Shown piece after piece: positions 1 to 64,000 of a stretch of 64,000 bases of DNA. Location: contig OX328101.1 of assembly GCA_946811185.2 (NCBI GenBank), positions 17,592,122 through 17,656,121 on the forward strand, read 5' to 3'. The notes under the pieces are model-generated. The model saw only the letters and a list, made by a program, of their open reading frames with translations, had not been told where the DNA came from and searched no databases. The position numbers and the translations under genes are program-made. Each line of letters begins with the position of its first letter. The stretch's first letter is position 1. This DNA is from Hippopus hippopus (lineage: Eukaryota > Mollusca > Bivalvia > Cardiida > Cardiidae).

Positions 1-354
1 TAATGTAGCTTTTTGCAACTGGAAAATGTCCATGCTTTGATAGACTGCCTGTTTTTGCATATTCTTTTTTTTTTTTACCTGAATTTTGCAGAATGCTTTA
101 AAAAAACCTTTTTAAAAGTTTGAAGAGAAATAGTTACGTTTCCAGCAGGGTATCTTGACCTGCGCTGGTATGCTGATCTTGTCAGACTTTTTTGACAAAC
201 TACAAAACTTAAGAATTGACCATATTGAAAGCGCTATATATATATCAAGGAAAATCAAAATGTCAGTCAAAGGTGGTATATAGAAAGGGTTGTTGGAAAA
301 ACTTTAAAAAACTTTTTTCCTCCGAGGGTTATCAAAGCAGGGATCATTGATTAT

Positions 355-437
355 CTCTTTACCACACAATCCCGACTTTTAACGACCCTGAGAAAGAAGC
401 CTATAGAAAACATTGTGGGAAAAGGAGAAAAGAGTTA
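355..437 (-). mobile_element. M1 MITE, truncated
   Basis: It has a good short arm (CTTTACCACACAATCCCGAC, then GACCCTGAGAAAGAAGCC) and the left stem, then breaks at GAGAAAAGAG before the hairpin centre. Confidence 0.7.
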
Positions 438-531
438 TGGAAAAATCAGCTTTTTTTTCCGTTTACAAAGATATTGTTGATAGGAAACAGTTAAAAATTA
501 TTCAGAAGTAATACAGTCTGAGCTATGGTTG

Positions 532-720
532 TTTAACTCTTTACCAAACAAGAAAATTTAACTATGTAAACAATTTAAATTTGGCTCAATTGATCAAATT
601 TGGCTTTGATAGGGTAGAAAACATTGTGAAAAAAGGAAAAAAATGCTGTTGATCAGGATTTTCTCCTTTTCTTACAATTTTTTCAAAAGGCTTTTTCCTC
701 GGGATAATTAAAACTTGTAA
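532..720 (+). mobile_element. M1 MITE, diverged
   Basis: It starts at TTAA-CTCTTTACCAAAC. Both stems are recognisable but the centre is changed to CTGTTGATCAGGA. The right TIR is lost. Confidence 0.65.
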
Positions 721-837
721 ACAAGAGGGCTAATCTAAAGATACAAATAGACTGAAGTACATTGCATTTTATTGTACTGGTTATTTTAACCTTAGAAGAC
801 CCATGACATAATTATGTGTCCAAAAAAATCATATGTA

Positions 838-2774
838 ATTAAAGGGATTTGTATGTGATAGGAAACAATGTGGGAAAAGGAAAAAGATGCTGATATTTTC
901 TCCTTTTCCCACAATTTTTTAGCTCTACTGGCTCAAAGCCAGCAGAGCTTATGTCATGATATGGTTTCCGTCGTCCGTCAGTCCGTCCGTCTGTCCATCA
1001 ATCCGTCCGTCTTTTTCTTGTTTATGCAATAAAGTCTGCATTTGTTGTCAGATTTTCATGAAACTTGCACAGTTTGTTTATCTCATCAATAGCTTGAACC
1101 CTATTGATTTTGAAAAAAAATCCAACAAACAGTATGGGAAAAGTAGCCATTTCAAGTTGAAAATTTACATATCTTGTTTCCGCGATAAAGTCTGCATTTG
1201 TGGTCAGATTTTCGTGAAACTTGCACAGTTTGTTTATCATATCAATAGCTTGAACCCTATTGATTTTGGAAAAAAATCCAGCAAACAGTATGGGAAAAGT
1301 AGCTATTTCAAGTTGAAAATTTCCATTCCTTGTTTACGCGATAAAGTCTGCATTTATAATCAGATTTTTGTGAAACTTACACAGTTTGTTTATTTCATCA
1401 ATAGCTTGTACCCAATTGATTTTGAAAAAAATCCAACAAACAGTATGGGAAAAGTAGCCATTTCATTTTGAAAATTTCCAATTCTTGTTTACATGATAAA
1501 GTCTGCATTTGTTGTCAGATTTCCATGAAACTTGAACAGTTTGTTTATCTTATCAATAGCTTCAACTCTATTGATTTTGAAAAAAATCCAAGAAAAAGTA
1601 TAGGAAAAGAAGCCATTTCAAGTTGAAAACTTCCATTTCTTGTTTATGCAATGGCGTCCACATTTGTGGTTGGATTTTCATGAAACTTGTACAGTTTGTT
1701 TATCTTATCAATAGCTTCAATGCTATTGATTTTGAAAAAATCCAACAAACAATATGGGAAAAGTAGCCATTTCAAGAAAAAAATTTCCATTTCTTGTTTA
1801 CATGATAAAGTCTGCATTTGTAATCAGATTTTTGTGAAACTTGCATAGTTTGTTTATCTCATCAATAATTTCAACCCTATTGATTTTGAACAAAATCCAA
1901 CAAACAGTATGGGAAAAGCAGCCATTTCAAGTTGAAAAATTTCCATTTCTTGTTTACACAATGGCGTCAGCATTTGTGGTTGGATTTTCATGAAACTTTC
2001 ACAGTTGCTTTGTCTCATCAACAGCTTGAACCCTATTCATTTTGAAAAAAATCTGACAATCAGTATGGAAAAAGTAGTCATTTAAAGTTGAAAATTTCCA
2101 TTTCTTGTTTAAGCAATGAAGTCAGCATTTGTGGTCGGATTTTCATGAATCTTGCACAATTGCTTTGTGTCATAAACAGCTTGAACCCTATTGATTTTGA
2201 AAAAAAATCTGACAATCAGTATGGAAAAAGTAGCCATTCAAAGTTGAAAATTTCCACTTTTTGTTCAGGCAATAAAGTTCACAGTGTTGATCCAATTCTT
2301 TTGAAACTTGCAAAGATTGTTTGGTTCATCAAGAGATTGAACTCTATTAAAGTGAAGAAAATCTAGTAAACCGTTCAGGAAAAGCAGCCATTTGATGACT
2401 TAGTATCGTATACTTAACAAAGTCCACATTTGAAATTTGCTAGGATTGTTTAATAACAAGGCATACTGAAACCCTATCAAATTTGGCTTGATTCCAAACA
2501 TTTAGTTTTGAGAAATTGCACTTCATTTTTTTCACTGCTTGTTCAATTCACCATGCCTACTTATGCTGTCTTAGTGGGTTCAAGCCCAGCTGCAAGAACA
2601 CATTTTTGTGTTTTTTGTCTTTCTTTCTTTTTGCATCATGAATTCATAATGTATGCTAGCATAAAAGCAAAATCACTGCCAGTAGAGCGATATCAGGCCC
2701 TCAAGGGCCTCTAGTTTTATAAGGCTTTTTTTTTTTTCAGTATCGTTATAACACAGGATGGTTTAGTATAGGAT
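838..2774 (+). mobile_element. M1 MITE split by HINE A
   Basis: The left part (838-920) runs to the 3' stem '..CCCACAATTTT' and the right part (2715-2774) resumes with '..AAGGC' and a GTCGTTAAAAC-like arm. The HINE therefore landed in the T-run at the hairpin base, after M1 had inserted. Confidence 0.55.
921..2714 (+). mobile_element. HINE-like element A (1.8 kb), inserted in an M1 MITE
   Basis: The 5' end is T-run then AGCTCTACTGGC; the 3' end is GCCAGTAGAGCG (2678-2689), palindrome AGGCCC-TCAA-GGGCCT (2695-2710), CTAG, then TTTT. A TCCG/TCTG run follows the 5' end. The body is nine copies of a unit of about 156 bp (about 1017-2290) containing 'TCTTGTTTACGCGATAAAG' and 'CCTATTGATTTTGAAAA'. 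Long open frames at 956-1471 and 2088-2366 are products of this array, not genes. Confidence 0.75.
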
Positions 2775-2935
2775 AAAACAGTCCACTATTTCATGGTGTT
2801 TGATAATTCCAAGGAATAGTGCAAGCCTGGTAGGAAACTTTGTGGGAAAAGGAGAAAATGTTGGCTATTCTCCTTTTCCCACATTGTTTCAAGGGCTTTC
2901 ACCCTTGGGTCATGGAAAGGAGGGATTGACACTGT
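2775..2935 (+). mobile_element. M1 MITE remnant
   Basis: Only the hairpin (GTGGGAAAAGGAGAAAATG and its complement) and a short right arm survive. Confidence 0.5.
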
Positions 2936-3184
2936 GTTTCAGTCTCAACTAAACAAAATAAATGGGCTTCAGTTAATCAACAGACTTAACCCTAGGGTCA
3001 TGAAAACAAGGGATTTACTCATTAAAAGCACTAGATGACTCTGAAAACAACCTTTTGAAAAATGGACAGTCTATAGAAATTAAGATCTAACATATTAGTA
3101 CATGTACATACAGAAAAAACTGTGTCAAAATGAGAAATTGCTTGTTACCTCTTAAAAGATTTTAAAGCAGTGATGATTAACAAG

Positions 3185-3930
3185 AATTTATGTTTAAATG
3201 TGAAAAAATTGTGGCAAAAAGTGATATTGCTCGCTATGACCAACTTTTTCTTTTGCTCGATATTCATAAAAGTCGTCTTCAGCAAGACGCAAAAAAAAAA
3301 AACAAATCTTCAAGGGGTACATGTAATGTCTTAGGACAAGTTATTTCTCTTGCTCTTCTGAATTTATGCTTGTAAAACATTTTATTAATTCCCTTTATTC
3401 CTTTTCTTATCAATGATGTATATAATCATGTTGTAACAATATTGTTGATTTAACTCTTTACAAAACAATCCCTGGTTTTCACAACTCTGAGAGAGGAGCC
3501 TTTTCAAGACATTTTGGGAAAAGGAGGAAATGCTGGTAGCCAGCATTTTCTCCTTTTCCCACAATGTCTTCTACCCTTCCAAAAACAAAGTTCAATTTTC
3601 AGTCACATTGATTTTGTTGTCTGCATCTGCTTCGAATTTTGAATAGTCTCAAATTTTGTTGTGTGATAAAGAGTTGAAACGCGAAAACATTGTGGCAGGC
3701 AAAAAGTGATATTGCTCACCATGACCAACTTGTTTTGCTCAATATTCATAAAAGTTGCCTATGAAAAGACAAAAAAAAACAAATCTTCAAGGGGTACATA
3801 TAATGTCCTAGGACAAGTTATTTCTCTTGCTCTTCTGACTTTATGCTTTAAAAACATGTTATTAATTCCCTTTATTCCTTTTCTTATCTATGATGTATAT
3901 AATCATGTTGCAACTGTTTTGTTGATTTAA
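3185..3930. repeat. Direct duplication flanking the 3450 MITE
   Basis: The segment 3225-3449 ('TATTGCTCRCYATGACCAAC...TCTTCAAGGGGTAC') is repeated at 3705-3928 with few changes. The M1 copy sits between the two copies, at the end of the first. Confidence 0.7.
3450..3678 (-). mobile_element. M1 MITE, full length (229 bp)
   Basis: TTAA-CTCTTTAC...GATAAAGAGTTGAA. The right TTAA has mutated to TTGA. The hairpin centre is GGTAGCC. Confidence 0.8.
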
Positions 3931-4216
3931 CTAAAGTGCACCCTAATGTTGAAATTGAAGTTTGCTCAAAGACATTTTAACTATTCAAGCCTCATTGTAC
4001 AGAGATTTGTTTTTAAAGACAGTAATTCTATACAACTACTGAATTGCATGTACGGTAATTTAGACAATCTTCAGAGATCATAATTATTTTATACGTGAAC
4101 CCTTTTCTATGTGATTAATTGTTCTCATAGCCCTGAGCATGAAAGCATTCTGAAATATTTTGGAAAATGGAAAAAATTATTCTTATCCGTCCAAAGAAAA
4201 GTGCCATAATGATCAT

Positions 4217-4436
4217 TTAACTCATTACCAAACGACAAAATTTTAGGTTTGTCCAATTTGAAAGCATTTGCAGACGACAAAATAAAAGTGACTGAACATT
4301 TGAAATTTGTTTTGTGAAGGGTAGAAAACATTGTGGGAAAAGGAGAAAATGCTGGTTACCAGCATTTTCTCCTTTTCCCACAATGTTTTCCAAAGGCTTC
4401 TTTCTCAGGGTCGTCAAAAGTAGGGATTGTGTGATT
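4217..4436 (+). mobile_element. M1 MITE, nearly full length
   Basis: The hairpin is perfect around GGTTACC. The last bases of the right TIR are replaced by the start of the next element (GGCTCACCTGAGC at 4438). Confidence 0.8.
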
Positions 4437-4764
4437 GGCTCACCTGAGCAACCTGTGCGGGTCTATTGTGAGTCATCAACTTTTACCCTGTGAGCAATGT
4501 AGAGGCCATGTTTTCAGTCCAGTTCTCTTAGTCAGAATTTGAATTTGACTTAACTTGGGTCAGAAAGTAGGTCAATAGGTCAAATATTACAAAAAGGTAG
4601 TGTGCACTGTTTGTCCCGTGCTCACGAGACTGTCAGTTTTGTTGTACATTAATATCTTGGACAAGTTAAACAATAGGTCACCTTGGGTCAAAAAGTAGGT
4701 AACCAGATTAAATCTAAGAAAAACACTTGCATGTTTGTGAGAGGCTACATTTTCATGGGACATT

Positions 4765-4989
4765 TCTTCATGATGCATTATACAAAGCAAGACATCACAT
4801 AATTATGGATCCATAACATCCATTTAGTCTAACAATCTACTGACTCATGAGGTAGACTGATCCTTTGACATGCAGAAGATTGACCAGAAGCAAAAAGTTT
4901 CTATCCAGGTCAGGCTATGTGAACTGTGCAGGCTGACCTTGGTCGATACTTTATGCAGATGCATTAAACACCCTTTTTACATAGCATGG

Positions 4990-4993
<4 letters not shown>
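4765..4993 (+). mobile_element. M3 MITE, left end missing
   Basis: It shares 'GGATCCATAA', 'CATGAGGTAGACTGATCCTT' and the terminal 'GCATGGCTCA' with the copies at 6439, 9886 and 58206. The terminal CA runs directly into a CA repeat. Confidence 0.7.
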
Positions 4994-5058
<65 letters not shown>

Positions 5059-5104
5059 TGTTTGTTTGTTTGTTTGTTTGTTGTTTGTGTTTGTTTGTTT
5101 GTGA
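4991..5104. repeat. (CA)n then (TTTG)n microsatellites
   Basis: About 30 CA units are followed by TATATA and several TTTG units. Confidence 0.95.
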
Positions 5105-6438
5105 AACTTGGTGAGAATGTTTGAATCAGAAATAGCTCAGACAAAATTGAAAATGGGCCACCAAGTTTTAAAAGGTAGGTCACAAGGTCAAATCTTAGAA
5201 AAACCTACCGGTAGTTGCAACCCAGAGGCCACATCTTTTGTCAAGTGATGATGAAACTTTATCAGAATGTCTGTTATCACTAGGTGAAATTGTAGAAAAA
5301 GCTTGTCCATAATCTAGAAGATACTTTTTGGTCCAATGCTCATAAAAATTAGTGAGAAGGTTTGTTTTAGTAATATGTGTGATAAAAATGGGTCATCTCG
5401 GTACAAAAAGTATGTCACCATGAAAAATCTTACGGAAAGTTAATGAGCACTGTAAAGGGCACATTTTCAGTTTCAGTCCATTGCTGATTAAGAATTTTTG
5501 TATTGATATCATTTGAGAAAAGTTTGAAAAAGTAGGTCATTAGGTCAATATTAGACATACCTTTTTGCATTCTAGAAGATGAATCTTAGGTCAAATGTTT
5601 ACAAAATTTGTCAGAATCTTTGTCTTGACATTATTTACATCAGTTTGAAATTGGCTGACCTGGGGTAAAGAAAAAGGTTACTAGGCCAAAAAAGGTCACT
5701 TAGGATCAAATAGTAGGTACTGTTATTGGAATTAACCAGAGAACAAGCTTTAATTTCTGACAAATATTTATGAAAACTAGTCAAATTGTTTGTTATGTTA
5801 ATATCTAAAAATAGTACAATAAAAGATCAAAAAGTAAGCAGTGAAATTAAATGTTAGCAAAACCTTGTATACACTCTAGAGCTGTTGCTGTGTCTTTATG
5901 ATATCTAGGACATGCTCCACGATGGGTAAAGTACGGTCCAAAAATAGGTAATGAGGTAAAATTCTATATTAACCTTGTGTGTGCCGTAAGACCATAACTA
6001 TTGTGTCTCAAACTTTTCAGAGTTATCTTTGATTACCTTGGAAGATCACTAGGTTAAATTTTGGAAAAGATTTGCATGTACAATGAAGGCCAAATTTTCT
6101 GCCTTATACTTGTAAAACACTGGTCATAATGTGGGTCATTCTGTTGAAAACTTGGTGACGGTGAAATGGTTGTTCATTACGAAAATCTTGCGTGTGATTA
6201 AAAGGTATATTTTCATTGGACTGAAGTAATCATTTCTTAAAAGTAGTTTCTCCTTGTTCCCAAGTATTTTCAAATGTATGCCTTAAACGTAAATTTATGT
6301 GATGTTACAGTATAACAGCAATAGCTTTCATATGGTCAGGGTTGAATGACATAGATTTGAGACAGAACTACAATAAAATAACAATTGAACAAGTCTTATA
6401 AACAATATGTTACATTCCATAATGTTAGAATATACAAA

Positions 6439-6697
6439 TGAGCCATGTTCTGGCAAAAGGGGGCTTCATGCATCTCCGTTTTCCATAATACCAAGCTAGT
6501 TATCACTCTGGATCCATAAAATCAATTTTGTTTAACAACCAACTGAATCATGAGGTAGACTAATCTTTTGACATGCAGAAAAATTTAAAGATAGCAAAAA
6601 GTTTCGGCCTAGGTCAGCCTGCGCAGACTGCACAGGCTGACATGGGTCGATACATTTTGCAAATGCATTAAGCCCCCTTTTCACAGAGCATGGCTCA
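6439..6697 (+). mobile_element. M3 MITE, complete (259 bp)
   Basis: TIRs are TGAGCCATG..CTGGCAAAAGGGGGCTT and the inverse AAGCCCCCTTTTCACAGAGC..GGCTCA. The interior has the near-palindrome AGCCTGCGCAGACTGCACAGGCT. Confidence 0.75.
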
Positions 6698-6699
6698 AA

Positions 6700-7380
6700 T
6701 ATTCTGAAACATATATATATATTCTATGTTTCTGTATTTGACTTTGTCAATATATAGGTGACACTTTATGGTCATTGAATTATATTCATGATTATGATGA
6801 GAGCACAACGACAATAGTATGTCACTTGGTATGGGTTAAGAAAAATGGTGATTCGGTAGAAAGTATATGAAATGAAACTCAAGAAAATAGTATACACAAT
6901 AAAACTCTATCCTAACTATACATTATTTTTTTCGAAAATTTATCATATCCATTCTGTGTTGTTGTTTTGGACTATTTGTGTATGAAAAAGTGACACAATA
7001 TTGACATTATAGTATATAAATCTAACTCGATAAACCTTTCATTAACACTTTATATTATTTTTCGCTTTTGGGAATACAGGTTTAAAACCTAGAACTGTGA
7101 TGAGATAATATAAACATTATTGTGTAGGGTTTTTAAATTATCTTGTCACTGTACATGATTTTAAACTTGTTATCCCAAACACAAACAATGATATAAACTG
7201 ATAATGAAACATTTTTTGAGTGAGAGTAATATCTATCTTGATTATAATTATGGTATGTTTTGTGGGGATGTTTGGAATGTCCTGCATATACCTCTGAGAA
7301 TACACCATTGAAATCAAAAGTGAAACAGTCATTTTCTTGCTTGTATGTAAAATGACTCAATCTAACTGAATAATCAACTC
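6700..7380. other. AT-rich sequence without recognised features
   Basis: There is no gene or clear repeat. Short minus-strand open frames at 7133-7360 lack recognisable domains. 7380-7440 holds scraps of an M1 long arm. Confidence 0.5.
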
Positions 7381-7641
7381 TTTACCAGAGACTAAACCTT
7401 TTACCAAATGACAAAGTTTTGAACTTGTCCAATGTGCAGTCTGATCTTGGATCTACACTGTCCGATTAGCAGATACATGTATCATTTTCGAAAAAACTTT
7501 CGAAATAACCAAATTTGGGTTTTTACTATTGGCTTGAAAGTTTTATTTCACTTATTTAGCAGGATAAGGGTTAATTGATTTGGGTGTTGTGCTGTTGTTT
7601 TTGTTGTTCATCAGGTTATTCAATTTAATAAAAAGTAAAAG

Positions 7642-7845
7642 TTAACTATGTACCGATTGAAAAAAAAAAATTATCATAATCAAATTAGACATGTGCAGAT
7701 GACAAATTAAATGAGACTGAAGTAATTGGATAAATTCTGTCTGATTGTCATCAAAAACACTGGGGGTAGAGGAGAAAATGCTGGATACCAGCTTTTCTTC
7801 TTTTAGACAATCTTTCCAAAGGCCGTCTAACTCAGGGAGTAGGAA
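7642..7845 (+). mobile_element. M1 MITE, strongly diverged
   Basis: Its long arm is recognisable by GCAGATGACAAATTAAATG. The hairpin has many mismatches and the left TIR reads CTATGTACC. Confidence 0.5.
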
Positions 7846-7861
7846 ACAGAGAACTGTTTTC

Positions 7862-8090
7862 TTAACCCTTTACCAAACAATCCCTGGTTTTTACGACCCT
7901 GCGATAAAAGCCTTTTGAAAACATTGTGGGAAAAGGAGAAAATGCTGGTAACCAGCATTTTCTCCTTTTCCCACAATGTTTTCTATTCTGCTGGAAGCAA
8001 ATTTCAATTTTTGAGTTACGTTTATTTTGTCATCTGCAAGTGCTTTGAATTTGGACCAATCTAGAAAATTGTCGTTTGGTAAAGAGTTAA
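7862..8090 (-). mobile_element. M1 MITE, full length (229 bp)
   Basis: TTAA-CCCTTTACC...GGTAAAGAG-TTAA, with a perfect stem around GGTAACC. It shares its right TTAA with the next copy. Confidence 0.9.
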
Positions 8091-8315
8091 ACCTTTACCA
8101 CACAATCCCGACTTTCAATAACTTTAAGGAAGAAGGCTTTAGAAAACATTGTGGGAAAGGGAGAAATTGCTGGTAACCAGCATTTTCTCCCTTTCCCACA
8201 ATGCTTTCTACTCTATCAAAGACAGACATCGTCATTTAAGCTATATTTGCTTTGTCGGCTGCATATGCTTTGAATTTGGTTGAGTCTAAAATTTTGTCGT
8301 TTGGTAAAGAATTAA
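8087..8315 (-). mobile_element. M1 MITE, full length (229 bp), in tandem
   Basis: It shares TTAA 8087-8090 with the previous copy. The stem has compensating changes on both sides (GGGAAAGGGAG / CTCCCTTTCCC). Confidence 0.9.
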
Positions 8316-8550
8316 GGGTAAAAGAAGAAAACTATTGACTTATTCATCATTATCTTGTTTACAAGTACCATGACTAATCAATTATAGTCCAGATGTTATA
8401 GAATTAAATTATTGTTTTAATAACAGAATATTTTAATATAATATACTTGTAAATGATATTCGAGAAGAGATTTTATTGAATAATTTAATGACTTGAAATT
8501 ATTAGTGCATGTGTTTAATTATCTTTCTATCTTGTTATTGTATTATTCAT

Positions 8551-8758
8551 TTAACTATGTACCAAACTTTGGACTTGTCCAAATTGAACACATCTGCAGA
8601 CAAAAAGTTCCTTGTGGCTCAAATGATGTGAATTGTCTTGGAAAGATGGAAAATACTGTGGGAAATGGAGAAAATGCTTCTTACCACCATTTTCTCCTTT
8701 CCCACAATATTTTTGAAGCCATCTTCTTCAGAGTCATTAATCATGAGATTGGAAAGGG
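8551..8758 (+). mobile_element. M1 MITE, diverged
   Basis: The left TIR is TTAACTATGTACC. The centre has become TTCTTACCACC. Confidence 0.65.
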
Positions 8759-8934
8759 TTTATCATTTGTGGGGTGAAAATTGTTTCTGTCTATACAAAA
8801 TGTTATTGTTTTGTTGAGCCAAAGTTATTGAGCATAATAAACTTTGAGAATGTGTTGTTTATGAATAAAAGGAGAAAAAAGAATAGAGCTTTTTCATGTT
8901 TCTTTTTTTTTACTCAGACGAGTTCCAAATTTTG

Positions 8935-9576
8935 TTGTAAAATGGGTCATGATTTAAAAAGTAGATCACTAGGTCAAATCTTTGAAAAATCTTAATGTAC
9001 TCTAGAGGCCACATTTTCAGTCCCGCCCTCATGAAACTTGGTCAGAATGTTTTTCTTGTTGGCATCCCAGACATGTTTTCAAATTTTGTTGTATCAGATC
9101 TAAAGTACAGTTAGGTCATTGGGATAAATCTCTAGAGATCACATTTTCACTCTAATGCTTATCAAACTAGGTCAGAATGCTTTGTTGATATCATAATCAA
9201 TTTTAAAAATGGGTTAGCCTGGTAAAAAATTAGGTGATTAGGTCATATCAGAGAAAAACATTGACTATACTTGCGTTATGTTCTCAAAGGTACAGGGTCC
9301 AGCGTGACTCAGAGGTAAATGGCAGGACTTGTAATGTGGAGACCCTTGGTTTGAATCTCTAGGTTTTTCGTAAGAGTGTCCATGGGCAGGATACTTCAGA
9401 TGCCTGACCTAGTACTGATGAAACCCAAGACATACAGGGATATGTGAGCTGTTTGCGTGATATAACTAAAATAGTATTGAAAGCAGTGTAAAACACCATT
9501 CAATCAATAATTCAATCAATCTCAAAGGAATATAGGCTCATGTGAGTAATTCAGGACCACCACAACCCTCTTGTTA
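8935..9576 (+). mobile_element. HINE-like element, 3' half (AGCTCACCTGAGC family)
   Basis: It has array units with 'AGTAGATCACTAGGTCAAAT' and 'CATGAAACTTGGTCAGAATG', and a decayed 3' end (GGCTCATGTGAG, then GACCACCACAACCC-TCTTGTT). It carries a SINE. Confidence 0.5.
9291..9519 (+). mobile_element. tRNA-derived SINE with 9-bp target duplication
   Basis: TCTCAAAGG occurs at 9282-9290 and 9520-9528, so ends are exact. It has box A-like GTGACTCAGAGG, box B-like GGTTTGAATCTC, a body shared with other SINEs here (TATAACTAAAATA..GTTTAACACC type) and a CAAT-repeat tail. Confidence 0.8.
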
Positions 9577-9885
9577 AATTTAGAAACTTAGGTTCAGGAA
9601 ATAATTTATGGGGGAGACATTATTTTAGTACATGTGACCTTTGAAAATTCTGCCTTGACCTTCACCTTGGATACTGGTTTGTGAAACTTTTATTCTACTC
9701 AAAAAATCTTTAATGTAGACAGGTGTGACATATTTTCCAAATCAGAGAAGAGTTCAAAAGATACCAAGTTGGCAAGGTTCTAATACATGTGACCTTTGAA
9801 CTACTATTGCGACATGTCTTTAGAGACTGGGAATCCAAAATGGCCATTCTGTACATCATCTTATAAAGATGGACACACTTGCAGA

Positions 9886-10153
9886 TGAGCCATGCTCTGA
9901 CAAAAGGGGGCTTAATGCATCTCCGTGATGCATGATACCAAAGCAAGCCACCACATATATTATGGATCCATAATAGCCAAATTTTTAACAACTGCCTTAA
10001 TCACGAGGTAGAGTGGTCCTTGGCCATACAGAAAATTGATCAATAGCGAAGTTTCGGCCCAGGTCAGGCTGCCCAGGTCAGGACTGCGCAGGCTGACGTT
10101 GGTCGATACTTTTCGCAGATGCATTAAGCCCCCTTTTCACAGAGCATGGCTCA
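9886..10153 (+). mobile_element. M3 MITE, complete (268 bp)
   Basis: It has clear TIRs (TGAGCCATGCTCTGACAAAA / TTTTCACAGAGCATGGCTCA). The inner palindrome was extended by a short duplication of CCCAGGTCAGG. Confidence 0.8.
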
Positions 10154-10560
10154 AATATATTAACGTCAGGTAAGAGGTTCAAGGGATCTAGAGGGGACAT
10201 GGTTTCTTGTTGTGCATATCCTTTGCTTTGCATGTTGTCTCATCAAGGTGGACATGGATGTGAGACACTTTTTAATCCAAGAGGCATGGAGCACATATGT
10301 TTTACATGCATGTGCCCTTTGAACCTCTGCTGTGACCCTGCCTTGTGAAAACTGGTATTTTTAACCTTGACTCTGCATAAATTATCTTCTAAGGTTGGTT
10401 GGCACATGTGTACAATAACTTTTATGATTGTGTTCAAGAGATATCCATGGAGCAAACATAATTCCGTTGTATCTATCCTTTACACCCCTGCTGTGACCTT
10501 GACCTTTTAGATTGGTATGTGAAACCTCAGCTCTGGCATAGTCTCATTTAGCTTAGGGCA
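10154..10560. other. No gene seen; degenerate repeat DNA
   Basis: It contains three loose 'CCTTTGAACC(T/C)CTGCTGTGACC' units of about 170 bp, probably the remains of an element array, starting at about 9640. Confidence 0.4.
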
Positions 10561-10639
10561 GAAAAAATGCAATGTGGTTCAAATGATGGGATTTGCAATT
10601 CTTAGAGTATAACACATTGTGGAAAAGGGACAAAATTCT

Positions 10640-10856
10640 TGTTCTGCTGAAAATCTAAATTTTGACAAAACTGAAAGCATTGCAAATAATTAAATGTGGC
10701 TAAAACAATAGGATATATCTATGAAATGGTAGAAAACACTGGGAGAAGGAGTAAATGCTGATTTACCAGCATTTTCTGCCTTTTCTACAATGTTTTCAAA
10801 GCCTTCTACTTCAGTGTTAAATAAAAGCATTGAATCGTTCGGTAAAGCGTTAGATG
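10640..10856 (+). mobile_element. M1 MITE, diverged
   Basis: The hairpin is partly kept (AAATGCTGATTTACCAGCATTT), with right TIR TCGGTAAAGCGTTAG. A second, poorer copy fragment lies at 10560-10639. Confidence 0.55.
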
Positions 10857-11499
10857 TATTAGATATGTTATAATCATTTATATCAGCCAAGATTTTGAAG
10901 TAAAGAAAAACAGTCCTCATAGGCGTAGTCAGGATTAAAATGTTTATACACACAAAGTGCTGATTGGGAGGAAATGGGAGGTTGCCATTTATTTAAAAGC
11001 ATAGGGAAATTCCTCAGTCATCAGTGCATCAAGACGCCTGTGCAGACAGCAAAGACTGCACAGTACTTAGCTGACCAGTGTGGTCATTTTAGCAAAATAA
11101 CGGAATATAGGACCTTTTCAGAGATTGTCAATTTGGTTCATTTGGAATTTGGTTCATTTTGTATTTTGAGGTAAAAAAAAAATGGAACCCCTTTTGCCAA
11201 AGTTGGTACCCGTTGATATCCCTTATAGTTGCAGTGATACGATAGTAGCCATCAAATCTTTAGAGTTATACCGTACCATTTTTTGTTACATGCGGTTTTA
11301 TTGGTCTAAAAATAATGTTACATGACTGTTGATTGGTTATTCTCCTCAAATAGGGTAGATAACTCTCATTATCTTGTCGACAGAAACTTCATTTGAGTAG
11401 CATTTTGACATTGCCTTATTTTGAACTAAGTTTGGACCGTAAGTAGTCAAACTTTTGATACTATTTTCACTGTAAAGATAGGATGGCATGTACCTTCTC

Positions 11500-11700
11500 T
11501 CTTTTTCATGTGTTTTCGTAGCATTAGTCGTAAATTCGAGGTCGTCTCGACCTTAAGTCGTTTCGGCCCGAGTCGTTTCGTTCCTATTTCAGGGGTAGGT
11601 TGATTCGTAGTTCAGATAGCTGTCCTCGAGTGCTATTTTAGTTCTTGACTGATTGCATCAGAGTGAAGAGACGATCGCGAAAAAAAAAGGGAGAAATTTC
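11500..11700. promoter_or_regulatory. CpG-rich patch, possible promoter or non-coding first exon
   Basis: About fifteen CpGs occur within 200 bp (for example GTCGTTTCGGCCCGAG and GACGATCGCG) in a region otherwise almost free of CpG. Inverted CCAAT motifs (ATTGG) lie upstream at about 11300 and 11333. The patch could be the distant promoter or 5' exon of the nuclear receptor gene, which has a spliced 5'UTR. No donor is decisive. Confidence 0.25.
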
Positions 11701-12104
11701 TGCAGATATTTTGAGTGTTGCAGTGCATGTTTTAAATCGCATATTTTCACAAATTGATGACAAAACTAGAATTCGAATATAAGAGTAGAACCGAGTAATA
11801 TCGGACGCTAGCCAAGGTTGTTTATTCTGCAGTGACCAAATGGGCAAATCTCTGTAAAGTGTTAAAAAAAATAAGGGTTATCATCGAAAAGGACACGATA
11901 TTGTTCATAGTGTGTAGGTAATGTTGGATCAGACACATGAGGTCTTGTATCAGACACTTGGTGCAGGGAATATCGGACAGCAAATTGGATGGGAAAATTG
12001 TTTAATTCAGGGGTCCATTGATACCAAGTAAATCTAGATATCAATGGCTTCTTTTCTCCTCAAAATTTATGCGATCTACCTGTATCAAGTTACTGTCAAT
12101 CAGT

Positions 12105-12169
12105 TCCCCTCTCAGTCTACTTGTGTGTCAATCAGTTCCCCTCTCAGTCTACCTGTGTAGTACCCAAGA
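12105..12169. repeat. Direct duplication of about 34 bp
   Basis: 'TCAATCAGTTCCCCTCTCAG' and the following 'TCTACYTGTGT' occur twice in a row. It is not tied to a larger element. Confidence 0.8.
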
Positions 12170-12735
12170 AGCAGACTCGGGAGAAAGATTAGTACACGTT
12201 GTAAGACCTTGTTTATCATTGATGGTAAAATGAACATGTTTACATTCAGTACACTACAGTTTCCCCACAAACAATAAATTAATTCATAGCTTCACTGCAT
12301 AGTTTATTCATGAAATTAAATACATCTAACACAGTTGTAGAAACCGCAAATAAAACGCATTGCAAATCCATGAGCACTGTGGCCGATACAAGACTTGTTC
12401 TTCTATGCTTAGTTTTCCCATGTAGGGTTTCATCGGACATGGGATTTTATTTTCGATTTTTATTTATCACAATAAAACATAATGAGAGACCGAAAATTTG
12501 AATCTGTGAGTACACTTAACCCACTTTGTATTACGTAAACAGTAAAATAGCATATAAAATACCTTTACCACATCATTTAACTTGTGTTTAGAATGTGTCA
12601 GCATTTGATTCTTTCCTATGGAGGAAAAACCTGCATATTCACAACATTGATGCCTAATCCAATCAATCAAATTAACCCTTACATCTCACTGATTACATCT
12701 CACTGATTATATCACATGACGTATGCTTTGTTTTT

Positions 12736-15071
12736 AGCTCCACTGGCCGAAGGCCAGTGGGCTTATGTCATGGCCTGTTGTCCGTCGTGCGTCCGTCCGT
12801 CCGTCCGTCCGTGCGTCCGTCCGTCCGTCCGTCCGTGCGTTAACTTTTTTTTAAAACGTCTTCTTCTCTGAAACTACCCATCCTATTTTGATGAAACTTC
12901 ACAGAAATGATCCTGCCATGGTCCTCTTCAGAATTTCTTGAAAGAATTTAATTCCTTCAAAAACTCTGGTTGCCATGGCAACAAAACTGAAAAATTTTGA
13001 AAATCTTTGAAAATCTTCTTGTCTGAAACCGTAAGGCCAAGGGCTACCAAATTTGGCATGTAGCTTTATCTAGTGGACCTCTACCAAGTTTCTTCAATTT
13101 ATAGCCCTGGGGTCAAAATTGGCCCCGCCCCGGGGGTTACAAGTTATACATGGGCTTATTTAGGGAGAACTTTAAAATTCCTCTTCTACCTAGCCATAGG
13201 GCCTAGAGCTACCAAATTTGGCATGTAGCTTTATCTAGTGGACCTCTGCCAAGATTGTTCAAATTATAGCCCTGGGGTCAAATTAGGCCCTGCCCGGGGG
13301 TAACAAGTTTTACATGGGCTTATATAACAAGTTTTACATGGGCTTATATAGGGAGAACTTTAAAATTCTTCTTTGACCTAGCCATGGGGCCTAGGGCGAC
13401 CAAATTTGGCATGTAGCTTTATCTAGTGGACCTGTACCAAGGGTGTCCAAATTATAGCCGAGGGTCAAATTTGACTTCGCTCCGGGGGGTAACATGTTTT
13501 ACATGGGCGGGCTTATATAGGAAAATCTTTCGCATCTAGCTATAAGGGCTAGGGCTATCAAATTTTGCATTTAGCTTTATCTAGGGGGTCTCTATCAAGG
13601 GTGCCCAAATTATAGCCCAGGGGGTCAAATGTAGCCCCACCCCAGGGGGTCACAAGTTCTACATGGTCTTATATAAGGAAACTTTAATAATCTACTTGTA
13701 CATAGCCATATTTAGGCCTAGGGCTACCAAATTTTGCATGTAACTTTATATAATGGGCCTCTACCAAGAGGGCCCAAATTTTAACTTTGGGGGTCAAGTT
13801 TGACTCCACACCAGGGGTCACAAGTTTTACATTGGCTTTTATAGTGAAAACTTGATAAACCTGTGTCATGGATCACATATTTTACAGGGCCTTTTATTCA
13901 GCAAACTTGTTTTACATGACTTTTTATTGGGCAAGATTAAAAAATCTTTTTGTTTATAACCACACGTTCTAGTTTCATATTGTAGGTCTGGGGTCAAAAT
14001 TGCCTTCATTCCAGGGATCGCAAGTTTAACATGGGCTTCAAAATATTGTCACTTCAATTTAAACATTAATCAAGGGAAATAACTCTTTTTATGAAAGATA
14101 AAGTTCGTTACTATTTACCTCCCTTGATTATCAAGCTGCAGTGATACATGATTGGTGCTAGACAAGTTTTTTAGCTCCACTGGCCGAAGGCCAGCAGGCT
14201 TATGTTATGGCCCGTTGTCCGTTGTGCGTCCATCCGTATGTTAACTTTTTAGCTCACTTGAGCACAACATGCTCAAGGGGAGCTTTTAGGATCACCTGGT
14301 GTCCGTCGTGCGTCGTGTGTCGTCAACAATTCTTTAAACATCAACTCCTCCTAAACCACTGGGCGGATTTGGACCAAACTTGGCTGGAATGTTCCTTGGA
14401 AGGTCCTCTTTAAAAACTGTTCACAGAATTTGATTCCATCAAAAACTCTGGTTGCCATTGCAACCAAATGGAATTTTTTAGGGAATTCTTTAAAAATCTT
14501 CTCCTCTGAAACCACGGGTCAGATTTTGAAATAATTTCACAGATATGCTCCTTGGGTGACCCTTTTTAAAAATTGTTCGTAAAATTTTGATCCGTCAAAA
14601 AATGTGGCTCTGGTGAATGGGGGCTTCTTGCACCATATAGAAATGAAGGAATTCTTCAAAATTCTTCTTCTCTGAAACCGCTGGTCAGATTTCGAAATAA
14701 TTTCACAGGATTGTTCCTTGGGTGACCCTTATCAAAAAGTGTTCGTAAAATTTTGATCCGTCAAAAAACGTGGCTCTGGTGAATGGGGGCTTCTTGCACT
14801 ATACAGAAATGAAGGAATTCTTTAAAAATCTTCTCCTCTGAAACAGCAGGTCAGATTTTGAAATAATTTCACAGGATTGTTGCTTGGGTGACCTTTTTCA
14901 AAAATTGTTCGTAAAATTTTGATCCGTCAAAAAATGTGGCTCTGGTGAATGGGGGCTACTTGCACTATATGGAAATTTAGAAATTCTTAAAAATTCTTCT
15001 TCGCTGAAACGACTGGTCAGAATTTTACTTAATAGCCAGTGGAGCGATACAGGGCCATCATGGCCCTCTTG
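12736..15071 (+). mobile_element. HINE-like composite element B (AGCTCCACTGGC family)
   Basis: There is a 5' end AGCTCCACTGGCCGAAGGCC at 12736 with (TCCG)n at 12784-12838. A second identical-type 5' end is at 14173, and a 5' end of the other family (AGCTCACTTGAGC) at 14251. There is one shared 3' end: GCCAGTGGAGCG (15035-15046), palindrome AGGGCC-ATCAT-GGCCCT, CTTG, TTG. Arrays: about six units of 160-190 bp at 13030-13860 (CTACCAAATTTGGCATGTAG) and three of about 175 bp at 14500-15000. It is best read as two or three insertions fused together. Confidence 0.65.
14066..14131. mobile_element. Short palindromic MITE (M5)
   Basis: TTAATCAAGGGAAATAAC faces an inverse '..TTACCTCCCTTGATTA' 66 bp apart. 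The same inverted pair occurs at 47758-47816. Confidence 0.5.
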
Positions 15072-15550
15072 TTGTAAGGAAATTATGAGAAGGCTTGATC
15101 GGTTTTTCTAGTCTTTGTCTTTATTCTGTTTTCTGTATTTAACAACGAATGAAGTGTCCGAAGTTACCCAGGTGTCAGATATTACCTGGATCTACTCTAC
15201 TTGTAGGTTTTCAATAATCATTCTTTTCAAATACAAATATTTTAAAATTAAAGACAAATTGGAAAAAGTAGTTCATTCATTTTGTACTTGAGATGTTTAA
15301 ATTTCCCAAAATAGACACAAAATGACAGCAAGTTTTGATTGTTGCCAAACACCATAAATTTCTTTTTTTTTTTTTTTTTTTGAGATCTAAAGGGTCAACT
15401 GCACTTTAGCAGACACATAATGCTAAGACACATAAAAACTTATAAATAAGTACTTGATTACAAGTTGGGGGCTGCTGCCCCCACACCCATGCTTATTTTC
15501 AGTCTGAGATTTGTGACATATCTCAGTATTAGTTATTTAAGCCACACTTA
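15072..15550. other. No gene seen; poly-T run
   Basis: A run of about 20 T lies at 15362-15381. Otherwise this is AT-rich unique sequence. Confidence 0.5.
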
Positions 15551-15620
15551 AATTGTAGTCTGCACACATGCTTTGAATTTAGACCAGTCTAAATTTTTGT
15601 CGTTTGGTAAAGAGTGAACC
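15551..15620 (-). mobile_element. M1 fragment (end of long arm)
   Basis: Only 'ATGCTTTGAATTTAGACCAG' through 'GTCGTTTGGTAAAGAGTG' survives. Confidence 0.6.
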
Positions 15621-17580
15621 TGTTTTACTTGTCAAAAGTCATTTCTGGAATATCCTTCAGTAGAAATTAAATTCATTTTTGAAAAAAAGGTAAGACTGAT
15701 ATAAAATTCATTTTTATAATATTCATTACAAAAACAGTAGTCTAAGACTAGGTAAAGTGGACGGTTTTGGAAAGTGTCGTTTTAGAAGTTGTCCGTTTTC
15801 TTACTCCCTGTCAAGGGATGTAACTGGAATGGACCTAATATGTTGCAATTTAGCAGCTTCAGCAATGATGCTGTTTTATTCAAAATGACCGTATTTTCTG
15901 CGAGGCAAGAGTAATTCTTTGTTTTGAGACTTTTTAATTGTTAATCTTTAACGCAGGACTGTTTCGCATTGGATCTCAATTTATGCGAGATCTGAAAAAA
16001 ATTGGTGTGAATCCAGCAATCGCACATCCTAGAATAGACACTGTAATAAAGATACATCTGTACAGCTAGAGAGAAAAAACGCTGTTAAAACTTGAAAGTG
16101 TGTAGAATGGCTCAGCTCTGTAAATATTGATAAATTACCAATATGTATGGTGTAAGGGATAGAAAAACAAAAGGGATTTACTTTGAAGGCCTCCAAAACA
16201 TGAAATTCATTTTCTATCCATCGTAATCTGTGCAATCTTGCTACCATCAGGGGCAACATTTGGCATGAAGATACAATAAGGATTATCGTTTTATAAAATA
16301 AGCATGAAATAGGTTAAAAACTGGCTGACAACTGCCTGAAAATGAGTATAGATGCATCTGCAAGTGTTCCTATGCAATGGAAACAAAACACTGAAATGAA
16401 TATATGTTTATTATCCTATTGTCACCACAGGTTGTCCATATAGGCATCGCCTCCAGTAGGCTGTTAGTATATTACTAATTTTAGTTTGTGGAATATGAAT
16501 AGTGTTAATGCAACATATTATCTTCATAATGGATATTCAGTAATGACTAATCAGGTATTATCACAATCCTCTATGAACAGATACATGATATATTGCAGAA
16601 AAAATGTGATAATTGTTTTTGAAATCCAATGGGGGCCATTCCTGTAAATTAAATTGCCTCCCTTGCCAGATAAACACTAAAGGTAACCAAATAACACATT
16701 GGTCCTTTCACCCAGGGATCGTATATACATGTACATAAGATCCCTGTTTCACCTATATTCCTTTGTTTTTATCCTTGGTTCCCCTGGGGATGTTGCGATA
16801 AATATAGTAATGATTTAGGATATATGTGTAGGGCCCCCGTGTAATTCAAATCAATTTCTGTTCTTAATCATCAGGAACTATGTATATATTGAATTGTAAA
16901 ACAATCTAACTGGATTCACTTGAGCTATTATCTCAAGAACATAGCTATTCAGTGCAAGAAAATCAAGGATAAAAACCAAGTAATCCCCTTAGCAGGACCA
17001 ATGTAGTACTGGAGAGGAATCAAGGGAAATAACTGAAAAATGGTCCTCATTAGTACAATAAAGGCCATATTCAAAGGGCCTTTTGTCATTTTTTTAATGA
17101 AAAAAAGATAAAGATGTAAAACTGTGACACAATGAAAATTTCTTCTAAAATAGAAAAAGTACACTCGAGACAATTGCCAAATGCTCCTTTAAATGATGTC
17201 GGGCACAGGATCGATGCTTAGTAGGAGAGGCCTAATCATCCCACCCCTAAATTTGGCCCAAACAAATGGGCCGAAAAAATCTAGGGGCAAAATGACTCAC
17301 AGCTGAAATGAACTGAGACCTTGCTTATGATTGGAATATATTTTAAACTTGTGTGTTAATTTCACATCTACTTTGAAACAAACTGTAATGGTACTGAGAA
17401 ACACCTCAGCTGCATTTTAAGTCACATCATTGCCTACCAAGTATGGCAAAAAATGTCTTGATTTCACTGATAGTTGAATAATATGCTTAAATTCTTGATA
17501 AATATTGGAAGTCAAATGCATGGGACGGTGTTTTCTCTATGTATGAAGTAAATGAAATGTTGGTCTGATGTGAAAATAAC
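15620..17580. other. Unique non-coding stretch, 2 kb
   Basis: I see no gene or intact repeat. 16440-16470 resembles the tail of the SINE at 34262, and a lone AATCAAGGGAAATAACT (M5 half) lies at 17019. Confidence 0.45.
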
Positions 17581-17582
17581 CT

Positions 17583-17736
17583 TGTGTTTTAAAGACCCTG
17601 AGGAAGAAGACATCTGAAAACAGTGTTGGAAAAAGAGAAAATGTAGGTCACAAAAAATTTTTTCAAAGATAATTTGTCGTCTGCAAATGCCCGCAATATG
17701 GATGAGTGGAAAATTTTGTCTTCTTGTAAAGGTTAA
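17583..17736 (-). mobile_element. M1 MITE with hairpin half deleted
   Basis: The short arm (GACCCTGAGGAAGAAG) and long arm end are present. The right stem has been lost. Confidence 0.55.
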
Positions 17737-18099
17737 AGCAATAGGATTAGTAATCTGGAAGTCCTTGATTTTTTTTGTCACCCATGGCATTGGATTCTTT
17801 GTGGGAATGTGTTTTAGCAAGGTATGTCAGAGCTGACAAGTTTAACTGAAAAAAGGTGTAAGATATGATTCAATCGATCAACTGATTATAGCCCTTCATT
17901 GCCTTGCTTAAAAAATGCTGACAGTTTCGGTGTGCAGATTTTTGGCCATAACAACCCTCTCTCTGAAACTGATAAAGGCACAGCTTCTGTCCCATAGCGT
18001 TTGCTTTTGAAAGACAGATTTATAACTAGTCTGATGTTAACTTAATTCTGAACAAGAGAGGGTATTGACCCTCATCTCTTTACCGACTGATCCCGTGGT

Positions 18100-18328
18100 T
18101 TAACCCGTTACCACACAATCACGAGTTTGAACGACCCTAAGGAAGAAGCCTTTTGAAAACATTGTGGGAAATGGAGAAAATGCTGGTAACCAGCATTTTC
18201 TCCTTTTCCCACAATGTTTTCTACCCTTTAAAAGGCAAAGTTTATCATTTGAGCCACATTTAATTCATCATCTGCAAATGCTTTCAATTTGGACTTGTCA
18301 AAAATTTCGTCGTGTGGTAAAGAGTTAA
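18100..18328 (-). mobile_element. M1 MITE, full length (229 bp)
   Basis: TTAA-CCCGTTACC...GGTAAAGAG-TTAA; one stem mismatch; centre GGTAACC. A decayed partner starts in its right TTAA. Confidence 0.9.
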
Positions 18329-18487
18329 AGAGCCTGAAAGAGAAGGCTTAAGAAGAGTGCGGAATAGGAGAAAATGCTGGTAACCATGTTTTCTGCCATT
18401 TCACAGACGTCAATAGGGCCGCACTTAATTTGTTAATTTGTTATCTGCAGTCAAGTCTAAGATTTTTTCATTTTGTGAAGAGTTTAA
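18325..18487 (-). mobile_element. M1 MITE, degraded tandem partner
   Basis: It shares TTAA with the previous copy, and half of the right stem is gone. A further long-arm scrap lies at 18490-18555. Confidence 0.55.
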
Positions 18488-18559
18488 GTACCAGACAACA
18501 AAATTTGAGACTCCTTCAAATTGAAAGTATTTGCACACGACAAAAAACTGAAATGTTTC

Positions 18560-18788
18560 TTAACTCTTTACCGCATAATCCCGACTTTTAACGACCCTGA
18601 GAAAGAGGCCTTTTGAAAACATTGTTGGAAAAGGAGAAAATGCTGGTAACTAGCATTTTCTCCTTTTCTGACAATGTTTTCTACCCTTCCCAATGCAAAT
18701 TTCAATTTTCAAGTCACGTTTACTTTGTCGTCTGCAAATGCTTTCAGTTTGGACAAGTCCAAAATTTTGTCGTTTGGTAAAGAATTAA
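18560..18788 (-). mobile_element. M1 MITE, full length (229 bp)
   Basis: TTAA at both ends. The centre is GGTAACT; the stem mutation GTTGG / CTGAC is uncompensated. Confidence 0.9.
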
Positions 18789-18799
18789 ATGATGTCACT

Positions 18800-18882
18800 T
18801 GGCATTGAAAAGGTACAAAAAATTGTGGGTAAAGTAGTAAATGCTGGTCACCAGTATTTCCTTCTTTTCCTACAATCTTTTT
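18800..18882 (+). mobile_element. M1 MITE, cut by HINE F
   Basis: The hairpin is present up to CCTACAATCTTTTT, where AGCTCACC of the next element begins. The rest of the right arm was not found. Confidence 0.6.
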
Positions 18883-20013
18883 AGCTCACCTGAGCTCGAA
18901 GTGCTCAAGGTGAGCTTTTGTGATTGTGCTGTGTCTGGCGTCCAGCGTGCAACATGCTGCATCCGTCATGCTGTGGTCAACATTTACTTTGTGTGCACTC
19001 TAAAGGCAACATTTTCTGTTAGATACTCATGAAACTTGGTCAGAATGTTTGTCTTGATAAAATCTTGGATGACAAGTTCAGAATTGGGTCACTTTGGGTC
19101 AAAAAGTAGGTCACTGGGCCAAATTCTAGAGAAACCTTGTGTGCAAGGTAGAGGCAACATTCTAAGCCTGATATTCATGAAACTTGGTCAGAATGTTTGT
19201 CTTGATAAAATCTCAGACATATTTGAAAATGGGTCATGTTTGGTCAAAAAGTGGGTCACTTGGCCCAAATCCCAGAAAAGCCTTGTGTGCACTCTAGAGG
19301 CCACATTATCAGCCAGATAGTTATGAAACTTAGAATGTTTGTTGTGATGGTATCTAGGACAAGATCAAAATCTGGTCATGTTAGGTCAAAACCTTGGTTG
19401 CTGGGCCAGATCCTAGGAAAGCCTTGTGAGCACTTTAGAAGCCACATTTTTAGCCTGATACTCATGAAACTTAGTCAGAATGTTGGCCTAGATGATATCA
19501 TGGACATGTTCAAAATTGGGTCACATTTGGTCAAGGTCAGGTAGCCAAATCTTAGAAAAACCTTGTGTGCACTGTAGAGGCTGCATTTTCAACCTGATAC
19601 TCATGAAACTTGGTTGAAATGTTTGTCTTGATGATATCTTGGACAAGTTCGAAATTCGGTCACGTTGGGTCAAAAAGTAGGTCACTCACACTCATGTGTT
19701 TTACATCACTTAACCCTTTACCACACGACAAAAATGTTGACCTGTCCAAATTGGAAGCATTCGCAGACAAAAAAATAAAAGTGACTGAAAAATTTAAATT
19801 TAATTTGGGAATGGTAGAAAACATTGTGGGAAAAGGAGAAAATGCTGGTAACCAGCATTTTCTCCTTTTTCCACAATGTTTTCAAAAGGCTTCTTTCTCA
19901 GGGTCGTTAAAAGTTGGGATTGTGTGGTAAAGGGTTAAAGCATGATCTCTTCACCTTTATCAGCTGTAGATGCTTTTACTGAGGTGAGCGCTTCAGGGCC
20001 AATGGCCCTCTTG
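18883..20013 (+). mobile_element. HINE-like element F, complete (AGCTCACCTGAGC family)
   Basis: The 5' end is AGCTCACCTGAGC. The 3' end is GAGGTGAGCG (19981-19990), palindrome AGGGCC-AAT-GGCCCT (19995-20009), CTTG, TTTT. About five units of about 140 bp (CATGAAACTTGGTCAGAATG) fill it. An intact M1 copy sits at 19710-19938, so M1 moved after F arrived. Open frames in the array (19036-19544) are by-products. Confidence 0.75.
19710..19938 (+). mobile_element. M1 MITE, full length (229 bp), inside HINE F
   Basis: TTAA at both ends. Long-arm-first copies normally have centre GGTTACC; this one has GGTAACC, so the hairpin core appears flipped. Confidence 0.9.
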
Positions 20014-20026
20014 TTTTATAGCCTTT

Positions 20027-20195
20027 ACCACACAATCCCGAGTGTAACAACTCTGAAGAAGAAGTCTTTTGAAAACATTGTAGGAAGAGGAGAAAATGCT
20101 GGTAACCAGCATTTCTACCCTATCAAAGACAAATTCCATCACTTGAGCCACATTAAATTGTCATCTGCAAAGTGCTTTCAACCTGGACTATTATC
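20027..20195 (-). mobile_element. M1 MITE with right stem deleted
   Basis: The sequence jumps from GGTAACCAGCATTTCT straight to the 'ACCCTATCAAAGAC' arm, removing most of one hairpin side. Confidence 0.75.
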
Positions 20196-20424
20196 TCTTT
20201 ACCAAACCGACAAAATGTTAGACTTGTCCAAATTGAAAGCATTTGCAGACGACAAAATAAACGTAACTCAAAAATTGAAACTTGAATTATTTAGAAGAGT
20301 AGAAAACATTGTGGGGAAAAGGAGAAAATGCTGGTTACCTGCATTTTCTCCTTTTCCCACAATGTTTTTAGAAGGCTTCTTCCTCTGGGTCGTAAAAACC
20401 AGGGATCGTTTGGTAAAGGGTTAA
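20191..20424 (+). mobile_element. M1 MITE, near full length
   Basis: Complete arms; hairpin centre TGGTTACCTGC; right end GGTAAAGGG-TTAA. A variant arm ('AACGTAACTC', 'GAAACTTGA') is shared with 35228-35444, so the two belong to one subfamily. Confidence 0.85.
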
Positions 20425-20469
20425 ATACATCTTTGTCATGTGGTAAGGAGTGAAAGCCTTTTTCCTTTG

Positions 20470-20779
20470 GGTGACTAAGAAACTGAAATTCATCTTCAAA
20501 AGAGTAGGAAACATTGTGTGAAAAGGAGTAAATGGTAGTTACCAGTATTTTTTCCTTTTCCTATAATGATTTAAATTCCTTCTTTCTCAGGGTCGTGAAA
20601 ACTTAGGGTTGTAGGGTAAAAGGAATTAAGCTCAAATGATGGAATTTGTCTGTGAAAGATGGACGGGTACACAAAATTAAGAGAAAATGCAGTATTTTCT
20701 ACCATCATTTTCTCCTTTTTCCATGATGTTTACAAAAGCCTTCCTTCTCAGGTAGGGTTCTTGTTTGGTAAAAGGTTAA
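20470..20779 (+). mobile_element. Two decayed M1 MITEs in a row
   Basis: There are hairpins at 20510-20570 and about 20675-20735, each followed by a short arm ending TAGGGTAAAAGG or TTTGGTAAAAGG-TTAA. Confidence 0.6.
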
Positions 20780-20862
20780 GGTGCCCTTGCACTCTAAGAG
20801 TAAAGATATTAAACATGTAAATTGTAATGTAGAAAAGAATAACCTGTGGTATTTTGTATGAC

Positions 20863-21090
20863 TTAACTCTTTACCAGATGACAAAATTTTGGGCTAGTCC
20901 AAATTGAAAGCGTTTGCAGACGTCAAAATTACTTTGACTCAAAAATGGAAATTTGCTTTGGGAAGGGTAGAAAACATTGTGGGAAAAGGAGAAAATGCTG
21001 GTTACCAGCATTTTCTCCTTTTCCCATAATGTTTTCAAAAGGCCTCTTTCTTAGTGTCGTTAAAAGTCGGCATTGTGTGGTAAAGGGTTA
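20863..21090 (+). mobile_element. M1 MITE, full length
   Basis: TTAA-CTCTTTACC...GGTAAAGGG-TTAT. The stem is perfect around GGTTACC except one change. Confidence 0.85.
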
Positions 21091-21268
21091 TGAGGTCTCA
21101 AGCAATAATTGTGTTTCATCTGCACGACTTGTGTTGGTTTATATCAGAGCTGTTCTAGTATGCAAAGAATTATCAATTCTTCAAGATCAGAACAGACCTT
21201 TGTGGTTTTGAAGGCAGTGGAGATGAAGATCAGACGAAACAGAATGTACAGTCTGGTTTTTGTGTTTA

Positions 21269-21460
21269 TTAACCCTTTACCACACAATCCCAAGTTTTAA
21301 CGACCCTGAGAAAAAGGCTTTAAAAAAAATTAATTGAGAAGGAGAAAATTTTCTCCTTTTTCCATAATGCTTTCTACTTTTCCTAAAAAAACCTTTAATC
21401 TTTGAGTTGTCTTTGAGTTGCCTTTGTTTTGTATTCTACAAAATGCTTTAAGTTTTTTTT
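21269..21460 (-). mobile_element. M1 MITE with shortened hairpin
   Basis: The core of the hairpin (GCTGGTAACCAGC) is deleted, leaving GAGAAAATTTTCTC. Confidence 0.75.
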
Positions 21461-21463
21461 CTT

Positions 21464-21681
21464 TCAACCCTTTACTATACAAATCCAACTTTTAACAATC
21501 CCCGAGGAAGATAGCCTTTGAAGACATTGTGGGAAAAGGAAAAAATGCATTTTCTCCTTTTCCCACAATGTTTTCTGTCTTCCAAAAACAATTTTAAGTT
21601 TTTGAGCCATATTTTTTTTGTTGTCTGTAAATGCTTTGAATTTGGACATGCCTAAAATTTTGTCATTTGGTAAAGGGTTAA
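21464..21681 (-). mobile_element. M1 MITE with shortened hairpin
   Basis: It adjoins the previous copy. The left core arm is deleted, giving AAAAATGCATTTTCTCC; otherwise it is complete to GGTAAAGGG-TTAA. Confidence 0.8.
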
Positions 21682-21689
21682 ATTTTGGC

Positions 21690-22047
21690 AAGGGTTGACT
21701 CTTTGTAAATCTGCCATTATGAACTTTATTAAAAGTTACGCATGTAGTGTAGTATTAGGGATGTATTGTTAGTCATCCAGTTTTTTTTTGTATATAGATC
21801 TAGTACATTTAGAAAGAAAATGTAAAAATAACCATTCACCCTTTCAGCACCATAGATAAAACAAAGGGTTTTTGCAGACTACTGTCAAAGATCAAAATCA
21901 GACTGCTCAAAAATGCATTCTGATCATGGACTTATACTGTCCACTTGTGTTGTCAAGTCTGTAAGATAAAAAACATACTGAGATTCAGTGGATAGTATTT
22001 CAGCCATCAAAAGTGGTTGAATCTTATACTGACTTTCACTGAAAGAG
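21690..22047. other. Unique sequence with a weak M2-like repeat
   Basis: 21836-22052 contains 'CAAAGATCAAAATCAGACTG' and 'TTATACTGTCCACTTGTGTT', resembling the M2 family at 52200 and 54721, and ends in TTAA. Confidence 0.35.
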
Positions 22048-22270
22048 TTAAACCTTTACCAAACAATCCTGTGTTTTAACATCCCCTGTACAGTGAGCTG
22101 TTGAAAATATTGTGGAAAAAGGAGAAAATGCAGGTAACCAGCATTTTCTCCTTTTCCAACAATGTTTTCTACCTTGTCAAAGACAGAAACACAATATGAA
22201 CTGAATTTAATTTTTCATCTGCAGATGGTTTCAATTTGGTTATAAAATTTTATAGTTTGATAAAGAGTTC
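22048..22270 (-). mobile_element. M1 MITE, near full length
   Basis: Good hairpin around AGGTAACCAGC. The right TIR ends GATAAAGAGTTC. Confidence 0.8.
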
Positions 22271-22293
22271 AGATGCCATTGCATTATCTCCCT

Positions 22294-22570
22294 TTAACTC
22301 TTTGGCAGGAAAAATGATGGGCTTGTTTAACATCAAAGCATTTGGAGGCATCAAGTAAAATGTTACTCAAAACATGCAGAAAGTAAAAAAATTAAAACAT
22401 CTGAAAGCATTAATTTTGCAGACCAGAAATTGAATTTGTCAGAAGGGTAGAAAAAAATATCTGGGTAAAGGATAAAAAACTGTGTACCAACATTTAATTT
22501 GTTTTCCTCATTTACTCAAAGTTTTCTTCCTCAGGGTCATCAGAACTTGGTATTGTGTGGTAAAGAGTTA
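22294..22570 (+). mobile_element. M1 MITE, expanded and diverged
   Basis: The long arm is lengthened by about 50 bp (second 'CATCTGAAAGCATTAATTTTGCAG'-like piece). The right end is GGTAAAGAGTTA. Remnants of a further copy lie at 22768-22866. Confidence 0.55.
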
Positions 22571-22968
22571 GCTTCATGCAGAAAAGTGCTACAAGTGAGC
22601 TTATGTGATAGTGTCATGTCTGTGTCCATCATATCGTCAACCTCTGCTGTGTGTACTGCACTCTAGGTGATGCAGTTTTGGCCAGATGCTAATGTAAAAC
22701 TTGGTAAAAATGTCTGTCTTGATAACTTCTGGAAAGAGTGAAATTGGTCATCAAAGAAAATCATTTAGTGCTCTTTCACAAGCATTTCCCCTTTTTCCTA
22801 TCATGGTTTCAAAAGCCTTTTTCTGTGTAGGTTGTAAAAGCTGGGGATTGCTTGGTAAAGTGTCAACTGTTGGTTCTGTGTGACTGCAATTCAAAAGTGT
22901 TGTAAAACGCCTTTCAAGCAAACAAACTAATAAACAACCATTGTGATCAATGTGCTTTTTATTTTCAG

Positions 22969-23006
22969 AGACAGTAGAGGATCAAAACTGACCATTCCTA
23001 AACAAA
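22969..23006 (+). other. 5'UTR part of nuclear receptor coding exon, after 3' splice site
   Basis: A pyrimidine-rich tract (TTTTTATTTTCAG) ends at 22968 and gives a good acceptor 38 nt before the ATG. The upstream non-coding exon or exons are not identified. The bases just before the acceptor (CAAACAAACTAATAAAC) are a plausible branch region. Confidence 0.6.
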
Positions 23007-24956
23007 ATGGGTGTTGATTCCCATCCAAGTTCAGGAGACACCAGAGCATTATCATCAACTGCAATATCATCTGAGGAAAAAATAGATCCTGGTTTTATGT
23101 ATGCTGTTGAAAAACATGACCTTACCTTCTGGATAACAAAACACACCAGAAAAATTGAAAATGGTTTAGGAAACTTTAAAAACTTTGAACAAGAGTCAGA
23201 CCATGTAGATGATGTAGCTGTAGGTTTAGGTGGGAAGGGACACAATGAAAACATTGCTGACAGTTTTAATGGTGGTGCCATCCTTAACTCACAGCAGAAA
23301 GCTAGTTCAGATGCCAAAGAAAAAACCAACACTATGTATTTTTGCAGAACAGCGGAAACTCCACCAACAAACAAAACAAGTGAAAATACTCAACCATTTG
23401 TTGGTATGCAGGGATGTTCAATAATATCAGTAAATAAGGAAATAGAGTATGCAGATATCCCAGAGAGCAGATCAAAAACTCTGGCAGGAAAACAAGTACC
23501 GGTACATTATGATGGACTTGCTGTGATTCCAAAAGCATGTGAATCTCCTCTAGAAAATGTTAAGGGTATTATGAACATGGCGGTTGTAAAAAATGTGGGA
23601 GGTGATTCCTTTCCTGATTCAGGAATAGCTGTTGACAGTAGCTCACAAGAAAAAGGAGTGATATCATTGGCAGACAGTGTAATGAATTGGGAAACACCTC
23701 TCGCCAAACCTCCAACTAGAGTGTTAAAATTTCCCCCTTGCGACATTTGCAGTGGTAAAGCATCTGGACTGCATTATGGCTGCAATACATGTGAAGCCTG
23801 TAAGAACTTTTTTCGCAGGTATCTTCTGAGGAATCAAAGATATAAGTGCTCTAAAGACAACAACTGTGTGATTTCTAGTGGTAGAAAAAGTAACTGTTCT
23901 GAATGTAGACTAACTAAATGCCTTCGACTTGGAATGTCAAAAGACAAATCAAAAATGGGTCGGTATAGTTACTCACGTAGAACTGAAACAATTAGAAAAG
24001 TAAGAAAGTTGGAAGGCAAAGATGATCCGCAAAATGAAGCCTTTGATGTTTCAGGCTTAGATGATCATTTATTTTCACCCGATGAATCTCTTTCACAACC
24101 TCTTGGTGTATGTGTCTTTTTGAGTGATGAGGAAAATAAAATCATTGAAAACTTGATACCTTCTTTAGATGAGATTAAACCTTGGGGTGAAGCACTTGAT
24201 ACAAAGGAAGCCAGAGAAAAATGTTTACAGGAACACTATGAAAAATACATGCTGAAAGTGAACATGTTTGGAACACTCAATGATTTGCCTAAAGAGGACT
24301 ATCAAAGTCTTCTAAGGAATCATAGTATAGATTTAGATCAGCAGTTTGATTATCTGAAAAACTGTGTTAGTCACTGGGACAGAATAGTTGGACAGTATTG
24401 CAAATATACCAAAAAGATCCCTGGATTTGGTCAGTTGCCATATTCTGATCAAGAGTGTCTGTTAAGATCAACACATTTTGATTTTTTCATCCTACTTATG
24501 CATCAAGGATACAATGCCAATCTTCAGGTGTTTTTAGAAATTAATGGGATGCCATTTCACATCGATGAAAGTGCTGATAAGTTCTTCTCTCGGGCCTTTA
24601 TTGTGGGTGTTTGCAATCTATACAACCGTTTACAGAGAATGAACATTTCTAAAGAAGAAATGGTGTTATTGACAAGTATTGTGACCCTTAGCTGTGATAA
24701 CTGTGAAATTCAAAATGTCGGAGCTGTGAATAACAATCAAGAGTTTGTAACTAACATACTTGTTAAACTGCTAAAGTACAAGTATGGGCAGGTGGCAGGC
24801 ATTAAAAAGTTCTCAAAATATGTGGACTGCTTGCTGGAGATACGAAGCTTAAGGGTAATTTACTCCAAAGAGTACAGTGGGCTGTGCCAAGATAAATTAT
24901 TTCAAGGAGTGTTCAAGGAAGATTCCATTCCTTCTGGTGTATTGCTGGATGTTTAA
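23007..24956 (+). CDS. Nuclear receptor, orphan type (DBD + LBD), single coding exon
   Basis: A 649-aa ligand-regulated transcription factor of the nuclear receptor superfamily, expected to act in the nucleus. Residues 1-240 are a long low-complexity A/B region. The DNA-binding domain is at about 245-310: finger 1 uses C245, C248, C262 and C265, with P-box CEACKNFFRR (262-271). Finger 2 has the C-x5-C-x9-C-x2-C spacing and ends CRLTKCLRLGM. A basic extension follows (to about 330). Residues about 380-640 are a ligand-binding domain with the signature region YCKYTKKIPGFGQLPYSDQ then ECLLR. The start is firm: it has an A at -3, G at +4, and an in-frame TGA five codons upstream. The CDS has no intron, although a 3' splice site at 22967-22968 shows a spliced 5'UTR. 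Oddities: Asn where P-boxes normally have Gly/Ala/Ser after Lys, and LFQGVF (631-636) lacking the usual AF-2 glutamate. I cannot assign an orthologue; bivalves have lineage-specific receptor expansions (known), and this may be one (inference). Confidence 0.95.
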   Translation: MGVDSHPSSGDTRALSSTAISSEEKIDPGFMYAVEKHDLTFWITKHTRKIENGLGNFKNFEQESDHVDDVAVGLGGKGHNENIADSFNGGAILNSQQKASSDAKEKTNTMYFCRTAETPPTNKTSENTQPFVGMQGCSIISVNKEIEYADIPESRSKTLAGKQVPVHYDGLAVIPKACESPLENVKGIMNMAVVKNVGGDSFPDSGIAVDSSSQEKGVISLADSVMNWETPLAKPPTRVLKFPPCDICSGKASGLHYGCNTCEACKNFFRRYLLRNQRYKCSKDNNCVISSGRKSNCSECRLTKCLRLGMSKDKSKMGRYSYSRRTETIRKVRKLEGKDDPQNEAFDVSGLDDHLFSPDESLSQPLGVCVFLSDEENKIIENLIPSLDEIKPWGEALDTKEAREKCLQEHYEKYMLKVNMFGTLNDLPKEDYQSLLRNHSIDLDQQFDYLKNCVSHWDRIVGQYCKYTKKIPGFGQLPYSDQECLLRSTHFDFFILLMHQGYNANLQVFLEINGMPFHIDESADKFFSRAFIVGVCNLYNRLQRMNISKEEMVLLTSIVTLSCDNCEIQNVGAVNNNQEFVTNILVKLLKYKYGQVAGIKKFSKYVDCLLEIRSLRVIYSKEYSGLCQDKLFQGVFKEDSIPSGVLLDV

Positions 24957-25027
24957 CTTCTTACATTGAACATTTTCAGTAGATCAGCCATGGAATATTA
25001 CACAAATGAACACAAATGAACAAAGAT

Positions 25028-25224
25028 TTAACCCTTTACTGCACAATGCCAACTTTTAACAACCCTGGGAAAGAAGCTTTTTGAAAACATTTTTTCCTTT
25101 TCCCACAATGTTTTCTATCCTATCAAAGAAATATCACATCATTTGAGTCACAATGAAATTGTCAGCTGCAAATGCTTTCAATTTGGAGAGGTCTAAAATA
25201 TTTTGTTGTATGGTAAATGGTTAA
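25028..25224 (-). mobile_element. M1 MITE without hairpin, just 3' of the nuclear receptor CDS
   Basis: TTAA at both ends. The left stem and centre are deleted (GAAAACATTTTTTCC...CCCACAATGTTTTC), so no long hairpin can form. It lies 72 bp after the stop, probably in the 3'UTR. Confidence 0.85.
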
Positions 25225-26092
25225 AGAATGGAAAATACTGATTTTCAGCTGTATGGAAAACATTATTTGAAAGGGGCAATTTCTTGTTGCAAGCCTTTAA
25301 AGACAGATCCTATCATTTAGGCTACATTGAATTTGTTGTTTGCAAATGCTTTCAGCTTGGACAAGTCTGGAATTTTGTTTTATGTTGAATTGGTATTGGA
25401 AAATGTACAAAACTTAGAGTAACAATAGCTGCCAAAAGTAAAACAAATTGTGTTAAAATGCATTTAAACTTAAGTCATACCATTTAAAAGTAAAGAAATC
25501 ATTGTGTAGATGACATTCTGTCATATGATGGGTAAAAGTGTTAGTCGCTGGCAGAAAAATTAATTTCGAAACTAGGTTAAAAGTTGCCAGGTCACTCTAT
25601 CTTTTGTTTATTTTTTGCCTGATTTTGACATTCATTTTTTTTCTGACAGTGACCAACACTTGGACCAACCACAAAATAACAGATTGTCATCTTCAAAATA
25701 TTTTCCATATTTTTAAATGGTGTGATTTAAATTTAAATGCATCTTAACACCTGCATTGTGTTTCTGGCCACTATTGAGCCTTTAATACATGTCAAGCATG
25801 TACTAGTATACATGAGGTGCATACATACAACTACTGAAGTGCTCCTATAGTCCATAGGTAGGCAGAATTAACGGACATCACTGTAATGTTCAAATCTTGA
25901 CTTTCATTCCCCTTTTTATGATTGCTTTGAAAATGCATGTATTGCGTAATAGGAACAGTTACTTGTAACAAGCAATAATTAGCATTCCTTTTCCAATAAT
26001 ATTTTCCATTCTGTTAAAAAATTAATACTTTCCTACCAGTGCTTGTCTTTCATGTACATAGTTGAAATAGTTTTTAGTAAACTTAATCCTTT
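25225..26092. other. Probable 3' flank of the receptor gene
   Basis: 25255-25385 is an M1 long-arm remnant. I see no clear AATAAA close to the stop, so the transcript end is not fixed. No other gene is seen. Confidence 0.4.
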
Positions 26093-26140
26093 ACCAAACA
26101 ATCCCGTGTTTTAATGACGCTAAAATATTGGAATTTAACA

Positions 26141-26352
26141 CCATTTTAACAGCTTAGGTCATACCACGGTAGTCAGTCTACCTATGCATGTGTTCCGTGG
26201 CTTTCTCACACCAGTAGTGACAACGTTCTTTCCAAGCCACTGACTACTTTTCTCACATGCATCAGAAGTGAGAGGCAAAAAGTCACACGAAAGAAAGTTA
26301 ACCTCAGCTGGCTATTGAACCCGCAACCACCAGGTCATGAGTTAGGTACGCT
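26141..26352 (-). mobile_element. tRNA-derived SINE, reverse orientation
   Basis: On the minus strand it has a tRNA-like head with box B-like GGTTCAATAGCC and a body 'CTTTCTTTCGTGTG', 'CACTTCTGATGCATGTGAG', 'AGTAGTCAGTGGCTTGGAAA' shared with the SINE at 59379. Confidence 0.7.
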
Positions 26353-26475
26353 ACTTGCTGTATTGTGGGGCAACCCAGAAGAAGAAGGCTTTTAAAAACA
26401 TTTTGCAAGTAACCAGCATTTTGCCCTTTCTACAGTGTTTTTTACCGTTTCAAAGACAGGAGTCACTTTGTGGGG

Positions 26476-27491
26476 GGTCCGACGAATCACCGAAATACCA
26501 CCAAAACACCAAAATACCCCTATTTTTTTTTTAATTATTAAATTCAAATATCTGAAGTTGTGGTTTTTGATACGAATTGTTATCATATTGATGAAGGGGG
26601 GTTGTTTTAAACCTAGTGTCAAAATAACAACATGCCGTTTTGGCCCGACATACGTGAAGAATGTGCACCGGAACAGCCGTACTGTACTGTAAATGTCTAC
26701 CGAAATACCCGCTTTACGTAGTAAAATCGGTTGATTCAGGAACGCTACCTCCGTAATATCACTACAGTACCTTTTCAACAAGGTTGGTGTGTCTGATCTT
26801 TATCCATAAGTATCCTAGAAAAAAAAATAGTTTTTCATTTTTGTATTGGGAATATGAGATTAAATCATCGCCAAAATAAAAGCCGGCAGCCATTTTAAAT
26901 CCGTGGTTAACACGTTACCAAAGTAAATTGATAAGACAATTATAATTCCGCCTACTAATAATCGTATCACTTTAAACATAACAATGACAAACAAACACAT
27001 CAGACAAGTTTGATAATGTTAGCCGAACACCTTCAATTATGATCGCTTCACTTTAACAGAACAGAAGAGAATAGAACATGTAGAGATACGTGGGTGTTTC
27101 GACGGATCAGAGACCTACATCATGCAATGTCTGATTTGGGTCTATTTCTTTCGCAAATGAAGTGGATTAGTGCTCTCTTTTGTGTGTTTTTACCATTCAA
27201 AGAAATAATAAATATAAGTGATAATGTCATATTGATATAATTCTTTAATCTAGATTGGTGTACAGGTACAGGCCAGACACGCGAGTGTTTCGGTGATTGT
27301 TCTCCACACGAATAAAATGATAAATATTAATAAAATCATTCTTCCCAATAATGAGTAATACTTTGATTAAGTGTGCTTTCTGTTAAAAAAAAAAAAGAAA
27401 AATCCAGCATATATATCAGTTTTCTGAACCCAATAATAAAAAAATAGGGGTATTTCGGTGTTTCGGTGGTATTTCGGTGATTCGTCGGACC
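26476..27491. mobile_element. Non-autonomous TIR DNA transposon, 1016 bp
   Basis: Terminal inverted repeats of 54 bp start GGTCCGACGAATCACC and match at all but two sites, both CpG-type changes. The TIRs contain short internal repeats of ACCGAAAYACC. The interior is AT-rich with no transposase; open frames at 26435-26781 are mostly TIR. No clean target duplication was found, so the superfamily is unassigned. Confidence 0.8.
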
Positions 27492-27559
27492 GCTTTGAAA
27501 GTGGGTTTGGTTCAATCGGTCTAGTCTGAAAATGAAACTGATGTTTGGTAAAGGGTTAA

Positions 27560-28469
27560 GAGGGTTGTACAATGTGTGTGACAGTAAGCTTTGCCAATTT
27601 CTTGCCAGTGATACAATTGTATTCAAGACTTTAGTCACTTTTATGGAGAGTCAGCATTGTCACTAAATGTAGCTGTGATAGAGGAACAGGTTCTTGGTTG
27701 TACAAAATAAAAAGCAGAGGCTGTAATAAGTTGTGGTATTTACTGTAGATCTCTTCACTGAAGCCATTGCTGTGAATGATAGTGGTCAGACCTGTCTTGT
27801 TCAGACATTACTAATGAGTACCCAGTACCTCAATGTATGTTTCAGTGAAGAACTAAAGATATTAACCCTTTACAAGTGGCTTATGGAACAGAGCTACCAG
27901 CTTCAATAATATCCCTATGAAGTTAGCAGTTTCCCAAAGATCTATCTGATTGGTCAGATAGTAGTGAGGTAAACTGTACTTAAAAATTCTTCATGGGTCA
28001 ATTAATATCAGATGCTGACCAACTAGAGTGTTGTATTACTACAATCATAACAATTGGCGTTTGTTGAGAAGAAAATGCCTGTAATTCAGAATTGCAAATT
28101 ATAATCAAGTCTGAGCTTTTGTATATGTTTCAATATTTGGTTATTGATGCAAGTTTTTTTTGTTTTTCAAAAATATTGAACAAAACTTTTCTGTGAAAAG
28201 AGGCACTTTGAGGAACATCTTTATGGCAAAGGACAGTGTTGATCTTTGATTCCCCCATACAGTTACTACACCTACCTATAAATGAACTTGAGCTTCTATA
28301 AACATCTAGTTTTAACATAGGGGACTAAAATGTCTTATTGCATGCCAGCCTAACCACAGTGTTATAGATAAGGACTAAACCATCTCCAAGAAACTGACCA
28401 ATCAAATGAACTTGAAAGAAATACCTGACTTCACACCTAATAGCTCTGTCTCATCTACCACTTGCCCTT
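27560..28469. other. Unique non-coding stretch
   Basis: No gene or element recognised. Open frames are short and without domains. Confidence 0.4.
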
Positions 28470-28697
28470 CATCAAACAATCCAGTGGATTAGCAGCTCCA
28501 AAGAAGATGGCTATTGAAAACATAGAGGTACAGGAAAAAATATCTGTTACAAGCACTTCCTTCTTTTCCCAGAATTTTTTACCCTTCAAATACTGATCCC
28601 ATCGTTTGGGCTACACTTTTTTTAATTTTTGATTTGTCATCTGCAAATGCTTTAGATGTGGACTTGTTTAAAATTTCATTGTCTGATAAAGAGTTGT
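28470..28697 (-). mobile_element. M1 MITE, old copy
   Basis: The size is normal but the hairpin is badly mismatched. The long arm (GTCATCTGCAAATGCTTTAG) is clear. Confidence 0.6.
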
Positions 28698-29034
28698 TCT
28701 TTGAATTCTACATAATTCCCCACTTATCCCTCTGATGAGATTGTTCTAGTCAAGAAAAGTGTATTGAATGAGATTTAAACTTTTTTGTTGTATGTAAATC
28801 TCAGCCTAAGCTGTTTGATCTCACATGTAGATCTAAAATGTCTACCACTTTGCTTGATAGTCTAACCAAAGTACCTTGATATGTGTGTTTGTTTTTAGGA
28901 AGCGAAAATCTCCATGTCATTAATTCTGTGTGCTTATGGATAGTAATTAGGATGCAATTTTCAACACTATAAAGATTATGCCATGATTCAGATCTTCCAT
29001 CAAGTCAAATTTCAATGCTCCAAGCCAGGTTTTT

Positions 29035-29648
29035 AGCTCCACTGGCCGAAGGCCAGAGAGCTATTGTCATAGCGTCGTGTCCGTCGTGCGTGCGTGCGTG
29101 CGTCCGTTCGTTCGTCCGTGCGTGCGTCCGTAAACTTTTTCTTTAAAAAACTTCTCCTAAGAAACTATTGACTGGATTTTTACCAAATTTCACAGGAATG
29201 TTCCTTTGGTGGTCCTCTTTCAAATTCCTTCAAATAATTGTGTTCCATGAAGAATTCTGGTTGCCATGGCAACCAAAGTAAAAAACCTTTAAAAATCTTC
29301 TCCTCCCAAACCGCTATTTGGATAGCATTATTATTTTGCAGGAATGTTCCTTAGATACAGGTTCACAGAATTCCTTAAAAAAAAAAAGATCTGTCAAAAA
29401 ACATGGCTTTTATGGGAGACTCATTTTCCTTTTATGGTATAAAGTAAAATCTTTGAAAAATTTCTTCTCTAAAACTATTCATTGGATTTCATTGTTGTTT
29501 TGCAGGTAAGTTCCTATGGTGGTTGTCTACCAAATTGTTTCTTCAGTGAGCTAAAATGCAGGATTGAATGATAATTGTTAAAAACTTCCTTTCGCCATTA
29601 TAGAAATATCAGGCCTGTGGAGCGATACAGGCGCTCAAGCGCCTCTAG
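29035..29648 (+). mobile_element. HINE-like element C, complete (614 bp)
   Basis: The 5' end is TTTT|AGCTCCACTGGCCGAAGGCC with TGCG/TCCG/TTCG repeats. The 3' end is GCCTGTGGAGCG, palindrome AGGCGC-TCAA-GCGCCT (29629-29644), CTAG, TT. It is nearly identical to 37100-37698. Both contain a 63-codon frame that is repeat-derived. Confidence 0.8.
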
Positions 29649-29651
29649 TTA

Positions 29652-30060
29652 AGCTCCACTGTACAAAGACCAGCAAGCTTATGTCATGACCCTGTGTCTG
29701 CTGTGCGGCTGTCAGTATGTTAACTTTTATTTTTAAACATGTTCCTCTCTGAAAGTACCCATCCAGTTTTGATGAAACTTCACAGAAATGATCCTGCCAT
29801 GGCCCCTTCAGAGTGTCTTCCTAGAATTTGATTACAGTAAAAACAGTGGTTGCCAGTGCAACAAAACTGAAAAATATTGAAAATCTGTAAAAACCTTCTT
29901 GTCCAAAACCATAAGACCTATAGCTACCAAATTCAGCATGTAGCTTCATCTGGTAGATCTCTACCAATAATTGTGTACCAGTTATAGCCCTGGGGTCAAA
30001 ACTGGACCCACCCAAGTGGACAGGGATGCATCTAGAGGTTGGCAATTGTGGAGAAATGCT
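29652..30060 (+). mobile_element. HINE-like 5' fragment, directly after element C
   Basis: AGCTCCACTGTAC starts 3 bp after C's CTAG. The body matches the start of element B (12840-13130: 'GATGAAACTTCACAGAAATG', 'AGCCCTGGGGTCAAAA'). No 3' end. Confidence 0.6.
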
Positions 30061-30312
30061 TCCCATAATTTATAGAAACTTTGGGGCTATGAACCTAATT
30101 TGCGAGGATACATATCACAACCATTTAATGTGCTTTGAGGTTGTATATACTAATTCCATTTACAAAAAATGTATAAACTTTTTTTTTTTAGATTTATGTA
30201 TTCAATTAATTATTCTGTGTTCTTAGTTACACAGGTAGTTACGGAAATTTACTGCCTTATTGAGTGTGAGAGAGTAATGCACTTCATTTAGTAATTTCAA
30301 TGCTATAGTCTT

Positions 30313-32400
30313 GTTATCCCCCGCAAAAGGCAGAGGGATATAGTTTTAGTGTTGTCCGTCTGTCCTTCCTTCTGTCCGTCCATCTGTTCTTCCGTCCGTC
30401 TGTGTGTCTGTCCGGGAGATTATGTCCTTTACCATTGGACAGAATTTCGTGAAACTTTATATGTGTGTACAATAACCCATTCCGCCAATATACTCTTTTT
30501 AGCTCACCTGAGCACAACATGCTCAAGGGGAGCTTTTAGGATCACCCGGTGTCCGTCGTCCGTCATCCGTCGTGCGTCGTCAACAATTCTTTAAACATCA
30601 TCTCCTCCTAAACCGCTGGGCCAATTTGGACCAGACATGGCTGGAATGTTCCTTGGGAGGTCCTCTTTAAAAAAGTGTTCACAGAATTTGATTCCATCAA
30701 AAACTCTGGTTTCCATGGCAACCAAATGGAATTTTCTAAGAAATTCTTTAAAAATCTTCTCCTCTGAAACCGCTGGTCAGATTTTGAAATAATGTCACAG
30801 AAATGTTCCTTGGGTGACCCTTTTCGCAAATTGTTCGAGAAATTTTGATCCATCGAGAAACATGGCTCTGATGGTTGTGGGCTATTTACACTATATGGAC
30901 ATGAAGAAATTCTAAAAAAAATCTTCTTCTCTGAAACCGCTGGTCAGATTTTGAAATAATTTCACAGAAATGTTCCATGGGTGACTCTTTTCAAAAAATG
31001 TTCACAAAATTGTGATCTGTCAAGAAGCATGGCTCTGGTGGTGGGGGCTATTTGCACTATAGGGACATGAAGAAATTCTAAAAAAATCCTCTCTGGAACA
31101 GCTGGTCAGATTTTGAAATAATTTCACAGAAATGTTCCTAGGGTGACCCTTTTCAAAAAGTGTTATGGAAATTTTTATCCGTCGAAAAACAACAGCCAAT
31201 TGTTGGCACCTGCATGTGGTTCTCTTGTTCGACTTATGTTTTTAGTCACTATCGAGCATGTGCTCTTCTTCAAGAAATTGTTCTTGGGTGATCTGTCCAA
31301 AAATTTATTTTCAGAATTCTGATTCATCAAAATCATTGCTGTGGTGATGATTGTAGGGGTGGTGACAGATTTTGAAATGACTTTTACAGGTGACCTTTTC
31401 GAAATTGCTTGGCAAAATAATGATTTTGTTTCCAAAGTTTCAATACCTCAAAAAAAATTGGCTATGGTCCTCTCAAAAATTCAGGTGAGCGATCCAGGGC
31501 CATCTTGGCCCTCTTGTTTTTTTATTATTTGATGTAAAATGGCCGACTGGGAGTGATTTTAAGTTACACAGTCGAGTAAATTTTTGATGTTTTGAGTCTT
31601 ATCTTGAAAACTATTCAGAGTTTTTACATCAGACTTGTCACATCTATCAACCACCATTACAAAATGCAGGACAAAAAGTTTCATTCAGATTGACCATGCA
31701 GCACCACAGTTATATACCCTTGACTTCTTTTTTTAATACTGTGTCATGGAAAAAGGGGGCTTGATGTATATTTTCATTATGGACCAATATCTCTTTAACA
31801 ACAGAACAAAATGTTATGAAACTTCATTTTTATATTGTTTATCACATACCACAGACAACATTTATTTGTTTTTATTTCATGAAATACCACGTCATAAATA
31901 AATGTATAATTTCATCATGGACCAATGACAGTCTGTTTGTCCATCTTTCCAAGCAGATATCTTCTAAAATCCTAGACAAAAACTAATAGAATTTCATGCA
32001 TATGTTCCTTATGATGTCCGCCGATATTTATTTATTTTTTTGCTCTTTTGATATAATACACTGTCATAGAAAAAGGGGGCTTCATGTACGTTTCCATAAT
32101 GGATCAATATCTCTTTAACTCAAAATCCTTGACGAAAATTTATGAAAGTTCATACTTGTGTTCCTTATGATAATCAATCAATATCGTTATTTTAGCTTTT
32201 TTGATTAAATGTCATGTTGTGGAAAAAGGGGAATTGGTGTATTGTTCCATTATGGACAATATCTTTAACTACTGGACAAAATGTTATAAGACTTCATTTT
32301 TATTTATTCATATTTATATTGTTTATTACAAGCCACATACAATAATTATTTTGTCACCTTATTGCAAGAACTCAATATCTGCAAAATTGTAATTTATCAG
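30313..32400 (+). mobile_element. HINE-like element K2 (TTATCCCCCGC family), interrupted by element D
   Basis: The 5' part is 30313-30500 (TTATCCCCCGCAAAAGGC, 'AGGGATATAGTTTTAG', TCCG/TCTG run). After D, 31517 resumes with 'GACTGGGAGTGATTTTAAGT', as in K1. 31740-32340 has about four units of about 155 bp (GGAAAAAGGGGGCTT, 'ATGGACCAATATCTCTTTAA'). The end is not defined. Confidence 0.55.
30501..31516 (+). mobile_element. HINE-like element D, complete (AGCTCACCTGAGC family)
   Basis: The 5' end is TTTTT|AGCTCACCTGAGC with TCCG repeats. The 3' end is CAGGTGAGCG (31482-31491), palindrome GGGCC-ATCTT-GGCCC, CTTG, TTTT. It has three or four units with 'CTGAAACCGCTGGTCAGATT'. It sits inside K2. Confidence 0.75.
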
Positions 32401-32873
32401 GAGAGGCAAAAAACTGTTGTATTATTTCTGTATCAGTTGGATCTTGCCCATTTTTCCCTCTTGCTTAACTAAAACAACAACTAATTGATAGAAGACAAGT
32501 TCATTTGGAATATTTTTTTTATAAATAACATATTTGATAAAGACTTACTTATAACATTTTGCCACTGAAATTTTCCTAGTGCAAGAAATCCATAAATGCT
32601 CATATCATTTTTTAACGTTAGAGAAAGTTTGTGCAAAAAATCTGTAATTGCCATTAACGTATTACTTCACCAGAGAATATGCAGAATTGCCTTGAAATTT
32701 TCATAGGAAGAAAAGTTGTTCTTCTAAATGTATAAGACAGTAATAATATCTCTGTTGTTACTGAAGATATTTACTTAAAACTTGGATAAGTTGATAACTA
32801 TCAAAAGGAAAAACCATACAATAGAGGCAGGCAACCATCAAAGTATTTTTGACACAATTTTGCTCCCTTTTTA

Positions 32874-33119
32874 TTATCCCCGCCGCAGGCGGAGGGATAT
32901 AGTTTTAGCGTTGTCCATCATTCCGTGTGTCCGCCCAGGAGAATATCTCCAATACCTTTAGATGGAATTTTGTGAAACTTTATACATGTGTACAATAACC
33001 CATTCTGCCGATACACTTTTTTTTTTGATTCGATGAAAAATGGTTGACTGGGAGTGATTTTAAGTTACGAGGTCAAGTAAATTTTTCAGCAGGGGATACC
33101 ATTTCAACGAAATTGCTTG
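32874..33119 (+). mobile_element. HINE-like element K1, complete and short (246 bp)
   Basis: The 5' end is TTATCCCCGCCGCAGGCGG. The 3' end is GCAGGGGATA (33089-33098), palindrome ATTTC-AAC-GAAAT, then GCTTGTTT. It has the layout of the other families but different end sequences. Confidence 0.6.
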
Positions 33120-33371
33120 TTTGACTAGAATTTTCAAAAAGTTTGACATTTCATAAACTGTTATTGCTAGAAGTAATTACTTCAAACTTGGACAAGTTGT
33201 TAACTATCAAAAGGGGAACTCATACAACAAGAGCAGATAACCATCAAAGTATTTTCACACAGTTATGCCGCATTTTCATCTTACAGCTTTTACTGAGTAT
33301 CGAACAGCTGCAGCTGAGCATTGGCATCTACATGTGGTGCTCTTGTTTAAGCATCACAAGGGTTAAGACTG
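33120..33371. other. Repeat-like sequence before the TRIM
   Basis: It contains 'CATCTACATGTGGTGCTCTTG', close to 31200-31230, which suggests another 3' end of a HINE family. No gene. Confidence 0.35.
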
Positions 33372-33577
33372 TGTTATGAGAGACCACTTCTTCATGCATG
33401 GCTTCATCCCGATTTAAATACAATACCTAACAACTGCGTTAGGGAGAATTCTCTTTAGCTCAGTGGTATGGTGTTGGCCTTTCGTCCGGGCGTTTTAGGT
33501 TCGAAACCTGCCCAGTCCCTGTATTTCTGCCATGCATTTGTTCATTTGTTTCTTTGTTGCGGACCTTGTTTGTAAGA
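33372..33577 (+). repeat. 5' LTR of the TRIM, with tRNA-like box A and box B
   Basis: Box A-like TAGCTCAGTGG lies at 33456-33466 and a perfect box B GGTTCGAAACC at 33498-33508, spaced as in tRNA genes. This copy keeps the better Pol III promoter. It has an 8-bp expansion of a TTTG-rich run compared with the 3' LTR. Confidence 0.85.
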
Positions 33578-33595
33578 TGGGGGCTCGTTCAGGAT
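33578..33595 (+). other. Primer-binding site, proline-tRNA type
   Basis: TGGGGGCTCGTTCAGGAT starts at the first base after the 5' LTR. By recall it differs at two positions from the proline-tRNA primer-binding site used by gammaretrovirus-type LTR elements. Confidence 0.8.
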
Positions 33596-33704
33596 TGGCC
33601 ATTGAGCCACTAATCCCATTTGTTGTCCAAAAACGGACATTTGTTGTCTAAATAATAGACGTACTGCCTAATAAGGCTTTGAGTCATCAATAAATGATGA
33701 CTTT

Positions 33705-33715
33705 AAGAGGGGGTG
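33705..33715 (+). other. Polypurine tract of the TRIM
   Basis: AAGAGGGGG followed by TG ends at the base before the second TGTTA. This is the expected plus-strand primer position. Confidence 0.75.
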
Positions 33716-33914
33716 TGTTACGGGAGACCACTTCTTCATGCATGGCTTCATCCCGATTTAAATACAATACCTTACAACTGCGTTAGGGAGAATTCTCTTT
33801 AGCTCAGTGGTTATGGTATTGGCCTTTCATCCGGGCATTCTAGGTTAGAAACCTGCCCGGTCCCTGTATTTCTGCCATGCATTTGTTTCTTTGTTGTGGA
33901 CCTTGTTCGTAAGA
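33716..33914 (+). repeat. 3' LTR of the TRIM
   Basis: It repeats the 5' LTR from TGTTA to GTAAGA. Box B has decayed to GGTTAGAAACC, so Pol III activity is less likely from this copy. Confidence 0.85.
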
Positions 33915-34261
33915 ACTGTTGTTCTTTGAGAAGTCATTATCAAGCTGCTTTGACAGTTGGGATTCCAATCACTAAATTCTTACATAAATGTAGTTTGATC
34001 AGGATTCGTGCTTGACATTAAACTGAATGCTATTCTTTATTCATGAGTCAATTATTTCACTGATAACACAGAAACATAAAAAGAATAAGGGGAGCAGAAA
34101 ACATACTAAATTGCAGATCAGTATCATTTTTTTTTTTTAAAAGACCAGTTAAAGTTCATGGAATAAAGAAAAAGTATATGGTATTGGCTGATGGTCAGAG
34201 AGGTATTCCAAACCAGTGGCCCCTTGTATATTGGTGACTGAGCTACCAGAATTGATTGAAT

Positions 34262-34545
34262 TTGCATTTATTTTATGGGCGACGCCCCCTGAAGGCTGTT
34301 AGTATTGTTACGGAGGATAGTGCAGATACAGGACGAAACCCATCTTAAGTTACGCCTGGTTCTTGTGCGTGCTCGGTGTATAGCACCGTCACACGGGACC
34401 TCGGTTTAACGTCTCATCCGAAAGACAATTAGTAATTTTAGGTGGCCAGCCGTGGGGATCAAACCCACACCCTCCAAAGACTCAAAACATCACATTCACG
34501 AGTCCTACGCTCTACCTATTGAGCTATGCGAGCTGGTCATGAGCT
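34262..34545 (-). mobile_element. tRNA-derived SINE with a conserved central domain
   Basis: Minus strand: the tRNA-like head has box A TAGCTCAATAGGTAGAGCG and box B GGTTTGATCCC, with long variable-arm spacing. The body then has 'TCGGATGAGACGTTAAACC' and 'GAGGTCCCGTGTG', which look like one of the deeply conserved metazoan SINE domains. I do not name it with confidence. The tail is 'CAGGGGGCGTCGCCC'. Confidence 0.75.
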
Positions 34546-34578
34546 ACCAGGCTTGGCAGAGTTAGTTTTATACAACAA

Positions 34579-34807
34579 TTAACTCTTTACCATACAACCC
34601 CGAGTTTTAATAATCATTAGGAAGAAGGCTTTTGAAAACATTGTGGTTAAAGGAGAAAATGCTGATAACCAGCATTTTCTCCTTTTCCCAAAAAGTTTTC
34701 TACCCTAACAAAGACAAGTTCCACCATTTGAGTCACATTTGAATTGTCGTCTGCAAATGCTTTTAATTTTGACAAGCCCACCTCTTTGTCATGTGGTAAA
34801 GGGTTAA
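34579..34807 (-). mobile_element. M1 MITE, full length (229 bp)
   Basis: TTAA-CTCTTTACC...GGTAAAGGG-TTAA, with centre TGATAACCAGC. Confidence 0.9.
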
Positions 34808-34940
34808 AATATGATATTATTCCAGGGTCTAGATATACAGCTATTGCTATTATACATGTAGAAGCTGGGTACCAGCATATAGTCTTCTGTGTTACCTATT
34901 GAGGCACCAGGCTCAAAATTTCATTGGTAAACATTTGATG

Positions 34941-35165
34941 AACCGTTTAACACACAATCCCGACTTTTAACGACCCTGAGGATGAAGCCTTTGGAAAATA
35001 TTGCAGTAAAAGGAGAAAATGCTGGTTACCAGCATTTTCTCCTTTTCCCACAATGTTTTCTACCCTTTCAAGAAATAAAATGATCATTTGGGCCACATTC
35101 AATATGTCGTCTGCAAATGCTTTGAATTTCAATGAGTTCGAAATTTTGTTGTTTGGTAGAGTTAA
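34941..35165 (-). mobile_element. M1 MITE with flipped centre
   Basis: Complete arms; right end GGTAGAG-TTAA. The short arm comes first yet the centre reads GGTTACC, the opposite of the family rule. Confidence 0.8.
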
Positions 35166-35227
35166 TTGTTTCCCAGGCGACAAAATGTTAAGCCTTTCTA
35201 AATAGAAAGCATTACTCAGACGACACC

Positions 35228-35444
35228 TAACTCTTTACCAAACAACAAAATTGAAAGCATTTGCAGACGACAAAATAAACGTAACTCAAAAATTGAAACT
35301 TGACTTAAGAAGAGTAGATCTAGAAAACATTGTGGGAAAAGGAGAAAATGCTGGTTACCAGCATTTTCTCCTTTTCCCACAATGTTTTCAGAAGGCTTCT
35401 TCCTCTTGGTCGAAAAAACCAGGGATTGTTTGGTAAAGGATTAA
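35228..35444 (+). mobile_element. M1 MITE with a 12-bp-class arm deletion
   Basis: The arm skips from CAACAAAATT to GAAAGCATTTGCAG. The hairpin is perfect around GGTTACC. It is in the same subfamily as 20191-20424. A long-arm scrap precedes it at 35168-35225. Confidence 0.85.
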
Positions 35445-35592
35445 AATGTGGCTTCAGTGACAAGATTTGTATATGAAATGGTAGAAAACATTCAGGGAAA
35501 AGGAGAAAATGCTGGTTTCTCCATTACCCATATTTCCCTCTTGTGCCTTTTTCCTGAATGTCATTAAAAAGCAGGGGATTTTTTGGTAAAAT
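35441..35592 (+). mobile_element. M1 MITE, truncated
   Basis: It starts in the middle of the long arm, sharing the previous TTAA. The hairpin is half lost (GCTGGTTTCTCC). Confidence 0.6.
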
Positions 35593-36580
35593 GTATAGTT
35601 GGGAAAGAAAATAGGCATGGCCAACAGCCTTGAAACCTAGCACTGCAAATTATTTTGAGAGCTTAAAAATGGTCTTAAGAAAAATTTTGTTTTGATATTG
35701 CCTAGTATTACATATACATGTACATTCATAATAAAAGCTGCAAGCATATGACCTATTATGTTGTTTTCCTTTTCTCATTCTTGAAAACAAACTGCCATTC
35801 AAGGCATGTGGACAGTTTTGGCAGTTGACATGGGTTTTAAATGTTGTATCCCGTAAATCAAATGTTTCCAGGGTATACTTGAACAAGGCTGTCTGTATTT
35901 GGGTCCCTCAGTTTCTGTGCTTGCAGATAGATCTCTAGTTATGAATGTATTCAGGAATGTTACCAAAAAACAGGGGATTGTTTGGTAAAAGGTATAGCTG
36001 GGGGGAAAACAAAAGCCTTGAAAACTAGCACTGAACTTGAAATCAGTTTGAGAGCTTTAAATTGGTCTTAACAATTTTATTTTGGTATTGCCTAGTATTC
36101 CATATACATTCATAATAAAAGCTGCAAGCATATGACCTAGTATGTTGTTTTCCTTACCTCATTTCTTGAAACAAACTACCATATAAAGCATGTGGACAGT
36201 CGATAGTAGTCGATACAAGGGTTTTTCTTTTTAATCCTTTACCACACTATCTTCGCTTTTAACGACCCTGAAAGAGAAGGCTTTTGAAAACATTGTGGGA
36301 AAAGGAGAAAATGCTGGTAACCAGCATTTTCTCCTTTACCCACAATGTTTTCTACCCTTCCCAAAATGAATTTCAATTTTTGAGTCATGTTTATTTTGTT
36401 GTCAGTAAATGCTTTGAATTTGGACTAGTCTGAAATTTTAATAGCTAATTTATTGTATTTTGCCAGTTGACACGAGTGTTAAACAGTGTATGCCGCGAAA
36501 CAAATGCTGTCAGGGTATACAGGAATCAGCTTGTCTGTCGGATTTGGGTCCCTATGTCTGTGTACATGGAGATAGGTCTA
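35560..36580. repeat. Tandem duplication of about 390 bp with later MITE insertion
   Basis: 35560-35945 ('GGTATAG'/'TATAGTTGGG', 'CATAATAAAAGCTGCAAGCA', 'TTTGGGTCCC') is repeated at 35955-36230 plus 36442-36580. The second copy is interrupted by M1 at 36231-36441. Confidence 0.75.
36231..36441 (-). mobile_element. M1 MITE lacking its right TIR
   Basis: TTAATCCTTTACCACAC start, near-perfect hairpin (one change), ends GAAATTTTAA about 18 bp short of the normal end. Confidence 0.8.
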
Positions 36581-36631
36581 TAATTGTATGAAAATCTTCT
36601 CACTCAGCTATGCTGTCATTATGATGCTTAT

Positions 36632-36852
36632 CCCTCTCGCACAAAATCCCCACATTAATAATCCTGAAAGAAAAGCTTTTGAAAACATTGTGGGAAAGGG
36701 ATAAAATGCTGATAACCAGCATTTTCTCCTTTTCACAAAATGTTTTCTACCCCTCCCAAAACTTATGTCGTTTTTTGAGTCACCTTTATTTTGTTGTCTT
36801 GAAAGGCTTTCAATTCAGACTTGTCTAAAATTTTGTTGTTTGGTAAAGAGTG
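36632..36852 (-). mobile_element. M1 MITE, near full length
   Basis: The left TIR has decayed (CCCTCTCGCACAAAATCC). The hairpin and long arm are good; the right end is GGTAAAGAGTG. Confidence 0.75.
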
Positions 36853-37011
36853 CAGGTAGATGATACCAAAAAAAAAAATGATAAGATTTGAAAATTGCAT
36901 CTACAGAAACATTCCATGCTTTACTGTTCTGCTATTACTTTTTTTTAATTCTCCAAATAATGTAGATATGCATGATACAATTTTTCTGATGACTTATTTT
37001 CAGCATTAAAC

Positions 37012-37099
37012 CTTTACCAGAAGACAAAATTTGAGCCTTGGCCAAATTGAAAGCATCTGCAGACGACAATTTCAATGTGGCTCAAATGGTGCAATTTTT
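37012..37099 (+). mobile_element. M1 MITE, long arm only, cut by HINE C'
   Basis: It runs from ACCTTTACCAGAAGACAAAA to TGGTGCAATTTTT, then AGCTCC of C' begins. Confidence 0.7.
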
Positions 37100-37698
37100 A
37101 GCTCCACTGGCCAAAGGCCAGCGAGCTATTGTCATGGCGTTGTGTCCGTCGTGCGTCCGTTCGTTCGTCCGTGCGTGCGTCCGTAAACTTTTTCTTTAAA
37201 AAACTTCTCAGAAACTATTGACTGGATTTTTACCAAATTTCACAGGAATGTTCCTTTGGTGGTCCTCTTTCAAATTCCTTCAAATAATTGTGTTCCATGA
37301 AGAATTCTGGTTGCCATGGCAACCAAAGTAAAAAACCTTTAAAAATCTTCTCCTCCCAAACCGCTATTTGGATAGCATTATTATTTTGCAGGAATGTTCC
37401 TTAGATACAGGTTTACAGAATTCCTTAAAGAAAAAAAGATCTGTCAAAAAACATGGCTTTTATGGGAGACTCATTTTCCTTTTATGGTATAAAGTAAAAT
37501 CTTTGAAAAATTTCTTCTCTAAAACTATTCATTGGATTTCATTGTTGTTTTGCAGGTAAGTTCCTATGGTGGTTGTCTACCAAATTGTTTCTTCATTGAG
37601 CTAAAATGCAGGATTGAATGATAATTGTTAAAAACTTCCTTTCGCCATTATAGAAATATCAGGCCTGTGGAGCGATACAGGCGCTCAAGCGCCTCTAG
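37100..37698 (+). mobile_element. HINE-like element C', complete (599 bp)
   Basis: From about 37190 to 37698 it differs from element C at only a handful of sites and a 3-bp gap. It has the same palindrome and CTAG|TT end. Confidence 0.8.
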
Positions 37699-37700
37699 TT

Positions 37701-40700
37701 AGCTCACCTGAGCACGAAGTGCTCTGGGTGAGCTATTGTGATCGGTCATCGTCCGTCCGTCCGTCCGTCCATCTGTCCGTCCGTCCGTTAACAAATTCTT
37801 TAAAAATCTCCTCCAAAACCAGATGGCCAATCTTGATAAAACTTGGCAGGAATGTTCCTTGGATGAAGCTCTACAAAAAATGTTAAAAGAATTTAATTCC
37901 ATCAAAAACTCTGGTTGCCATGGCAACAAAATGGCTGAAAATGGAAAAAATCTTTAAAAATCTTCTTGTGACAAACCATAAGGCCAAGAGCATTCATATT
38001 TTGTATGAAGCATCATTGGGTGACCCTTTACCAAAGTTGTGAAAATTATTCCCCTAGGGTCATATTTGGGCTTTGCCCGGGCGCACCCTATTTTACATAA
38101 TAACAAAGAAGGAAATCTTTAAAAAATCTTCTTCTGACAAACCATAATGGCTAGAGCATTCATATTTGGTTTGTAGCACTATCTGATGATCCTCTACCAA
38201 AATTGTGAAAATTATATTTCTGTGGTCATATTTGGGCTCTGCCAGGGCGCACCCTATTTTACATGGAAACAAAGAAGGAAATCTTTTAAAATCTTCTTGT
38301 GACAAACCATAAGGGCTAAAGCATTCATATTTTGCATGTAGCATCATCTGGTGACTCTTTATAAAAATTGTTAAAATTATCTCTTTGGGGTCATATTTGG
38401 GCTTTGCTCGGGTGCACCCAATTTTACATAGAAACAAAGAAGGAAATCTTTTAAAACTCTCGTTCTGACAAATCATAAGGGCTAGAGCATTCTTAATTTG
38501 TATGTAACATCATCTTGAGACTTTCTACCAAAACTTTAAAAATTGACCCCTTGGGTCGAGTTTGGGCTCTGCCTGGGCGCACCCTATTTAACATTGAAAA
38601 GGAAGAAAATTACATGTGACAAGTGAGAGACTAAAACTTTCATGTTTTGTTTGTAGCAAAGTTCTGGTGACCCTCAGCCAAAAGTTGTTAGAGTAATTCT
38701 TATTGGGGTCACATTATGGCTTTCCTTCCCTCCCCCGGGTATGCCTTATCAAAAAAGAATGGCTTCTGGCTTTGATATACTATTATTTGTATGTGGTACA
38801 TAGCATCATTGTCTTGAGCCTATACCAAAGCTGCCTGTTCACAATTTCCTTAAAAATCTTCTCGTCGTAAATCATAGGTCAAACAGGCTGAAACCATTTT
38901 ACAAAAAGGAAAAAAAAGAAAGAGTGAAGAAAAAACAAATAAACAGGGAAATATGTGAAGATCTTGTTGTGACAAACCATGAGGCCTAAAGCTTTATCAT
39001 TTGCAATGTAGCATTAAAGGTAGTCTTCAGCAGATTTTGAAAAAAAAGTTTTTTTTCTTCAATTCACAAATTTTAAACTTGTTTGACTAGAGGTGCACAA
39101 AAATGACAGAATAGCATGAATTGGAATTGAAAATAATTTTTTTTATTATGAAAAATTGGCTTCAATAGGACTGAAATCTGATAGCTTCTTATTTCATATA
39201 AATTCAAAACTTTGGTTGCAATTTAGGAATATTTCTTGCTCACAAAATGGAAAATGCATGATTTTCTAGTGAAAGGTCAAATATATACTGCTTAAAAAGA
39301 TGATTATTACATTTTCTAAAAATTTGAAGAAATTCTTCTGAAGACTACCTTTAAACTGAAACAGTCTACAAAATTTATTAAAGTAATGCCCCTTGGGTTT
39401 GATTTGTGTTCTGCATGGGCACTCCATATTGTAACTTCGATTTGATAAATATAATGAATTATTATTACTGCCAGAGTTATCAGTTGATTAAATATATATA
39501 AACTTCAGTGGCTTATGTTGCTTTTTAATGCCATGGTCAGAGACTTGTTGACTAAAAGTAGGACTGTTAGGCTAACGTCAACCTGTACCGGGTGAGTGCC
39601 ATATGGTGATATATTAGGTATATCATGGTCCTCTGAGATTTATTATATACCTGTGATTTTTCTGACTCAAATACAAGCGTTTCACACCGTTGAAATAAAA
39701 AACACGACGGAAAAAAAATTTGTATCTACACACAGTGAAATACGGTTTCAAATATGGTATGATGATGTATTCCACGAGCGAACTACTTTCAGCCTCTTTC
39801 CAAATTTTATTTTTACGCAACATAGTAAGAATCATGAAGGAGGAGGCGATTGCGTGATCAGTCTATTTTTAGAAATGCATATTTATTTCCAATGAGCGTA
39901 GACTGCTCTTGGCATAATTTCTAGAAAATAGAATGGTCACATTACCATACTTTATTGAACAATCTTAAATTTTGTCAACTGGTACTGTTAAACTTCGTCA
40001 CAAACAACATGCATCTTGTTTGTACCATATTTCTCTTAATAAAAGCTACCTCTAACAGTAGCTTCTCATGCAAGATTAGCTTAAAAAACCTCTCATTCAT
40101 GGTAATTCGTAATACATCAATTGATTGAAATGATCTTTATTTAAAATTTATGATCATTTCCTTAATATTGATCTAACAAAACATTTACTGCCATTTAGTA
40201 GGAGAAATATGGTATAACATTAGTTTCAACTTTCTTGATAGTTCATGTTAATGACTGAAATGTTATAATCATGCATCTGATATCTTAGCAAACTACACTA
40301 CAAAGGTAGTGCAGTTCACAGGCACCACTTTTGAAATCATTCTAATATTATCATTAAAAGATGGATATATACATGTACATCAATACAATAAAACAAGGTA
40401 TCAAACTAAATCCAAAATATAACAACTCCTTTGCACAGTTATTAGTAATTGTGACATTCTCTATATGTTGAATTGAACTGTTTTTTCCTTACATTGTTTA
40501 TTTGATACTTTTTCTTTCCATTGATGCTACAATCAGAAAAAAGCACCTGAATATTAAAAGAATAACATTGGTATAAACGCTGAAAATACATGTTTTTGAT
40601 ACCTAGCTAAAATTTCCAAAGAATTTGCTTTGTTCACCTTATTTCATAATATAACAATTACACAAAAATCAGTCTTAAAAACTTTAAACAAATAAAATTT

Positions 40701-41264
40701 GCAATTACTTTCTTCAAATTGATTCAAGTCTGAATAAATGAAAAATGAAATAAGGGTTATATATATTTTTACCTCTTCAAACAACCATTATTATTATTAC
40801 CTGAATGGCCAATCAAAAAACAAAGATTTACATTTAGCCCTATTTAATTGCCATTTTGCATAGGGTTTGGCCAAAGCTATCTCAGCCAAAACTTTAAACC
40901 TCTGTCTTAATCATCATCCGATTTTTCAGCATTGAAATATCATAGATAAATAACTTACCAATCATGTTAAGCTTTGGTTACAGTTGGATACCTTGTCTTA
41001 TAATTTTTTTGTAAATGGCAAAACTATCACATTATATACAACAACTGCCTGTGTTGCAAATGATAAAAGATGCCTATACACTGTTTACCAACTTACAACA
41101 ATTAATAGTATTGCATTAGTTGTACTAATCCTTCAAGTTGGAAATTCACTTGGAAAAATAAAGCAAAGCCAATCATGAAGTCATGCCTTATTTGAAAAGA
41201 ATAGCCTGCCCTTGATAAACCATATAAGTTACAAATATACTCAGGTGAGCGATATAGGACCATC
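37701..41264 (+). mobile_element. HINE-like element E (AGCTCACCTGAGC family), tentative extent
   Basis: It starts 2 bp after C' with AGCTCACCTGAGCACGAAGT and (TCCG)n at 37756-37790. Five units of about 155 bp cover 37920-38600 (ACAAACCATAAGGGCTA, 'CATATTTGGGCT'). A matching 3' end, CAGGTGAGCG with GGACCATCATGGT, lies at 41242-41264, cut by an M1 piece. Whether 38.6-41.2 kb is all one element is uncertain. A minus-strand frame at 38093-38476 is array-derived. Confidence 0.45.
38600..41240. other. AT-rich stretch with no recognised gene
   Basis: The longest open frame (39596-39895) has no recognisable domain. It may be internal sequence of element E or old unique DNA. Confidence 0.4.
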
Positions 41265-41265
41265 A

Positions 41266-41380
41266 TGGTGAAAAAAGGAGAAAATGCTGGTAACCAGCAC
41301 TGTCTCCTTTTGCCACAATGTTTTCAAAAGGGTTCTTCCCCAGGGTCATTAAAAGGAGGCATTGTGTGGTAAAGGGTTAA
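41266..41380 (+). mobile_element. M1 MITE, right half
   Basis: Hairpin centre GGTAACC, short arm, GGTAAAGGG-TTAA. Another hairpin scrap lies at 41440-41482. Confidence 0.7.
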
Positions 41381-41857
41381 GGGACTATCTCCCTTTCAAC
41401 AATAATTTTGTGCACAATAGTCATGAGTTCAAAGGACACCAGCATTTTCTCCTTTTCCCACAATGTTTTCAAGAGGTCCTTGATATTGCAAACTCAAGGC
41501 TGTTTTTCTCAGAATATTTAACTTGGCAGTGAAGATCCAAGATCAGCGGGCAAATGCTTTGTGAAGTCTGATCTTGATCTTGATTTACACTGTCTGTTAA
41601 AGAAACTTCAGGTTCTATTTATTGCTGTAAGTCTAAGATAAAATTATTTCTGGTCTTGAAATGTCATTTGTGCAAAAAGTTGAAATCTTTCTTTTCCTAA
41701 AGAAAAAAATTTCTCTATTATACTAATGTACATCTGCAGAATCCTACGTTGTATCCAGCATTTAAAAACATTGTGGTAAAGGATAAATTAGTCAAAATAC
41801 ATTTACTGGTCATATTTTCTTGTTTTCTAAACATCAAACTTTACTTGTAAAATTTTT

Positions 41858-43129
41858 ATACGCCGGTCGAAGACGGGACGTATTATGGGATCACCCATGG
41901 CGTACGGGCGTACCGGCGTCCGGGCGGGAGGCGTCCAGTTCTTTGTCCAGAGCATAACTTTGTCATCTTCAGTCTGATTGACTTGAAACTTGGCAATTGT
42001 GTTTGTTGCAATAATATGGAGTGCAGTGCGAAAGAACCATAACTGTACCTCGTGCTGTCTTTGAGTTATTTCCCTTTGATCATCATTTTTACAGCATTTT
42101 TTGCTTGTCCAGAGCATAACTTTGTCATCTCCAGTCCGATTGACTTGAAACTTGGCATTTGTGTTTGTTGCAATAATACGGAGTGCAGTGCAAAAGAACC
42201 ATAACTCTACCTCGTGCTGTCTTTGAGTTATTCCCCTTTGATCGTCATTTTTACAGCATTTTCTGCTTGTCCGGAATATAACTTTGTCATTTTTAGTCTG
42301 AACATCTTCAAATTTGGTATGTATGATTGTTGAAAAATTACGGAGTGCAGGGCACAAGAACCATAACTTCCTAGCTTGAATTTTGAGTTATTCCCCCTTA
42401 GATCTTCATTTTTATAGCATTTCTTGCTTGTCCGGAGCATAACTTTGTCATCTTAAGTAGGAATGACTTGAAATATTGTATGCTTATTTGTTGCAATATT
42501 TGGAAGTGCAGTGCACAAGAATTGTAACTCTAACTTGTGCTGTCTTTGAGTTATTTCCCTTTGATCATCATTTTTACAGCATTTAGTGCTTGTCCGAAAT
42601 ATAACTTTGTCATCTCACGTCAGAATGACTTCAAACTTGGTATGCATGTTTGTTGCAGTATTACGGAGTACAGTGCGCAAGAACAATAACTCTACCTAGC
42701 GCGGACTTTGAGTAATTCCACTTTGATCTTCATTTTTACAGTATTTCTTGCTTGTCCGGAAGGGAACTTTTTCACCTCAAGTCAAATTGACTTGAGACTT
42801 GTTAAACATGTTTGTTGCAGTTACAAAAAGTGCAATGCACTGGAGCCGTAACCTTACCTAATGCCCTTTTGGAATTATTCCCTATTCATTATTTTTTTTT
42901 ACAGCTTTTCATGCTTCTCTACAATACAACTTTGTCTTTTCATGTTGGAATGACCTGAAACTTTATATGCATGTTTCCTTAACATTAGAGGAGACATTCA
43001 TGCCTATTTCAATCACTTACATGATTTCTGCTGCACTACTATTTTCCTCTACCTGCCCTTTACAATTATTATTCCCCCTCAACAACTGGCGGTGGGATGG
43101 GCGTATCTTGCGACAATTTGCCGCTCTTG
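41858..43129 (+). mobile_element. HINE-like element L (ATACGCC family), complete
   Basis: The 5' end is TTTTT|ATACGCCGGTCGAAGAC. The 3' end is GGGCGTAT (43099-43106), palindrome GCGACAA-T-TTGCCGC (43110-43124), CTTG, TTT. Six or seven units of about 155 bp have 'TCCAGAGCATAACTTTGTC' and 'GAAACTTGGCA'. The 176-codon minus-strand frame at 41827-42357 is this array read backwards. Confidence 0.7.
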
Positions 43130-43214
43130 TTTCTCATCAGAATCCTTTCAATAAATGTAGCTTTACACAACAAAAGCACCCAATAGCACTGAAAATAAGG
43201 AACTAGAGTAGGGC

Positions 43215-46200
43215 TAAAAACTACAGAAAAGGTGAAATGCTGAAACTAAAGAATATGTATAGGGCTTAAACTGCAGGATAAGTGTAGAGTATCAAAACTA
43301 CAGAATATGTGTAGGGCTAAACTGCAGGATAAGTGTAGAGTATCAAAACTAAAGAATATGTGTAGGGCTAAAACTTCAGGATTAGTGTAGAGTATCAAAA
43401 TTACAGAATATGTATGTGTAGGGCTAAAACTGCAGGAAAAGCACAGTTTATCAAAACTACAGAATATGTGTAGGGCTAAAACTGCAGGGTAAGTGCATTT
43501 TATCAAAACTACAGAATATGTGTAGGGCTTAAACTGCAGGATAAGTTTAGTGAATCAAAACTACAGAATATGTGCAGGGCTAAAATTGCAGGATAGGCAT
43601 AGTGTATCAAAACAATATATGTAGGGCTAAAACTGCAGGGTAAGCACAGTTAATTAAAACTACAGATTATGTGTAGGGCTAAACTGCAGGATAAGTGTAG
43701 AGTATCAAAACTACAGAATATGTGTAGGGCTAAACTGCAGGATAAGTGTAGAGTATCAAAACTATAGAATATGTGTAGGGCTCAAACTACAAGGTAATTG
43801 CAGTTTATCAAAACTACAGAATATGTGTAGGGCTTAAACTGCAGGATAAGTTTAGTGAATCAAAACTACAGAATATGTGCAGGGCTAAAATTGCAGGATA
43901 GGCATAGTGTATCAAAACAATATATGTAGGGCTAAAACTGCAGGGTAAGCACAGTTAATTAAAACTACAGATTATGTGTAGGGCTAAACTGCAGGATAAG
44001 TGTAGAGAATCAAAACTACAGAATATGTGTAGGGCTAAACTGCAGGATAAGTGTAGAGTATCAAAACTACAGAATATGTGTAGGGCTCAAACTACAAGGT
44101 AATTGCAGTTTATCAAAACTACAGAAGATGTGTAGGGCTAAAACTGCAGGATAAGTACAGTTTATGAAAACTACTGAATATGTGTAGGGCTAAAACTGCA
44201 GGGTAAGTGCAGTTTATCAAAACTACAGAATATGTGTAGGGCTAAAACTGCAGTTTATCAAAACTAAAAAATATTTATACGGCTAAAACTGCAGGAAAAG
44301 TGTAGAGTATCAAAACTAAAGAATATGTGTAGGGCTAAAATTGCAGAGTAGGTGTAGAGTATCAAAACTACAGAATATGTGTAGGGCTAAAATTGCAGGG
44401 CAAGTGCCATTTATCAAAACTATAGAATATGTTTAGGGCTAAAACTGCAGGGAAAGCACAGTTTATTAAAACAACAAAATATGTGAAGGGCTTAACTGCA
44501 GGGTAAGTGCAGTTTATTAAAACTACAGAATATGTGAAGGGCTAAACTGCAGGGAAAGTGCAGTTTATTAAAACTACAGAATATGTGTAGGGCTAAAACT
44601 GCAGGGTAAGTGTAGAGTATCAAAACTACAGAATATGTGTAGGGCTAAAATTGCAGGGTAAATGCAGTTTATCAAAACTACAGAATATGTGTAGGGCTAA
44701 AATTGCAGGGAAAGCACAGTTTATTAAAACTACAGAATATGTCAAGGGCTAAAACTGCAGGGTAAGTGCAGTTTATTAAAACTACAGAATATGTGTAAAT
44801 CTAAAACTGCAGGGTAAGTGCAGTTAATCAAATCTACAGAATATGTGTAGGGCTAAAACTGCAGGATAAGTGCAGTTTACCAAAACTACTGAATATGTGT
44901 AGGGCTAAAACTACAGGATAAGGAAAGTGTATCAAACATACAGAATATGTGTAGGGCTAAAACTACAGGATAAGGAAAGTGTATCAAACATACAGAATAT
45001 GTGTAGGGCTAAAACTGCAGTTTATCAAAACTAAAGAATATGTATAGGGCTAAAACTGCAGGATAAGTGTAGAGTATCAAAACTACAAAATATCTGTAGG
45101 GCTAAAACTGCAGGGAAAGCAGTTTATTAAAACTACAGAATATGTGAAGGGCTAAAACTGCAGGGTAAGTGCAGTTTATTAAAACTACAGAATATGTGTA
45201 TGGCTAAAACTGCAGGGTAAGTGTAGAGTATCAAAACTACAGAATATGTGTAGGGCTAAAACTGCAGGGTAAGTGCAGTTTATCAAAACTACAGAATATG
45301 TGTAGGGCTAAAATTGCAAGGTAAGTGCAGTTTATCAAAACTAGAGAATATGTGTAGGGCTAAAATGCAGGGTAAGTGCAGTTTATTAAAACTACAGAAT
45401 ATGTGAAGGGCTTAACTGCAGGGTAAGTGCAGTTTATCAAAACTACAGAATATGTGTAGGGCTAAAATTGCAGGGTAAGTGCCATTTATCAAAACTATAG
45501 AATATGTTTAGGGCTAAAACTGCAGGGAAAGCACAGTTTATTAAAACAACAAAATATGTGAAGGGCTTAACTGCAGGGTAAGTGCAGTTTATTAAAACTA
45601 CAGAATATGTGAAGGGCTAAACTGCAGGGAAAGTGCAGTTTATTAAAACTACAGAATATGTGTAGGGCTAAAACTGCAGGGTAAGTGTAGAGTATCAAAA
45701 CTACAGAATATGTGTAGGGCTAAAATTGCAGGGTAAATGCAGTTTATCAAAACTACAGAATATGTGTAGGGCTAAAATTGCAGGGAAAGCACAGTTTATT
45801 AAAACTACAGAAAATGTCAAGGGCTAAAACTGCAGGGTAAGTGCAGTTTATTAAAACTACAGAATATGTGTAAATCTAAAACTGCAGGGTAAGTGCAGTT
45901 AATCAAATCTACAGAATATGTGTAGGGCTAAAACTGCAGGATAAGTGCAGTTTACCAAAACTACTGAATATGTGTAGGGCTAAAACTACAGGATAAGGAA
46001 AGTGTATCAAACATACAGAATATGTGTAGGGCTAAAACTACAGGATAAGGAAAGTGTATCAAACATACAGAATATGTGTAGGGCTAAAACTGCAGTTTAT
46101 CAAAACTAAAGAATATGTATAGGGCTAAAACTGCAGGATAAGTGTAGAGTATCAAAACTACAAAATATCTGTAGGGCTAAAACTGCAGGGAAAGCAGTTT

Positions 46201-47235
46201 ATTAAAACTACAGAATATGTGAAGGGCTAAAACTGCAGGGTAAGTGCAGTTTATTAAAACTACAGAATATGTGTATGGCTAAAACTGCAGGGTAAGTGTA
46301 GAGTATCAAAACTACAGAATATGTGTAGGGCTAAAACTGCAGGGTAAGTGCAGTTTATCAAAACTACAGAATATGTGTAGGGCTAAAATTGCAGGGTAAG
46401 TGCAGTTTATCAAAACTAGAGAATATGTGTAGGGCTAAAACTGCAGGGAAATCACAGTTTATTAAAACAACAGAATATGTGAAGGGCTAAAATGCAGGGT
46501 AAGTGCAGTTTATTAAAACTACAGAATATGTGTATGGCTAAAACTGCAGGGTAAGTGTAGAGTATCAAAACTACAGAATATGTGTAGGGCTAAAACTGCA
46601 GGGTAAGTGCAGTTTATCAAAACTACAGAATATGTGTAGGGCTAAAATTGCAAGGTAAGTGCAGTTTATCAAAACTAGAGAATATGTGTAGGGCTAAAAC
46701 TGCAGGGAAATCACAGTTTATTAAAACAACAGAATATGTGAAGGGCTAAAATGCAGGGTAAGTGCAGTTTATTAAAACTACAGAATATGTGAAGGGCTTA
46801 ACTGCAGGGTAAGTGCAGTTTATCAAAACTACAGAATATGTGTAGGGCTAAAATTGCAGGGTAAGTGCAGTTTATTAAAACTAGAGAATATGTGTAGGGC
46901 TAAAACTGCAGGGAAATCACAGTTTATTAAAACAACAGAATATGTGAAGGGCTAAACTGCAGGATAAGTGCAGTTTATTAAAACAACAATATGTGAAGGG
47001 CTAAACTGCAGGGTAAGTGCAGTTTATTAAAACTACAGAATATGTGAAGGGCTAAACTGCAGGGTAAGTGCAGTTTATTAAAACTACAGAATATGTGTAG
47101 GGCTAAGACTGCAGGGTAAGTGTAGAGTATCGAAACTACAGCATATTTGTAGGGCTAAAACTGCAGGGTCAGTGCAGCTTATTAAAACTGCAGAATATGT
47201 GTAGGGCTAAAACTCCATGTTTATTAAAACTACAG
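43215..47235. repeat. Satellite array of about 52-bp units with higher-order structure
   Basis: About 75 units have consensus pieces 'GTGTAGGGCTAAAACTGCAG', 'GGTAAGTGCAGTTTAT' and 'CAAAACTACAGAATAT'. Two unit types alternate (GTGCAGTTTAT and GTGTAGAGTAT). Long blocks repeat: 44391-45325 recurs at 45466-46400 with an offset of 1075 bp at two checked landmarks, and 43541-43800 recurs at +305 bp. Edge units are more diverged. Confidence 0.95.
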
Positions 47236-47350
47236 AATAAGAGTGATGCCAAAATCTTTAGAATATGTATTCTGCTAAACCTGTTGATAAAATATAGTGC
47301 TAAAATTGCTAATAAATGTAGCACCTAAATGGCAGGATAGTTGTGACACT

Positions 47351-47571
47351 TTACCCTTTGCTTAACGACAAATTATGGATTCTTTCAAATTCAAAACATC
47401 TTCAGACAAATTAAAAATGGGACGAATGAGCAAAACCTCTCCAATATGGTAGAAAATATTGTAGGAAACGGAGAAAATGCTGGTTTGCAGCATTTTCTTT
47501 TCCTACAATGTTTTCAATAGTCTTCATTCTCAGGATTGTTAAAACTCTACATTGTGTGATTAAGAGTTGAA
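47351..47571 (+). mobile_element. M1 MITE, diverged
   Basis: The hairpin is kept around CTGGTTTGCAGC. Both TIRs are mutated. Confidence 0.65.
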
Positions 47572-47757
47572 CTTCAGAATAAGTGTGGCACTAGAACTAC
47601 AGAAGCATTGCTAGAACTGCTTAGGAAATGCTCTGCTGAAACTGCATAATTGATGCAGCCCTAAACTGGAGAATACAATGTACATGTATGTGTTGCACTA
47701 TAACTGCAAAATCGTATAAATATATTGTAATTTACGATCCCTGATCACAACTAAACC

Positions 47758-47816
47758 GTCAAGGGAAATAACCTTTCTACATAATAATAAAATCTTGGTT
47801 GAGGTTATTTCCCCTG
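47758..47816. mobile_element. Short palindromic MITE (M5), second copy
   Basis: CAAGGGAAATAACCT faces AGGTTATTTCCCCTG. Confidence 0.5.
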
Positions 47817-47819
47817 CAC

Positions 47820-48437
47820 CTATTCACGGATTTAGCTCGTGAAACGAGGGTCCAAATTGAATAGATCTCTGACACTGCAGAAGGACAAATATCTTGCATA
47901 CATAGATACATGTATCTGTATCTTTAGGGGAATGTGTGTGATTTTAGAGGGAGGTAAGGTCTATTCCAGATGCAGATCTAAAGTGCACCTACGAAAAAGA
48001 GCTTTTTGGTGAGGAAGAAAAAAAAAATTGTAGAAAAAAAAAATGTGGTCTCGATCAAAAATTGGGGGCAAAGCAAATACTACAAGATGACTTTTCTTGT
48101 TCTCCCTCCCACATCTTCAAGTTTTCCCCTCAAATTCGTTGGGATCTGGCACCCTGCTTCACATTTTCACTGGTAGGCCGTTAACTTGAGACCCGGAAAT
48201 TCAGGAAGCCTTTACACAATACATGTAGATTCATACACATTCAAAACATTGTTAGTGCGACTAGGCACGTTCATGCGTTATCGCGATAGTTGCAGATAAA
48301 TTGGTGACCCATTTATTTTATAAATATCGCAGTAATTTCTTATTTTAGAAAATAGCCGCGCGCTTATCGAGTTTGTGTACACATACAGCGTTGTGCAGTC
48401 GTGTTACGCAGAAGATATAAACCAGCAAAGTTCAATA
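47820..48437. other. Upstream region of the DUF3504 gene
   Basis: Unique sequence with rising CpG content towards 48240-48420 (GTTATCGCGATAG, AGCCGCGCGC). No open frame of note. Confidence 0.4.
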
Positions 48438-48445
48438 TGACGTCA
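48438..48445. promoter_or_regulatory. CRE palindrome TGACGTCA
   Basis: A perfect 8-bp cAMP-response element lies 37 bp upstream of a TATA box and 341 bp upstream of the DUF3504 start codon. It suggests ATF/CREB-type input to this promoter. Confidence 0.55.
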
Positions 48446-48481
48446 TGCTACTCTCCTACCACATGACACAACATAGCTTTG

Positions 48482-48489
48482 TATATAAA
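48482..48489 (+). promoter_or_regulatory. TATA box of the DUF3504 gene
   Basis: TATATAAA lies about 300 bp before the chosen ATG in the only CpG-bearing stretch of this region. It predicts transcription start near 48510-48520. Confidence 0.5.
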
Positions 48490-48700
48490 GATTAATCCAT
48501 TATTTCTTATGGGATTTTCAAGCGTGTGGTGGTCATTTAAACAGGCATATTTCGGTATAAATGATTGGAATTAGGTTAAATAAGTTGCTTTAAAATCAAT
48601 TATCCTTACTTGTCTGTTTCAAAGGCAAAGTTAGGTCCAAAATCAATATTTTGTTATGTATATCGGTACCTTGCACCCCTTTTTCTGTATTTCTTGTGTT

Positions 48701-48718
48701 CCAATCAGGATGACGTCA
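48701..48718 (+). promoter_or_regulatory. CCAAT box plus second CRE
   Basis: CCAATCAG at 48701 is followed by a second perfect TGACGTCA at 48711, ending 68 bp before the ATG. If transcription starts upstream at the TATA box these lie in the 5'UTR. They could instead drive a shorter transcript. Confidence 0.45.
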
Positions 48719-48786
48719 CGCCTAATGCAACAACATGTCACCGTCAGAGAGCTCAGGTGCGTGAAACAAAACGGGAAATTGGAACC

Positions 48787-49483
48787 ATGTCGTCGCAGAA
48801 TCCGGATGATTCGGACACGGAACAATGTTGGGTTAACCCCGAAGAAAGTGTTAGTAAAGCTGTCATAGCTCTCAGAGATTTTGCAAGGTCAAGAGATAAA
48901 GGTTTTCGGTACGTTGTTTCGCTCAGTTCCCCTGAGCTAGACGGATTCCTAAAAGAGTTTTACCTGGCAATCAAAGACAGCGGCGAAGAGGAACTGACAG
49001 GCTCGGAAAATTTGAACAGAGTACGTTCCGATTTGCAGACGTATTTTTTGAAAGTTGCAAACATTGATATTAGTTCAGTTAGCGAGTTCAGCGACAGTAA
49101 TTCGTTGTTTGATGACAACCCACCAAACAAGGATGTGACTATGAAAGGACCCACAATGAAGAAACATACTCGACAGCGTACTTTCACTTTTGACACGAAC
49201 GAACTGAGACAGATCTATTTGTCAGATGCCATGAACTTAGACAAACCTGAAACTCTACAAAATAAAGTTTTCTTTGATGTTTGTATGTATATTTGCAACA
49301 GAGGAAAGGATTTTCTAAGATTAATGACCAAGTCTGACTTTGAATTGTCAACAGATCAAAATGGGATAAGATATGTATGGTTGAAGTATGACTCAAAGTT
49401 TAGTTTCCAAGAGGTTGCAGGTGGCATGACCTTTGATGGTTCGCCAGGGTCCCAGATAGGAGAAAGGATGTATGAGCGCAAAG
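48787..49483 (+). CDS. DUF3504 / Crypton-derived protein, exon 1 (residues 1-233)
   Basis: This is the first coding exon of a 397-aa protein related to the C-terminal domain of ZMYM2/3/4, QRICH1 and KIAA1958, which descends from Crypton tyrosine recombinases (established family knowledge). Residues about 25-90 resemble the N-terminal SAM-like core-binding domain (LDGFLKEFYLAIKDSG at 51-66). Residues 130-233 begin the catalytic-fold half: a LQNKVFFDVCMYICNRGKDF stretch (157-176) matches the family motif around the first catalytic arginine (R172 here). A charged, Ser-rich linker (95-130) lies between. I chose the ATG at 48787 because A is at -3 and it is followed by an acidic start MSSQNPDDSD. 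The frame stays open upstream to 48610, so a longer start is possible but less likely. The exon ends AAAG|GTGAGT, phase 1. Its base composition is more GC/CpG-rich than its surroundings. Confidence 0.9.
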
Positions 49484-49576
49484 GTGAGTAATGATTACAA
49501 AGATCGAATGTGGCCATTCTTGTAATTTCATGTAGGTCTATGTTACATATTTCCTGTTCTGACTAGTGATGAATCC

Positions 49577-49793
49577 TTCAGAAGTTATCCCCAGCTTTTA
49601 CAAAGATGAGGAAGAGGCTTGAAAGTATTGATGGAAAAAGAGAAAATGCTGGTAACAACCTTGTTGTCCCTTTTCCACCTTTTTTTTCAAGCATTTCAAA
49701 GACAAACCCCATCATTTAAATCATCTGACTCATGTCTCTCACTTATGAACAAATTGGATGAGTCCAAAATTTTGTCATCAGGGGCAGAGTTAT
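49577..49793 (-). mobile_element. M1 MITE, old copy in intron 1
   Basis: The arms are recognisable; the hairpin centre is AACAACCTTGTTG. Confidence 0.6.
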
Positions 49794-49827
49794 GAGAAAG
49801 GCTATCCAGCATGTATATTTTTTTTTG

Positions 49828-49908
49828 ATATTTAAAGGAGTTTTCAGCATCATTTTAGTCATATGGTGGCCAGTTCACCTAACCATGCTTTCCTGGAGTT
49901 TCTCTCAC
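49828..49908 (-). mobile_element. SINE fragment
   Basis: 'CCATGCTTTCCTGGAG' and flanks match the SINE at 57843-58078. Confidence 0.6.
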
Positions 49909-50209
49909 CTTTTCTTACTACTGCCTCCACACTGTGCAGCTCATGGTGATCAGGGTGCTTCTCCAAAATCTTCCAGAAGGACCAACATGTACACAAGTTT
50001 AGGACTTTAGGGTTTCCAGTACACTTGTAGTATACTTCAATAACGATCTTGCAGTGCTGGTCACAGTCCTGTGTCACTATTGTAGCACTGTTAAGGCACT
50101 TGAGGTCTCTCCAAGATGTTTCTACAATGCTTCCACGACAGCAAGAGATTTCAGGCAAAGCTAAGTCTACGCTTACTACATTGCTGAGACTTTGCAGTGA
50201 CCTAAGCAT
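49859..50209 (-). other. Possible cysteine-rich relic exon inside intron 1 of the DUF3504 gene
   Basis: A minus-strand ORF of 116 codons has protein-like composition, with two CxC/CC motifs and the stretches SWRDLKCL and IEVYYKC. The frame is followed on its strand by a donor-like AAAAG|GTGAGA at about 49902-49909. The last 15 or so residues overlap a SINE fragment (49828-49908), so only residues 1 to about 100 are of interest. I do not recognise the family; the '..YYKC' ending loosely recalls SUEL-type lectin domains, which is weak. It may be a decayed exon of an intronic or antisense gene, or chance. Confidence 0.25.
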
Positions 50210-50287
50210 AGGAGCTACCTTTCACTAAATTGCGAAGACTTACCATCACACGGACACATCACAAGTGCTTGAAAAACATCATATTCA

Positions 50288-50488
50288 TTGACTCTTTACC
50301 AGACAACACAATTTTGGACTGCTCAAAATTGAAGGCATATGCAGTGATCAAATTAAATATTGCTCTGGAGAAGGGATTTGTCTTTTATTTGGTAAAAAGT
50401 TATGTGGGTAAAGGAGAAAATGGCGGTTATCAGCATTTTCTTCTTTTCCCACAATGTTTTCAAAAGCTTCCTTTACCAGGGGTATTTA
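50288..50488 (+). mobile_element. M1 MITE, diverged
   Basis: Long arm first, centre GGTTATCAGC. It adjoins the next copy. Confidence 0.65.
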
Positions 50489-50741
50489 ACTCTTTATCAC
50501 ACAATCCCTACTTTTAACGACCCTGAGAAAGAAGCCTTTTGAAAACATTGTGAGAAAAGGAGGAAATGCTGGTAACCAGCATTTTCTCCTTTTCCCACAA
50601 TGTTTTCTACCCTTCCCAAGCCAAATTATAATTTTTCAGTCACATTTATTTTGTCGTCTGCAAATGCTTTCAATTTGGACTAGTCTATAATTTTGTTGTT
50701 TGGTAAAGGGATAAAGTTAGAGTTGTGTGGTAAAGGGTTAA
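50486..50741 (-). mobile_element. M1 MITE, full length with duplicated end
   Basis: It is normal to GGTAAAGGGATAA (about 50713), followed by an extra 'TTGTGTGGTAAAGGG-TTAA', which is the short-arm end of another copy. Confidence 0.8.
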
Positions 50742-50825
50742 GCAATTGACAAAAACTGGTAACCTCTTTTACCAGCCATTATTAGCTTTGCATCAGCAGA
50801 AGTCATTTGCATATATTAATATATG

Positions 50826-51048
50826 AACCCTTTATCCCCTGGACAATGAAGTCTTAGACTTGACCAGACTGAAAGCATTTGCAGACAACAAAGTAAATCA
50901 AGCTAAAATCATAGTAACATAACCATATTTATCTTTGAAAGGGTTGAAAACAATACTGGTTACCAGCATTTCATCCTATCATAGCAATGTTTTCAAAAAC
51001 CTCCTTCCTCAGGGTTGTCAAAATTATGGATTGTGTGGGAAAAGGATA
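50826..51048 (+). mobile_element. M1 MITE with left stem deleted
   Basis: It goes from GTTGAAAACAATACTGG directly to TTACCAGCATTT. Confidence 0.65.
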
Positions 51049-51412
51049 AGCTATAGAAAGGATAGTTTGAACATTACCGGTCATGGCAGGACCACTTTTT
51101 GGCCAAATATGGTATTGGCCAGGACCACAATTTTCATTTTCGGGGAGCAGAAATGGTCTTAAAATGCATTAGAAGTGGTGGTAGAGACATCCTTACTTCA
51201 AAAATTTTCCCTTACCAGCAGGGGGACAACCCTCTCTAGTGCCCCCCTCCCCCCACTCTGTCATGTCTTTGGCATTTGAGGTAACTAACATTTTCTCCTG
51301 TCTGAAAATGTTTTCAACCCTTTTACAGACAAATTTCATAGTTTAAACCATGTTTGTCATCTACAGCTGCTTTCAATACAGACAAGTTAGAGATATAACC
51401 ATTTGGTAAAGG

Positions 51413-51672
51413 CAAGTCTTTACCACATAATTAGATTTGAGACTTGGCTTAATTAAAACAGGGATCTTATATACATAAGCATAATTATGAAGATGAAAAA
51501 TTAAATGAAACCAAAATGATGGTACATGTACTTGTCTGTGAAAGCGAAGAAAACCTTGTGGGAAAAGGAGAAAATGTTGGTTACCAGCATTTTCTCCTTT
51601 TCCCACAAGGTTTTTCCAAAAGGCTTTTTCCTCGGGGTCGTTAAAACTCGGGATTGTGTGGTAAAGAGTTAA
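51413..51672 (+). mobile_element. M1 MITE, expanded
   Basis: The long arm is about 30 bp longer than usual. The hairpin is near-perfect and ends at an outer stem with matching changes (CCTTGTGGG / CCCACAAGG). Fragments lie at 51290-51410. Confidence 0.75.
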
Positions 51673-51888
51673 GTCTTTGAAAAAATTTTAGGCTGGTACA
51701 AATTGAAAGCAGTCACAGACGAGGAAATAGGTGTTGCTCAATTGATGAGATTAGTCTTTCAAAGGTTAAAAAACTGTGGGAAAAGGAGATAATGCTTGTT
51801 ACCAGCATTTTCTGCTTTTCCCACAATATTTTCAAAAGTTTTTTTACCCAGGGTCGTTGAATTTCAGGATTGTATAGTTAAACATTAA
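51669..51888 (+). mobile_element. M1 MITE in tandem
   Basis: It shares TTAA 51669-51672 with the previous copy. The right end has decayed to GTATAGTTAAACATTAA. Confidence 0.7.
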
Positions 51889-52104
51889 ACCCAGTACAAA
51901 ATCCAGAAGAAAGTTTTGGTAAACACTGGGGGGAAAAAGACAAAAGACAAAATGTTAGTATCCAGCATTTTGTCCTTTCTCCACAACATTCTCTACCCAG
52001 TCAAAAACAAATTCCATTATTTGAACCACATATAATGTGTTGTCCACAAAATATTGCTTTCAATATTTACAGTTTTCACATTTTGTCATGGGGTGAAGAG
52101 TTAA
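51885..52104 (-). mobile_element. M1 MITE, third of a chain
   Basis: It starts at the previous copy's end TTAA. The short arm is mostly replaced; the long arm ends GGTGAAGAG-TTAA. Confidence 0.6.
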
Positions 52105-52189
52105 TCATATTCAAAACAAAATTGGTTCCAAGGCCATGAGGGTGAAGCCAGGCAAATCTAACTCTATAGATGGATTTTAACCTCAAAAG

Positions 52190-52387
52190 CACCTTTCACT
52201 ACAATAGTTGCCTTTACGGCCAGTATAGATCAAGATCAGGCTGCACAAAATGTGCAGCCTGATCTTTGATCTACACTGTCCGCTTTGCTGAAACACTGAA
52301 GACAAAAGCAACCATGAATTGTGATTATTCAGGTTATATTTCTGGGATTAACATTTCTGTCGGTTTTATTTGGCATTCTTAGGGTTA
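52190..52387 (-). mobile_element. M2 MITE (palindromic, TTAA end)
   Basis: The core is an inverted repeat AGATCAGGCTGCAC..GTGCAGCCTGATCT. It ends GGG-TTAA. It is the inverse of 54721-54939. Confidence 0.65.
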
Positions 52388-52639
52388 AGTAAGCATAAAT
52401 ACATGCCTTCTAGAACACTAAACTCTGTTCAACTCTGTGGAAAGGCCAGTGGTAGGATTAGTATGTAATTAACAACTGTCAATGCAATAGGGTACTGTTA
52501 CGTAGACCATCTTTTTATGGTACTTTTCCAGTTATGACGTATAACAGAGTTTGACTTATTGCTATAGAAATAAGAATCACGTCACTGAAAGTGACATTTC
52601 TTTTTATAAGATTTTGAGAAATCAAGCAACTACCTGTAA

Positions 52640-52835
52640 TTATCCCTTGAACATACAGTCATGAGTTTAAACAATGGTAAGGTAGATGGCTTTTGAAAAA
52701 ATTACGTGGGAAGACAAGAAAATGCTGGTAAGCAGCATTTTTTTTGTTTCTCGCAATGTTTTTTACACTGTCAAAGACAAACTCAGACACCTATTTGATA
52801 TGTTGCTTTCAGTAGGATTTTGTCCCTTGGTAGTT
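52640..52835 (-). mobile_element. M1 MITE, decayed
   Basis: Hairpin centre GGTAAGCAGC; arms partly lost. Confidence 0.55.
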
Positions 52836-52862
52836 ACTTATGAAGATTTTTGATGCCTTTTT

Positions 52863-54210
52863 AGCCCACCTGAGCATGAAGTGCTTAAGGTGAGCTTTTG
52901 TGATCGTGCTGTGTCCGTTGCCGTCATGTGTTGTCAATTTTGACCTTGTGTATGCTATAGAGACCACATTTTCAAGTTTATACTCATTACACTTGGACAG
53001 AATGTTTATCTTGATAATATCTGCAAAGAGATCAAACATTTTTCACTTCGGCTTAACCTTTTACCACACAACAAAATTTTAGCCTTGTCCAAATTGAAAG
53101 CATTTGAAAATGACAATTTCATTGTAGCTCAAATGGTGCAATAAGTCTTTGATAGAGTAGAAAACATTGTGTGAAAAGGAGAAAATGCTGGTTACCAGCA
53201 TTTTCTCCTTTTCCCACAATGTTTTCAAAAAGCTTCTCTTTCAGGGTCGTTAAAACTCGGGATTGTGTGGTAAAGGGTTAAAAAGCAAGTCACTTGGTCA
53301 AATCTTAGAAAGCTTTGTGTACTCTCTAGAGGCCACATTTTCAGTTCAATACACATGACCTTGAAAATGGGTCATTTTGTTTCAAAAACTAGGTTACCAG
53401 ATCACATCTTTGAAAAACCTTGTGAATGCTCTAGAGACCACATTTCCAGTCCAATACTCAAGAAAACTTCAGAATGGTTTTTTGATGATATCTCAGATAA
53501 TTTTGAAAATGGTGTAGGTTAGCTCAAAAAGTAGGTCACCAGGTCAGAAAAACCGTGTGTACACTCTAGAACAATACTCATGAAAGTTAGTCAGGATGTT
53601 TGTCTTAATGATATCTTTTATTAGTTCTAAAATGGGTCTTATTTGGTCAAAATTTGGTCAAAAACCAGTTCACCAAGTTAAACCCTAGTTAATTTTAACC
53701 TTGTGTATGATGTAGGCCACAATATTATTCTGTCCAATATTCATGAAAGGTGGATAAAATGATTTTCTTGATGATATTTTTTATTAGTTCAAAAATGGGT
53801 CACATTGGGTCAAAACTAGGTCATCAAGTCAAATCTTAGAAAAACCTTGTGTACACTTTAGAGGCCACATTTTCTTTCTAATACTCATGAAAGTTGGTCA
53901 GGAATGTTTGTCTGGATTATATCTCAGACAAGTCTGAAAATGGATCATCTCAGGTCTAAAATTAGGTTACCAGGTCATGTCTGGGACAAACTTTCTGTAC
54001 ACTCTACAGGCCAATTTTTTTGTCAAATGATCGTGAAGGTTTGTCAGAATGTTTGTCTTGATATCTTGGATAAGTCTGAAAATGTGCCATGTTGGGCTGA
54101 AAAATAGGTCACTGAGACAAATTCTAGAAATAGCTTGTTTACACTCCAAAGGCCACATTTTCAGTCCAACGCTCATGAAAGTTTATGAGAATGTTTGTTA
54201 TAATATACTA
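52863..54210 (+). mobile_element. HINE-like element H (AGCCCACCTGAGC), no clear 3' end
   Basis: It has a 5' end and at least six units of about 145 bp (AGAGGCCACATTTTCAGTC, 'GTTTGTCTTGATGATATC'), interrupted by an intact M1 at 53053. It stops where M1 pieces begin at 54212. Confidence 0.6.
53053..53281 (+). mobile_element. M1 MITE, full length (229 bp), inside HINE H
   Basis: TTAA at both ends, perfect hairpin around GGTTACC with one outer change. Confidence 0.9.
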
Positions 54211-54211
54211 T

Positions 54212-54723
54212 AACATACTGGTTACCGGCATTTCCTCCTTTTCCTAAAATGTTTTCAAAAGGCTTCTATCCCAGAGCTGTTAAAAACTTAAGATTATACT
54301 GTAAAGGTTTAAAATCCTTCTTCCTCGGTCATTAAAACTTGGGATTGTTTGATAAAGGGCTACCCTTTACTGAACTGTCTGTGTTTTTAGGTAGCCTCCA
54401 GAAAAAAACATTTTGAAAGCATTGTGGGAAAAGGAGATGCTTGTAACCAGTAGTTTCTCCCTTATCCAGAATGTTTCATTTACCACTTCAGTGACTGAAG
54501 TTAACCTTTGTGCGACATACAGATGCCTGCTAATGTTTTCAATTTTGTTCTTTGGTAAAGAGTTAAGACATCAACTCACAGTCGAAGCTTTTAACAACCC
54601 TGAGTGGTAAGGCTTTTGAAAACATTGTGGGAAAAGGAGACAATGCTGATAATCAGCATTTCTCCTTATTTCACAGTATTTTCTACCCTTTCACAGGCAA
54701 GTTCCATAAACTGAGTTCGTTTA
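54212..54723. mobile_element. Cluster of partial M1 MITEs
   Basis: A right half at 54212-54313 (+) is followed by a short-arm repeat at 54313-54360, a copy at 54362-54566 (-) and a copy at 54563-54723 (-) sharing TTAA with its neighbour. The last copy meets M2 at TTAA 54721. Confidence 0.65.
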
Positions 54724-54939
54724 ACCCTTAGAGTGCCGAATAAGACCAACAGAAATGTTCATGCTAGAAAATTTAATACAATCCGAATGATAGCAGTTTC
54801 ATAGTTGCTTTTGTCTACACTGTTTCAGCAAAGTGGACAGTGTAGATCAAAGATCAGGCTGCACGTTTTGTGCAGCCTGATCTTGATCTACACTTGCCAC
54901 AAAGGCAACTATAATCGTGAAGGGTGGTTTAAAGGTTAA
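54721..54939 (+). mobile_element. M2 MITE, complete (219 bp)
   Basis: TTAA-CCCTTAGAGTGCC...TTTAAAGG-TTAA, with a central stem AAGATCAGGCTGCAC / GTGCAGCCTGATCTT and loop GTTTT. TTAA flanks suggest the same integration chemistry as M1. An M1 long-arm scrap follows at 54940-55000. Confidence 0.7.
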
Positions 54940-55227
54940 ATTGTCATCAAATATCAACATGTTGGACCAGTCTAACATTTTGTCATTCAGTAAAGAGTTA
55001 CTAGAACAGTTCAGATCCTGTTGGTGATGTGTTACATTATATTGTGTCATGCACTTGACATGATTGTGCCTCACCCATTAATTTTCCTTTTTCCTGTCCA
55101 TGTTAAGTGCAACACTGTGTTTTTGCAGTCAGTGTAGACTGAAATAAAACATCACAGAATGTGCAGTCTGATCATTGATCAACATTATTTGACTTTTGAG
55201 AGATACACGCCAAAACTGTCTCGGCTC

Positions 55228-55456
55228 TTAACTCTTTACCAAACGACAAAATTACAGACTGGTTCAAATTGAAAGCATTTGCAGACGACAAAATAAATAT
55301 CACTGAAAACTTGAAATTTGGTTTGGGAAGGGTAGAAAACATTGTGGTAAAAGGAGAAAACGCTGGTTACCAGCATTTTCTCCTTTTACCACAATGTTTT
55401 CAAAAGGCTTCTTTGTCAGGGTCGTTAAAAGTCGGGATTGTGTGGGAAAGAGTTAA
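55228..55456 (+). mobile_element. M1 MITE, full length (229 bp)
   Basis: The stem has a matched double change (TTGTGGTAAAAGG / CCTTTTACCACAA), so both arms mutated or converted together. Confidence 0.9.
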
Positions 55457-55598
55457 TCAGACAAAAAATTTAGCCTTGGCCAAATTCAAAGCATTCACAG
55501 ATAATAAATTGAATATAGATCAAATAAATGGATTTGTCTTTGAGCTGTTAGAAGACATTTTTGGACAAGGAGAAAATGCTGGTTACCAACATTTTTTG
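55453..55598 (+). mobile_element. M1 MITE in tandem, cut by HINE I
   Basis: It shares TTAA 55453-55456 with the previous copy and breaks after TTACCAACATTTTTT at GGCTCACCTGAGC. Confidence 0.7.
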
Positions 55599-55740
55599 GC
55601 TCACCTGAGCACAAAGTGCTTTTTGGATTGTGCTGTGTCCTTCGTATTTCATCCGTTGTGCGTTATCCGGGTGTCAACAATTACCTTGTGTGCATCTGAT
55701 ATGATGCATGACATTGTGTATACGTAGATAATGACAAATG
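55599..55740 (+). mobile_element. HINE-like 5' fragment I
   Basis: GGCTCACCTGAGCACAAAGT with 'TGTGCTGTGTCC' and 'TTACCTTGTGTGCA', as in elements F and H. The 3' end is missing. Confidence 0.55.
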
Positions 55741-55879
55741 TTTCCAAACCGCCCACTAAAATGAAAAATAAACTGATCAGCATATTATGTGAAAGGTTAG
55801 TAATGCCCTGCCAGGTCAATTTTTATAGCCTATACGGTTTGTGATTTTCTGTACTATTTCAGACATATTCACGATGACA

Positions 55880-56035
55880 GCTCACATATTTATGTGTATG
55901 CTTGGTGTCACCAGCACTAAGGCTGGAGCCCTGAAGTGTCTTGCTCAAGACACTCCCACAAAAAACTCAGAGCCTGTAGTGGGGACTGAACCCAGGGCCT
56001 CCTGATTGTGCACCTTCCACCTTTGCCATAGAATC
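55880..56035 (-). mobile_element. tRNA-derived SINE fragment
   Basis: Minus strand box B-like GGTTCAGTCCC, then 'GTGTCTTGAGCAAGACAC', a motif common in animal SINE bodies. Confidence 0.55.
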
Positions 56036-56118
56036 ACGAAGGACCATATGGAAGTCCAAGATTTTGTCTCCTGGTACGATATAGTCAGATTTTATAAAAT
56101 AAAGGCAATTTGCATATC

Positions 56119-56341
56119 TTAACCTTTTTATCCCAACTTTTAACGACCCCGAGATAGAAACCGTTTGAAAGCATTGTGGGAAAAGGAGAAAATGCTGGTA
56201 ACCAGCATTTTCTCCTTTTCCCACAATGTTTTCTATCTTGTCAGAGACGAATTCCATCATTTTAGCCACATTTAAATTGTTGTCTGCAAATACTTTTAAT
56301 TTGGACAAGTCTAAGTTTTTTGTCATGTGGTAAAGAGTTAA
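56119..56341 (-). mobile_element. M1 MITE, near full length
   Basis: TTAA at both ends, with a 6-bp gap in the left TIR (CCTTTTTATCCC). The hairpin is perfect around GGTAACC. Confidence 0.85.
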
Positions 56342-56650
56342 ATCTTATTCTGCTGTTTGCAACTATAGATACAATTTGTTGAAAGTGTGACTGCATATAC
56401 ATGCAGTCTGATCATGTTCTACACTCTCTGATGCTCTATTAGTAGTTTCAGGTATGTCAGACCAATCTAATGCCAATAAACTTGGCAAAATCCATTTGAG
56501 CTGCGTCAGGGTTTTCCCTTGACTGTCTGATTTGGAGGTCATTCGACCCTCTTCCAATAAAGAAGGGAAGGCACACATATGCATTTTGGGGATCATTTTG
56601 AGAATTTGGGGGTCAAAATTCAAAGAAAGAGGGGGTCATGGAAAACCCTG

Positions 56651-56909
56651 CTGCATTCTGGCAAAAGGAGGTTAAATGCATCACCATGATCCATTATGCC
56701 GTGCGAGTCATCATATAATTTATGAATCTGTAAAATCTATTTAGTCTAACAACCAACTGAATCATGAGGTAGACTGGTCCTTTAACATGCAGAATTTTGA
56801 CCAATAGCTAAAACTTTTGACAGGTCAGTGTGCGCAGATTGCGCAGGTTGACTTGGTTAGATTACTTTTTACAGATGCAGTAAACCCTCTTTTCACAGAG
56901 CCTGACTCA
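56651..56909 (+). mobile_element. M3 MITE, old copy
   Basis: 'CTGGCAAAAGGAGGTTAAATG' start, 'AATCATGAGGTAGACTGGTC' middle and 'CACAGAGCCTGACTCA' end. Confidence 0.65.
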
Positions 56910-57085
56910 ATTCTATAGCAGTCAACAATTTCAGTTCTGCAGGATAGCATCCTTGGTGACCCAGTTTTGATTCACGCATGCATGGAGAGTAACGTAATGC
57001 TTCAAACCTGGGTTCCGAGGATGCAGGATAGGGATTGTCTGTGTACCAGACTGATATCTATGTAGAGAGCAATTGCAGATGACAA

Positions 57086-57316
57086 TTAAACCCCTTACCA
57101 CACTACAACATTTTACGCTTTGTCCAAATTGAAAGCGTTTGCAGACGACAAAGTAGATGTCACTCAAAAATTGGAATTTGTCTTTTATAGGGTCGAAAAC
57201 ATTGTGGGAAAAGGAGAAAATGCTGGTTACCAGCATTTTATCCTTTTCCCACAATGTTTTCAAAAGTCTTCTTTTTCAACGTCGTTAAAAGTCTGGATTG
57301 TGTGGTGTAAAGTTAA
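57086..57316 (+). mobile_element. M1 MITE, full length (231 bp)
   Basis: TTAA at both ends. The hairpin has one change around GGTTACC. Confidence 0.85.
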
Positions 57317-57492
57317 GGGTGTCTCAAATGATTGGATTTATCTTTTTGAAAAGGAATAAAATACATGACTGTAATATTACAAGAAAAGGAGAAAAATGCT
57401 GGTTAATAAACTTTTGTCCTTTTTCCACACTGCTTTCAAAAGCTTTTTTCTACAGGGTCGTTAAACCATGTGATTGTTTGGAAAAGGACTAA
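57313..57492 (+). mobile_element. M1 MITE, tandem partner, decayed
   Basis: It shares TTAA 57313-57316 with the previous copy. The long-arm start is missing. Confidence 0.6.
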
Positions 57493-57841
57493 GTTGCTAT
57501 AGGGAGCAGCTACGGTAGAGATCAGACTACACAGAATGTGACTAGTTTTATCCTGAATCGAGAATGTTGGTTGATTGTATAGAATACTGTATATATGGAT
57601 ATATACGCGTGTGGAAAAATTTGCGATTTATCGATTACGGACATTTTGCGTACGGAAATGTTTGCAAATTTAAGACACTCATTATTTGATGGTATACTTG
57701 TAATAAAATATGCGAACAGAAAAGTTTGCGAATTTCTCAAATTCATGCAATTGCAAAAAATTCCACGTCGCAAAAATGTCCACTTATACAGTACCCTGAA
57801 TTTGCAATACCTGTTTTCTTTTAAGACTCAGAATGTCAACC

Positions 57842-57842
<1 letters not shown>

Positions 57843-57876
<34 letters not shown>

Positions 57877-58078
57877 ATGGTGTTTAATGCCATTTTCAAC
57901 ATTATTTCAGTTATATCGTGGCTGCCAGTGCACCTATCCATGCTTTCCTGGAGTCTCAGTTACCGGTACTCAACAAAAAATACTTTCCAATCGACTGGCT
58001 GCTTTCCCACATAACCATCGTCGAAACAATTGTCAGCCGTGAGAGAGGAATGAATCCTGTTGCAATGACATCCTACTC
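57843..58078 (-). mobile_element. SINE with (TGAT)n tail, reverse orientation
   Basis: Eight ATTG/TGAT units mark the 3' tail (57843-57877). The body has 'GGTGTTTAATGCCATTTTCAA', as in the SINE at 9291 read in reverse, and 'GACTGGCTGCTTTCCCACAT'. Confidence 0.65.
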
Positions 58079-58205
58079 ATTGATTTAGCACTGTAATATT
58101 AATCTTTTTATAGCACTGTCATGGTCATATCAGCCAGTAGATCAAGATCAGACTCTACAGATTGTATAGTTTTATCTTGAGTATTCACTGTTTGGTGATT
58201 TTATA

Positions 58206-58469
58206 TGAGCCAGGCTCTGTGAAAAGGGGGCTTAATGCATCTGCGGAAAGTATCGACCCAGGTCAGCCTGCGCAGTCTGCGCAGGCTGATCTGGACCAAA
58301 ACCTTTCGCTATTGGTCAATTTTCTGTTTGTCAAAGGACCAATCTACCTCATGATTAAGTCGGTTATTCATAAAAGTGGCTCCTATGGATCCATAATTAT
58401 GTGATGACTTGGGCTAGTATCATGTATAATGGAGCTGCATCAAGCCCCCTTTTTACAGAGCAATGCTCA
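58206..58469 (+). mobile_element. M3 MITE, complete (264 bp)
   Basis: TIRs TGAGCCAGGCTCTGTGAAAA and inverse TTTTTACAGAGCAATGCTCA, flanked by TATA on both sides, compatible with a TA target. It contains the perfect palindrome AGCCTGCGCAGTCTGCGCAGGCT core (58264-58286). Confidence 0.8.
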
Positions 58470-59217
58470 TATAATACCCTGAAATTGCAATACATGTACT
58501 GGTTTTCTGTTCTACGACAGAGAATGTCCACTTCATTTATTTAGCACCGTAATGATCAAATATATTTAGCAGTTATAGTCAAATTCGGCCAAACCTGGGA
58601 GGTTGTTTTATGAAATCAATATACCTACTCATGTTAACTGTCAAATCCCAGTATGTAACCTAATGACTCTATATTGTTTCTATGGTATCTTCATGTAATT
58701 ACCACATCCAATTCCTGATAATATTGTGAAAAAACAGTCAAGAATGTTTGCTTATACTGTGCACTGTTGAACACTTTTTCTTTGATAAAATACAGGGGCT
58801 GCTTTTTTAGGACAGTTTGCTTTTAAAACACACAGATATTATAATATAATCATGTGTGATTATGTCTGAGACAAAATGTCCAACTGTATTAGCCTCCAAA
58901 CACCCTCACCCCTACCCCATCATTTGCCAGTATATTTGACATATTTCTACACTGGAATGAAAAAAACTTGTTCTTTTTATCATGTCATTTGGTAACTTAT
59001 CTTCCATCTGTTAAATAGAGTGGATAAGATGGATAGTTATTAAGCGAGTTACACAAGCTGAAACTTTGGAGGCGGAAAATATTCCTCAACCGCAACACAA
59101 AATGGAAACATGTCAAATATATTGAACTAACCTGATAGGTGGATATTATTTTAAACACTCAAAGTTATTTCAAAAACCAATTGCTAGGTTTCTTCAAATG
59201 ATGGGATTCTTTCTCTC
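58470..59217. other. Unique intronic sequence
   Basis: No gene or intact element seen. Confidence 0.4.
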
Positions 59218-59672
59218 TTAATTCTGTACCAAATGACAAAATTGTAGACTTGTCAAATTTTTAAGTATTTTCAGCCAACAAATCAAATTTATTTGAGGAG
59301 ATTTAGAAAAGGAAGAAAAGCTGGTTACCAGCATTTTCTCCTTTTCCCACAATAATTTCAAGAGGCGTTTTATCTCAGGGGACGCCCGGCTGGGTAGCTC
59401 AGTGGTTAGCGTATCTGACTCGTGACCTGGAGGTTGCGGGTTCGATACCAGGTTGCGGCGAACTTTCTTTCCGGCAATTTTTCGCCTCTCACCTCTGATG
59501 CATGTGAGAAAAGTAGTCAGCGGCTTTGGAAAGAAAAAATGTGTCAGTACTGGTGTGAGAAAGCCAGGAAACACATGGTTGTGTCACTGACCGCCATGAT
59601 ATGACCTATGCTATTAAAATGGAGTTATACTCGGGGTCATTGAAAGGTATGGTTGTATGGTAAAGGATTTAA
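59218..59672 (+). mobile_element. M1 MITE interrupted by a SINE
   Basis: The left part 59218-59378 runs through the hairpin to TCTCAGGGG. The right part 59630-59672 continues CTCGGGGTCATTGAAAGG to GGTAAAGGATTTAA. Confidence 0.8.
59379..59629 (+). mobile_element. tRNA-derived SINE inside M1
   Basis: The tRNA-like head 59388-59462 has box A TGGGTAGCTCAGTGGTTAGCG-type and box B GGTTCGATACC. The body matches the SINE at 26141-26352. An imperfect duplication of about 8 bp (CTCAGGGG / CTCGGGGT) flanks it. The anticodon arm does not pair, so this is not a tRNA gene. Confidence 0.8.
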
Positions 59673-59867
59673 ATATTTGATTTGTGCACAATGGGATTGC
59701 ACTTCTTTAAGATGTAGAAACTCCGAAGAATTAGAATGCAGTTAAATGTTTTCAAAAGACTTCTCTCTGGGCTAACAAAGACTGTTTGGTAAAGAGTTAG
59801 GATTTAGGTAAGTGAAAATTGAGCCCAGTGATGATGCATTCAGTAGCGCATAAGACTTGAGACCAGG

Positions 59868-60127
59868 CTTCGTATTCACCAACAATTCTCATGAACATTC
59901 TTAGGCTAATTCTCCAGTATTTTCTGAATTTGAAAGTAACTTAACTTCTGATTGGCTAAACTAATCAAAAGTTGTGTAACTTCCAAATTTAGAAAATTTA
60001 TGCGAGTGATTGGTAGAAGGTAAAGTTATTGGAATTTATGGTAAAAGGTAAAGTCATTGTTGCAAAAAATTCGAAATTTCTGGAGAAGAAGACTGAGCAC
60101 ATTCTTAAGAATGGTTGGTGAATATGG
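59868..60127. mobile_element. M4 MITE with GTATTCACCAAC ends
   Basis: CTTCGTATTCACCAACAATT at the left faces AATGGTTGGTGAATATGG at the right. 'CATGAACATTCTTAG' and 'CACATTCTTAAG' are also inverted. The interior has TGATTGGCTAA motifs. Confidence 0.6.
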
Positions 60128-60290
60128 TTGGCCCTGGGGCTGCGGGTTTGAATGCCCAGCTCGGCCAATTTCTTTCTGAAGATTGATGATGGTCATTGTG
60201 ACATGAAAGTAGCTAGGTTATGTTGCACTTGCTATTGGGATATAACTGAAATGATGTTGATTGTTGAATATTGTGTTTAACAACACAGCA
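60115..60290 (+). mobile_element. SINE remnant just before exon 2
   Basis: Box B-like GGGTTTGAATGCCC and 'GGGATATAACTGAAATGATG', as in the other SINEs. It ends 34 bp before exon 2. Confidence 0.5.
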
Positions 60291-60323
60291 GGTTACGGAT
60301 TGTAAAAATTTATTTCTCTCCAG

Positions 60324-60506
60324 GTGACCCAAAATGCCCAGTGCTGTCTTACACAACCTATGTAATCCACCTTCACCCTATGTCAGACGCTTTTTGGCAG
60401 AGACCAAAGAGGAACATACTTCCCACTGACTTTGTGTGGTACGACAACATTTCCATTGGAAATAGCACCTTGAACAAACTCATGAACAGAATTACTCAAT
60501 CTGCAG
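60324..60506 (+). CDS. DUF3504 / Crypton-derived protein, exon 2 (residues 233-294)
   Basis: A 183-nt internal exon between a strong acceptor (TTATTTCTCTCCAG) and a donor (CTGCAG|GTAACA), entering and leaving in phase 1, so it joins exon 1 exactly. It encodes DPKCPVLSYTTYVIHLHP, then DAFWQRPK, a VWYD motif and IGNSTLNKLMNRITQSAG. This is the typical DUF3504 order 'CPV..Y..Y', 'DAF..RP', 'VWY', 'G.NTL...M'. Intron 1 is about 10.8 kb and is packed with MITEs and SINEs; an M1 copy begins 37 nt after the donor. Confidence 0.9.
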
Positions 60507-60542
60507 GTAACATTATTTCAGCAACTTTTATGATTTGTGTTA

Positions 60543-60778
60543 TAAATCTTTACCAGACAACAAAATTTTCAACTTTCGTCCAAATTGAAAGTATTTGAGG
60601 ATGAGAAGATAAGTTTGGCTCACTAATCATTATGATAAGATTTGTCTTTCAGATGGTTGAAAACATAATGAGAAAAGGAGAAAATGCTGGTTACCAGTGT
60701 TTTCTCCTTTACCTACTAAGTTTTCAAAAGGCTCCTTCTCGGGGTTGTTGAAACATGGGAATGTATGGTAAAGGGTAC
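60543..60778 (+). mobile_element. M1 MITE right after exon 2
   Basis: Normal layout; centre GGTTACCAGT; right end GGTAAAGGGTA. A hairpin in nascent RNA would lie about 130 nt downstream of the donor. Confidence 0.75.
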
Positions 60779-61425
60779 ACTCAGTGTTGTATAAATATGT
60801 CTCTGTATCCTCTTGAGTAGACAACTTTTGAAAACGAGAAGCAGTTGCATAATATCACCAACTTTCCTTTTTCCACACTGTTTTTCTATGATGTTCATAA
60901 ATGGAATTTCTTTTCATCAAAATGTTCTCCCTTGTTATACAGATAAGGTCCTTTGGGTCAAAACTATTTCAGTGTTTCAGTGGTAATGCATTTAGATTGT
61001 AATGGGTGGGGGGATATTGCATTCAAATCTGAACTTCAACTAGAATTTTGAAGAAATCAATGCTTTATAACTGATATTTTTTTGTGTGAGGAGGTTCTGC
61101 TGTAAAAAAACAGCACAAGTTTATTGACACTCTTTGGGGGGCAGAGACTCAGTGCCAGGTTTCTTGCTACCTGTAGGTGTTTCTGCAACGAGTGATAGAT
61201 GATATTGTGTCATGTAACAAAATCCTAAATATACCCTGAGTGTGGTCATAAAGCAAGCAAGTGGTCACTGCAAGTTTCAGCTACGAATAATTTTTAAGCA
61301 CCAATAATATTTGGCTACTTGCCATTAATAAAGCATCATCAGAAAGAACTCTCATTTACTTTGAATATAGCGATGAAAATGTGTTGTTCATTGAGAAGGT
61401 ATCAATGGTAATTGATAAATTGTGC
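60779..61425. other. Unique intronic sequence
   Basis: No gene or element seen. Confidence 0.4.
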
Positions 61426-61426
61426 A

Positions 61427-61573
61427 GTATAAACCAAAATTATGGGCTTATAGGCATGCCCCCAGTATAAACCAATTGGGGTTATATGCATGGTCACAGT
61501 ATAAACCAATTGGGCTTATAGGTATGCTTGCCGTATAAACCAATTGGGCTTATTGGCATGCTTGCAGTTTAGT
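61427..61573. repeat. Four-copy minisatellite, unit about 40 bp
   Basis: 'GTATAAACCAATTGGGCTTA' with 'TAGGCATGC' is repeated four times with variation. Confidence 0.85.
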
Positions 61574-61577
61574 CCAA

Positions 61578-61722
61578 ATGGTTACCAACATTTTCTCCTT
61601 TTCCCTCAAGGTTTTCTTCCCGTCCAAAAACAATTTTCTGTTTTTAAGTCACTTTTATTTTGTTGTCCACAAATGCTTTCAAATTGGTTGACTTCAAAAA
61701 TCTGTGGTTTGGTAAAGAGTTA
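61578..61722 (-). mobile_element. M1 MITE, right part
   Basis: It begins at the hairpin centre (GGTTACCAACATTTTCTCC) and runs to GGTAAAGAGTTA. Confidence 0.7.
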
Positions 61723-61871
61723 GTGACAAGCTTGACTGATATAGTGTCCTTCTTGTTATTGAGGGAAAGCATCATTTGGCTTGTTTTGCAGGTTAAAGAA
61801 GAAACTTCTTTAATCCATAGATGGCTGAAGTTTCTGTCTTGATAATAACTGAAATACTGCTGAAAACATTG

Positions 61872-62102
61872 TTAATCCCTCTACCACATAATCTTGACTT
61901 TTTAACGACCCTGACAAGGAAGTCTTTTGAAAACATTATGGGAAAAGGAGAAAATGCTGGTAACCAGCATTTTCTCCTTTTCCCACAATGTTTTCTTCTC
62001 TATAAAAAACAAATTTCATATTTTTAGTTACATTGAATTTGTCGTCTGCAAATGCTTTCAATTTAGATGAGGCCAAAATTTTGTCATATGGTGAAGAGTT
62101 AA
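61872..62102 (-). mobile_element. M1 MITE, full length (231 bp)
   Basis: TTAA at both ends, perfect core around GGTAACC. Confidence 0.9.
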
Positions 62103-62154
62103 ACAGAAAAAAAAAACAGTACTTGGGACAAAGCTTTTTGCTGTAAGGATTGTC

Positions 62155-62373
62155 TTTTTACGAAATAACCGAGAGTTTTAACGACTCTAGGAAGGAGGCT
62201 TTTGAAAACATGGTGGGAAACGGAGAAAATGTAGGTAACCAGCATTTTCTCCTTTTCCTATCATGTTTTCTACCCCTTCCTGGAAAATATCTTCATTTTG
62301 AATCATATTTTATCAGTTTTCTGCAGTTGTTTTCAATTTGGACAAGTCCAGAATTTTGTTGTTTGGTAAAGAT
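62155..62373 (-). mobile_element. M1 MITE, diverged
   Basis: Both TTAAs are lost; the hairpin is mostly kept (ATGTAGGTAACCAGCATTTT). Confidence 0.7.
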
Positions 62374-62706
62374 ACATACCTAACTGCCTGTTTTAAAATG
62401 GCTGAATGAAGTAAATGCTCTAATCTGAAAAAAATAACTTATTGAAAGTACATTATAAAAGGACAGATAAGCTTGATGTTTTTGCCGACATAATGATACA
62501 TGACAAAATAAGAAGCATATAACTATAACAGTCTTCTAATTAGAATCTTTGATTCAAAATTGAAAGCTTTGCCCATCTAGGAAATTTTGTTTCATCCAAT
62601 GAAAAGTCTAGTTTGAACAATGCATAAGAAAAATGATGACAGAGTACAGTAATTGTACCCTGATTTGTTGTCTCAAAGACTTCTCAATATTTATTCTCTT
62701 GAATGA

Positions 62707-62933
62707 TCCTATTCCAAACAATCGGGTATTTTGAATGACCCTGAAGAAGAAAACTTCAGAAAACATTGTAGGGAAAAGGAGAAAATGCTGGTTACCAGCA
62801 TTTTCTCCTTTTCCCACAATGTTTTTAATCCTTTTGAAAAAAATACCAATACATGGCTCATAATCAGTTTGTCATCTACAAATGCTTCTGAATTGGACAA
62901 GACTAAAAAAATTAATATCTGGTAAAGAGTTAA
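62707..62933 (-). mobile_element. M1 MITE with flipped centre
   Basis: Short arm first, yet centre GGTTACC; right end GGTAAAGAG-TTAA; left TIR decayed. Confidence 0.8.
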
Positions 62934-63193
62934 CATTATTGTTACCAGTCTTGCAGACAACTTTTTTTCTCTGTTTTGCAATAAATCACTTTTCAAAAAT
63001 TGTGCCCCAAAATGAAACTGCTTCTAGAGAAGAAAACCTTTGCATTTGCTGCAACTTTTTCATGTGTGGTAATGCATTACATTTCAATAGAAGGAAATAC
63101 AAAAATCTGTCAAATTTATGGATGTTTTTGATATAAAGTTGTGACCACCTTTTCAGGTCTGAAGTAATAGTTTTCATGGTAAAAGATTATGTA

Positions 63194-63422
63194 TTAACTC
63201 TTTACCAAACAACAAAATTATAGACTGGTCCAAATTGAACGCATTTGCAGATGACAAAATAAATGTGACTGAAAAATTGAAATTTGGTTTGGGAAGGGTG
63301 GAAAACATTGTGGGAAAAGGAGAAAATGCTGGTTACCAGCATTTTCTCCTTTTCCCACAATGTTTTCAAAAGGCTTCTTTCTCAGAGTTGTTAAAAGTCG
63401 GGATTGTGTGGTAAAGAGTTAA
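63194..63422 (+). mobile_element. M1 MITE, full length (229 bp), near consensus
   Basis: TTAA-CTCTTTACCAAACAAC...GTGTGGTAAAGAG-TTAA with a perfect stem. It is one of the best-kept copies, in intron 2. Confidence 0.92.
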
Positions 63423-63436
63423 AGAGCCATGGTCTT

Positions 63437-63545
63437 GACTCTTTACCAAATAAACAAATTTTAGACTCGTCTTAATTGAAAGCATCTGCAGATGACAAAT
63501 GTGACCTAGAAGCCACAATTCCTCTTTGGAAGGGTAGGAACTTGT
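63437..63545 (+). mobile_element. M1 MITE, long arm only
   Basis: GACTCTTTACCAAATAAACA through GGAAGGGTAGGAA. The hairpin is absent. It ends about 120 bp before exon 3. Confidence 0.7.
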
Positions 63546-63668
63546 TTTGTTTGTTGCTATTGGTGGCTGCTTTACATGAAATGGTAGGAAAGACCTGGAT
63601 GTCCTATTTCTTTACTATAATGCAGACTGTCTGCAAAGCACCAGAACGTATTTCCTCTTCGATTTCAG

Positions 63669-63982
63669 GATTACCTGACAGTTACCCTATAAACGCCATC
63701 AAGTCATCATACATTCCTGTCATCGAATCTATCTGTCGATCAGCCCTGTTTGGGAGTCAACAGTTTCGTCGCATTCTACAAATGAAACACAGCAATCACA
63801 CAGACATTCACCTGGTACGCAAACGTCATTCAGAGGGATCTCTGTCCATCGCTAGTGCTCTTAGTGGAAGTGCTCTTTTTCGACCCCGTCTCTCGGAGCC
63901 CAGACTGCCAGTGTACATGATTAACTCAGAGGATGATGCTTTAAGATGTAACTCGGCTAGTCCCATTTTACGGTCAGTTTGA
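63669..63982 (+). CDS. DUF3504 / Crypton-derived protein, exon 3 (residues 294-397, probable last exon)
   Basis: The acceptor TTCCTCTTCGATTTCAG precedes GATTACCTGAC and the phase fits exon 2. The segment SYPINAIKSSYIPVIES (298-314) aligns with the family's box-II region, and MKHSNHTDIHLVR (332-344) with its last motif. In active tyrosine recombinases box II is H-x-x-R and a Tyr nucleophile follows the later His by nine residues; here these are N302, K305 and V343. H334 is kept. The protein should therefore be a non-catalytic, DNA- or protein-binding derivative. It ends with a Ser/Arg-rich tail and TGA at 63980-63982. An alternative donor (ACG|GTCAGT) at 63972/63973 could continue the gene beyond the window. 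Confidence 0.82.
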
Positions 63983-64000
63983 ATCTTTATCCCATTTCTG

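Follow-up and report, generated by a model that had tools for sequence, protein, structure and literature searches.

Which kind of element carries tRNA-type promoter boxes within its LTRs, and how would such an element be transcribed? Both questions are raised by a 543-bp unit at positions 33372-33914 of the stretch of DNA analysed here (64,000 bases, 36% G+C; hereafter the window), which had been predicted to be a complete TRIM with Pol III-type LTRs. The explanation that we favor, with a probability of about 0.83, is that the unit is a Helenus-type TRIM, decayed yet with all its structural parts in place, and that its host is probably a heterodont bivalve. We set out below the structure of the unit, the evidence for a tRNA-like promoter in its LTRs, the signals that bear on its transcription, and its relation to known TRIMs.

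Structure and borders of the element

Comparison of the terminal repeats divides this complete miniature LTR element into a 5' LTR of 206 bp (33372-33577, TGTTATGAGA...TTTGTAAGA), a 138-bp internal region between the LTRs (33578-33715) and a 3' LTR of 199 bp (33716-33914, TGTTACGGGA...TTCGTAAGA), all on the forward strand, as are the features of the element described below. When the element was compared with the 64-kb window by BLAST, the LTRs matched each other at about 90% identity (E ~1e-78). The same search returned some inverted self-matches within the element and, outside it, two short matches of 20-23 bp (E 0.099), and no second copy of the element within the window. Between the two LTRs there are three ungapped repeat blocks, of 97, 90 and 94% identity, with 11 differences at 198 aligned sites (nine transitions and two transversions; K2P 0.058). 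The alignment has two gaps: one of a single nucleotide just 3' of box A, where the 5' LTR has a deletion relative to the 3' LTR, and one of 8 nt, due to a CATTTGTT that is present in tandem in the 5' LTR, at 33535. Nowhere in the element, in any of the six frames, do more than 56 codons pass without a stop. The unit therefore has the size and layout of a TRIM, being shorter than 1000 bp in total, with two terminal direct repeats and a short, non-coding internal part.

The inner borders of the LTRs carry the two sites expected of such an element. Adjoining the 5' LTR with zero gap is a primer-binding site (PBS) of the tRNA-Pro type, TGGGGGCTCGTTCAGGAT (33578-33595), identical to the complement of the eukaryotic tRNA-Pro 3' end except at two of its 18 positions. 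A PBS pattern widened at these two differing positions is found once in the window with at most three mismatches, versus 0.06 occurrences expected. At the other end of the internal region, the polypurine tract (PPT) AAGAGGGGG (33705-33713) lies beside the 3' LTR, with only a TG separating them.

Border comparison places the tetranucleotide ACTG on either side of the whole unit, at 33368-33371 on the left and 33915-33918 on the right, as the apparent target-site duplication. When the borders were slid by up to 3 bp, the sole agreements of 4-6 bp were ACTG, CTGT and ACTGT, and the duplication could also be read as a 5-bp ACTGT, if the LTR is taken to begin one base further on; we favor the 4-bp form because the LTR then starts with TG. 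Given a PBS and a duplication at the borders of an independently defined 90% repeat, chance is an unlikely reading. The architecture that had been proposed for the locus is thus borne out in each part: a complete TRIM with two LTRs of about 200 bp, an abutting proline-type PBS, a PPT and an exact 4-bp ACTG duplication of which both copies are present.

tRNA-like promoter boxes in each LTR

A motif scan located box A, TAGCTCAGTGG, as an exact match in both LTRs, at 33456-33466 in the 5' copy and at 33800-33810 in the 3' copy. Box B is likewise exact in the 5' LTR (GGTTCGAAACC, 33498-33508, 42 bp from box A, start to start), as had been noticed before, and departs by one substitution in the 3' LTR (GGTTAGAAACC, 33843-33853, 43 bp from box A by the same measure), where the C of the 5' LTR is an A and GGTTC has become GGTTA. 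The original prediction, which placed boxes A and B in each LTR, is therefore right for box A in both copies and for box B in the 5' copy, and has to be amended for box B in the 3' copy: this was described as having lost a base, and has in fact exchanged one.

How much weight can these boxes bear? With at most one mismatch allowed per box and a separation of 30-60 bp, the window contains four box pairs, two of which are those of the LTRs, while the remaining two share a single box B at a SINE-like site near 59395. In 100 shuffles of the window the same count averaged 0.91 and reached 7 at most, and the box pairs are by themselves only suggestive. The SINE-like site occupies 59385-59460, perhaps reaching farther downstream, and has a box A TAGCTCAGTGG and a box B GGTTCGATACC, both exact and 44 bp apart; judged by these boxes it is a candidate tRNA-derived SINE, although ARAGORN makes no call there and Rfam gives no tRNA match at E up to 10.

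Nor is a tRNA recognized in the element. ARAGORN calls no tRNA gene in the window or in the LTRs, the tRNA-like part has no Rfam tRNA match even at E up to 10, and the reading as a tRNA gene was rejected on these grounds. The silence of Rfam is no argument against an origin from tRNA, because the SINE-like stretch, with its exact boxes, is unmatched as well; such silence fits a tRNA-derived sequence that has lost its cloverleaf. Global alignment of the tRNA-like part to the head of the window's SINE-like stretch gave a score of 43 for the 5' LTR, whose 500 shuffles have a mean of 24.7 and a maximum of 44, and one of 47 for the 3' LTR, whose 500 shuffles have a mean of 23.0 and a maximum of 43. 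The 3' LTR thus scores above all of its own shuffles and the 5' LTR does not, and the score is largely driven by the boxes. The probable tRNA origin of this portion of the LTR rests on the boxes and their spacing, and the portion itself appears to be a promoter remnant, not a tRNA.

Boxes of the tRNA type are also a feature of SINEs, and the window has its own SINE-like stretch near 59395, so one might suppose that the unit is no retrotransposon at all, and consists of two SINE copies, or of a segmental direct repeat, around unrelated DNA. We consider this very improbable, since two SINEs would not be expected to have a PBS and a PPT where they face each other, nor to share a single 4-bp duplication around the whole unit, and since the repeats begin 84 bp upstream of box A.

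The predicted RNA folds of the two LTRs are alike. Box A of the 5' LTR falls in the 3' arm of a predicted 56-nt hairpin (33421-33476; -24.5 kcal/mol, z -6.07), and a corresponding hairpin is predicted over box A of the 3' LTR (33765-33821; -23.6 kcal/mol, z -5.28), with none of 200 shuffles as good in either LTR. The box B part forms a second predicted hairpin in folds of 100 and 101 nt (z -3.20 and -4.14), and the LTR fold as a whole is one of two hairpins, with no cloverleaf predicted. Of 31972 sampled 56-nt stretches on both strands of the window, 633 fold at -20 kcal/mol or better, two of them inside the element and 631 outside it. Since such folds are not unique in this repeat-rich window, we keep the box A hairpin as an observation only.

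Repeats are abundant in the window: at E 1e-8, 52% of its sequence has a match elsewhere within it. One fold-back repeat, roughly 200 bp long, with its reference copy at 35248-35445 and others at, for example, 20230-20425, 7862-8052, 50485-50676 and 4255-4433, has 23 near-full-length matches to the reference on both strands (67-92% identity), besides the reference's own inverted match, and is probably a MITE-like family. Hairpins in the window reach -44 kcal/mol per 56 nt, and one of these, at 35329, lies in the fold-back reference.

Signals for transcription by Pol II or Pol III

A TATA-like sequence, TTTAAATA, is present upstream of box A in both LTRs, at 33413-33420 in the 5' copy, 43 bp before the box, and at 33757-33764 in the 3' copy. 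Its occurrence at the same place in the two LTRs suggests another account, in which the element is an ordinary Pol II TRIM: TTTAAATA, at LTR position 42, would be its TATA box, transcription would begin about 30 bp beyond it, and the tRNA-like stretch would be a passenger from an old SINE insertion. The lack of any tRNA call or predicted cloverleaf agrees with that account. It is harder to reconcile with a box A that is exact twice and a box B that is exact or one base off, at a spacing of 42-43 bp, when scoring as a tRNA has been lost, or with LTRs that have no poly(A) signal. Neither AATAAA nor ATTAAA was found in either LTR, and the only AATAAA of the element (33689-33694) lies outside the LTRs, upstream of the PPT, so that a Pol II transcript would be without an obvious poly(A) signal in R. 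We regard the Pol II account as unlikely, though worth keeping in mind.

Runs of T, at which Pol III could stop, are few on the sense strand. The element has a single run of four or more T in 543 bp. Its dinucleotide shuffles have 6.65 such runs, with none of the 2000 as low, and its base shuffles have 4.99, with 2.45% as low. The one run of the element is a TTTT at 33493-33496, between boxes A and B and in the 5' LTR only, and may represent a premature Pol III stop. The internal part and 3' LTR together have no such run, versus 3.39 in dinucleotide shuffles (0.45% as low) and 2.65 in base shuffles (4.6%); for the 3' LTR taken alone, 8.65% of base shuffles are also free of them. Downstream of box A of the 3' LTR, the first TTTT is reached at 34127, in the flank. 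The antisense strand of the element has one run, versus 1.48 expected. As a local control, 8.3% of 1270 window stretches of 543 bp also carry at most one T run. The shortage on the sense strand is weak evidence of Pol III use in this one copy, and the pattern offers a simple test of such use across copies. In the T-rich tract of U5, the longest T runs are of three; shuffles of this tract lack TTTT in 3.3% of cases for the 5' LTR (24 nt) and in 10.6% for the 3' LTR (16 nt), which is not convincing alone.

These signals can be assembled into a mode of propagation for an ancestor with intact boxes. Pol III would have started within the 5' LTR, a short way before box A, and would have continued across the internal region as far as the 3' LTR, with read-through permitted by the short length of the element and by the few T runs of its sense strand; the 3' ends of the RNA may have formed at weak T-rich stretches of the 3' LTR or of the flank. 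A tRNA-Pro would then have primed the minus strand for a reverse transcriptase supplied by a Gypsy-class partner, the proteins of which would also have packaged and integrated the element in trans, leaving the 4-bp duplication. A Gypsy-class partner is proposed because only Gypsy elements were found to be similar to animal Helenus in the PBS region (PMC10886601). The present copy may be inactive, because its 5' LTR has the TTTT between the boxes and the deletion after box A, two features that the original prediction did not include, and its 3' LTR has the substitution in box B.

A more elaborate alternative gives the predicted hairpins and the U5 tract a function. The element would belong to a heterodont Helenus lineage that either predates the split from Pteriomorphia or was acquired horizontally, and in which the promoter has been reworked into a two-hairpin RNA, box A being paired with an inverted upstream partner, with the broken T runs of U5 serving as leaky Pol III stops. 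With such stops, transcripts would run on beyond the 5' LTR and still terminate within the 3' LTR. If true, this would be a specific answer to the question of how a Pol III unit can bear promoters in its terminal repeats; we think it distinctly improbable.

Relation to known TRIMs and genomic context

The preferred reading, a decayed Helenus-type TRIM, draws on the published description of this group. Helenus (TRIMp3), described by Kojima in 2024 (PMC10886601), comprises TRIMs with tRNA-derived sequence in their LTRs, a PBS and a PPT, and occurs in fungi, animals and one plant; the animal elements are 311-1263 bp in total length and have a target-site duplication of 4 bp. The 51 bivalve families are spread over five orders, all within Pteriomorphia, and are primed by tRNA-Lys, His, Ile, Pro, Glu or Ser (PMC10886601). 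The box B sequence GGTTC is called conserved, and transcription of Helenus by Pol III is expected, without experimental validation (PMC10886601). Helenus is also mentioned in passing in PMC12859917.

The element at 33372-33914 resembles these in having boxes A and B within its LTRs, the size of a TRIM, a PBS of the tRNA-Pro type, a PPT and a 4-bp duplication. It differs in its host, which is probably heterodont, while the published bivalve families are pteriomorphian, and the likeness is one of described features. The earlier assignment to a Helenus-type TRIM is supported by this fit to the animal features given in PMC10886601. Among literature titles and abstract openings, no report of Helenus in a heterodont bivalve was found, and such elements may be deposited in Repbase. 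The element fits a described kind and would be a modest extension of the host range of bivalve Helenus; with Helenus described as recently as 2024, a copy outside its published bivalve hosts would bear on the age of the group in bivalves. Aside from its probable host group and testable Pol III signatures, it is an ordinary mobile-element fossil.

Two other TRIMs share a Pol III-type or small-RNA-derived promoter in the LTRs, both differing from the element in having it derived from 5S rRNA (PMC10886601). Cassandra, both LTRs of which bear a promoter of the Pol III type, occurs in green plants; Ajax, an animal TRIM, is known from two nemerteans and has a 5-bp duplication (PMC10886601).

Another comparison, on grounds of host, is biv-TRIM, the other TRIM known to us in print from bivalves, which has terminal repeats of 202-218 bp, similar in length to those seen here, and is recorded from both Heterodonta and Pteriomorphia (PMC6934838). 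That the element is a member of biv-TRIM is nonetheless a reading to which we give scarcely any credence. As described there, biv-TRIM has an internal part of 77-80 bp, shorter than the one found here, a PPT that is mostly GGGGAGA, and no clearly recognized PBS. Its conserved TGATCCCAAAGGAC fits the element at best with 6 mismatches in 14, and its two published primer words at best with 9 and 7 mismatches in 20. The PPT, the internal length and all three published words are thus absent from the element, and it is by this description and these three words that biv-TRIM is set apart.

Exact-pattern scans of pieces of the LTRs and PBS covered viral and prokaryote collections only, and say little about animals. 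The LTR and PBS piece patterns had no matches in three scans of viral contigs and two of prokaryote genome contigs. A 19-base word around box A was found in four stretches of viral contigs, and a 16-base word in one. BLAST of the element against five viral records aligned a 27-nt piece around box A, fitting either LTR, in four of them; it also gave two matches to a 13-nt piece and one, in the fifth record (L005), to a piece of 17 nt. ARAGORN found no tRNA in the other four records (L001-L004), and we take the viral matches to be chance.

Elsewhere in the window, three open reading frames match proteins at 75, 97 and 85% identity, as would be expected of a near relative. A stop-to-stop frame of 654 codons at 22992-24956 encodes a C4 zinc finger and a nuclear-receptor ligand-binding domain and has at least 50 protein matches, the weakest of those listed at E 1e-41. 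Among the matches listed, 11 carry an organism name. The six of these with E <1e-99 are from Mercenaria (two), Ruditapes (two), Mactra and Dreissena, all heterodont bivalves; the other five are from Lingula (two), Mya, Potamilus and Elysia, the best at 3e-52, and no pteriomorphian is named among them. It is these 11 named matches, from a single gene family with many copies, that make a heterodont host probable; protein searches with the two other frames do not help here, as the only organisms named in them are two sea slugs. Two of the matched proteins, P0001 (75% identity) and P0014 (44%), are perhaps encoded on one contig, in what may be a local receptor cluster. A second frame, of 303 codons at 48580-49491, has no Pfam match; the 234-residue part beginning at its first MSSQ is 97% identical to one protein and has further relatives of 37-65% identity, two of which are sea slug proteins (37-39% identity).
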